Assembly (NCBI GenBank): GCA_028532915.1
Contig: JAQQAI010000067.1
Location: forward strand, 1 to 33,887
DNA from: Sphaerochaetaceae bacterium
GTDB taxonomy: Bacteria; Spirochaetota; Spirochaetia; Sphaerochaetales; Sphaerochaetaceae
Length of the DNA: 33,887 nt
Direction of reading: 5' to 3'
A program made the translations under genes and the position numbers. Below, piece by piece: positions 1-33,887 of the stretch (position 1 is its first letter; each line of letters starts with the position of its first letter). Below the pieces are notes generated by a model that saw only the letters and a program-made list of their open reading frames with translations, made no database searches and was not told the origin of the DNA.

Positions 1-999
1 TTCAGCTGGAGTTGGATAATAAATATCCATTCCTTCTTCTACCAGTGTATCGACAGCCATTGCATCTAGGACCTGGCCTACTCCATTGTAAACCATCTGT
101 GCAACATAATCGGCTTCAATAACAGCTGCCCGTAAATATTCAGGAAGAGACATAAACCATTCTTCGTTAATCAAGGTAGCTCCTACACCCATCACATGAT
201 TCGTAACAGTCAGATACTTTTGAACCTCAAAAAAGTTTTGCGCAATTATATTCTGAAAAGTATTCTCTTCGCCGTCAACAACATTCGTCTGAAGGCTCGT
301 ATAAAGTTCTAAAAATGGAATTGGAACAGGAGAACCACCCATAGCCTCAATTAGTTTCATATGAGGAATGATCTCCATTGTTCTGATTCTTAAACCTTCG
401 ACATCAGCAGGAGTTCTGACTTGTCTGACATTGTTAGTAAGATGTCTAGGTCCAAAAGGAATTACATTTAGCAGTCTAATACCGGTTTCTTCGATTAATT
501 CCTCGTTCATCTGAGACATTACAGGATTGTTTACAACATCAAGCACTCTTGTAGCATGCTCTCTAGATGTGAACAAAAATGGCATATCAACAATTTCTAA
601 TTTAGGGAAATAGAGTGAAGCAAGAACTCCAGAACTGATGTTAGTCATCTCTATAGTGCCCCTTGCTACCTGCTCGGTGGATGACCGTTGGTCTCCAATC
701 TGACCTGCGGGATAAAGCTCCACTTTAATTTGGCCTCCTGACAATCGTTCAACTTCTTGTTTAAAAACCACAGCATAAGCACTCGTCGATTGCTTCAGTG
801 GATCGAAAGGGTCGGCCCAACTAAATTTCAGTGTATACTTCATGTCCAGATCACTTCCTTCAGCGGGTTCAGCAACAGTAGACTGTTTCACTTCTTCTTG
901 TGCAGCAGGTTGTTGTTGTTCTTCTTCGCCGTTCGCGTACAATAAACATGAGAACACAACCAGTAAAATGATTGATACGATCACCATCTTTTTCTTCAT
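1..999 (-). CDS. dctP: TRAP transporter solute-binding protein, DctP family (partial, C-terminus beyond window)
   Basis: Periplasmic binding protein of a tripartite ATP-independent periplasmic (TRAP) transporter, which would deliver a carboxylate-type solute to DctQM membrane partners. Reading back from ATG at 999, the frame is open to the window edge (about 333 codons seen). It starts with MKKKMVIV, a hydrophobic signal segment and 'YANGEEEQQQPAA', so cleavage near ANG is likely. DctP hallmarks follow: 'ELYPAGQIGD', 'GTIEMTNIS', 'RQVRTPADVEGLRIRTME' with the ligand-binding Arg region, 'GGSPVPIPFLELYTSLQ' and 'VVDGEEN'. The SD AGGAG is at 1006-1010. The dctQ/dctM partners, if present, lie outside the window to the left. 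The substrate cannot be told. The family call is secure; the 3' end is not seen. Confidence 0.93.
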   Translation of the reverse strand, partial: MKKKMVIVSIILLVVFSCLLYANGEEEQQQPAAQEEVKQSTVAEPAEGSDLDMKYTLKFSWADPFDPLKQSTSAYAVVFKQEVERLSGGQIKVELYPAGQIGDQRSSTEQVARGTIEMTNISSGVLASLYFPKLEIVDMPFLFTSREHATRVLDVVNNPVMSQMNEELIEETGIRLLNVIPFGPRHLTNNVRQVRTPADVEGLRIRTMEIIPHMKLIEAMGGSPVPIPFLELYTSLQTNVVDGEENTFQNIIAQNFFEVQKYLTVTNHVMGVGATLINEEWFMSLPEYLRAAVIEADYVAQMVYNGVGQVLDAMAVDTLVEEGMDIYYPTPAE

Positions 1000-1015
1000 A
1001 CAACTCTCCTTTTCA

Positions 1016-1103
1016 GGCAGACTAATCATCTGCCAAACAATGTATGATTAAAGGCAAATTCTTCTGCCTTCATATCTATTTTCTCCATGAGATGGGTATC
1101 TCA
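1016..1103 (-). promoter_or_regulatory. Leader of dctP with three consecutive hairpins
   Basis: Three short perfect inverted repeats lie in the 105 bases before the dctP start: GGCAGA/TCTGCC (1016-1021 with 1029-1034), AAGGCA/TGCCTT (1051-1056 with 1065-1070) and TGAGAT/ATCTCA (1088-1093 with 1098-1103). They may be operator half-sites or a structured 5' leader. I do not recognise a riboswitch class. The rest of the gap up to 1339 is AT-rich, and I see nothing else defined in it. Confidence 0.4.
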
Positions 1104-1339
1104 TTGTGAAAGATATGAGAAATTGATCATCTACTTGGTTTGCTTTACTATTCTCATTACCGCCTATTAATAACCTTTATAAAACAATATTATTGAATAC
1201 ATTTTTCAGAATAATATCATGCAATATTCATGCTGTCCTATTTACTGATTGTCTGACAACCTGCTTGAACACAATCATCGTAACACGCATCATTTTATTC
1301 GTCAATAAAAACTATTATTTGATTAATTTAACGCGCGCG

Positions 1340-1356
1340 GTAAGATAAAATGCACG
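1340..1356 (+). repeat. IS30-family left terminal inverted repeat (IRL)
   Basis: GTAAGATAAAATGCACG pairs with the right end GTAAAGTAAAATGCACG (read inward). Only positions 5 and 6 differ. Confidence 0.85.
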
Positions 1357-1397
1357 CCGAAAGGGAAAAAGAATAAAGAAGTCCCACGGACCTCAGT

Positions 1398-1403
1398 TAT
1401 AAT
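1398..1403 (+). promoter_or_regulatory. -10 box of the transposase promoter
   Basis: A perfect TATAAT lies at 1398-1403. It overlaps the upstream in-frame ATG at 1402, which therefore cannot be in the mRNA from this promoter. No convincing -35 was found at 17-bp spacing. Confidence 0.55.
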
Positions 1404-1437
1404 GGAATTAGCACAAACCAATCATAACGAGGCAACC

Positions 1438-2562
1438 ATGGGACGAACCAAGCTTACCATAGAGGACCATGCACATCATAGTCATTTTACCTGGGAAGAA
1501 AGGATTCAGATGCAATATTATTATACGGGATGGCATGGGCACCAGAAGATACGCTCTCCACTGCTGTTAGGAAAGATCTTCGGCAAGCATGAATCCACTA
1601 TCAGACGAGAACTTAAAAGAGGTATGGTCACCCACGAATGGGACAATCCGCCGTTTGAACACAAGGTGTACAACGCTGAGTATGCACAGAAGGATGCTGA
1701 ATCCCAATGGAGTGCAAAAGGACCTGAATTGAAGCTGGGAACTGACTGGGCACTTGTCCAAGCTGTCACTCATCTAATCAGGAATGAACACTATTCACCG
1801 TATGCTGTTCTCGCTGAATTTGACAGCACCGGCTGGCCGAGCGATACCCGTATCAGCGAAAAAACTCTGTACAACTATATCCAGGCTGGCTATATGGGAG
1901 ATCTGAGCGAAAAAGATCTCCTGTATGGTGGGAAACGCCGTAAACCGAAGAAAGAACCAAGAAGACATTCCCGTGCGGCTGCAGCTGCAAAAAGCATCTC
2001 AGGACGTCCTCGGGAAGCTTCTGAGAGAACTGAATTCGGTCACTGGGAGATAGATACCGTTGTCGGCGGTGTAGGGACCTCATCTGTGTGTCTCATGACT
2101 ATGACAGAGAGGAAAACTCGCTTTGAAATTACCAGGAAGATAGAAGACCGTACCATGAAATCGGTCACTCACGAACTGGATGTTCTGGAGAGACAGATAG
2201 GAGCGTCTCTGTTCCAGAACATGTTCAAGACGGTCACGGGAGACAATGGAAGTGAATTCTCTGATATTGAAGGAATCGAGCGTTCTGCTCTGTCCTCAAA
2301 ACAGAGACTGACTCTCTATTTCGCTCATCCGTATAGCAGTTTCGAAAGAGGAACGAATGAGAATCACAACGGCATCATCAGAAGGTTTATTCCCAAAGGA
2401 TCAGATATTGGTTCATACACGAAGCAGACAATCAAGTCTACACAAGATTGGATGAATTCCTACCCGAGAAGAATACTGCATGGAATGACACCTTTGAGGG
2501 CTTTAGCTGCAGAACTCCCAAGTGAGTTCTGCATACCTACTATACTGGGAGGTACCCCATGA
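1438..2562 (+). CDS. IS30-family transposase (DDE, rve fold)
   Basis: Catalyses transposition of the flanking element. From the longest start (1402) the protein is 386 aa. I prefer ATG 1438 (374 aa) because GAGG sits 5 nt upstream and the 1402 ATG overlaps the -10 box. An N-terminal helix-turn-helix ('GKIFGKHESTIRRELKRG', about residues 57-74 of the long form) precedes the catalytic core. DDE residues in long-form numbering are D218 in 'HWEIDTVVGG', D281 in 'TVTGDNGSEF' and E320 in 'ERGTNENHNG'. The second D to E spacing is 38 rather than the usual 33, because a few residues are inserted before 'LYFAHPYSSF'. There is no frameshift or premature stop, so it is probably functional. Confidence 0.93.
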   Translation: MGRTKLTIEDHAHHSHFTWEERIQMQYYYTGWHGHQKIRSPLLLGKIFGKHESTIRRELKRGMVTHEWDNPPFEHKVYNAEYAQKDAESQWSAKGPELKLGTDWALVQAVTHLIRNEHYSPYAVLAEFDSTGWPSDTRISEKTLYNYIQAGYMGDLSEKDLLYGGKRRKPKKEPRRHSRAAAAAKSISGRPREASERTEFGHWEIDTVVGGVGTSSVCLMTMTERKTRFEITRKIEDRTMKSVTHELDVLERQIGASLFQNMFKTVTGDNGSEFSDIEGIERSALSSKQRLTLYFAHPYSSFERGTNENHNGIIRRFIPKGSDIGSYTKQTIKSTQDWMNSYPRRILHGMTPLRALAAELPSEFCIPTILGGTP

Positions 2563-2572
2563 AAAAGAAAAA

Positions 2573-2589
2573 CGTGCATTTTACTTTAC
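2573..2589 (-). repeat. IS30-family right terminal inverted repeat (IRR)
   Basis: CGTGCATTTTACTTTAC is the inverted partner of IRL and starts 10 bases after the transposase stop codon. Confidence 0.85.
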
Positions 2590-2678
2590 AAGGAACGTAC
2601 AGTAATAGCTGTCATTTCCTTGAAAGTACACAGAGAATGGATTACCTTTAGGATAAGATCAATACTCAAGGAGGAATT

Positions 2679-3707
2679 ATGTATAAAGCCTGCGATGAAA
2701 GGTATGATACGATGAAATATAAGAGGGTAGGGAGAAGCGGACTTCATCTCCCTATGGTCTCGCTGGGATTGTGGCACAATTTCGGAGATGCAACGAGTGT
2801 CGAAAATGCCAGAGAGATGGTCTATACCGCATTCGACAGCGGAATAACCCATTTCGATCTTGCAAACAACTACGGTCCGCCTCCAGGGTCGGCCGAACTG
2901 AATTTCGGAAATATTCTGGCGACGGATCTCGCTTCATACCGGGATGAACTGATCATCTCCACTAAGGCCGGATACAGAATGTACCCCGGGCCGTACGGAG
3001 AATGGGGAAGCAGGAAATATCTGCTGGCCTCTCTGGATCAGTCTCTCGAGAGGATGGGCCTCGAATACGTCGACATCTTCTATTCACACCGATATGATCC
3101 AGATACTCCGCTCGAAGAGACCATGGGAGCTCTTGCAAGTGCGTATCACAGTGGAAAAGCACTGTATGTAGGTATCTCCTCGTACTCTGCCTCAAAGACA
3201 CGTGAAGCGCATGCAATACTTGAGAGTATGGGTGTTCCCCTTCTGATCCACCAGCCGTCATATTCGATGATCAACCGCTGGGTTGAGGAGGATCTGCTTA
3301 CCACGCTAGGTGAATTGGGTGTCGGGACCATCTGTTTCTCACCGTTGGCTCAAGGGATGCTCAGTGATAAATACCTCAAAGGGATTCCCCAGAATTCCCG
3401 TGCAGCAACAGAAGGAACAGCACTTTCGCAGAAGATGCTCAAAAAGGAGACTCTCGAGAGGATCGAAGGTCTCAACGAGATCGCAAAAGAAAGGGGACAG
3501 AGTCTGGCGCAGATGGCTCTCTCCTGGGTATTGAGAAGAAAGGAGGTAACATCAGTTCTCATCGGAGCAAGTTCTCCGCAGCAGATAAAAGAGAACGTTG
3601 CAGCCCTCGATAATCTCGGATTCTCTGATGATGAGCTCGAAAGGATAGATGCACTTGCTGTCGACAGCGATATCAATCTGTGGGCACCGTCAAGCAGCTA
3701 CAGATAG
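2679..3707 (+). CDS. yghZ: Aldo-keto reductase, YghZ / L-glyceraldehyde-3-phosphate reductase type (AKR14)
   Basis: NADPH-dependent reductase of aldehydes. The closest family is E. coli YghZ, which reduces L-glyceraldehyde 3-phosphate and methylglyoxal. The 342-aa length and whole-length signature match: 'CGRSGL'-like 'VGRSGLHLPMVSLGLWHNFG', 'HFDLANNYGPPPGSAE', 'SGKALYVGISSYS', 'PLLIHQPSYSM', 'SVLIGASSPQQIKENV' and the C-terminal 'NLWAPSS'. The AKR catalytic tetrad is visible as D60, Y65, K96 and H137. The start is ATG 2679 with a strong SD AAGGAGG at 2669-2675. It is transcribed alone and ends in a bidirectional terminator. The IS30 right end lies 90 bp upstream, so its native promoter may have been affected by the insertion. 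Confidence 0.93.
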   Translation: MYKACDERYDTMKYKRVGRSGLHLPMVSLGLWHNFGDATSVENAREMVYTAFDSGITHFDLANNYGPPPGSAELNFGNILATDLASYRDELIISTKAGYRMYPGPYGEWGSRKYLLASLDQSLERMGLEYVDIFYSHRYDPDTPLEETMGALASAYHSGKALYVGISSYSASKTREAHAILESMGVPLLIHQPSYSMINRWVEEDLLTTLGELGVGTICFSPLAQGMLSDKYLKGIPQNSRAATEGTALSQKMLKKETLERIEGLNEIAKERGQSLAQMALSWVLRRKEVTSVLIGASSPQQIKENVAALDNLGFSDDELERIDALAVDSDINLWAPSSSYR

Positions 3708-3732
3708 GAGCAACTGAAGATCTGAAAAAAGA

Positions 3733-3773
3733 AGGACTGAGAGGGCTTGAAAGCCTTACTCAGTCCTCTTTTT
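3733..3773. terminator. Bidirectional rho-independent terminator
   Basis: The stem AGGACTGAG/CTCAGTCCT (3733-3741 with 3759-3767), with further inner pairing, is followed by T5 on the plus strand. It is preceded by A6 (T6 on the minus strand). It serves the convergent aldo-keto reductase and putP genes. Confidence 0.85.
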
Positions 3774-3786
3774 ATGTATCGGCCGA

Positions 3787-5256
3787 TCAGCTGTTCTTAA
3801 TGATCGCCGAGACCTGATCGAACTGTTCTGTGATTTCCCTGTCGTTCTGTTTGACAAAGAGATTCACCAGGTAGATCGTAATGAAGTTGAACACGAAACC
3901 GGGGACGATCTCATACATGTACGATCCGAGTCCGATCTGTTTCCAGATAACGACAGTCAGTGCTCCGACGACCATACCCGACAGAGCTGATTGCCATGTC
4001 GATTTCTTGCTGAATAACGAGATGAGGACGATAGGACCGAACGCTGCACCGAATCCTCCCCATGCATAGGAAACCAGCGAAAGAATAGAACTGTTAGGAT
4101 TCATCGCAAGAAGTGTCGCGACAATCGCAATGAGGATGACACTCAGCCGGCTGACCCACATCACCTCTTTTTCACTCGCATCCTTTTTGATGACTTTCTG
4201 ATAGAAATCTTCAGCCAGAGCAGAAGAAGAGACAAGCAGCTGTGAATCGATCGTTGACATGATCGCCGAAAGAATGGCAGCGAGGAGGATGCCTCCTATC
4301 CAGGGGGAGAATGTATCAGTTATCATATAGATGAACACTTTCTCTGCATCTCCGCCCGGGGCGCTTTGATACATTGCTATACCGACGAGACCTACCAGAA
4401 GAGCTCCTCCCAGGGAAATGAATACCCAGACCGTTGCAATAAGTGTTGTCTTGGGAAGTTCCTTTATGCTCTTGATCGACATGAACCGGGCCAGAATATG
4501 GGGCTGGCCGAAATAACCGAGTCCCCATGCCATAGTTGATATGATGGCAATGAATCCCATGAAGGACGAGTCAGGCATAAGACTGAATGAGATGTCCTTC
4601 ATTGCCGAAGCTATCGATATTGCCTCCATTCCTCCAACATTGAAAAAGGCTACCAGGGGAACGACGATGATCGAGAAGAACATCAGAGCTCCCTGAAACA
4701 AGTCGGTCCAGCATACTGCAAGAAATCCGCCGAGGAACGTATACATGACGATGACCACGGCTCCGATAACGATCGCTGCCTGATAGGAGATGCCGAACAT
4801 CGATTCGAACAGTTTTCCTGCTCCGGCCATTCCGCTTGATGCATAGATCGCGAAGAATATAAGAGTGATGATCGCACTGATGATCCTCAGCAGTCCTGTG
4901 GGGTCTCTGAACCTGTTCTCGAAGAAGGAGGAGAGAGTGAGCGAATTCGTCTGTTCCGTGTAGATACGAAGCCGTGGAGCGACCACAAGCCAGTTGACGA
5001 CAGTACCGATGAACAACCCTATAGCGATCCAGCTCTGGTTGATACCGTATAAGTATACAGCACCGGGCAGGCCCATCAGAAGCCATCCAGACATGTCGCT
5101 GGCCTGAGCGGAAAGCGCTGTGACCCATTTCCCCATCGCCCGGCCGCCGAGAAGGTAATCTTCGACATTTTTCGTTCTACGATAGAAATAGAGTCCGACC
5201 GCCATAAGGAAGATCAGATAAATGATAAAAGTGGTAACTGTTGCAAATGAAGCCAT
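3787..5256 (-). CDS. putP: Sodium/proline symporter (SSS family)
   Basis: Inner-membrane Na+/L-proline cotransporter, 489 aa, close to the usual ~500 aa and 13 TM helices. PutP-specific sequence is extensive: 'LSAQASDMSGWLLMGLPGAV' in TM2, 'FFENRFRDPTGLLRIISAII', 'IYASSGMAGAGKLFES', 'YTFLGGFLAVCWTDLFQG', 'GYFGQPHILARFM' and 'ILSAIMSTIDSQLLVSSSAL', the last carrying the conserved Na+-site serines and threonine of TM8. The start is ATG 5256 with an AAGGA-type SD about 8 nt upstream. It is a single gene, convergent with the aldo-keto reductase and divergent from gpx. Proline is the likely substrate (as nutrient or osmoprotectant), although other SSS substrates cannot be excluded. Confidence 0.93.
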   Translation of the reverse strand: MASFATVTTFIIYLIFLMAVGLYFYRRTKNVEDYLLGGRAMGKWVTALSAQASDMSGWLLMGLPGAVYLYGINQSWIAIGLFIGTVVNWLVVAPRLRIYTEQTNSLTLSSFFENRFRDPTGLLRIISAIITLIFFAIYASSGMAGAGKLFESMFGISYQAAIVIGAVVIVMYTFLGGFLAVCWTDLFQGALMFFSIIVVPLVAFFNVGGMEAISIASAMKDISFSLMPDSSFMGFIAIISTMAWGLGYFGQPHILARFMSIKSIKELPKTTLIATVWVFISLGGALLVGLVGIAMYQSAPGGDAEKVFIYMITDTFSPWIGGILLAAILSAIMSTIDSQLLVSSSALAEDFYQKVIKKDASEKEVMWVSRLSVILIAIVATLLAMNPNSSILSLVSYAWGGFGAAFGPIVLISLFSKKSTWQSALSGMVVGALTVVIWKQIGLGSYMYEIVPGFVFNFITIYLVNLFVKQNDREITEQFDQVSAIIKNS

Positions 5257-5287
5257 AGATACATCCTTTAAAAAAAATATAACTTCG

Positions 5288-5317
5288 ATTGTATTAAACT
5301 ATTGCATAAAAATGCAA
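5288..5317 (-). promoter_or_regulatory. Probable putP promoter containing an inverted repeat
   Basis: On the minus strand TTGCAT (5317-5312), an 18-bp spacer and TACAAT (5293-5288) form a reasonable sigma-70 promoter about 30 bp before the start. The -35 region is part of the inverted repeat ATTGCAT-AAAA-ATGCAAT (5301-5318), a possible operator. Confidence 0.5.
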
Positions 5318-5427
5318 TTAATATTCCGAAAAATTACTGTAAATTGGAGAGATTTCACTCCAAAAGCGGAAATGATGACTGTTGTGCTGACTTTGAATGG
5401 AATAATTATCGAAACAGAGAGAATCTC

Positions 5428-5456
5428 TTGACAAATATTGTGCACAATATTATTGT
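5428..5456 (+). promoter_or_regulatory. gpx-ohrR promoter with an 18-bp palindromic operator in the spacer
   Basis: TTGACA (5428-5433), 17 bp and TATTGT (5451-5456) form the promoter. The spacer plus one base (5434-5451) is the perfect palindrome AATATTGTGCACAATATT. MarR/OhrR-family repressors bind such sites, and blocking the spacer would exclude RNA polymerase. The downstream MarR gene is the obvious candidate autorepressor. Confidence 0.8.
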
Positions 5457-5478
5457 TAAAAATATATAGGAGATGTTT

Positions 5479-5952
5479 ATGGATTTTTATGATTTCAAAA
5501 CCATCGCAGCGACTAAGGAAGAATTCGATTTCGCTCAACTGAAAGGGAAGACCGTTTTGATCGTCAATACTGCAAGCAAGTGCGGGTTTACAGGACAATA
5601 CGCGGGACTCGAGAAATTATATAAGGAATACAAAGACAGGGGTCTCGTTGTTCTGGGCTTTCCGTGTGACCAGTTCGCCCATCAGGAACCGGGAACCGAT
5701 GAGCAGATCTCACAGTTCTGTTCACTGAACTACGGAGTGACTTTTCCGATCATGAGCAAGATCAATGTAAACGGCGATGATGCCCATCCTCTCTATGTTT
5801 GGCTTAAAGAGAGGGCGAATGGATTGTTCGGTTCATCGATCAAATGGAACTTTACGAAATTTCTCATTTCAGGTGATGGAAAGAGAGTGAAACGATTCGG
5901 GCCTAAAGTTGAGCCGTCCAGCCTGAGAAAAGAGATCGGGAAACTGTTATGA
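5479..5952 (+). CDS. gpx: Glutathione peroxidase-family thiol peroxidase
   Basis: Reduces hydrogen peroxide and organic hydroperoxides; bacterial Cys-Gpx proteins of this type usually take electrons from thioredoxin. From ATG 5473 the protein is 159 aa. I choose ATG 5479 because the SD AGGAG (5468-5472) abuts the first ATG but is 6 nt from the second. Numbered from 5473, the catalytic residues are C37 ('TASKCGFT'), Q67 ('FPCDQF', where N is more usual than D) and W125/N126 ('WNFTKF'). C83 in 'FCSLNYGVTFP' is the position of the resolving Cys of 2-Cys, thioredoxin-type Gpx. Its stop overlaps the start of the MarR gene (ATGA), so the two are coupled. There is no signal peptide; cytoplasmic. Confidence 0.95.
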   Translation: MDFYDFKTIAATKEEFDFAQLKGKTVLIVNTASKCGFTGQYAGLEKLYKEYKDRGLVVLGFPCDQFAHQEPGTDEQISQFCSLNYGVTFPIMSKINVNGDDAHPLYVWLKERANGLFGSSIKWNFTKFLISGDGKRVKRFGPKVEPSSLRKEIGKLL

Positions 5953-6416
5953 ATGACCACCCCGAGCTGATGCTCGAAAACCAGATATGTTTTCGAATCT
6001 ACACGCTGCAAAGGAGTGTGATGGCTCTGTATAAACCACTTCTTGACTCTCTCGGAATCACCTATCTTCAGTATATCACATTGCTGGTTCTCTGGGAGAA
6101 AGACGGGCGGACCGTAAGTGAAATATGTAATGCGACGCTGCTGGATGTCGGAACCATTTCTCCGATGCTCAAGAGAATGGAAAGAGATGATCTCATCATC
6201 CGCCAAAGAGAAGACTTTGATGAACGGGTCGTTTCAATATCTCTCACCCTCAAGGGAAGAGATCTTAAAGAAAGAGCAGCCATGATCCCCCGAACCCTCA
6301 TGAAAAGTTTTGCAGAGTCTGAAACTAAACAGGATTTGCTTCCTCCACAAGATCTTGCTTTGCTCCTTGATGGGCTTATCGATACGATTTCAACGTCTAT
6401 AAAGAGAAAAAAGTAA
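5949..6416 (+). CDS. ohrR: MarR-family repressor, OhrR-like organic-peroxide sensor
   Basis: A 155-aa winged-helix regulator beginning inside the gpx stop codon (ATGA overlap, translational coupling). The N-terminus 'ENQICFRIYTLQRS...YKPLLDSLGITYLQYITLLVLWE' matches OhrR. C14 is at the position of the reactive Cys of Bacillus OhrR (C15), and tyrosines lie in 'YKPLL' and 'TYLQY' where OhrR has the residues that stabilise the sulfenate. The recognition region is 'TLLDVGTISPMLKRMERDDLI', and the wing contains 'DFDERVVSISLT'. OhrR normally controls ohr, so here it would control a Gpx instead. The family call is strong; the redox-sensing role is inferred from C14 and context. Confidence 0.85.
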   Translation: MNDHPELMLENQICFRIYTLQRSVMALYKPLLDSLGITYLQYITLLVLWEKDGRTVSEICNATLLDVGTISPMLKRMERDDLIIRQREDFDERVVSISLTLKGRDLKERAAMIPRTLMKSFAESETKQDLLPPQDLALLLDGLIDTISTSIKRKK

Positions 6417-6448
6417 GATGTTTTGTATCTATTATCATTCTCAGATGA

Positions 6449-6454
6449 TATAAT
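6449..6454 (+). promoter_or_regulatory. Probable -10 box for the 6489 gene
   Basis: A perfect TATAAT lies 34 bp before the start codon. It sits in a region with dyad character (TATTATCAT ... ATGATATAATA). The -35 is poor (TTGTAT at 20-bp spacing), which may mean activator dependence. Confidence 0.45.
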
Positions 6455-6488
6455 AGCGTAATTCGTATCGAGTAAGGAGAGATAGATA

Positions 6489-7310
6489 ATGATGCTGTTT
6501 GACAGATTAAAGAAAGATCGACGTGTACTGATCGTCTTCGCGTTAGTTCTGATATGTACGGTTTCCCCGCTGGTGGCTGCCACCAACGCAGGTTCGGTGA
6601 CTCTGATCGGTTCCGATATTCCGGAAGTGAAGGTCGAGGCCGCTTATAATGTGACGATTCCGATGCTTGAAGGTGATTCGATGCTGACTCAGAATAATAA
6701 TCTGAAGATCAAATCGCTGATCGGAGTTTCCCCTGTAGCGGCCACTGTCACCGTTGATGCCGTATTGACTCCGATCGCCGTCATGGAATTGAGCCTCGGC
6801 GGGTCTATCGGTACCGGGTGGGATTTCGCTCCGATGGGACTGGAAGGTCTGATTCTCAACGGAACTAGCGATTCGTTGGGAGGTGCCTATATGAAAGGAA
6901 AAGCCGGTGCAGCTCTGCAGTTCGACACCGGAGCAATCTGGGATGGCGAATGGTCCAGTGTCCAGATGAGAGCCTATCAGGAATTGAACTTTCAGGCCTA
7001 CACCGAAGCTTCCTCCACAGATGTCTGGGAGTATGAATTGGCAGGAGATATGGTGAACGGTTACAATTACAAAGGCGAGTATGTGGTAGGATATGCTATG
7101 CCGTTGCCTGTGAATTTCGTAGCTCTCATGCTCGAGCACTATGTAGACAATATCTTCTCCACGAGTACTCCGGATGCACGTTTTGTTCTCGGATTGATCG
7201 CCAATGTTGACCTTCCTGCCGACCTGAGTCTTACGATTATTCCTCAGATCGATATTCAGGATGAGGTTTCGTATAAACGAGTCGTCGGAATGTTGAAATA
7301 CTCTTTCTAG
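6489..7310 (+). CDS. Exported protein, predicted outer-membrane beta-barrel
   Basis: I do not recognise a named family. The 273-aa product starts with a basic N-terminus and hydrophobic core (about residues 14-31) ending 'PLVAA', a plausible signal peptide. The rest is rich in Gly, aromatic and alternating hydrophobic residues without alpha-helical TM segments ('ATVTVDAVLTPIAVMELSLG', 'LSLTIIPQIDIQD'). It ends in 'GMLKYSF', with the terminal Phe that the BAM machinery recognises. The start is ATG 6489 (or 6492) with AGGAG at 6475-6479. It is a single gene followed by a strong terminator. An outer-membrane location is inferred; function unknown. Confidence 0.75.
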   Translation: MMLFDRLKKDRRVLIVFALVLICTVSPLVAATNAGSVTLIGSDIPEVKVEAAYNVTIPMLEGDSMLTQNNNLKIKSLIGVSPVAATVTVDAVLTPIAVMELSLGGSIGTGWDFAPMGLEGLILNGTSDSLGGAYMKGKAGAALQFDTGAIWDGEWSSVQMRAYQELNFQAYTEASSTDVWEYELAGDMVNGYNYKGEYVVGYAMPLPVNFVALMLEHYVDNIFSTSTPDARFVLGLIANVDLPADLSLTIIPQIDIQDEVSYKRVVGMLKYSF

Positions 7311-7335
7311 AATACAGATAGAGTAACAGATTAAG

Positions 7336-7374
7336 CGGTGGTAGTTTCTATATGCTATCACCGTAATTTTTTTT
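7336..7374 (+). terminator. Rho-independent terminator
   Basis: CGGTGGTAG (7336-7344) pairs with CTATCACCG (7355-7363), with one G-T wobble, followed by TAA and T8. It terminates the beta-barrel gene. Confidence 0.85.
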
Positions 7375-7466
7375 AGTTTTTTATCAATTATAGAATGTTG
7401 TCAGCCTTTATATCCAAGAATGTTATTACATTTTATCGATTTGCTTCTGATACTTCATTATATGAG

Positions 7467-7495
7467 TTGACTATTCAGTCTACAAATTCAATAAT
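7467..7495 (+). promoter_or_regulatory. Promoter of the diguanylate cyclase gene
   Basis: TTGACT (7467-7472), a 17-bp spacer and AATAAT (7490-7495) lie about 30 bp upstream of the start codon. Confidence 0.6.
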
Positions 7496-7525
7496 TGTGC
7501 CTTAGTTGGTGGAGGTACATTGCAC

Positions 7526-8881
7526 ATGGCAAGAATTACGAAGAAAGTATTCAATGATCTGGCTCTGTGGATGATGGGATTCGGCCTTGTCGTAGGTATC
7601 GTGTTCCCGATATTCATGAAGCTGATCGGTGTTCCCTCAACGATTACTGATGCCTTGTGGTTTCGCGCCGCATGTGTGGGTGCCGGTCTTCTTGTCGGTC
7701 TGGTGAACATCACATTGGCGAAGAATGTCGTTGAAAGGCGCCTCAGGATACTTGCAGATCATATGAATAACATTGAAAATCATCTGTTTGAGATATCGGG
7801 AAAGAACGAGCCGGTAGACTGCGACAGCATGAATTGCCATATCGTTGTAGATTCAGCCGATGCCATCGGTGACAGTGCTCTTGCCTTCAACCATCTTGTC
7901 GATACGATCTCTGCAAGCATGAAGATGGAGATGAGCCTGCGAAACTATACCCAGATGCTCGGTAAATATCTTGAAACCGAATCTCTGTCCGCTCAGGCTC
8001 TCCAGATGCTTCTCGAGGATTTCGAGGCCGAGAGCGGGGCTATGTTTGTCATCAAATCCGGCGAGCTGTTTCTTGTGAAATCTAAAGGTATCAAGGATGA
8101 GTCGAATCTCGTTGAGAATTCGATCATCCGGGAAGTGATGATCGATGAAGAGGATAAGCTACTCGATTTTCCCCCTTCTCTGAAACTCGAAGGAGTACTT
8201 ACTACCTACCGACCCCGTCAGGTGATCGTCAAGCCGATCAAATATAAGAGTATGATGCTGGGAATCCTTCTTCTGGGCAAATCAAGCGAGTTCGATTCAT
8301 CAACAGTCAACATGCTCGAAGTATTCACAAACGGTCTCGGACTGGCCATGCACAATGCGATAACCTATGATCAGGTTCAGCGTCTCGCTGCCATTGATTC
8401 TCTCACTTCCTTCTATAACCGGCGTTTCGGTCTGATCCGTCTGAGAGAAGAGTGTCAGAGAGCGATAGGAAATGACGGATATCTGGGACTCATTATGTTC
8501 GATGTCGACCATTTCAAACAGGTCAACGATACTTACGGACATCCGATCGGTGACAAGATCCTGCGACAGATCGGCAATATTACCCGTAATGTCGTGAGAG
8601 ATGGAGATGTTCTCATCCGCTACGGCGGCGATGAGTTCCTTGCGGTACTGGTAGGAGCCTCACATCATGATACACTGGAGATTGCAGAGAAGTTGAGAAG
8701 GGCTGCAACCGAGTTCCAGCTTATGAACCAGAATCAGGCGATAAAGATTTCATTATCGATTGGAGTCGTAAGTTATCCTGATTTTTCCTGTGAGAATGAG
8801 AGCGATCTGATCGATGCTGCAGATACAGCACTGTACAGTGCAAAGGAAGCAGGTAGAAATCAGGTGTTCAGTGCGGTATGA
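7526..8881 (+). CDS. Membrane-bound GAF-GGDEF diguanylate cyclase
   Basis: Predicted to make cyclic di-GMP. From ATG 7526 it is 451 aa. A TTG at 7520 is also possible: GGAGG at 7511-7515 is 10 nt from the ATG and 4 nt from the TTG. Two TM helices (about 12-33 and 46-66) are followed by a HAMP-like linker, a GAF-like domain (about 145-280) and a GGDEF domain (about 285-451). The substrate and metal motif 'FDVDHFKQVND' (325-335) and intact 'RYGGDEF' (365-371) show an active cyclase. R358 and D361 form an RxxD inhibitory I-site five residues before GGDEF, so product inhibition is expected. The stop codon abuts that of the convergent XRE gene with no bases between. Confidence 0.93.
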   Translation: MARITKKVFNDLALWMMGFGLVVGIVFPIFMKLIGVPSTITDALWFRAACVGAGLLVGLVNITLAKNVVERRLRILADHMNNIENHLFEISGKNEPVDCDSMNCHIVVDSADAIGDSALAFNHLVDTISASMKMEMSLRNYTQMLGKYLETESLSAQALQMLLEDFEAESGAMFVIKSGELFLVKSKGIKDESNLVENSIIREVMIDEEDKLLDFPPSLKLEGVLTTYRPRQVIVKPIKYKSMMLGILLLGKSSEFDSSTVNMLEVFTNGLGLAMHNAITYDQVQRLAAIDSLTSFYNRRFGLIRLREECQRAIGNDGYLGLIMFDVDHFKQVNDTYGHPIGDKILRQIGNITRNVVRDGDVLIRYGGDEFLAVLVGASHHDTLEIAEKLRRAATEFQLMNQNQAIKISLSIGVVSYPDFSCENESDLIDAADTALYSAKEAGRNQVFSAV

Positions 8882-9220
8882 TCAACCGACTTCCTCTTTA
8901 TCTGTTCGAGATAAAGAGGGGATATCATTCGTTTTGAGAAAATCACGGATATATCTTTCAAGTTCTTCGATTTTATGAGATACCTCCATGACTTTGTTGT
9001 TCGTATCCTCGCTGATCAAAACGGCCAGATCCACCCCAAGACCCTTGGCTATCTGATTCAGGTTATCGATCTTCGGGAATCTCTGGTAGGTCTCAATCCC
9101 TCCGATATACCCTGTCTGCAGGTTCGAACGTCGCGCCAGTTCCTCCTGAGTCATATTCTTTTCCAGACGGTACTTTCTGATATTATCGATGATCTTTATC
9201 TGTAACTCTGAACGCTCCAT
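8882..9220 (-). CDS. XRE-family (Cro/C1) DNA-binding regulator
   Basis: A 112-aa protein with an N-terminal lambda-repressor-like helix-turn-helix ('LRKYRLEKNMTQEELARRS' type; helices about residues 10-65, with 'NMTQEELARRSNLQTGYIGG' carrying the HTH). A C-terminal amphipathic segment, 'VMEVSHKIEELERYIRDFL', may dimerise. The start is ATG 9220 with AAAGG about 8 nt upstream. A 9-bp perfect inverted repeat overlaps this start, suggesting autoregulation. It is convergent with and directly abuts the diguanylate cyclase. Its targets cannot be told; no toxin partner is seen. Confidence 0.88.
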   Translation of the reverse strand: MERSELQIKIIDNIRKYRLEKNMTQEELARRSNLQTGYIGGIETYQRFPKIDNLNQIAKGLGVDLAVLISEDTNNKVMEVSHKIEELERYIRDFLKTNDIPSLSRTDKEEVG

Positions 9221-9249
9221 GTATCATACCTTTATCTATTTATGATACA
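9220..9249 (-). promoter_or_regulatory. Probable autoregulatory operator of the XRE gene
   Basis: TGTATCATA (9220-9228) and TATGATACA (9241-9249) are a perfect 9-bp inverted repeat with a 12-bp spacer, starting in the ATG codon. Extra GATAC/GTATC half-sites lie just beyond (about 9251-9259). The rest of the gap up to 9422 is AT-rich, with a small dyad TTATCA-TT-TGATAA at 9311-9324. Confidence 0.6.
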
Positions 9250-9422
9250 AGATACTATACGGCAAAAACATAGCGAATAAAATAACCGTTTTGGTATATT
9301 TTAAAGAGGGTTATCATTTGATAATCTTGGTATTTCACACCTAAATACCTGTACCATAAAGTGATATTTTTGAAATTAAGAACAAAACTCAGTGCCGGTT
9401 CAATAATATCCGTTTTAAACTC

Positions 9423-9977
9423 TTATTTGAACCTGAACCGAAGCCCGATTCTGGGTACCAGATCAACAGAGACATTCGAGGGGAACGAATCCTCTGTCGG
9501 GCTGTAGGAGAATGAATAGATGAATTCCACCGGTACCGAGAAGTACTGGAAGAAGATCGCTTCGACTCCGAAACCGACCCCGGCGACTATCTGTGCCTCG
9601 AACGGATCGTAGGTGTAGGTTTCCCAATTATAAGCGGTTTCGCCGGTATGCGCCAGATACGCATCCAGATAGAGCTGGGCACCGAGAAATCTGTTGAAAT
9701 CGGCTCCGAAGATCGTACGTTGGTAATCTACAGCTATGCTGTATGCCAACTGAGCCTGATAGGTCGGGTTCGGATAGTAGGAGATACCCAGAGTTCCCTG
9801 CAGTGCATTGTCGCCGAATCGCTGATGGTACGAGAGACCCCATACAGGTTCGCTGAATACTACCCCGATTGCATATGGATATTCTTCGTAGGTCATAGTA
9901 TCCTCAGCCTGAAGCGGGAAGATAACGCAGATAGAGAGAAAAAGCAACATTGTAATTGTCATGAATCTGTTTTTCAT
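9423..9977 (-). CDS. Exported protein, predicted small outer-membrane beta-barrel
   Basis: Not a family I recognise by name. From ATG 9977 it is 184 aa: a signal peptide (MKNRFMTITMLLFLSICVIF..LQA) is followed by a mature protein of alternating aromatic/hydrophobic strands ('YAIGVVFSEPVWGLSYHQRF', 'FEAQIVAGVGFGVEAIFF', 'VEFIYSFSYS'). It ends in 'VPRIGLRFRFK', so the aromatic is penultimate. An in-frame ATG at 10025 lies upstream of the only good promoter and breaks the signal peptide, so 9977 is preferred. There is no Shine-Dalgarno; the promoter places the transcription start on the ATG itself. Function unknown. Confidence 0.75.
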   Translation of the reverse strand: MKNRFMTITMLLFLSICVIFPLQAEDTMTYEEYPYAIGVVFSEPVWGLSYHQRFGDNALQGTLGISYYPNPTYQAQLAYSIAVDYQRTIFGADFNRFLGAQLYLDAYLAHTGETAYNWETYTYDPFEAQIVAGVGFGVEAIFFQYFSVPVEFIYSFSYSPTEDSFPSNVSVDLVPRIGLRFRFK

Positions 9978-9983
9978 AGCCAC

Positions 9984-10012
9984 AGTATAGGACAGGAGAC
10001 ATCGATTGGCAA
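9984..10012 (-). promoter_or_regulatory. Promoter giving a predicted leaderless mRNA
   Basis: On the minus strand TTGCCA (10012-10007), a 17-bp spacer and TATACT (9989-9984) are followed by GTGGCT and then ATG at 9977. The expected +1 is the A of the start codon. Confidence 0.7.
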
Positions 10013-10045
10013 TGATCAGATTCAAGGAAATAGATCTTTTCCGGA

Positions 10046-11011
10046 TCAGTACTTTTTATCAAAATCGATAGAGTTGATGAGAGCCTTTTTCTCTAAGAAA
10101 AGCCTGAGATTCGTTTCGAACAGGGATACTATCTGCGGAGAATCACTCAAAGATAGTCCTGATGCGTGAGGAGTGATCATCACATTGGGAAGTGTCCACA
10201 GAGGACTGTTCACATCAAGAGGTTCCGACTCCGTGACATCAAGAGCGGCTCCCCCGAGATGCCCGCTTTCAAGATTCTCAATTAGAGCTTTCTCATCGAT
10301 GAGGTTCCCCCTGGCTACATTTATTACACAGCACCCTCTTTTCAATTCGGACAGCCTCCGTCCATCGATAAGATTCAGTGTCTCCTTCGTGGATGCAGCA
10401 CATACAGCAAGATAATCCGCTCTGTGAAGCAGATCATCAAGACTTTCCTGCGTGTACATCTCGTCAACGTATTCGGGGATGTTTCCCGATTCCCGTCTGA
10501 CTACGACCACATGCATATCAAGAGCCTTTGCCTTCTTTGCTATACTTGAGCCGATATCACCAAATCCGATGATCACGATGGTACTTTCCCAGATATCGGT
10601 GAGAGGAAAGTATCTTTTCCAGATTTTCTGCTTCATCTGATCCCTGTAGGTCCACAGATTGTGATTATGGCCGATGATCATTGCGATGACGTGATCGCTG
10701 ATCTGCCGGCCGTATGTTCCTCTGGCACTGGTGAGGATCACTTTATCATGTGCATATATACTCCTTTCGGCATACTGCTGGACCCCTGCACTGGGTGTCT
10801 GAAGCCATCTTAGATTCCCGGCTGATCTCAGATCTCCGACCTTCGGAAACCCTGCGATTATATGCGCTCTTTTTATATCATCGACAGAGTATCCGTCCTG
10901 TTCTTTTACCGTCAGGTGGATTAAAGGGAATGATTCATGCAGTCTGGAAAGTTCATTCTCTGTCGGGTCGAAATGCGTACAACGGAGAAACAGGATTTCC
11001 GGATTATCCAT
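10046..11011 (-). CDS. D-2-hydroxyacid dehydrogenase family protein
   Basis: NAD(P)-dependent oxidoreductase acting on a D-2-hydroxyacid/2-ketoacid pair (glyoxylate, hydroxypyruvate or a larger ketoacid). The protein is 321 aa, typical for the family. The Rossmann motif is 'IIGFGDIGSSIAKKAK' (G149xG151xxG154). The strand after it ends in 'VVVVRRES' with Arg rather than Asp, which suggests NADPH preference as in GhrA-like enzymes. Catalytic R234 ('INVARGNLID'), E263 ('TESEPL') and H282 ('ITPHASG') are present. Start ATG 11011 has the SD AAGGAG about 7 nt upstream. It is divergent from the TipAL-type regulator with 115 bp between them, so co-regulation is possible. Confidence 0.92.
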   Translation of the reverse strand: MDNPEILFLRCTHFDPTENELSRLHESFPLIHLTVKEQDGYSVDDIKRAHIIAGFPKVGDLRSAGNLRWLQTPSAGVQQYAERSIYAHDKVILTSARGTYGRQISDHVIAMIIGHNHNLWTYRDQMKQKIWKRYFPLTDIWESTIVIIGFGDIGSSIAKKAKALDMHVVVVRRESGNIPEYVDEMYTQESLDDLLHRADYLAVCAASTKETLNLIDGRRLSELKRGCCVINVARGNLIDEKALIENLESGHLGGAALDVTESEPLDVNSPLWTLPNVMITPHASGLSLSDSPQIVSLFETNLRLFLEKKALINSIDFDKKY

Positions 11012-11088
11012 GGGAAGCTCCTTATAATGGTATAGATCAACTCAAAGTTTAGCCTATCATGTACCTGTCACACAACTGAAAATTCTCC

Positions 11089-11119
11089 TTGACTATAACC
11101 TTACGTTATAGTGTATACC
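11089..11119 (+). promoter_or_regulatory. MerR-type promoter with 19-bp spacer and operator dyad
   Basis: TTGACT (11089-11094) and TATACC (11114-11119) are 19 bp apart. The spacer region holds the dyad CTATAAC-CTTAC-GTTATAG (11093-11111). An overlong spacer with a central dyad is the signature of MerR-family targets, where the activator twists the DNA. It drives the adjacent TipAL-like gene. The -10 ends 7 nt before the ATG, so the transcript should be leaderless. Confidence 0.85.
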
Positions 11120-11126
11120 TGTTTAT

Positions 11127-11876
11127 ATGAGATTACTGATTCATGAACTGGCACAGAGAGCATCGGTTACCGTCAGGACACTGCACTACTATGATCAGAT
11201 AGGTCTGCTGATTCCGAACGAGATCAGCCGCAACGGCTACCGGTATTACGACGAAGAGAATGCACAGAGACTGAAACTCATCCTCTATTTCAAGGAGTTG
11301 GGTTTTAAACTCTCGCAGATCAGAAAACTGATAGATAGCGAAAGCAGCCGGGAGAGTCTTCTTGTTCAACAACGTCATCTTCTGAAGCTGAAGACCGACA
11401 GGCTGAACAGAATGATAGATTCGATCGATAGCGCACTGAAAGGAGAAAGAATAATGGATTTTGACGAATTTGATATGAAGCAGATAGAGGATGCAAAAAA
11501 AACATTTCAATCAGAGACGGACGCGAGATGGAAGGGGACAGATGCATATAAGCAGAGTATGAGACGAACCGGAAATTATGGTCCGCAAGCCTGGAAAAAG
11601 ATCAAAAACGAAGAAGAGGAACTGTTGTCATCCTTTTCCCGTCTCATCGGAACTTCTCCATCATCGACTGAAGCTTTCGATCTAGTAGAAAAATGGAAAC
11701 TGTACATCAGTACCTACTTTTACGACTGTTCCGATGAGATCCTCGAGGGACTAGGGAATATGTATACTCAGGATGAGAGGTTCTCCGATGCAATGGACCG
11801 GTACAAAGAAGGGACGGCGGCGTTTATGAGCGAAGCCATCGGGGCATACGTACAAAAAAACAAGAGCAGGAAATAA
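11127..11876 (+). CDS. MerR-family regulator with TipAS antibiotic-recognition domain
   Basis: A 249-aa TipAL-like transcription activator. The N-terminal MerR winged helix (residues 1-70: 'VTVRTLHYYDQIGLL', 'NGYRYYDEENAQRLKLI') is followed by a long dimerisation helix (about 70-120). The TipAS domain (about 135-245) has 'YGPQAWKKI', 'LVEKWKLYISTYFYDCSDE', 'LGNMYTQDERF' and 'GTAAFMSEAI'. In Streptomyces TipA this domain traps thiopeptides and other drugs. The start is ATG 11127, which matches the usual MerR N-terminus. No Shine-Dalgarno is present and the -10 box is 7 nt upstream. The self-promoter carries the operator, so ligand-induced autoactivation is expected. The ligand here is unknown. 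Confidence 0.93.
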   Translation: MRLLIHELAQRASVTVRTLHYYDQIGLLIPNEISRNGYRYYDEENAQRLKLILYFKELGFKLSQIRKLIDSESSRESLLVQQRHLLKLKTDRLNRMIDSIDSALKGERIMDFDEFDMKQIEDAKKTFQSETDARWKGTDAYKQSMRRTGNYGPQAWKKIKNEEEELLSSFSRLIGTSPSSTEAFDLVEKWKLYISTYFYDCSDEILEGLGNMYTQDERFSDAMDRYKEGTAAFMSEAIGAYVQKNKSRK

Positions 11877-11894
11877 ATAGAATTCACCGGTCTC

Positions 11895-11923
11895 TTGTTC
11901 AAATCCTGCCCGGGTAGTACAAT
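11895..11923 (+). promoter_or_regulatory. Promoter of the hyuA-like/HDAC operon
   Basis: TTGTTC (11895-11900), a 17-bp spacer and TACAAT (11918-11923). The -10 region overlaps the dyad GTACAA (11917-11922) / TTGTAC (11935-11940), which could be an operator or a 5' hairpin. Confidence 0.55.
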
Positions 11924-11958
11924 AAAAGCGGTTGTTGTACCGAGGAAGGAGAGCTCTT

Positions 11959-13617
11959 TTGCTAGTAGGATTAGACCTGGGAGGAACACATATAGACGGA
12001 GCCGTCATCGATGACGGGGCCGTATTAAAGACCATCAAGAGGGAAGTGGATCCGGATGATCTATTCTCGACCATCTGGACAACCCTCTCGGACCTTCTGA
12101 TGCCGTTCGATACCAAAGATATTGACCGGATAACACTCAGCACCACCATCAGCACCAATGCTATCGTCGAACAGAAAATCGATCCCGTAGGACTGATAGT
12201 AGCGTGCGGCCCCGGTATCACCCATGATTTTTCCGCGATAAGTCCGACAGTATTTCACATTAGTGGTTCCATAGACCATAGGGGAATTATCACAGACCCT
12301 ATTGATCAAGAACAGATCGAATCGGTCAGTAAAAAGATCGTGAATGAAGGTCTCGATCACTGTGCTGTCGTTACGAAATTCTCTACACGCAACGTAGAGA
12401 TGGAAACCCGTATGGCCGATTATCTCGAAGGTAAGGTTTCACACGTCACGATGGGACATAGAATGTCGGGGCGTCTGAATTTTCCCCGAAGAGTCAATAC
12501 GACCTATCTTAACGAAGCAGTTTACTCGGTCTTCAATAATTTTGCTGACAAAAGCAGCGCAGCGATGTCCAAGATGAGACTGGATGTCCCTCTCAACATA
12601 CTGAAAGCAGACGGCGGGATGATGGATCTGCCAACAGCGCAGGAACACCCTGTCGAAACGATACTCTCCGGACCTGCTGCAAGTCTGTCAGGAATTCTCT
12701 CACTTTCAAAGATCAGAGAGGATGCGATCCTTCTGGATATCGGGGGTACGACGACCGACATCTTCTTTCTTGCCGACGGTGTCCCTCTGTTCGCTCCGGA
12801 TGGAGCGGTCATCTCCGATTACAGAACTCTGGTAAGAGCTGTCTATAGTGTTTCGATCGGACTCGGCGGAGACAGTAGAGTGAAGCTCGTTGACGATAAG
12901 GTACATATCGGGCCTGAACGTGAAGGTAAACCTTATGCATACGGCGGGCCGGCGGTGACAGCTACCGATGCGATGATCGTTCTCGGTCTGGTCGAAAACA
13001 CTGATGACCGGCATCTCTCTAGAGCCGGTGCTGCCGTCTCCTCTGTCGGCTGGCCTTCAGATGCCAGTGTCGAACAGACAGCCGCATCCATATTGACTCA
13101 GATGGCCCGGACAATAAAAGAGACTACGGACCGCCTGCTTAGAAATATCAATGAACGGCCTGTCTACACGATAAAGGAACTGCTTCATGAGAAGAAGCTG
13201 GATCCAAGAAGTATTCATATCATCGGAGGTCCGGCGAAGGCTCTTGCTCCCTACCTTGAAGAAGTCTATTCACTCGAATGTCATGTTCCCCCGTTCTTTG
13301 ATATAGGAAATGCGGTAGGGGCGGCGCTTTCGAATGTCACAAAGGAGCTGACACTCACGGCTAATTGTGCTGTGGGAATCCTGTCGGTTCCCGAAATCGG
13401 CCTGACCGAAGGGATCACAGAAGAATTCTCTCTTGCTCAGGCGAAAGCGAGACTGTTTGAACTGTTCAATGAGATCTATCACATTAAAGAACAAGACTGC
13501 GAGATCGTTGAAGAGAGCTGTTATACCATGGTGAGAGGATTCTCCAGCGCCGGCAAGAACATCCGTCTGAAAGCACAAGTGAAACCCCGGATGATCCACG
13601 TGATGAAGGAGATTTAA
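11959..13617 (+). CDS. Hydantoinase/oxoprolinase (HyuA-like) family protein
   Basis: ASKHA-fold (actin-like ATPase) protein of the HyuA/oxoprolinase-A group, whose members use ATP to open or carboxylate hydantoin, 5-oxoproline or ketone substrates. I choose the TTG at 11959 (552 aa) because AAGGAGAG (11945-11952) is correctly spaced; the alternative upstream TTG at 11932 has no SD. The N-terminal phosphate-1 loop 'GLDLGGTHIDGAVID' (residues 4-18), 'ILSGPAASLSG' and the second phosphate loop 'LLDIGGTTTDIF' are all intact. It lacks a HyuB-like partner and is shorter than a full HyuA (about 690 aa), so it is probably a stand-alone subgroup. The HDAC-type gene follows by 5 bp. The substrate is not known. 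Confidence 0.88.
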   Translation: MLVGLDLGGTHIDGAVIDDGAVLKTIKREVDPDDLFSTIWTTLSDLLMPFDTKDIDRITLSTTISTNAIVEQKIDPVGLIVACGPGITHDFSAISPTVFHISGSIDHRGIITDPIDQEQIESVSKKIVNEGLDHCAVVTKFSTRNVEMETRMADYLEGKVSHVTMGHRMSGRLNFPRRVNTTYLNEAVYSVFNNFADKSSAAMSKMRLDVPLNILKADGGMMDLPTAQEHPVETILSGPAASLSGILSLSKIREDAILLDIGGTTTDIFFLADGVPLFAPDGAVISDYRTLVRAVYSVSIGLGGDSRVKLVDDKVHIGPEREGKPYAYGGPAVTATDAMIVLGLVENTDDRHLSRAGAAVSSVGWPSDASVEQTAASILTQMARTIKETTDRLLRNINERPVYTIKELLHEKKLDPRSIHIIGGPAKALAPYLEEVYSLECHVPPFFDIGNAVGAALSNVTKELTLTANCAVGILSVPEIGLTEGITEEFSLAQAKARLFELFNEIYHIKEQDCEIVEESCYTMVRGFSSAGKNIRLKAQVKPRMIHVMKEI

Positions 13618-13622
13618 GGAAG

Positions 13623-14933
13623 ATGGAATCGGATAAGAAATTAGCTCTCGTTTTCTTTCCTGCTTTCGATTGGGCGATATCACCGACTCATCCTGAACGG
13701 GAAGAGCGGCTTCTGTACACTCAGGACCAGCTGATTGAAGAAGGGATTGGGGATATAGAGAACATCACGATGCTCAGAAGTGATATCGCACAGAGCAAGG
13801 ATGTCGAGAAGGTTCACTTCTGTGTGCCTGATGTAGAGTCAAGGGTCACAGAAAGCCACCTGATCGCAGCCGGCTCAGCGATAAGGTGTGCAGATGCCGT
13901 GATGAAAGGAGGGTTTGACTCCGCCTTCGCTCTTATTCGCCCGCCAGGTCACCATGCCCATACTGTGGTATACGGTGACCGGGGATTCTGCATCATCAAT
14001 AATGAAGCGATCATGATAGAACACATGCGAAAAGAGAACCCTGATCTGAAGGTGGCGATCGTAGATACCGATTGCCACCACGGAGACGGTACTTCCGATA
14101 TCTACTGGAATGATAGTAATACACTGTTCATCTCTCTTCATCAGGATGGTCGGACCCTCTATCCGGGAACAGGATCTGTCGATGAGATCGGAGGTCCTTC
14201 AGGGTGTGGATACACTATAAACATTCCTCTTCCCCCCGGAACTTCCGATGAAGGATATCTATATGTGATAAGACATGCAGTCCTTCCCATTCTTGATGAA
14301 TTCAAACCTGATATCGTCATAAATTCTGCAGGACAGGATAATCATTACAGCGATCCTCTTACAAACATGAATGTGAGTGCTCAGGGATATGCACAGCTCA
14401 ATCATTTGCTTCACCCTGATATAGCTGTTCTGGAAGGGGGATATTCGATCGAGGGAGCTCTTCCTTACGTCAATCTTGGAATCCTTCTAGCGATGGCGGA
14501 TCTGGATTTCTCAGGGGTGAAAGAACCCGATTACTGCCGGGAAAGGCTTCAACAGAGTCGGCAGATCGATGAGTATATAAGAATGCTCACCAGCCGGGTA
14601 ATGGAAAACTGGAAAAACAGAAAAACGATAAGAGAACAGCTATACGAAAATAAGAGTATCGTGACATCTACAAAACGGATCTATTATGATACCGATAACA
14701 TCACAGAGAGGCAGAATAGAAAGTATATCCTTTGTGACAGGTGCGGCGGTCTTGAAATCATCGAATCCGATAGCGATACTCACCATTCGATACTGGCTGT
14801 GACGATCGGCCGCGGTTCTTGCGAAAGATGTGTAAACAAGGGCTATTCTCTCTATAAGAACGCATCCGGAAGATATACGGGCGTATATCTGCATGACAAG
14901 GTCAATGATTCCTATCTTTCAAAGAAAATGTGA
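13623..14933 (+). CDS. Histone deacetylase-superfamily deacetylase with C-terminal zinc ribbon
   Basis: A 436-aa arginase/deacetylase-fold Zn enzyme. Bacterial relatives deacetylate acetylpolyamines, acetoin-system proteins or other amides. The HDAC core (1 to about 300) has the His dyad H110/H111 ('RPPGHHAH'), Zn ligands D150 and H152 ('VDTDCHHGDGT'), D239 ('SAGQDNHYSDP') and the catalytic Tyr in 'EGGYS' (Y274). A helical linker (300-345) leads to an added domain with CxxC pairs C371/C374 and C400/C403, a zinc ribbon not usual in bacterial HDAC homologues. ATG 13623 has AAGGAAG just upstream; it is 5 bp after the HyuA-like gene and clearly cotranscribed. The pairing suggests two steps on one amide or hydantoin-like substrate (inference). 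Confidence 0.9.
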   Translation: MESDKKLALVFFPAFDWAISPTHPEREERLLYTQDQLIEEGIGDIENITMLRSDIAQSKDVEKVHFCVPDVESRVTESHLIAAGSAIRCADAVMKGGFDSAFALIRPPGHHAHTVVYGDRGFCIINNEAIMIEHMRKENPDLKVAIVDTDCHHGDGTSDIYWNDSNTLFISLHQDGRTLYPGTGSVDEIGGPSGCGYTINIPLPPGTSDEGYLYVIRHAVLPILDEFKPDIVINSAGQDNHYSDPLTNMNVSAQGYAQLNHLLHPDIAVLEGGYSIEGALPYVNLGILLAMADLDFSGVKEPDYCRERLQQSRQIDEYIRMLTSRVMENWKNRKTIREQLYENKSIVTSTKRIYYDTDNITERQNRKYILCDRCGGLEIIESDSDTHHSILAVTIGRGSCERCVNKGYSLYKNASGRYTGVYLHDKVNDSYLSKKM

Positions 14934-15357
14934 GTGACCAGATTCTTTCTCACCCATTTACGAACAACCTGATTCTGTTTGAATGGGGCATGATGGATCC
15001 ATTCTGGCAGATATTCGTGCCGGAAACATAAAAAAAAGAAACCTTTTTAAAATAATTCAAAAAAGTTTGAACATTTTTCCGGTAGATGTCTGTGATAAGT
15101 AGCCCCTTTTCAGCCGTTTCATCTTCTCACATTTTCTTTCCCATTGTGCCACTTGTCTTGTGTCACGTTAGGACACCTCTACCTTCCAAAACCGTGTAAT
15201 GGTTCCAAATTTGTATAAAAACAGCCATATACCATGTCATATGACTCTCATTCTCTCTCATTTTTCCGATTTCCATCACAGTCTTCAAGAGATCGAAAAC
15301 TGCAATAGTTAGTTCATCTGTCACATCATAACTCCTTTTGTTGCAATAATTTACGTG
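14934..15357 (+). other. Non-coding region conserved upstream of the small exported protein gene
   Basis: No gene is seen. From about 15048 on, this sequence is homologous by eye to the region upstream of the related gene at 33075 (minus strand, 33445-33138). Shared blocks include TTGTCTTGTGTCAC (15153-15166) and TTCATCTGTC (15313-15322). These lie 160 nt apart here and 161 nt apart in the other copy. The 50 bases ending in the -35 box (15313-15362) align without gaps at about 76% identity. Neither copy has a conserved reading frame. It may be an extended regulatory region or a small RNA gene. Confidence 0.6.
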
Positions 15358-15386
15358 TTGACTTCTGATCAAGTCGGCAGTACTAT
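15358..15386 (+). promoter_or_regulatory. Promoter of the small exported protein gene, with a 5' hairpin
   Basis: TTGACT (15358-15363), 17 bp and TACTAT (15381-15386). The expected transcript starts near 15393 and opens with the perfect hairpin AAGCTC-ACTTAA-GAGCTT (15395-15412), a possible mRNA-stabilising element. The paralogue at 33075 has an equivalent TTGACA-N17-TACTAT. Confidence 0.75.
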
Positions 15387-15437
15387 CTGGTTACAAGCTC
15401 ACTTAAGAGCTTCAGATCAATGAAGGAGAAAACGGTA

Positions 15438-15686
15438 ATGAACAGCAAATTAATAAAATTCATAACAGCAGTTGTAGTCATCGCAGCTATCGCCGTTGGA
15501 TCCATCTCAGCTTCCAGAACAGTAAGCAGCAAGACGCTTCATATATATGCAACCATCCCTTCAAGAACTACGGTAGAAGTTTCTGATAACGGTCAAGTCT
15601 TCTTCACTTCCAACAATTCAGCGGCGGCAACAGATGTGATCCAGTATGAAGGTGATACCACAGTGCTCACAGTCGTCGCCAGATAA
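15438..15686 (+). CDS. Small exported protein, 'SASRTVSS' family, copy A
   Basis: I do not recognise the family. ATG 15438 (82 aa) is preferred over 15420 because AAGGAG (15423-15428) is 9 nt before it and it gives a normal signal peptide: MNSKLIKF, then a hydrophobic core, then 'SISA'. The mature part of about 57 residues starts SRTVSS and reads like a small beta-sandwich: alternating 'TLHIYATIP', 'TTVEVSDNG', 'QVFFTSNNS' and 'TTVLTVVAR'. It has no Cys. Two relatives lie at the right end of the window: one about 97% identical in DNA over the visible 228 bp, the other diverged. It has its own promoter and a strong terminator, so it is a single-gene unit, probably abundantly made. A surface or filament subunit is one guess; there is no direct evidence. 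Confidence 0.8.
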   Translation: MNSKLIKFITAVVVIAAIAVGSISASRTVSSKTLHIYATIPSRTTVEVSDNGQVFFTSNNSAAATDVIQYEGDTTVLTVVAR

Positions 15687-15711
15687 CTACATTAGCATTC
15701 TGATAGATAAG

Positions 15712-15741
15712 AGATCTGCTTTCACGGCGGATCTTTTTTTT
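15712..15741 (+). terminator. Rho-independent terminator of copy A
   Basis: AGATCTGC (15712-15719) pairs with GCGGATCT (15727-15734), with one wobble, followed by T8. The same hairpin follows copy B. Confidence 0.9.
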
Positions 15742-15765
15742 GGGGTAAAGAATAAATTTTATGTA

Positions 15766-15807
15766 TTGACCCTAAAACTCCTGATCATGTATATTACTAA
15801 ATGATCA
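15766..15807 (+). promoter_or_regulatory. arsR promoter and ArsR operator
   Basis: TTGACC (15766-15771), 18 bp and TATATT (15790-15795). The dyad TGATCAT (15782-15788) / ATGATCA (15801-15807) brackets the -10 box, where ArsR repressors normally bind. Confidence 0.75.
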
Positions 15808-15847
15808 TATGAACATAAAGTAATAAGAGGATGCAGGGAGGATTATC

Positions 15848-16180
15848 ATGGTCGAACTATTCAAGGCTCTCGCGGAGGAGAACCGACTCAGGATTCTATC
15901 ACTGTTATTGCAGCAGGACCTTTGCGTGTGTGAACTCGAACACTGTCTGGAACTCAAGCAGTCGAATATATCACGCCATCTGTCGGTACTGAAACGTTCA
16001 GGACTGGTAGAAAGTTACAAAGATCAACAGTGGGCATACTACAAGATCAGCAGATCCTTAACTGATGAGCATGAACAGCTGAGATCCTATCTCGATGAAA
16101 AGCTTAAAAAATTACCGACTTTTCAGGATGATATGGCGAGAATCGAGACGTACAGAGAACATGAGGTCTGCAGACACTGA
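15848..16180 (+). CDS. arsR: ArsR-family arsenite-responsive repressor
   Basis: A 110-aa winged-helix repressor that leaves DNA on binding As(III)/Sb(III). The metal site 'DLCVCELEHCLEL' (C26 and C28 in the alpha-3 helix) is the classic ArsR ELCVCDL motif. The recognition helix 'LKQSNISRHLSVLKRSGLV' is typical. Its start ATG 15848 has the SD GGGAGG about 7 nt upstream. It precedes acr3 by 75 bp in the same orientation, forming a two-gene resistance operon with a dyad operator at its promoter. There is no arsC or other ars gene in the window. Confidence 0.95.
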   Translation: MVELFKALAEENRLRILSLLLQQDLCVCELEHCLELKQSNISRHLSVLKRSGLVESYKDQQWAYYKISRSLTDEHEQLRSYLDEKLKKLPTFQDDMARIETYREHEVCRH

Positions 16181-16255
16181 TCGATTTGAAGCAGATGAGA
16201 ACAATCAGGTATGTGATGCATTTTACAATAATGAAATATCCAAGGAGAGAATATT

Positions 16256-17323
16256 ATGGGTGACAAGGAAAAGAGCAATATCAGTTTCTTTCAGAAATAT
16301 CTGACGGTGTGGGTAGCACTGTGCATGGTGGCAGGAGTCCTTATAGGACGGTACTTCCCACAGCTGCCGGCCTTTTTGAGCAGATTCGAATATGCGAATG
16401 TATCGATACCTATAGCTATTCTGATCTGGGTCATGATCTACCCGATGATGATGAAAGTCGATTTCCAGAGCATAAAAAATGTCGGAAAGAATCCTAAGGG
16501 TCTGTATCTCACCTGGGTCGTGAACTGGCTTATCAAACCATTCACGATGTACGCGATTGCCTCATTTTTCTTCTATGTAGTATTCAGAAACTTCATCACA
16601 CCCGATCTGGCAACCGAGTATCTCGCCGGTGCGGTACTTCTGGGAGCGGCCCCCTGTACGGCCATGGTATTTGTATGGAGTCATCTCACAAAAGGTAATC
16701 CTGCATATACGGTCATCCAGGTAGCGACCAATGATGTCATCATTCTCTTCGCATTCGTACCTATAGTGAAGTTCCTTCTGGGAGTAAGCAATGTGAGTGT
16801 TCCCTGGATGACTTTGATCCTGTCGGTGGTACTGTTTGTCGTTATCCCCCTTGCGGGTGGCATTCTGACTAGGATGTATGTTTCAAACAGAAAAGGCGTG
16901 ACTTATTTTGAAACACAGTTTCTTCCCCGATCCGACAATGCGACGATGGTTGGTCTTCTTCTGACTCTGATCCTGCTGTTCGCTTTTCAGGGGGAGGTGT
17001 TCCTCAACAATCCTCTGCATATCCTTCTCATCGCCGTACCTCTGATCATTCAGACGATCTTCATCTTCTCGATCTCCTATATCACCGGGAAAATGATCCA
17101 TCTTCCCCACGATATCGCGGCTCCCGCCGGGATGATCGGAGCTTCGAATTTCTTCGAACTCTCGGTGGCGGTCGCCATCGCAGTTTTCGGGACTACGAGT
17201 CCTGCAGCTGTAGCTACGGTCGTCGGAGTGCTGGTCGAGGTTCCTGTGATGCTCATGCTGGTGAGGATTGCAAACAGGACAAGAAAGCTGTTTCTCCCGA
17301 GAAAAGTGGGTGTTGTCTCATAG
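16256..17323 (+). CDS. acr3: Arsenite efflux permease, ACR3 family
   Basis: Inner-membrane arsenite/H+ exporter, 355 aa with ten hydrophobic segments. Family residues include 'VLLGAAPCTAMVFVWSHLT' with the essential Cys (C134) and 'ATNDVIILFAF', 'MIGASNFFELSVAVAIAVFG', and a Glu in 'VLVEVPVML' near the C-terminus. ATG 16256 has AAGGAG 8 nt upstream. It is cotranscribed with arsR. No ATPase subunit (arsA) is present, so efflux would be driven by the membrane potential. Confidence 0.96.
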   Translation: MGDKEKSNISFFQKYLTVWVALCMVAGVLIGRYFPQLPAFLSRFEYANVSIPIAILIWVMIYPMMMKVDFQSIKNVGKNPKGLYLTWVVNWLIKPFTMYAIASFFFYVVFRNFITPDLATEYLAGAVLLGAAPCTAMVFVWSHLTKGNPAYTVIQVATNDVIILFAFVPIVKFLLGVSNVSVPWMTLILSVVLFVVIPLAGGILTRMYVSNRKGVTYFETQFLPRSDNATMVGLLLTLILLFAFQGEVFLNNPLHILLIAVPLIIQTIFIFSISYITGKMIHLPHDIAAPAGMIGASNFFELSVAVAIAVFGTTSPAAVATVVGVLVEVPVMLMLVRIANRTRKLFLPRKVGVVS

Positions 17324-17407
17324 GACCCTCTTCGGAAAAATCGAAAAGTAGTTTATAGTACATAAAACCTTTAGATTGCAAAATGACAGGGGGAAGGGGA
17401 TCAGAGT

Positions 17408-18169
17408 ATGAAAACATTGATATCATGGAATGTGAATGGCATAAGAGCCGCAGAGAAGAAAGGTCTGTTCGAATGGATGAAGGAAAAAGATGCGGATGTT
17501 TTCTGTCTGCAGGAGACCAAAGCTCAGAAAGAACAGCTCGATGAACGTTTCATCGCCCCTGAAGGATACACTTCCTATTTTGCCTCGGCAGAGAAGAAAG
17601 GATACAGCGGGGTAGTGACCTATACGAAAGAAAAGCCGCTCTCTGTTTCCACGCTGGGAATCGATGAATTCGATGCAGAAGGAAGAAGCCTCATTCTGGA
17701 ATTTCCCGATTATCTGCTGATCAACTGTTATTTTCCAAACAGTCAGGAGGCGGGAAAGCGGCTTGATTATAAACTGCGATTTTGTGAGGCAATACTCGAT
17801 TATTGTGAAGCAGCCGTAGCAGATGGAAAACATATCGTATTGTGCGGAGATTATAATATCGCCCATAAACCGATAGACCTTGCGAACCCGAAACGCAACG
17901 AGATGAATCCCGGCTACCTGCCTGAAGAACGGGCCTGGATGGATACTTTCACTGAAAAAGGATACATCGATACATTCAGGAAGTACTGCAAAGACCCTGA
18001 CCGGTACAGCTGGTGGTCTTATCGTTTCAAAGCGAGAGAAAAGAATATCGGGTGGCGCATCGATTATTTCTGTGTCGATTCAGAATTCGAAAAACAACTG
18101 AAGAGCGCTGAGATCTATGATCAGGTGGTCGGTTCGGATCATTGTCCGATCGAACTGTGTATCGAATAA
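17408..18169 (+). CDS. xth: Exodeoxyribonuclease III / AP endonuclease (ExoA type)
   Basis: Base-excision-repair nuclease that cuts 5' to abasic sites and removes 3' blocking groups. It is 253 aa, the usual length. Motifs run in order: 'MKTLISWNVNGIRAAEKKGL' with the metal-binding Asn, 'CLQETKAQ' (E36), 'YSGVVTYTKEKP', 'CGDYNIAH' (catalytic Asp and Asn), 'YSWWSYRFKAREKNIGWRID' and the final 'GSDHCPIEL' (Asp-His). ATG 17408 has the purine-rich SD AAGGGG about 10 nt upstream. Expressed alone; a terminator follows. Confidence 0.96.
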   Translation: MKTLISWNVNGIRAAEKKGLFEWMKEKDADVFCLQETKAQKEQLDERFIAPEGYTSYFASAEKKGYSGVVTYTKEKPLSVSTLGIDEFDAEGRSLILEFPDYLLINCYFPNSQEAGKRLDYKLRFCEAILDYCEAAVADGKHIVLCGDYNIAHKPIDLANPKRNEMNPGYLPEERAWMDTFTEKGYIDTFRKYCKDPDRYSWWSYRFKAREKNIGWRIDYFCVDSEFEKQLKSAEIYDQVVGSDHCPIELCIE

Positions 18170-18191
18170 TCATACATATGAACATATCGGG

Positions 18192-18227
18192 CCAGCCTCA
18201 GCCGTCTGCTCAGGCTGGTTCTCTTTA
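18192..18227 (+). terminator. Probable terminator after xth
   Basis: CCAGCCT (18192-18198) pairs with AGGCTGG (18212-18218), followed by a T-rich tract interrupted by C. The gap from here to 18445 holds one more dyad, AATTTCTC/GAGAAATT (18278-18285 with 18300-18307), of unknown role. Confidence 0.65.
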
Positions 18228-18445
18228 TTCCGAACGCCTTCATCTTTCAGGTGAACTCAGAGATTAAGATCCTACAGAATTTCTCTTGATGTATATTCTG
18301 AGAAATTACTCCTGCCGAGTAATGATTATCAATTCCCAGATATATGGAAAAATACCTGAAACTTTGTATCCTCAGTCAGTGAATGATAGTATCTTTGAAT
18401 CTATAGCAGTCTCATCCGACGGGATGCTGAATGGAGGATGGTAAG

Positions 18446-18823
18446 ATGGAGAAAGATAGAAAAAGTATGCAGTTGAACGAAAGAATTTCCCTTTTGTGGG
18501 TTGTTGTCATGGTAAATATGATTTTTGCAGATATTCTTTCCTTTATGCTTCCGGGGTTTTTTCAAAGCGTGACCATTGAGGTCACAGAAGGTATTATGCT
18601 GGTATTCGCAGTGATATTGGAGATCCCGATCGTTATGATATATCTTTCTCGTGTCTTGAAAGATAAGACCAATCGATTGGTCAATCTTATTGCATCCGTG
18701 ATAACGATCGTGTTCATCATAGGCGGAGGTTCACTGACTCTTCATTATATCTTCTTTGCAGCAGTGGAAGTCGTTACCCTGATTTTGATCATCAACTATG
18801 CATTGAAACTTACAAAGGAATAA
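18446..18823 (+). CDS. Small four-helix membrane protein (DUF6326-like)
   Basis: A 125-aa protein from ATG 18446, which I choose because GGAGG (18433-18437) is 8 nt away; the in-frame ATG at 18431 overlaps that SD. Four hydrophobic segments follow a short basic N-terminus: 'LLWVVVMVNMIFADILSFML', a second around 'GIMLVFAVILEIPIVMIYLS', a third 'LIASVITIVFIIGG' and a fourth 'FFAAVEVVTLILIINYAL'. The pattern 'NMIFADIL..PG' then 'EIPIVMIYLSRVL' resembles DUF6326, an uncharacterised inner-membrane family. Apparently monocistronic. Function unknown. Confidence 0.75.
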   Translation: MEKDRKSMQLNERISLLWVVVMVNMIFADILSFMLPGFFQSVTIEVTEGIMLVFAVILEIPIVMIYLSRVLKDKTNRLVNLIASVITIVFIIGGGSLTLHYIFFAAVEVVTLILIINYALKLTKE

Positions 18824-18850
18824 AGTCAGACCTCTTTCCACCAGAAAAGA

Positions 18851-18892
18851 GGGGCTTTAACCAGTACAAGCTTGAGTTGACTGGAACCTCAA
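18851..18892 (-). pseudogene. Decayed partial tRNA-Leu copy (possible attachment-site remnant)
   Basis: Read on the minus strand, this 42-base stretch aligns without gaps to the anticodon-to-T-arm part of the intact tRNA-Leu(GAG) at 19542-19625, with about three quarters of positions equal by eye. It includes TTGAGGT of the anticodon loop and AAGCTTGT-CTGGTT of the variable and T arms. The 5' half and acceptor are absent. Integrative elements entering tRNA genes leave such partial copies. A functional tRNA is excluded. Confidence 0.5.
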
Positions 18893-19174
18893 AATGAGAT
18901 CCTTTTTTTCTTAACAATTATTTCTCGTTCCTATTATATGCCAAAGATTGAACTGAATCCTCCTGTTGCTGGAATTGTGTCATTTCCATCCTCTTATATA
19001 AATATTCAATTCCGCATTTCTCAATTCTAGGAAGCTTTAAAACCTTGCCTATATTTTCTATGCTATCGCTCTCAGTCAAATAACAGTCAAATAAGATTAT
19101 AAAAAATTATTTTTTGTACATAAATTATTTACAAGTTTCAAGAAAGAAAGCTACCTTTTGTGAGTCAAATAAGA
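18893..19174. other. AT-rich gene-free stretch with short direct repeats
   Basis: No coding frame is supportable. The 11-mer CAGTCAAATAA occurs twice in tandem (19073-19083 and 19084-19094), and AGTCAAATAAGATTA occurs at 19085-19099 and again at 19163-19177, overlapping the stop codon of the fragment that follows. The base composition is more AT-rich than the surroundings, in keeping with a degraded insertion between the tRNA-Leu remnant and the intact tRNA-Leu. Confidence 0.5.
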
Positions 19175-19402
19175 TTAAGCCCAATACGGTAAATATTTTG
19201 AATATTCCCGAGATTGGCCTTCTTTAACCGGTTTTACTAGCTTTCTAGTCACTGCATCACTAATAACTCTTGAAACCATGGCTCTATTTTTTTCTTTTAT
19301 CCCAAACCTCTCTCTTAAAAAACTGTTTGTCATGGATTCGTTATTTACAAACTTTAAACAAGAATGCAGGTATGCTGCTTCACTCTTCTCCTTTTTATCC
19401 AT
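19175..19402 (-). pseudogene. Stand-alone C-terminal winged-helix fragment of an AlbA_2/RecG-like regulator
   Basis: A 75-aa reading frame resembling the last 70 or so residues of the large 'ATP-binding protein' regulators with an AlbA_2 N-terminal domain. In these the C-terminus reads like 'MTNxSLRERFGI..KN..xASRxIxDxxxxxLIKP' and ends 'YVPFWA'. Here 'ESMTNSFLRERFGIKEKNRA', 'SRVISDAVTRKLVKP' and the end 'YSKYLPYWA' match well. The other 300-400 residues are missing, an in-frame stop lies a few codons before the ATG, and there is no Shine-Dalgarno. It is therefore probably a remnant left next to tRNA-Leu rather than a working gene, although expression as a small DNA-binding protein cannot be ruled out. 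Confidence 0.55.
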
Positions 19403-19498
19403 GTCTGAGAATTAATTAGAAGCGTATAAGGTAACTTGTGTATGCTCTTTAGTTACACCAGAAAAAAGGTACAGGAAATGGGAAGAGCCCAAAAACCA

Positions 19499-19538
19499 AA
19501 AAAAACACTCTCTGAGAAATTTCAGAAAGTGTTTTTTG
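19499..19538. terminator. Terminator after tRNA-Leu (dyad with T tracts both ways)
   Basis: AACACT...AGTGTT arms with an internal CTGA/TCAG stem are flanked by A-rich and T-rich runs on both sides. On the minus strand the hairpin is followed by T8, directly downstream of the tRNA. Confidence 0.8.
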
Positions 19539-19541
19539 AAG

Positions 19542-19625
19542 TGCGGCTGACTGGACTTGAACCAGCACAAGCTCTCGCTCACTAGCACCTCAAGCTAGCG
19601 TGTCTACCAATTCCACCACAGCCGC
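19542..19625 (-). tRNA. tRNA-Leu (anticodon GAG)
   Basis: An 84-nt class II tRNA. The acceptor GCGGCTG/CAGCCGC is perfect, the anticodon stem CTAGC/GCTAG encloses loop TTGAGGT, a long variable arm follows, and the T loop is TTCAAGT. CCA is not encoded. It sits downstream of pepF with a 7-bp dyad (19631-19637 with 19655-19661) between them. Confidence 0.96.
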
Positions 19626-19689
19626 AAGTGACAGGTGAAAAATTACACTATTTGCACCTGTTGGTCAATACTTTTTCAGGAAAATATCC

Positions 19690-21489
19690 CTAGGAAAGTG
19701 ATGTGAATGCATCGAGAAGTGAATCAAAGGTTTTCAATGCTTCTCTTACCGGCTCCGGAGAACTCATATCCACCCCGGCATCTTTCAATGAATCTATAGG
19801 ATATTTTGATCCGCCTGATGAAAGGAACCTGAGATAGTCTTCCCTCTCTTTCTGAGCACCGTTGAGAACCTTCTGTGATAACGCGATCGCAGCACTGATA
19901 CCGGTTGCGTATTTATACACATAGTATGCACGATAGAAGTGGGGAATCCTTAATCCTTCCAGGTCACTCATCTGTGTGAGGGCGACATCCGGTCCGAAGT
20001 ACCTGTCGAGAAGTTTTCTGTACTCGCTTCGCATGAGTTCGATGGTAAGCGGTTCTCCCTGTTCCCCCAGTGTATGGATTCTGTGCTCATATTCGGCGAA
20101 CATCGTCTGTCTGAAAAGAGTCGCGACTGTATCCTCAAGCTGTTTTGAGAGGATGAAACGTTTCATCTCCCGGTCATCGCTGTTGTCGAGAAGATAACGT
20201 GCGAGCAGCTGCTCATTGAAAGTCGATGCTACTTCCGCTTCGAATATCGTATAGTCATAGGAGGGAAAGGGATTGTTTCGGGCACTGTAATAGGAGTGCA
20301 TCGAATGTCCTCCTTCATGTGCGAGGGTAAACACGTCTCTGAGGACATCCTCATGGTAGTTCATCATGATGTAGGGAACCCCGCTGTAGATGCCGCTGCT
20401 GAAGGCTCCGGAGCGTTTCCCTTTATTCTCATAACGATCTACCCAGCGGTCCTCGGTGAGACCCTTTTTTAATACTCCGACATATTCCTCTCCAAGAGGA
20501 GCAAGAGCCTTTTCTATCAGATCGACAGCATCTTCATATGTGTGAGAGACTTTGACCGAATCGATCATAGGGGCGTACACATCATAATGGTTGAGAGTAT
20601 CGAGTCCGAGCTGTTCACGTCTTACCTCGTAGTAGCGGTGAAGAGAGGGGAGGGCTTCATTCACACTTGTTATCAGCGAATCATAGACAGTCGCCGGGAC
20701 ATTGTCGGGGAAAAGGAACATGCTTCTTGCATCATCATATTTCCTTATCTTCGCCCTGAAAATGTCCTGTTTTACGCTCGTTTCGTATAAAGAAGCAAGT
20801 GTATGCTTATGACTTTCGAAGACAGTGTAGAATTTGTCGTAGGCTTCTTTTCTGACATTCTGATCTCTGTTCTGCATCAGAAGACCGAAAGTAGATTGGC
20901 TCAGAGGGATCTCTCCATCCGCAGTCTTCACTGTTTTGAAATCGAAATCTACGTTCGTCAGTGCTGAGAATGTTTCCTGAGCCTTTGACCCCACTTCGCT
21001 TTGAAGGGCCATCAGATGCTCCATCTCGCTTGAAAGGACATGATCCTTCGCTCTGAGCATCTTCGAGAGCATGATCCTGTAGTCGTCGAACTCACTTCCT
21101 TTCAGCCATGATTCGATAGTATCGGTGTCAATGGCCAGGATCTCCGGCTCAATGAAGCTTACGCTGGCGGAAAACTGAGTAAGTACTGTCGTCACAATGC
21201 TTTTCAAGCGCTGGTTCGTGTTATCGGATCCATCTGCGGCATGACGCAGAAACGCATACTGGCCGACTCTCTCGGCAATCTTTTCTACTTCTGTTATATA
21301 CCTAACAGCAGAGAGCAGGTTCTCTTTGGATTTCCCGATCGTTCCTCTGAATGATTCAGATTTCGAGCTTTCTTTTCTGATTCTTTCTATATCGTCTTCC
21401 CACTGCTTTTCCGTCTTATACAGGAGTTCAAGGTTCCATGTATCTTCTACGGGTACATCTTTTCTTTCAGGGATCGTGTGTTGAGCCAT
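19690..21489 (-). CDS. pepF: Oligoendopeptidase F (peptidase family M3B)
   Basis: Cytoplasmic zinc metallopeptidase that degrades oligopeptides of roughly 7-17 residues. The 599-aa length is standard. An N-terminal helical region (1-200) precedes the catalytic domain, with HEGGH at 391-395 ('LAHEGGHSMHSYYS') and the third zinc ligand E419 in 'IFEAEVASTFNE'. Other family blocks are 'SGAFSSGIYSGVPYIMMNY' and the substrate-loop region 'LEGLRIPHFYRAYYVYKYAT'. The start is ATG 21489 with AAGGAG about 12 nt upstream. It begins 6 bp after the rdgB stop and is probably cotranscribed with it. Confidence 0.96.
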   Translation of the reverse strand: MAQHTIPERKDVPVEDTWNLELLYKTEKQWEDDIERIRKESSKSESFRGTIGKSKENLLSAVRYITEVEKIAERVGQYAFLRHAADGSDNTNQRLKSIVTTVLTQFSASVSFIEPEILAIDTDTIESWLKGSEFDDYRIMLSKMLRAKDHVLSSEMEHLMALQSEVGSKAQETFSALTNVDFDFKTVKTADGEIPLSQSTFGLLMQNRDQNVRKEAYDKFYTVFESHKHTLASLYETSVKQDIFRAKIRKYDDARSMFLFPDNVPATVYDSLITSVNEALPSLHRYYEVRREQLGLDTLNHYDVYAPMIDSVKVSHTYEDAVDLIEKALAPLGEEYVGVLKKGLTEDRWVDRYENKGKRSGAFSSGIYSGVPYIMMNYHEDVLRDVFTLAHEGGHSMHSYYSARNNPFPSYDYTIFEAEVASTFNEQLLARYLLDNSDDREMKRFILSKQLEDTVATLFRQTMFAEYEHRIHTLGEQGEPLTIELMRSEYRKLLDRYFGPDVALTQMSDLEGLRIPHFYRAYYVYKYATGISAAIALSQKVLNGAQKEREDYLRFLSSGGSKYPIDSLKDAGVDMSSPEPVREALKTFDSLLDAFTSLS

Positions 21490-21495
21490 ATGTGA

Positions 21496-22101
21496 TTAAT
21501 CTCCTTTTTCAAATGAATCGATGAGTGCAAGCAGAGCTTTCGCTGATCTTGCCCGATGGCTTATCGAATTTTTCTCTTCGCTGCTCAGTTGGGCAAGGGT
21601 TCTGCCCTGTGACGGCAGATAGAAGACAGGATCATATCCGAACCCTTCACGTCCGTCCGGTTCTGAGGCTATCATTCCCTCGAGGGTTTCCTGGAAGACA
21701 AAGATTCTCTGAGTATCCAGAACGAGAGCTAATGCGCATGCGAAGCGGGCACTGCGGGCTGAGCCTGTTATTCCTTTCATATTCTCAAGGAGATACTCGT
21801 TTCTCTCATGTGATTCCAGAAGTCTGCCGAAATGGTCCTCGCCATATCGTGCCGTACGCACTCCGGGATTACCTCCCAGAGCGTCTATGAACAATCCGGT
21901 GTCATCGGCAATCGTCGGTCTTTTGCACAATCTGTACAGATGCATCGCCTTTCCAAGGGCGTTCTCGATCAGAGTGGACCCTGTTTCGTCAAAAGAATAG
22001 TCGACCGACAGCTGCCGGGGCATTATCAGGGTATGGCCTTTGAGAAGTGCTTCCATCTCATCTTTCTTGTGTAAATTCTGAGTAGCAAATACTAGTTCCA
22101 T
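21496..22101 (-). CDS. rdgB: XTP/dITP diphosphatase (RdgB/HAM1 family)
   Basis: Removes non-canonical purine nucleotides (dITP, XTP) from the nucleotide pool by hydrolysis to monophosphate and pyrophosphate. 201 aa. The N-terminal 'FATQNLHKKDEM' is the SxTxNxxK nucleotide motif, with Ala in place of the usual Ser. Also present are 'GSTLIENALGKA', 'TIADDTGLFIDALGGNPGV' with the catalytic acidic pair, 'GFGYDPVFYLPSQGRTLAQL' and 'SHRARSAKAL'. It starts 9 bp after the stop of the upstream hypothetical gene with only a weak SD, consistent with translational coupling in an operon with pepF downstream. Confidence 0.95.
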   Translation of the reverse strand: MELVFATQNLHKKDEMEALLKGHTLIMPRQLSVDYSFDETGSTLIENALGKAMHLYRLCKRPTIADDTGLFIDALGGNPGVRTARYGEDHFGRLLESHERNEYLLENMKGITGSARSARFACALALVLDTQRIFVFQETLEGMIASEPDGREGFGYDPVFYLPSQGRTLAQLSSEEKNSISHRARSAKALLALIDSFEKGD

Positions 22102-22110
22102 TCTTTGAAT

Positions 22111-23037
22111 TTACTTCATTTGGCCGGTATCGTCTATATGATCATGTAAATAGCGGTAGAGAGACTGCAACCCTGAATCGACGGTCCCTTTTGGAACGTT
22201 GGTGACCTTCCCCGCGATCGAATGGGTGACCGTAGCAGGCCTGTTTCTGATAGCCTCACGCATCTGTTCCCAATAGCGCATCTCCTTCTCTCTTTTTGAC
22301 TCGACTTTGGAAACATAGTAGGGATGAGCATCGACTGAAAGGAGAAACTGCTTCTCCCGTTCGAGAAACTCCTTCTCGAAGAAATGGCTGTCTCTGATTC
22401 TGATATTCCTCTCTTTCATCTTTAGTCTTCTCTCACTCAAGGTGAGAGCTTCTTTGATCATTGAGGCAAGAGAGGCTTCATCCATCTCCAGAAATCGTGC
22501 GAGAAATGAGATATGGGCTGAAGAGAGCAGATCGCTGCACAGGATAATCAGATGAATGATCCTTTTCTTGAAAGCTTCAGATTGCTGTATCTTCTCTTTT
22601 ATCCTGAGTGACAGCGGTGTGTCGCTTGTCCAGGAAAGTGTTCCTCCTGTTCTTTCATCAAAATCAGCACAAGACGAACAGGATGAGAATTGGCTGAAGT
22701 GATAGTATTCAAGATCATCATCACTGACACTTTCGATCTGGAAGCGGCGATTCTCGTTCCTTTTCAGTTTCAAGAATGACTGGGCCTGAAGGTAGGAGAC
22801 CTTTTTCATGTAATTCTCGAATGGAATACCCGTGTAGGTGAAGTTCTTCAGCAGGGTATCGAGTCTTGGATTCACATAGAGAAGCAGGTCGGAGGCTTCT
22901 TCCTCATCGATGAGCCTGACCGATGGAGGGTAGGTGTAGATAACCAGCTGACAGTAGGAGATGAGTTCTTCTCGCAGTGCTGAGTTTGTCGGATCTTTCT
23001 GATACTTCAGTACTTTTTCTGTGATTTTCGATTTCAT
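22111..23037 (-). CDS. Hypothetical protein, possibly sigma-like, upstream of rdgB
   Basis: A 308-aa protein that I do not recognise with confidence. It is basic and helical with no signal peptide or TM segment. Residues about 20-100 ('SYCQLVIYTYPPSVRLIDEE', 'ASDLLLYVNPRLDTLLKNF', 'FENYMKKVSYLQAQSFLKLK') have the spacing and character of sigma-70 region 2. The C-terminus ('ATVTHSIAGKVTNVPKGTVD') could hold a helix-turn-helix. A small Cys pair, 'SSCSSC', lies in the middle. A divergent RNA-polymerase-associated factor specific to spirochaetes is plausible but unproved. ATG 23037 has AAAGGAGG 5-8 nt upstream, and that SD is inside a perfect hairpin. rdgB and pepF follow closely. Confidence 0.65.
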   Translation of the reverse strand: MKSKITEKVLKYQKDPTNSALREELISYCQLVIYTYPPSVRLIDEEEASDLLLYVNPRLDTLLKNFTYTGIPFENYMKKVSYLQAQSFLKLKRNENRRFQIESVSDDDLEYYHFSQFSSCSSCADFDERTGGTLSWTSDTPLSLRIKEKIQQSEAFKKRIIHLIILCSDLLSSAHISFLARFLEMDEASLASMIKEALTLSERRLKMKERNIRIRDSHFFEKEFLEREKQFLLSVDAHPYYVSKVESKREKEMRYWEQMREAIRNRPATVTHSIAGKVTNVPKGTVDSGLQSLYRYLHDHIDDTGQMK

Positions 23038-23039
23038 GT

Positions 23040-23063
23040 CTTTCCTCCTTTAATTGAGGAAAG
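23040..23063 (-). promoter_or_regulatory. Hairpin masking the Shine-Dalgarno of the 23037 gene
   Basis: On the minus strand CTTTCCTC and GAGGAAAG form a perfect 8-bp stem with an 8-nt loop, ending 2 nt before the start codon. Part of the AAGGAGG ribosome-binding site is within the stem, so translation initiation may be controlled. Confidence 0.6.
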
Positions 23064-23135
23064 ATGGATATCAAAAAGTGTACCAAATTACAAAATTAGG
23101 ACATGATAGGTTAATATGTTACAATGAGATAAAAA

Positions 23136-24122
23136 TCAGTCTGAAAGGGATTCGGCGATCATATCAAGCAGGTTCTTCTTAAGTGCATCAAACGGCATGG
23201 TGACTGTGGCCCCCGCAGCCTTCCGATGACCTCCTCCTCCGACTGATGCGGCGATCTTGCCAACATCGACAGTAGAATCGTGGCTTGCTCTGAATCCGAT
23301 CTCCCATGTATCACCTTCGATATGTTTGAAATACAGAACAACCTGTGTCCCTTCGATTCCAAGAAGCTGTGCATACAAAGTGTCGCTCGGACGATCGGCC
23401 GGTGAAAAATCCTTGAACTGATCAGGTTCTTCGATACACATCATCACTCTGTCTTCAAGTAGAGGAACTGTTGACGCAAGAAGGATTCCGAGATACTTCC
23501 TTGAAGCGAGAGAGTGTCCTCCGTCCATCTCGTTGAACACCTCATTCGGTGATACTCCGGTTTCGACGAGCTCCCCTATGAGGTTGAACGTCTCTCCGCG
23601 GTATGGTCCGATGAATCTGAGAAAACCGGTATCAGTCGCGAGCCCGAAGAAGATATGATCTGCGATCTCATTTGTCATTTTGACATCCAGAGCCTTATAG
23701 AGCTGCATGATGCACAGTGTGGTACTGAATGATTTGGGGACGATATATGAAAGGTCTCCGAAGCGGGCTCCTGAAGCGTGATGGTCGACCACGAGTGTTC
23801 TGAGCCCTCCGATCTCGTCTGCCAGATAACCGATTCTGTCGAGTGTTGAACAGTCTACCATGACGACAAGAGGATCTTTCGCTTTCACCTGCGCATCGAT
23901 GTGGGCAGAGAAGAGAGGTTCGTACTGCCGTATTTCCTTTCGTGTGAAAGGCCCGGCATTCACAAGATGAACTTCTACCGAGAGCGACTGAAGGAGTTTT
24001 CCCATAGAGATCTGCGAATGAATACAGTCGCCGTCGGGAGATATGTGGCCGATGACCACAGCGACGGTAGAATCATGAATCGCCGACAATATCTTTGGTT
24101 CTATTTCTGGATATGTAAACAT
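23136..24122 (-). CDS. nrnA: DHH/DHHA1 phosphoesterase, NrnA type (oligoribonuclease / pAp phosphatase)
   Basis: Predicted Mn-dependent phosphodiesterase that degrades nano-RNA and 3'-phosphoadenosine-5'-phosphate. 328 aa, family length. Motif I is 'GHISPDGDCIHSQ' (H26, D30, D32; the usual Gly before Ser is His35 here). Motif II is D90 in 'MVDCS' and motif III 'VVDHHAS' (D113-H114-H115). The C-terminal DHHA1 substrate loop is 'GGGGHRKAAGATV'. It starts 27 bp after clpX, so it is probably the last gene of the tig-clpP-clpX transcript; the start ATG 24122 has only a weak upstream SD. A 98-bp gap separates it from the next gene. Confidence 0.9.
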   Translation of the reverse strand: MFTYPEIEPKILSAIHDSTVAVVIGHISPDGDCIHSQISMGKLLQSLSVEVHLVNAGPFTRKEIRQYEPLFSAHIDAQVKAKDPLVVMVDCSTLDRIGYLADEIGGLRTLVVDHHASGARFGDLSYIVPKSFSTTLCIMQLYKALDVKMTNEIADHIFFGLATDTGFLRFIGPYRGETFNLIGELVETGVSPNEVFNEMDGGHSLASRKYLGILLASTVPLLEDRVMMCIEEPDQFKDFSPADRPSDTLYAQLLGIEGTQVVLYFKHIEGDTWEIGFRASHDSTVDVGKIAASVGGGGHRKAAGATVTMPFDALKKNLLDMIAESLSD

Positions 24123-24149
24123 CTGGTATCTACCGCCTCATTCTAATAT

Positions 24150-25394
24150 TCATGCAGGCTGTTCATCTTCGAGCTTTGGTGGCGGAAGTCTCATCTGCTC
24201 GACCGCTTCACGGTTGACGATGATCTCGTTGACACCCTTTCTCGAAGGAATGTCGTACATCACTTCGATCATGATATTCTCGACGATGCTTCTTAGACCT
24301 CTGGCACCTGTTTTCTGTTCGATGCTCTTTTCCGCGATCGCCTCGATCGCTTCGGGGAGGAACTTCAGTTCCACTTCATCGAGTTTCAGTGATGCCGTAT
24401 ACTGTTTGATGATCGAATTCTTAGGTTCGGTGATGATCCTCATCAGATCATTCTTAGAAAGATTGTTCAGTGCGACATGAATCGGCAGCCTTCCGATGAA
24501 TTCAGGGATCAGACCGAATTTGACCAGATCGTCGGGGTGGATCTGTTTGAACAATGTTGCATTATCAACATCAGTGGAATTTGCAACTTGAGCACCGAAT
24601 CCCATCTGATGGGCGCTTACCCTTTTCTCGATCACTTTATCGAGACCGACAAAGGCACCGCCGCAGATGAACAGGATGTTCCTGGTATTGATCTTAAGCA
24701 TCTCCTGATTAGGATGCTTTCTTCCTCCCTGAGGCGGGACGGAGGCTTCAGTCCCTTCGATGATCTTCAGCAGAGCCTGCTGTACACCTTCGCCCGATAC
24801 GTCACGGGTGATGGAGACATTCTCGCTCTTTTTAGCGATCTTATCGATCTCATCGACGAAGATGATACCGTGTTCGGCCTTCTGGATATCGTTGTCGGCA
24901 TTCTGAATGAGTTTGAGAAGGATGTTCTCGACATCTTCACCGACATATCCGGCCTCGGTCAGAGTCGTCGCATCGGCAATGGCAAAGGGAACTTTCAGTT
25001 TCTTAGCGAGAGTCTTTGCAAGAAGCGTCTTTCCTGTACCGGTAGGTCCGATGAGGAGAATGTTGGATTTATCCATCTCAAGACCGTCTTTTTTGAAGAC
25101 ATGGTCGAATTTCACTCTCTTGTAGTGGTTGTAGACAGCAACGGAGAGGACTTTCTTCGCATCATCCTGACCGACGACGAAATCATCGAGGTATTCGTGA
25201 ATCTCCCGGGGAGTGGGGACTTCTTTTAAAAAGTCCTCATCAAAGGAATCTTGTCCGATTCCCTGATTTATCATCATATCATTGCAGTTATCGACACAGT
25301 AGTTGCAGATCGCAACTCCCGGTCCGTAGAACAATGTTTTGACTTCAGAGGAGCTTCTTCCGCAGAAGGAGCACACTTTTGTATTTCTAGCCAT
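24150..25394 (-). CDS. clpX: ATP-dependent Clp protease ATP-binding subunit ClpX
   Basis: AAA+ unfoldase that feeds substrates to ClpP. 414 aa. The N-terminal zinc-binding domain has C8/C11 and C30/C33 ('CSFCG', 'CNYCVD'). The AAA+ module has Walker A 'GPTGTGKT' (116-123), pore loop 'GYVGEDVE' (149-156), Walker B '[10 protein letters not shown]', sensor and arginine-finger regions, and the C-terminal '[13 protein letters not shown]'. The ClpP-docking tripeptide, IGF in E. coli, reads MGF (264-266) here, a conservative change. It starts 2 bp after clpP, with AGGAG. Part of the tig-clpP-clpX operon. Confidence 0.98.
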
Positions 25395-25396
25395 AC

Positions 25397-26005
25397 TTAA
25401 CTTCTCCTCATGATCTTATCGGCGAGGCCGTATTCTACAGCCTCTTGTGCATTGAAGAAGTAGTCACGTTCAAGATCGGCTGCGATCGTCTCTTTCGATT
25501 TTCCGGTGTGATGAGCAAAATATTCGATTGAAAGCTGCTTGATCCTCGAGAGCTCTTTCGCGTGTATCTGGATATCGGAGACCTGACCTCCGACACCGCC
25601 GAAAGGCTGGTGGATCATCACACGTGCTGAAGGAAGAATGAACCGCTTCCCTTCAGTTCCGGCTGTCAGCAGTAAAGCTCCCATACTCGCCGCCTGTCCG
25701 ATACATATCGTCTGGACATCACTTTTGATGTACTGCATCGTATCATAGATCGCCAGTCCGGCAGTCACGGAACCGCCGGGGGAATTGATGTAGAGACTGA
25801 TATCCTTTGTCGGGTCCTCAGACTCCAGAAACAATAATTGAGCTACAACCAGGTTTGCAGAGACATTTGTCACCTCTTCGCCCAGGATAATGATCCTGTC
25901 ACGGAGAAGACGCGAATAGATATCGAAAGAACGTTCTCCGATTCCAGAGTGTTCGATTACCACCGGTACGAGAGATTCCTGTGCTGGATCAATAGTTCTG
26001 TTCAT
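25397..26005 (-). CDS. clpP: ATP-dependent Clp protease proteolytic subunit ClpP
   Basis: Serine peptidase that forms the double heptamer with ClpX. 202 aa. The catalytic triad is S107 ('[12 protein letters not shown]'), H132 ('VMIHQPFGG') and D181 ('ERDYFF'). '[20 protein letters not shown]' is the oxyanion and substrate strand region. ATG 26005 has a G-rich SD about 6 nt upstream. It is the middle gene of tig-clpP-clpX. Confidence 0.98.
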
Positions 26006-26029
26006 AATTCCCCCTTGAAAACTTCAGCT

Positions 26030-27373
26030 TTAATGCTGATGGCTGCTCATGAATTCATCGTAACTCACTTCCTTGGACTCCTTGAAAGTGTTTTTCTCGA
26101 GCAGGAAGTCTGATGCCTTACGTGTCTGAAGATCATCCTTGAGCATCTCTTTGTAGTAGTTCTTCGTATTCTCATCGGTGATATCTTTGAGCTGCTGTTC
26201 AACTTGTTCGGCAAGTTCTTCTTCGGTCACCTCAAAATTCTCTTTCTCTTTGATCTTCTCAATGATCAGCTGAATCTTCAGGTTCTTTTCCGCCGGTTCT
26301 CTCCACCCTTCGGTGAAGGATTCTTTTGTCTGCCCCGAGAAGGAGAGGTACTGAAGGACCTGTTCCTCATTCATTCCGGACTGACTGACGAATCTTCTCC
26401 ATGAAGAATCGACTTCCGCTTCGATCATGGATGCGGGGACTTCAAAATCGACCTTCTCGAGCAGAGCATCAAGAAGTGTGTTCAGCTTAGTCTCTTTCAG
26501 ATGGCCTTCGAGATTTTTCTCGAGCTTCTCTTTGGTGCCTTTTACCAGGTCTTCAACGGTCTTGTATTCTTCAGCGACATCCTGGGCGAACTCGTCATCA
26601 AGGTCTGGTACATCTCGTACCTTCACGGTGTTCAGAGTGACAGAGAGCTTTACACTCTTTCCTCTGTACTCTTCTACTTCATGATCATCACCGAAAGTCT
26701 TTGAAATGACTTTTGTCTCGCCTTTCTTCATGCCGATAACATCGTCGTCGATCTTGTAGAAGTTCGTCCCGCTGCCGACGGTGAACACGAAATCCTTTCG
26801 TGAAGTACCTGCGACCTCTTCATCATTCTCGTCAAGTTCGACATAATCTATCGTAATAATATCGTCTTTTTCGACATCTTTATCTTTCTCGATCACCATT
26901 GCATTCTGGTCACGAAGTTTTTCGATCTCGGCGTTTACAGTCTCATCGCTGATGACAACTTTCTCGACATCCACTTCCTGTTCGGTGTATGCAGGCAGAT
27001 CGAACTGCGGCAGCACATCGTATTTGACTGAAAATACCAGATCTTTGTCGATCTCGGTAGGGATATCATCTTCATTCTGTAAAGCCGGTGTCGAGTAGGG
27101 AAGCGGTCTGTACTTCTGGTCGACGTCTGCGATTGCCTTCTGCACAGCCTCATCGATCACAGTGTAGACGCTCTCTTCTCTCATACCTTCACCGATCTTG
27201 TTCTCGAGCACCGATTTCGGAGCTTTTCCCTTTCTGAAACCGGGAAGCTGGACACTTTTCATGTACTTGGCTAGTACTTTATCATATGCATCCTGAAGTG
27301 CACTCTGTTCTACGGTGACTGTTAATTCGACCTGGGATTTCTCCAGTTCTTTTACTTCTTGTTTAGCAATCAT
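26030..27373 (-). CDS. tig: Trigger factor (ribosome-associated chaperone)
   Basis: Binds nascent chains at the ribosome exit. ATG 27373 gives 447 aa, the family norm, starting 'MIAKQEVKELEKSQVELTVT' with GAGG 7 nt upstream; the 24 extra codons further up overlap the promoter. The N-terminal ribosome-binding signature 'PGFRKGKAP' is at about 44-52. The FKBP-type PPIase domain (about 155-245) starts 'KDDIITIDYVELDENDEEV' and includes 'FTVGSGTNF' and 'MKKGETKVISKTF'. The C-terminal helical arms follow. It is first in the tig-clpP-clpX operon, the common bacterial order, under the TTGATT-N17-TACTAT promoter. Confidence 0.97.
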   Translation of the reverse strand: MIAKQEVKELEKSQVELTVTVEQSALQDAYDKVLAKYMKSVQLPGFRKGKAPKSVLENKIGEGMREESVYTVIDEAVQKAIADVDQKYRPLPYSTPALQNEDDIPTEIDKDLVFSVKYDVLPQFDLPAYTEQEVDVEKVVISDETVNAEIEKLRDQNAMVIEKDKDVEKDDIITIDYVELDENDEEVAGTSRKDFVFTVGSGTNFYKIDDDVIGMKKGETKVISKTFGDDHEVEEYRGKSVKLSVTLNTVKVRDVPDLDDEFAQDVAEEYKTVEDLVKGTKEKLEKNLEGHLKETKLNTLLDALLEKVDFEVPASMIEAEVDSSWRRFVSQSGMNEEQVLQYLSFSGQTKESFTEGWREPAEKNLKIQLIIEKIKEKENFEVTEEELAEQVEQQLKDITDENTKNYYKEMLKDDLQTRKASDFLLEKNTFKESKEVSYDEFMSSHQH

Positions 27374-27403
27374 TCTATTTCCTCTTTCTTTGCTAGTGTA
27401 TCT

Positions 27404-27432
27404 ATAGTAATCATGACACTTCAATGAATCAA
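27404..27432 (-). promoter_or_regulatory. Promoter of the tig-clpP-clpX operon
   Basis: On the minus strand TTGATT (27432-27427), 17 bp and TACTAT (27409-27404), about 30 bp before the tig start. No CtsR or CIRCE-like operator is seen. Confidence 0.7.
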
Positions 27433-27472
27433 GTGTATGGCTCAATAACAGCTATCCTACCAAAAACTCGAT

Positions 27473-27500
27473 AAAAAAGCGACCCAGTGTTCCGGGCCGC
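27473..27500 (-). terminator. Terminator after tRNA-Gly (27508)
   Basis: On the minus strand GCGGCCC-GGAACACT-GGGTCGC (one G-T pair) is followed by T6. Confidence 0.85.
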
Positions 27501-27507
27501 TCAAGAC

Positions 27508-27579
27508 AGCGAGAGACGGGATTTGAACCCGCGACATCCACCTTGGCAAGGTGGAGCTCTACCACTGAGCTACTCTCGC
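27508..27579 (-). tRNA. tRNA-Gly (anticodon GCC), copy 1
   Basis: 72 nt with acceptor GCGAGAG/CTCTCGC, anticodon stem CCACC/GGTGG and loop TTGCCAA. CCA is not encoded. It differs from copy 2 (28508) at three positions, two of them a compensatory acceptor pair. Confidence 0.97.
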
Positions 27580-27660
27580 AGAATTTCTAATGAATAATAG
27601 CGATAAAAATAATGATGGTCAAGTATCCTTTTCTCATAAAATGGCAAGAAATCGGGCCGG

Positions 27661-28371
27661 TCAGTTTCCACCCAGATATTCGATGCACATTAGAGGATAG
27701 TTGGTGAATATACCGGCGACACCGAGGTCGAGAGTTCTCTGCAGCTGCTTTTCCGTATTGACCGTCCATGTGTTCACACCGATTCCATTTTCCAGGCATT
27801 CTTCGATCGTGTCTTCATCAATGCTCTCAAACTCAGGATGGAAATAGGTGAAGCCATACTTTGAGCAGAAGTTCCCTCCGAATCTAAGTCCCGGATTCGC
27901 CACAAGAGCTGCTGTTTCGACAGTCGGAGCCAGGCGCTGGACTTCCATCAGAGACATGTGATTGAATGAAGAGAGGATGACACTTTTTTCCAGACCGTAT
28001 CTTCCTATGATATCGAGAGTCTTCTGTTCGAGCCCTTTATAATAGATGACACTCGATTTGAGTTCTATGTTCGTCACTATATGTGTTTCAGCTGCCCATT
28101 CGCAGTATTCGTTGAAGGTAGGGACAGTTTCAAAATCATTTTTCGACGCATTCAGTCTTCTCAGTTCTTTGAGAGAATGATCAAGAACGAAACCCGAGCC
28201 GTCGGTGGTCCTGTCTACCTTTTCATCGTGGATGATAACCACTTCTCCGTCTTTTGTGAGCTGGACATCGAGTTCGATGCCATAGGAACCGGCTTCCTGT
28301 GCTTTTCTGAAGGCGGTCATAGTGTTCTCGGGGTAGTGGCCGCTGCTGCCTCTGTGTGCAAATATGTTCAT
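27661..28371 (-). CDS. ugpQ: Glycerophosphodiester phosphodiesterase (GDPD family, cytoplasmic UgpQ type)
   Basis: Hydrolyses glycerophosphodiesters from phospholipid turnover to glycerol 3-phosphate and an alcohol. The frame extends to 28482, but ATG 28371 gives 236 aa starting 'MNIFAHRGSSGHYPENT', exactly where the family begins, with AAGGA 7-8 nt upstream. Catalytic and metal residues are H6-R7, E15, E33, D35 ('GIELDVQLTKDG') and H48 ('IIHDEKVDRTT'); 'TNIELKS' supplies another Glu. No signal peptide, so cytoplasmic. It lies between two tRNA-Gly genes with its own weak promoter. Confidence 0.95.
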   Translation of the reverse strand: MNIFAHRGSSGHYPENTMTAFRKAQEAGSYGIELDVQLTKDGEVVIIHDEKVDRTTDGSGFVLDHSLKELRRLNASKNDFETVPTFNEYCEWAAETHIVTNIELKSSVIYYKGLEQKTLDIIGRYGLEKSVILSSFNHMSLMEVQRLAPTVETAALVANPGLRFGGNFCSKYGFTYFHPEFESIDEDTIEECLENGIGVNTWTVNTEKQLQRTLDLGVAGIFTNYPLMCIEYLGGN

Positions 28372-28402
28372 ACTTCGATCCTTGATACTATAGTATGTAC
28401 AC

Positions 28403-28430
28403 TCTATACCCGCAGACTCTCTCTGTCCAA
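28403..28430 (-). promoter_or_regulatory. Possible promoter of the glycerophosphodiesterase gene
   Basis: On the minus strand TTGGAC (28430-28425), 16 bp and TATAGA (28408-28403), about 32 bp before the start. Confidence 0.5.
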
Positions 28431-28469
28431 TATCAAACGATGATAAAAGTTTTAAAAGATTGTGAAGAT

Positions 28470-28501
28470 AAAAAGAAGACAACCGGGTTTATCCGGTTGT
28501 C
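28470..28501 (-). terminator. Terminator of the tRNA cluster
   Basis: GACAACCGG / CCGGTTGTC (28478-28501) forms a strong stem, followed on the minus strand by TTCTTTTT. It ends the five-tRNA transcript. Confidence 0.88.
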
Positions 28502-28507
28502 AAAAAG

Positions 28508-28579
28508 AGCGAAAGACGGGATTTGAACCCGCGACATCCACCTTGGCAAGGTGGAGCTCTACCGCTGAGCTACTTTCGC
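28508..28579 (-). tRNA. tRNA-Gly (anticodon GCC), copy 2
   Basis: 72 nt with acceptor GCGAAAG/CTTTCGC and loop TTGCCAA. It lies exactly 1000 bp from copy 1 and is the last gene of the five-tRNA cluster. Confidence 0.97.
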
Positions 28580-28587
28580 AAGTGTTG

Positions 28588-28668
28588 TGCGAGAGGAGGG
28601 ACTTGAACCCTCACACCAAAGGTACTAGATCCTAAGTCTAGCGTGTCTGCCAATTCCACCACTCTCGC
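28588..28668 (-). tRNA. tRNA-Leu (anticodon TAG)
   Basis: An 81-nt class II tRNA with acceptor GCGAGAG/CTCTCGC, anticodon stem CTAGA/TCTAG, loop CTTAGGA and a long variable arm. CCA is not encoded. Confidence 0.96.
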
Positions 28669-28686
28669 AAGTGGTCGTTTGAAATA

Positions 28687-28759
28687 TGAGCCGCAAAGGG
28701 TTCGAACCTTTGACCCGCAGATTAAGAGTCTGCTGCTCTACCAGCTGAGCTAGCGGCCC
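28687..28759 (-). tRNA. tRNA-Lys (anticodon CTT)
   Basis: 73 nt with acceptor GGGCCGC/GCGGCTC (one G-T), anticodon stem GCAGA/TCTGC, loop CTCTTAA and T loop TTCGAAC. Confidence 0.96.
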
Positions 28760-28773
28760 GTGTTTGTTTTAAG

Positions 28774-28847
<74 letters not shown>

Positions 28848-28868
28848 ATAAACACCTAAAAAGGTGAG

Positions 28869-28941
28869 GGTGGATGACGGGGCTCGAACCCGCAACAACA
28901 AGATCCACAATCTTGTGCTCTACCATTGAACTACATCCACC
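28869..28941 (-). tRNA. tRNA-His (anticodon GTG)
   Basis: GTGGATG/CATCCAC acceptor with the extra G at position -1 (28941) facing C73 (28869), the identity element of tRNA-His. Anticodon loop TTGTGGA. First gene of the tRNA cluster. Confidence 0.97.
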
Positions 28942-29014
28942 ATGACAGTAAACACTCAAGACTAAGCGATGTGCAAATCAACGTTCTGTAATCTGCCTTA
29001 AATACCTTCTTTTG

Positions 29015-31186
29015 TCAATAGGTTTCGTCTATTTTTGAACAGCGAACAATGATGAACACTCTGTTGAAATCCACTTCTTTATTACACAACATCTTACACA
29101 GATGGTCAATGACTGATTCGGTCGATTCTTCATCTTTTATGTGGGAAAGATAGCTGCTGTGAATGAACCGGCGGATCATCTTCTCGGTGAAAGTTCTGGT
29201 CTGACGCTGGCTCAACTGCTCATATTCCACCTTCCACGGCAGACGGCTGACGGTCTCGATCAGATCCTTCTCGTTCCAGTTTGTCAGTTCATTGCCCTTA
29301 TCGCTGTAGATACTCTTTTCGGACTCGATCATGATATCCTGTATGGTCTTGTCTTCACAATAGGATGACAGGCGCGTCGAGCGCGAAGGGACCGCCTGTG
29401 CAAATGAGAACGTTCCTCCTTCGGCAAGAAGTGAATGGACCGGTTTGAGGATCTCAGTGCGACTGTTGAGAGTGCTGAGAGGATTGAATGAAAGTATTTT
29501 TTCCCACCTCATATCGTCGCCGTTCTCCTTCAGCTCCTGTGCAGTCTTCTCCAAAAGTACGGGGCGTCGCAGCTCATCAAGGGTCGCACTGTAGTTTTTC
29601 AAGTATTCGATTTCTTCACGGTTTCGGGTGATCACGGTCACCGAACCTTCAGGGGCTGCACGCAGCGATTCCCATACGAGGAACCCGTGTCCGGGATTCA
29701 TTACAAGAATATTCTCATATCTTGCGACCTTCAAAGGTGAGAATACAGCTTCTCTGATCTGTTCGAAGGCTTCTCCCTGTTGAGAGAGCATCCTCTGGAT
29801 CCAGCGGCTGTTGTTCTTATCATCAGGGCTGGTTGTGAGTTTCTCTATTGAAAGATCGTCAAGTGATACTTCGTTCTGGGCCTCTCGTCTGCGCAGTATC
29901 ATCTCGTTCATCTTTCCTTCGTATCCGACAGTCCCCGGATTATAGAAGAATTTGCCCTGCAGAGAGGATGGAAGATACTGCTGTGCTACCCAGTGGTCCT
30001 TGAATGCGTGGGGATAGAGATATCCCTGACCGTGGCCGAAGCCCTTCGCATCACGGCTGGCATCTCTCAGATGATTGGGAACATCTGCATCCTTTTCATT
30101 TTCCACGGTTCTTAAAGCATCAAAGAAGGCCATGGTCGAATTCGATTTCGGGGCAGTTGCCAGATAGAGTGCGGCATGGGAGAGATGAAAGCGTCCCTCA
30201 GGCAATCCGATACGGTCGAATGCCTGAGCATCGGCGAGCACTATCTGCATCGCCTGCGGGTCTGCAAGTCCTATATCCTCCGCCGCACTGATGAGCATCC
30301 TTCTGAAAATGAATGAAGGGTCCTCTCCGGCGCTTATCATCTTTGCCATCCAGTACAGCGCCGCATCCGGGTCGCTGCCTCTGATCGACTTGATGAATGC
30401 GCTTATCGTATCGAAATGGTAGTCACCTTCTTTATCGTACAGGACTGCTTTTTTCTGGATGCTCTCTTCTGCGATAGCCTTGGTGATATACCTCACCGTG
30501 GGAGACTGATTCTCGTCCAGGTCGGTCTCGATCGCCAGTTCGAGAGCGTTGAGCAATGAGCGGGCATCTCCGTTAGCGACTTTGATCAGATGTTCCAAAG
30601 CCCCGTCTTCGAACGAAACATCCCATTCGCCGTATCCTCTTTCGCGATCATCGAGGGCCTGACGGGCGATCTGGTACATCTCGTTTTCATTCAGCGGAAG
30701 AAGCTGGAATATCCGGGAGCGGGAGACGAGTGCGGGATTTACCTCAAAATAGGGATTCTCGGTAGTCGCCCCGATCAGTATGCATGTCCCGTTTTCGACA
30801 TGCGGGAGAAGGGCGTCCTGCTGGCTTTTATTCCAGCGGTGGACTTCATCGATGAAAAGGATCGTCCGTTTGCCGAAATGTTTCAGTCTGGAGGAGGCCT
30901 CTTCAATCTCGAATCTGAGTTCCTTCACACCCGACAGTACTGCATTCAGGGTCGAAAAATGACTCTTCGTCGTATTCGCAATCACTCTGGCCAGCGTTGT
31001 CTTCCCGGTTCCCGGAGGTCCGTAGAGGATGATCGAGGAGAGCTGGTCTTTCTGGATGGCTCTGCGCAGCAGCCTTCCCTTGCCGATGATGTGCTGCTGT
31101 CCGATGTATTCCGAAAGAGAACGCGGTCTCATCCTGTGTGCAAGAGGCTGATTTGATAATTGCTGAATAGAGTCGAATAGATCCAT
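29015..31186 (-). CDS. rarA: RarA/MgsA AAA+ ATPase fused to a methyltransferase-like domain
   Basis: A 723-aa two-part protein. Residues 1 to about 430 are a complete replication-associated recombination protein A (Walker A 'GPPGTGKT' 56-63, Walker B 'ILFIDEVHRW', sensor 'IGATTENPYFEVNPAL', and the C-terminal 'SAAEDIGLADP' and 'YLYPHAFKDHWVAQQYLP' blocks), which acts at stalled replication forks. Residues about 490-723 add a Rossmann-like domain whose 'ILVMNPGHGFLVWESLRAAP' resembles a degenerate SAM motif I, followed by 'SVTVITRNREEIEYL'. Standard RarA is about 440 aa. The fusion is real, being one unbroken frame. The ATG has no SD and lies 6 nt after a TATAAT box. Confidence 0.93.
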   Translation of the reverse strand: MDLFDSIQQLSNQPLAHRMRPRSLSEYIGQQHIIGKGRLLRRAIQKDQLSSIILYGPPGTGKTTLARVIANTTKSHFSTLNAVLSGVKELRFEIEEASSRLKHFGKRTILFIDEVHRWNKSQQDALLPHVENGTCILIGATTENPYFEVNPALVSRSRIFQLLPLNENEMYQIARQALDDRERGYGEWDVSFEDGALEHLIKVANGDARSLLNALELAIETDLDENQSPTVRYITKAIAEESIQKKAVLYDKEGDYHFDTISAFIKSIRGSDPDAALYWMAKMISAGEDPSFIFRRMLISAAEDIGLADPQAMQIVLADAQAFDRIGLPEGRFHLSHAALYLATAPKSNSTMAFFDALRTVENEKDADVPNHLRDASRDAKGFGHGQGYLYPHAFKDHWVAQQYLPSSLQGKFFYNPGTVGYEGKMNEMILRRREAQNEVSLDDLSIEKLTTSPDDKNNSRWIQRMLSQQGEAFEQIREAVFSPLKVARYENILVMNPGHGFLVWESLRAAPEGSVTVITRNREEIEYLKNYSATLDELRRPVLLEKTAQELKENGDDMRWEKILSFNPLSTLNSRTEILKPVHSLLAEGGTFSFAQAVPSRSTRLSSYCEDKTIQDIMIESEKSIYSDKGNELTNWNEKDLIETVSRLPWKVEYEQLSQRQTRTFTEKMIRRFIHSSYLSHIKDEESTESVIDHLCKMLCNKEVDFNRVFIIVRCSKIDETY

Positions 31187-31192
31187 AGGCAG

Positions 31193-31221
31193 ATTATACG
31201 GAGTGGGGAGGCTGTTGACAA
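31193..31221 (-). promoter_or_regulatory. rarA promoter giving a predicted leaderless mRNA
   Basis: On the minus strand TTGTCA (31221-31216), 17 bp and a perfect TATAAT (31198-31193), then CTGCCT and ATG at 31186. The start point should coincide with the start codon. Confidence 0.8.
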
Positions 31222-31233
31222 TAGATAAGAGTT

Positions 31234-31944
31234 CTATTGCAGTCCATATAATCTGATATACTCAGATTCGTACGAAGGGGCGAGTGACCGGATGATCTGT
31301 TCCTGTTTCTTCATGTTCTCAAGGAGAGTCTGTGAAACAGTGCTGATTATCGCTGAAGGTTCCCACATGCTCATAGTGTTTTTCTTCTCGTCCGGGTTGA
31401 TCTCATTAAAAGTAAGGATATAGGTGTTGATGATGGAAAGAAACTTCCTGTAGGTCTCGAATACGAGCGGGTCCTGTTTTATCTGTTCTCTGATGTATGT
31501 GTCGAGATCTTCTGAAATAGACGGAGCGGATAAGGTCGTAAGAGAGTCGTTTGTTCCAAGAACGTAGTCATACGGATTTTCTATTACTATATGAGTGATC
31601 CATTTTTCTTGTTCTTCAATTGAATCTATAAGGACCGTCTTCATCTTTTCTGTCATCATCTCTGCAAAGATGTTCAGTCGTCTTTTCACGCCCGGTCTGT
31701 CAAAGTGTTCTTCGATGATCGAATACTCTGATTCGGAGAAGAAGGAGGAAACGGGAAGGCTTTCCAGTGAATCGGCAGTATTGTCTGTTGCGGCCTTCAA
31801 TGCCAGAGAGATCACCTCGTAGCCGCCTTTTCTTGCATCTTCGATCTCCTGGGGGCTGTATTGCACAGCATTATCGGATGTTGTGCATCCGAACAGAAAG
31901 AGTAACAGTACCACAGAAAGGATGAGAAGCTCTTTTAATTTCAT
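31234..31944 (-). CDS. Lipoprotein of unknown function
   Basis: A 236-aa protein with a clear lipoprotein signal: MKLKELLILSVVLLLFLFGC, lipobox LFGC, with lipidated Cys20 followed by 'TTSDNAVQYS'. The mature part is acidic, soluble and mostly helical ('EDARKGGYEVISLALKAA', 'VKRRLNIFAEMMTEKMKTVL', 'LLENMKKQEQIIRSLA'), with no family I can name. The start ATG 31944 lacks a Shine-Dalgarno, and a TATAGT -10 box ends 7 nt upstream. It is transcribed in the same direction as rarA, 48 bp ahead of it, but rarA has its own promoter in that gap. Likely anchored on the periplasmic side of a membrane. Confidence 0.85.
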   Translation of the reverse strand: MKLKELLILSVVLLLFLFGCTTSDNAVQYSPQEIEDARKGGYEVISLALKAATDNTADSLESLPVSSFFSESEYSIIEEHFDRPGVKRRLNIFAEMMTEKMKTVLIDSIEEQEKWITHIVIENPYDYVLGTNDSLTTLSAPSISEDLDTYIREQIKQDPLVFETYRKFLSIINTYILTFNEINPDEKKNTMSMWEPSAIISTVSQTLLENMKKQEQIIRSLAPSYESEYIRLYGLQ

Positions 31945-31951
31945 GATGATA

Positions 31952-31979
31952 ACTATATCATCAAAGTAAAAAGAGTCAA
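31952..31979 (-). promoter_or_regulatory. Promoter of the lipoprotein gene, predicted leaderless
   Basis: On the minus strand TTGACT (31979-31974), 16 bp and TATAGT (31957-31952), then 7 nt and ATG at 31944. Confidence 0.75.
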
Positions 31980-32052
31980 ATATATCGTTTCACCTTGACC
32001 TTCAGGTGAGAAATGATGAAATTAACAGATAGATAAGAAATGGAGGAATTAT

Positions 32053-32760
32053 ATGGCACCAATCAGAACATCTTCACTTACAAATGTGAAAACCAGAGAA
32101 AATTCAATTTTGAAGAATGTATATGCCTGGATGAGTGCGGGACTTGCTTTGACCGCCGTGGTATCCTATACGGTCGCCTCGAGTGAGTCTTTGATGAGAA
32201 TGTTCTTTTCCAGTGCTTTCAGTTTCATGTTCGTGATCATTGCCCAGCTGGCACTGGTCATCTATCTGTCAGCACGGCTGGAGAAAATGTCCGCCATGAG
32301 TGCTGTTCTCTCATTTGCCGGATACTCGATTCTTACGGGAGTCTCGCTATCTCTCATAGTTCTGGCGTATACCCCGATCGTGTTATCGAGAGCATTTTTC
32401 ACCACCGCTCTTCTGTTCGGCGGTATGAGTTTCTACGGTATGGTGACAAAAAGGAATCTTGACGGTATCGGTCATTATCTGATCATGGGGTTGTGGGGGA
32501 TCATCATAGCTTCGATCATAAATATGATCTTTCAGAGCAGCGGTCTCTATTACATGGTCAGCTATCTCGGTGTGTTCATCTTTTTAGGTCTCACTGCCTG
32601 GGATACACAGAAGATAAAAAGAATGAACGATGCATACGGTTCCTCTATGGATGAGGATACCTATATCAAACTGTCGATCATCGGAGCACTTATGCTTTAT
32701 CTCGATTTCATCAACATCTTCCTTTTCCTTCTGAGAATATTTGGACGTTCTAATAGATGA
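32053..32760 (+). CDS. Bax inhibitor-1 / YccA family membrane protein
   Basis: Seven-helix BI-1/TMBIM family inner-membrane protein, 235 aa. Bacterial members act as pH-gated calcium leak channels or, as YccA, modulate FtsH proteolysis. After a hydrophilic N-terminus, 'SILKNVYAWMSAGLALTAVV' (TM1) is the family start. 'SLSLIVLAY' and 'TTALLFGGMSFYGMVTKRNL' follow. The last helices contain 'LGLTAWDTQKIKRM' and 'GALMLYLDFINIFLFLLRIF', with the two conserved Asp of the BI-1 di-aspartyl gate. ATG 32053 has GGAGG 7 nt upstream. It is divergent from the lipoprotein gene and ends in a strong terminator. Confidence 0.95.
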   Translation: MAPIRTSSLTNVKTRENSILKNVYAWMSAGLALTAVVSYTVASSESLMRMFFSSAFSFMFVIIAQLALVIYLSARLEKMSAMSAVLSFAGYSILTGVSLSLIVLAYTPIVLSRAFFTTALLFGGMSFYGMVTKRNLDGIGHYLIMGLWGIIIASIINMIFQSSGLYYMVSYLGVFIFLGLTAWDTQKIKRMNDAYGSSMDEDTYIKLSIIGALMLYLDFINIFLFLLRIFGRSNR

Positions 32761-32785
32761 TCGCAGACAGTTGAAGTCAACACAC

Positions 32786-32816
32786 GGGGAAGTCGATATC
32801 GATCTTCCCCCTTTTT
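32786..32816 (+). terminator. Rho-independent terminator of the BI-1 gene
   Basis: GGGGAAG (32786-32792) pairs with CTTCCCC (32804-32810), with TCGATATCGA between them extending the stem. It is followed by C and T5. No T tract is present in the other direction. Confidence 0.88.
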
Positions 32817-32820
32817 GTAT

Positions 32821-33075
32821 TTACAGGGCGATAACGGATAATAAAGTAGTGCTGTCGGAGCGGGGTGATACGTTCAATGATGCCGAATATATGTTGGAAG
32901 TGAAGTCAACTTCGCCATCATCGGCTACTTCTATCATCGTTGCAGGAGGGATATATGCCCAGATATGAATCATCTGGCTGCTGACAGTCCTTGATGCAGA
33001 GAGAAGGCCCGTCGTTCCGAGAAGGATAATCGTAAGAGCCATGATGTTTCTGATAAGATGTGATCTTCTTCCCAT
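32821..33075 (-). CDS. Small exported protein, 'SASRTVSS' family, copy C (diverged)
   Basis: The start ATG 33075 is fixed by GGAGG 6-7 nt upstream; the frame runs on upstream but that part has no RBS. 84 aa: a basic start 'MGRRSHLIRN', a hydrophobic core, then 'GLLSASRTVSS'. The mature part parallels copy A position by position ('MIHIWAYIPPATMIEVADDG', 'EVDFTSNIYSAS', 'TTLLSVIAL'), with about half of residues identical by eye. The conserved parts are the junction, the 'IP..T..EV.D.G.V.FTSN' core and the hydrophobic C-terminal strand. Promoter TTGACA-N17-TACTAT and a long upstream region resemble those of copy A. Family and function unknown. Confidence 0.78.
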   Translation of the reverse strand: MGRRSHLIRNIMALTIILLGTTGLLSASRTVSSQMIHIWAYIPPATMIEVADDGEVDFTSNIYSASLNVSPRSDSTTLLSVIAL

Positions 33076-33108
33076 TGCATTCCTCCACCGGTTCGTTAAG
33101 TAGAGCGA

Positions 33109-33137
33109 ATAGTACAATCGTCTTTTCGATATGTCAA
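33109..33137 (-). promoter_or_regulatory. Promoter of copy C
   Basis: On the minus strand TTGACA (33137-33132), 17 bp and TACTAT (33114-33109), with about 27 nt of leader before ATG 33075. The -10 box and spacing are the same as for copy A. Confidence 0.78.
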
Positions 33138-33445
33138 CTTCTAATTTATTGTGATAAAATGAATTAAGAGATGACAGATGAAATGAATTTTTATCATATG
33201 AAAGACTTTTAATAACAAGCATGGATGGACGGATATGAAGGAAAATGTCAATCCTATGACATGAAAGATATTCGAAATATTCATAGATTCGATGTTTCTC
33301 AATAAAATACTATCAATAAGTGAAAAAAAGTGACACAAGACAAACCGAACTTTTTAGCCCTTAAGAACAAAGCTGATTATACTGTACTATATGCAAACAT
33401 GTAACAAACATCTGCCATAAAAAAGTGAGAACTTTTTTTTTGTAT
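33138..33445 (-). other. Non-coding region homologous to the upstream region of copy A
   Basis: No gene is supportable. On the minus strand it carries the same ordered blocks as 15048-15357: a GGCAGATGTTTGT block after an AAAAAAGTT run, TTGTCTTGTGTCAC (33343-33330) and TTCATCTGTC (33182-33173). The spacing is nearly identical. Confidence 0.6.
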
Positions 33446-33659
33446 AGAAGTTGAAACATGCATATTAAAGAAAAAATCAGTAAATATTTGAGGAAAGTCC
33501 TCATATTACCCTACCTGAGATACAGAAAGAATGTCGTAACTTGTCAGAAGGACGATCCACTGCCTGCACCTTTCTTTACATGCAACGATAGTGTTCCTGT
33601 AATAGGTGAGAGAACACTGCAGATTCATTTCTATATTCCATCGAAATTGGAGCTGCATG
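33446..33659. other. Gap between the copy C upstream region and the copy B terminator
   Basis: An open frame on the plus strand starts at 33458 but has no Shine-Dalgarno and runs antisense into copy B, so I do not call it. One stretch of it (about 33613-33651) reads 'RTLQIHFYIPSKLEL', faintly like the 'KTLHIYATIPSRTTVEV' of copy A, and might be a decayed relative in opposite orientation. Nothing else is recognisable. Confidence 0.35.
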
Positions 33660-33660
33660 A

Positions 33661-33688
33661 AAAAAAGATCCGCGGTGAAAGCGGATCT
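33661..33688 (-). terminator. Rho-independent terminator of copy B
   Basis: On the minus strand AGATCCGC (33688-33681) and GCGGATCT (33673-33666) form a perfect stem followed by T6. It is nearly identical to the copy A terminator. Confidence 0.9.
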
Positions 33689-33713
33689 CTTACCTATCAG
33701 AATGCTAATCTAG

Positions 33714-33887
33714 TTATCTGGCGACGACTGAGAGCACTGTGGTATCACCTTCAGATTGGATCACATCTGTTGCCGCCGCTGAATTGTTGGAAGTGAAGAA
33801 GACTTGACCGTTATCAGAAACTTCTACCGTAGTTCTTGAAGGGATGGTTGCATATATATGAAGCGTCTTGCTGCTTACTGTTCTGGA
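33714..33887 (-). CDS. Small exported protein, 'SASRTVSS' family, copy B (5' end beyond window)
   Basis: Codons for the mature part only are visible, from Ser-Arg-Thr-Val-Ser-Ser at the window edge to TAA at 33714, 57 residues. It differs from copy A at two residues (Tyr to Ser in 'VIQSEGDTT', Thr to Ser in 'VLSVVAR'). At DNA level about seven mismatches fall in 228 bp, including the 3' untranslated region and terminator, and the identity stops right after the terminator. This points to recent duplication or gene conversion. The signal peptide and promoter are outside the window. Confidence 0.8.
   Translation of the reverse strand, partial: SRTVSSKTLHIYATIPSRTTVEVSDNGQVFFTSNNSAAATDVIQSEGDTTVLSVVAR

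Follow-up and report, generated by a model that had tools for sequence, protein, structure and literature searches.

The small exported proteins encoded at three sites in this stretch of DNA belong to a family of spirochaetal proteins whose co-regulation with a chaperone-usher operon is well supported. Our preferred explanation, to which we give a probability of roughly 0.55, is that they are short, beta-rich, Sec-exported proteins in the regulon of a Sphaerochaetaceae-type chaperone-usher surface-fibre system, where they would act as a minimal orphan subunit (or as a cap or adaptor). What we observe is that the small genes have operator-type boxes in common with a PapD-type chaperone/usher-like operon and that the two co-occur in genomes. 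Because the operators are common to both, the small proteins are probably unusually small fibre building blocks or accessories, and we infer from this the more specific role of fibre subunit.

The window, meaning the whole 33,887-nucleotide stretch analyzed, corresponds to contig C67 in a draft genome of 2.64 Mb (Table 1). An earlier interpretation made without database searches (the sequence-only reading) had placed three copies of the family in it. Copy A is real and lies on the plus strand, with a second in-frame ATG at 15420. The stretches assigned to copies B and C, however, have no translation on the plus strand; both genes lie on the minus strand. Copy B is 46-47% identical to copy A. 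Copy C is indeed a family gene, but only its 3' part is present because the contig ends inside it, and the 57 residues that remain are 96% identical to copy A. Two other contigs of this genome begin within family units: C33 with the 3' part of a fourth copy, and C34 inside the upstream half of another unit, which adds a further 5' part. Since family units lie at the end of C67 and at the starts of C33 and C34, we conclude that the assembly broke inside the repeat. The SASRTVSS junction and the IP..T..EV and FTSN patterns are present as claimed. A plus-strand open reading frame (33458-33796) contains VIGERTLQIHFYIPSKLELHEK, which resembles the family core; it is preceded by a degenerate box, AACATCTGCCATA, and extends into the copy C terminator. 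It is probably a decayed further member of the family.

Table 1. Features of the small-gene units and of the chaperone/usher-like operon. Positions refer to the window unless a locus is named.
Feature	Position	Strand	Remarks
Whole dispersed repeat unit, copy A	15043-15741	+	~390 bp regulatory region, ORF, terminator
Operator-like box 1, copy A	15156-15165	-	TGACACAAGA; 79 bp from box 2
Operator-like box 2, copy A	15235-15244	+	TGTCATATGA; 79 bp from box 3
Operator-like box 3 (proximal), copy A	15314-15323	-	TGACAGATGA, 2 mismatches; ACATNTGWCA class in relatives
Conserved proximal element, copy A	15314-15363	+	Box 3, AT-rich UP-like stretch, -35; pseudo-palindromic; model R1 54.2 bits
Promoter, copy A	15358-15386	+	-35 TTGACT 15358-15363, -10 TACTAT 15381-15386, 17-bp spacer
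Copy A	15438-15686	+	82 aa; family profile E 1.5e-27; predicted signal peptide ~residues 1-25, mature part ~57 residues
Intrinsic-type terminator, copy A	15712-15741	+	From sequence
Bax1-I (BI-1/YccA-type) gene	32053-32760	+	PF01027 E 8e-58; syntenic marker of copy B, outside the system
Copy B	32821-33075	-	84 aa; adjoins Bax1-I gene, convergent
Conserved proximal promoter element, copy B	33132-33181	-	49.0 bits; -35 33132-33137, -10 33109-33114
Operator-like box 2, copy B	33252-33261	-	TGTCATAGGA; 80 bp from proximal box
Operator-like box 1, copy B	33331-33340	+	TGACACAAGA; 79 bp from box 2
Terminator, copy C	33661-33688	-	Nearly the same as copy A terminator
Copy C	33714-33887	-	3' part only, last 57 codons, cut by contig end
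Usher-like protein, ~1100 aa	L182:4934-8293 (contig C96)	-	No Pfam match for this protein
PapD-type chaperone	L182:8316-9158 (contig C96)		PapD_N 29.2-29.8 bits vs cut-off 23, E 1e-6

Profile searches found family members in 51 of 139 Sphaerochaetaceae-level genomes (E-values to 1e-30), with up to four loci per genome, and a scan of the genome contigs added just four loci. The loci that carry names lie in one Sphaerochaeta MAG and in unclassified Spirochaetales MAGs. Where dN/dS could be computed for pairs of small genes, it ranged from 0.02 to 0.35. The family is real and stands far above chance. Its consensus in relatives reads (S)RVVSSxTLxIYAYIPERTxV...G...F.SN...LSVxAR, with LSVxAR forming the C-terminal strand. 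The aligned members have a basic N-terminus, a hydrophobic stretch and an A-x-A-like site, and inspection of these features, together with the helix at residues 3-24 of the AlphaFold2 model, predicts a Sec signal peptide.

The idea of an undescribed, exported-looking family was thus borne out, as no curated family or solved structure matched. Single proteins and profiles gave no significant match in Pfam, NCBIfam, PHROG or PDB sequences, so that the profile search proposed by the sequence-only reading recovered no characterized family there. The monomer structure prediction that it also proposed gave two AlphaFold2 models with a signal-peptide helix and four strands (44-48, 54-58, 63-70 and 74-81 in copy A), low pTM values (0.42 and 0.49) and no fold match. 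Both models leave the most conserved segment, the N-terminal strand motif, unpaired. Foldseek found no match to either model at E under 1, and a second structural look with VIA returned one row with a Z of 2.1, a shared arrangement at best.

The evidence for co-regulation begins with the dedicated regulatory region of ~390 bp that lies upstream of the small genes and whose layout is conserved across relatives. Allowing one mismatch, 21 upstream regions contain 80 TGWCAYAWGT boxes against 6.8 expected. The distal and proximal boxes point towards each other, and the genomes form two groups according to the distance between them, 79-80 bp or 89-92 bp. Often there is a third box as well, separated from the proximal one by 166-168 or 176-177 bp. 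In copies A and B, three boxes follow one another in steps of 79-80 bp. The two spacing classes are about one helical turn apart, as would be expected if bound proteins contact each other along the same side of the helix or through a DNA loop. A model of the proximal element (R1) matches in the window's genome solely upstream of family genes. Because the box spacing does not fit the 11-bp repeats of Pho boxes, we dropped a PhoB-type reading. Of the strong promoters and terminators proposed from the sequence, -35 and -10 elements and an intrinsic-type terminator are visible; the 5' hairpin of copy A is also visible, but it is kept only in near-identical copies. The further claim, that each gene is regulated separately and lacks an obvious partner, is contradicted by boxes in common with the chaperone-usher operon and with clusters of pilin-like genes.

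These boxes recur, joined to the -35 element, at the chaperone/usher-like operon, at clusters encoding secreted pilin-like proteins of 170-210 aa and at a locus that encodes a pair of FadR-type GntR regulators. In genus g12, a palindromic form of the box (ACTTATGWCATAAGT) lies upstream of clusters encoding secreted proteins of ~185-290 aa. The fused sequence TTGACAYAAGT has five sites in the window's genome, and four of them fall at loci of the system: the chaperone promoter on C96, two positions on C23 and one on C50, which encodes a further four secreted pilin-like proteins accompanied by boxes. We take the fifth, inside a gene on C3, as chance. The C23 locus encodes a pilin-like secreted protein, the two regulators, an ABC ATPase and an FMN-reductase-like protein, and is conserved in four genomes (G001, G007, G019 and G034); its boxes flank the regulators in the intergenic gaps and also occur past the final gene. 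Both regulators combine a GntR helix-turn-helix domain (PF00392, E 1e-17 and 2e-15) with an FCD domain (PF07729, E 7e-16 and 9e-14). Because boxes occupy the intergenic gaps of this conserved locus, the two GntR proteins are the best candidates for regulators that bind the TGWCAYAWGT boxes.

In the window's genome the chaperone-usher operon is represented by a PapD-type chaperone and usher-like pair on contig C96. The chaperone scores above the curated PapD_N cut-off. The case for the usher is weaker: two to three relatives of the usher-like protein reach PF00577, but below its cut-off (24.9-25.8 bits versus 27.1). Over 383 columns the usher-like profile aligns colinearly with the E. coli ushers FimD, SfmD and YraJ, and unrelated E. 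coli control proteins gave no alignment to it. Genus g12 has the same order: the gene for a PapD-type chaperone precedes that for a 1105-aa usher-like protein, and the palindromic box lies upstream. At their N-terminus, the usher-like protein of L182 and its orthologues in L183-L190 have a hydrophobic anchor and then an acidic/proline-rich stretch of ~100-150 residues, which is unusual for ushers; these proteins are possibly anchored in the inner membrane. In several genomes V-type ATPase-like genes follow the pair (L182-L188), with no subunit gene between.

A pair of boxes lies upstream of the chaperone gene in G000, G001, G002, G003, G005, G007, G019 and G034, that is, in every genome of the window's clade with intact upstream DNA; G017, whose contig ends there, has one box. 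The paired boxes are mostly 106-111 bp apart, and the inner one is fused to the -35 element as TTGACAYAAGT. The strict box pattern occurs in these chaperone loci solely directly upstream of the chaperone gene, and with one mismatch allowed the box density is 4.8/kb there versus 0.2/kb in the rest of the loci. The 350 bp next to the chaperone gene showed no clear box in genus g3 and in some of g12. A single chaperone copy is detected by its profile in most genomes of the family (105 of 139): 50 of the 51 that have the small gene also have the chaperone, versus 55 of the 88 that lack the small gene (Fisher p 3e-7, with phylogeny ignored). Since the chaperone is found in 105 genomes and the small gene in 51, the system exists without the small gene in many of them. 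In none of the loci read does the small gene lie inside the chaperone-usher operon.

In all 24 aligned small proteins the first strand of the mature part follows the pattern hydrophobic-x-hydrophobic-x-small-x-I/V, and a matching motif occurs at the same place in most of the long secreted proteins that are co-regulated with them; the pattern is a loose one. Alternating hydrophobic residues of this kind are typical of donor strands in chaperone-usher subunits, and from this pattern we predict an N-terminal donor-strand segment in the small protein. In hhalign, the small proteins reached 77.8% over 33 columns with one class of spirochaetal secreted proteins, under 4% (no profile match) with the co-regulated pilin-like groups of the window's clade and 0.5% with E. 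coli pilins. Much of an apparent homology of full-length profiles to spirochaetal secreted proteins of 165-225 aa derived from the signal peptide; when mature parts alone are compared, one group of secreted proteins is still suggestive, whereas the co-regulated pilin-like groups are not. These profile comparisons are not proof of common descent between small proteins and pilins. Because no pilin homology was detected, we class the small protein as working like a pilin rather than as a member of that family: we propose that it works with the fibre, probably as part of it, and we do not claim it as a proven pilin.

Co-regulation and co-occurrence with the chaperone-usher operon would also fit a protein of the same regulon that is made with the fibre and is no subunit, such as a periplasmic or surface accessory acting in assembly, as an usher plug or cap, or as a sensor of assembly. 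The small protein is too short for a full Ig-like pilin, and it has no profile match to the long pilin-like proteins with which it is co-regulated in the window's clade; its ~57 residues, far below a normal pilin domain, and the missing fold match count against our own explanation. On the other hand, small and long proteins have the N-terminal strand motif in common, and several copies with strong promoters fit a bulk product better. We therefore consider an accessory of this kind possible, if rather unlikely.

The sequence-only reading had left two options, a small secreted or surface-polymerising subunit and a secreted effector. The operators in common with the PapD operon and the pilin-like clusters favor the surface-fibre option, and we found no sign of an effector. 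An effector, toxin or peptide signal with an independent function might well be small, exported, dispersed and present in several copies per genome, but this account is very unlikely: its genes would hardly be expected to have operators in common with a fibre-assembly operon, no toxin or peptide family matched, and selection is strongly purifying rather than diversifying.

The small genes lie in dispersed units that appear to evolve in concert. In the window's genome, 391 bp of the copy A unit are 98% identical to the start of contig C34, and 228 bp are 97% identical to copy C. The units of Sphaerochaeta genomes measure 667-704 bp and have equivalent borders. G024 has two copies 295 kb apart that are 98.7% identical over 677 bp, while syntenic orthologous regions of G024 and its sister genome G126 are ~80% identical; similar near-identical blocks occur in G004 and G140. 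Both positions are common to G024 and G126, which is most simply read as gene conversion following an old duplication. The Bax1-I gene beside copy B also lies near the small gene in G017 and G019, with one nitroreductase-like gene between. Since this neighborhood recurs in G017 and G019, the position of copy B is ancestral in that clade. As clues to function the neighbors (Bax1-I, nitroreductase-like and PHP-like genes) were set aside, as they show synteny and do not explain function. Copy A lies between a histone-deacetylase-domain protein (PF00850, 13623-14933, plus strand) directly upstream of its unit and, directly downstream, an ArsR-type regulator followed by an SBF-family transporter (15848-17323, plus strand), likely an arsenic-type resistance pair. 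The window also contains six minus-strand tRNA genes (27508-28940), five of them clustered at 28508-28940.

Sharply bordered units that are near-identical within several genomes could be taken for a small transposable or recombining element of about 700 bp, with the boxes as recombinase sites. We regard this as highly improbable, since no terminal inverted repeats were seen at the unit borders examined, the copies are syntenic across species, the same boxes control non-repeated operons and the coding part is under purifying selection; moreover, the borders fall at the end of the functional unit, as gene conversion would leave them. In genus g3 of Sphaerochaeta, the 3'-UTR contains an element, GTCCGGACAGNCAAGCTTGC, which has two adjacent 8-bp palindromes and is nearly invariant (L138, L139 and other units of the genus); it is found only behind the small genes and nowhere else in those genomes. 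This element is almost unchanged where the protein is only ~53% identical, but a transcript acting mainly as RNA, with the reading frame secondary, is extremely improbable given the dN/dS values, the absence of GTCCGGACAGNCAAGCTTGC from the window's genome and the lack of any Rfam match.

Returning to the chaperone-usher explanation, we can sketch how such a system might work. The two FadR-type GntR proteins would bind the boxes, and the helically phased sites would permit loops that switch the strong promoters together. The ~57-residue mature protein would be a minimal orphan fibre subunit or a cap/adaptor, held by the chaperone and exported by the usher, and its conserved first strand, L-x-I-x-A-x-I-P with alternating hydrophobics, could be handed on as a donor strand. 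Dispersed copies that are near-identical within a genome would be expected for a product needed in quantity, and an orphan component predicted to be highly expressed is our best reading. The full picture remains tentative and, taken whole, falls somewhat short of even odds: a spirochaetal chaperone-usher system under paired FadR-type GntR control through phased, probably looping operators, with a fibre polymerised from or decorated with a ~57-residue subunit encoded by dispersed, concertedly evolving single-gene cassettes. If true, it would extend the range of the chaperone-usher pathway to another phylum, and a subunit this short would probe the minimum size of a donor-strand-exchanged building block. 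Sphaerochaeta-type spirochaetes are not known to have flagella, and their interactions with surfaces and partners are poorly understood. With the boxes, the complete set of regulon members can be listed for any genome of the family.

The open-access literature that we searched yielded no report of a chaperone-usher system in Sphaerochaeta or of spirochaetal ushers, and within that literature the system has apparently not been reported in spirochaetes before. The archaic chaperone-usher family is recorded from Proteobacteria, Cyanobacteria and Deinococcus-Thermus, with spirochaetes not among them (PMC4654587). Like chaperone-usher pilus subunits such as FimA, CsuA/B and EcpA, the small protein is Sec-exported (as predicted) and beta-rich, has an alternating-hydrophobic N-terminal strand and shares its regulation with a PapD-type chaperone and an usher-like protein. 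Unlike those subunits of ~150 residues, it has a mature part of ~57 residues with no sequence homology detected to them, and its genes occur as several dispersed copies away from the chaperone and usher. Among the archaic and alternative systems (Csu, ECP), the spirochaetal chaperone profile aligns with EcpB (hhalign 56.9%) and passes PapD_N, whereas the usher-like protein differs from theirs in starting with a hydrophobic anchor and an acidic/proline-rich stretch. The C23 proteins resemble FadR-type GntR regulators in joining GntR and FCD domains, and the g12 box is palindromic. Regulators of this type typically control metabolism, whereas those of C23 are tied by their location and their boxes to a surface-fibre regulon.
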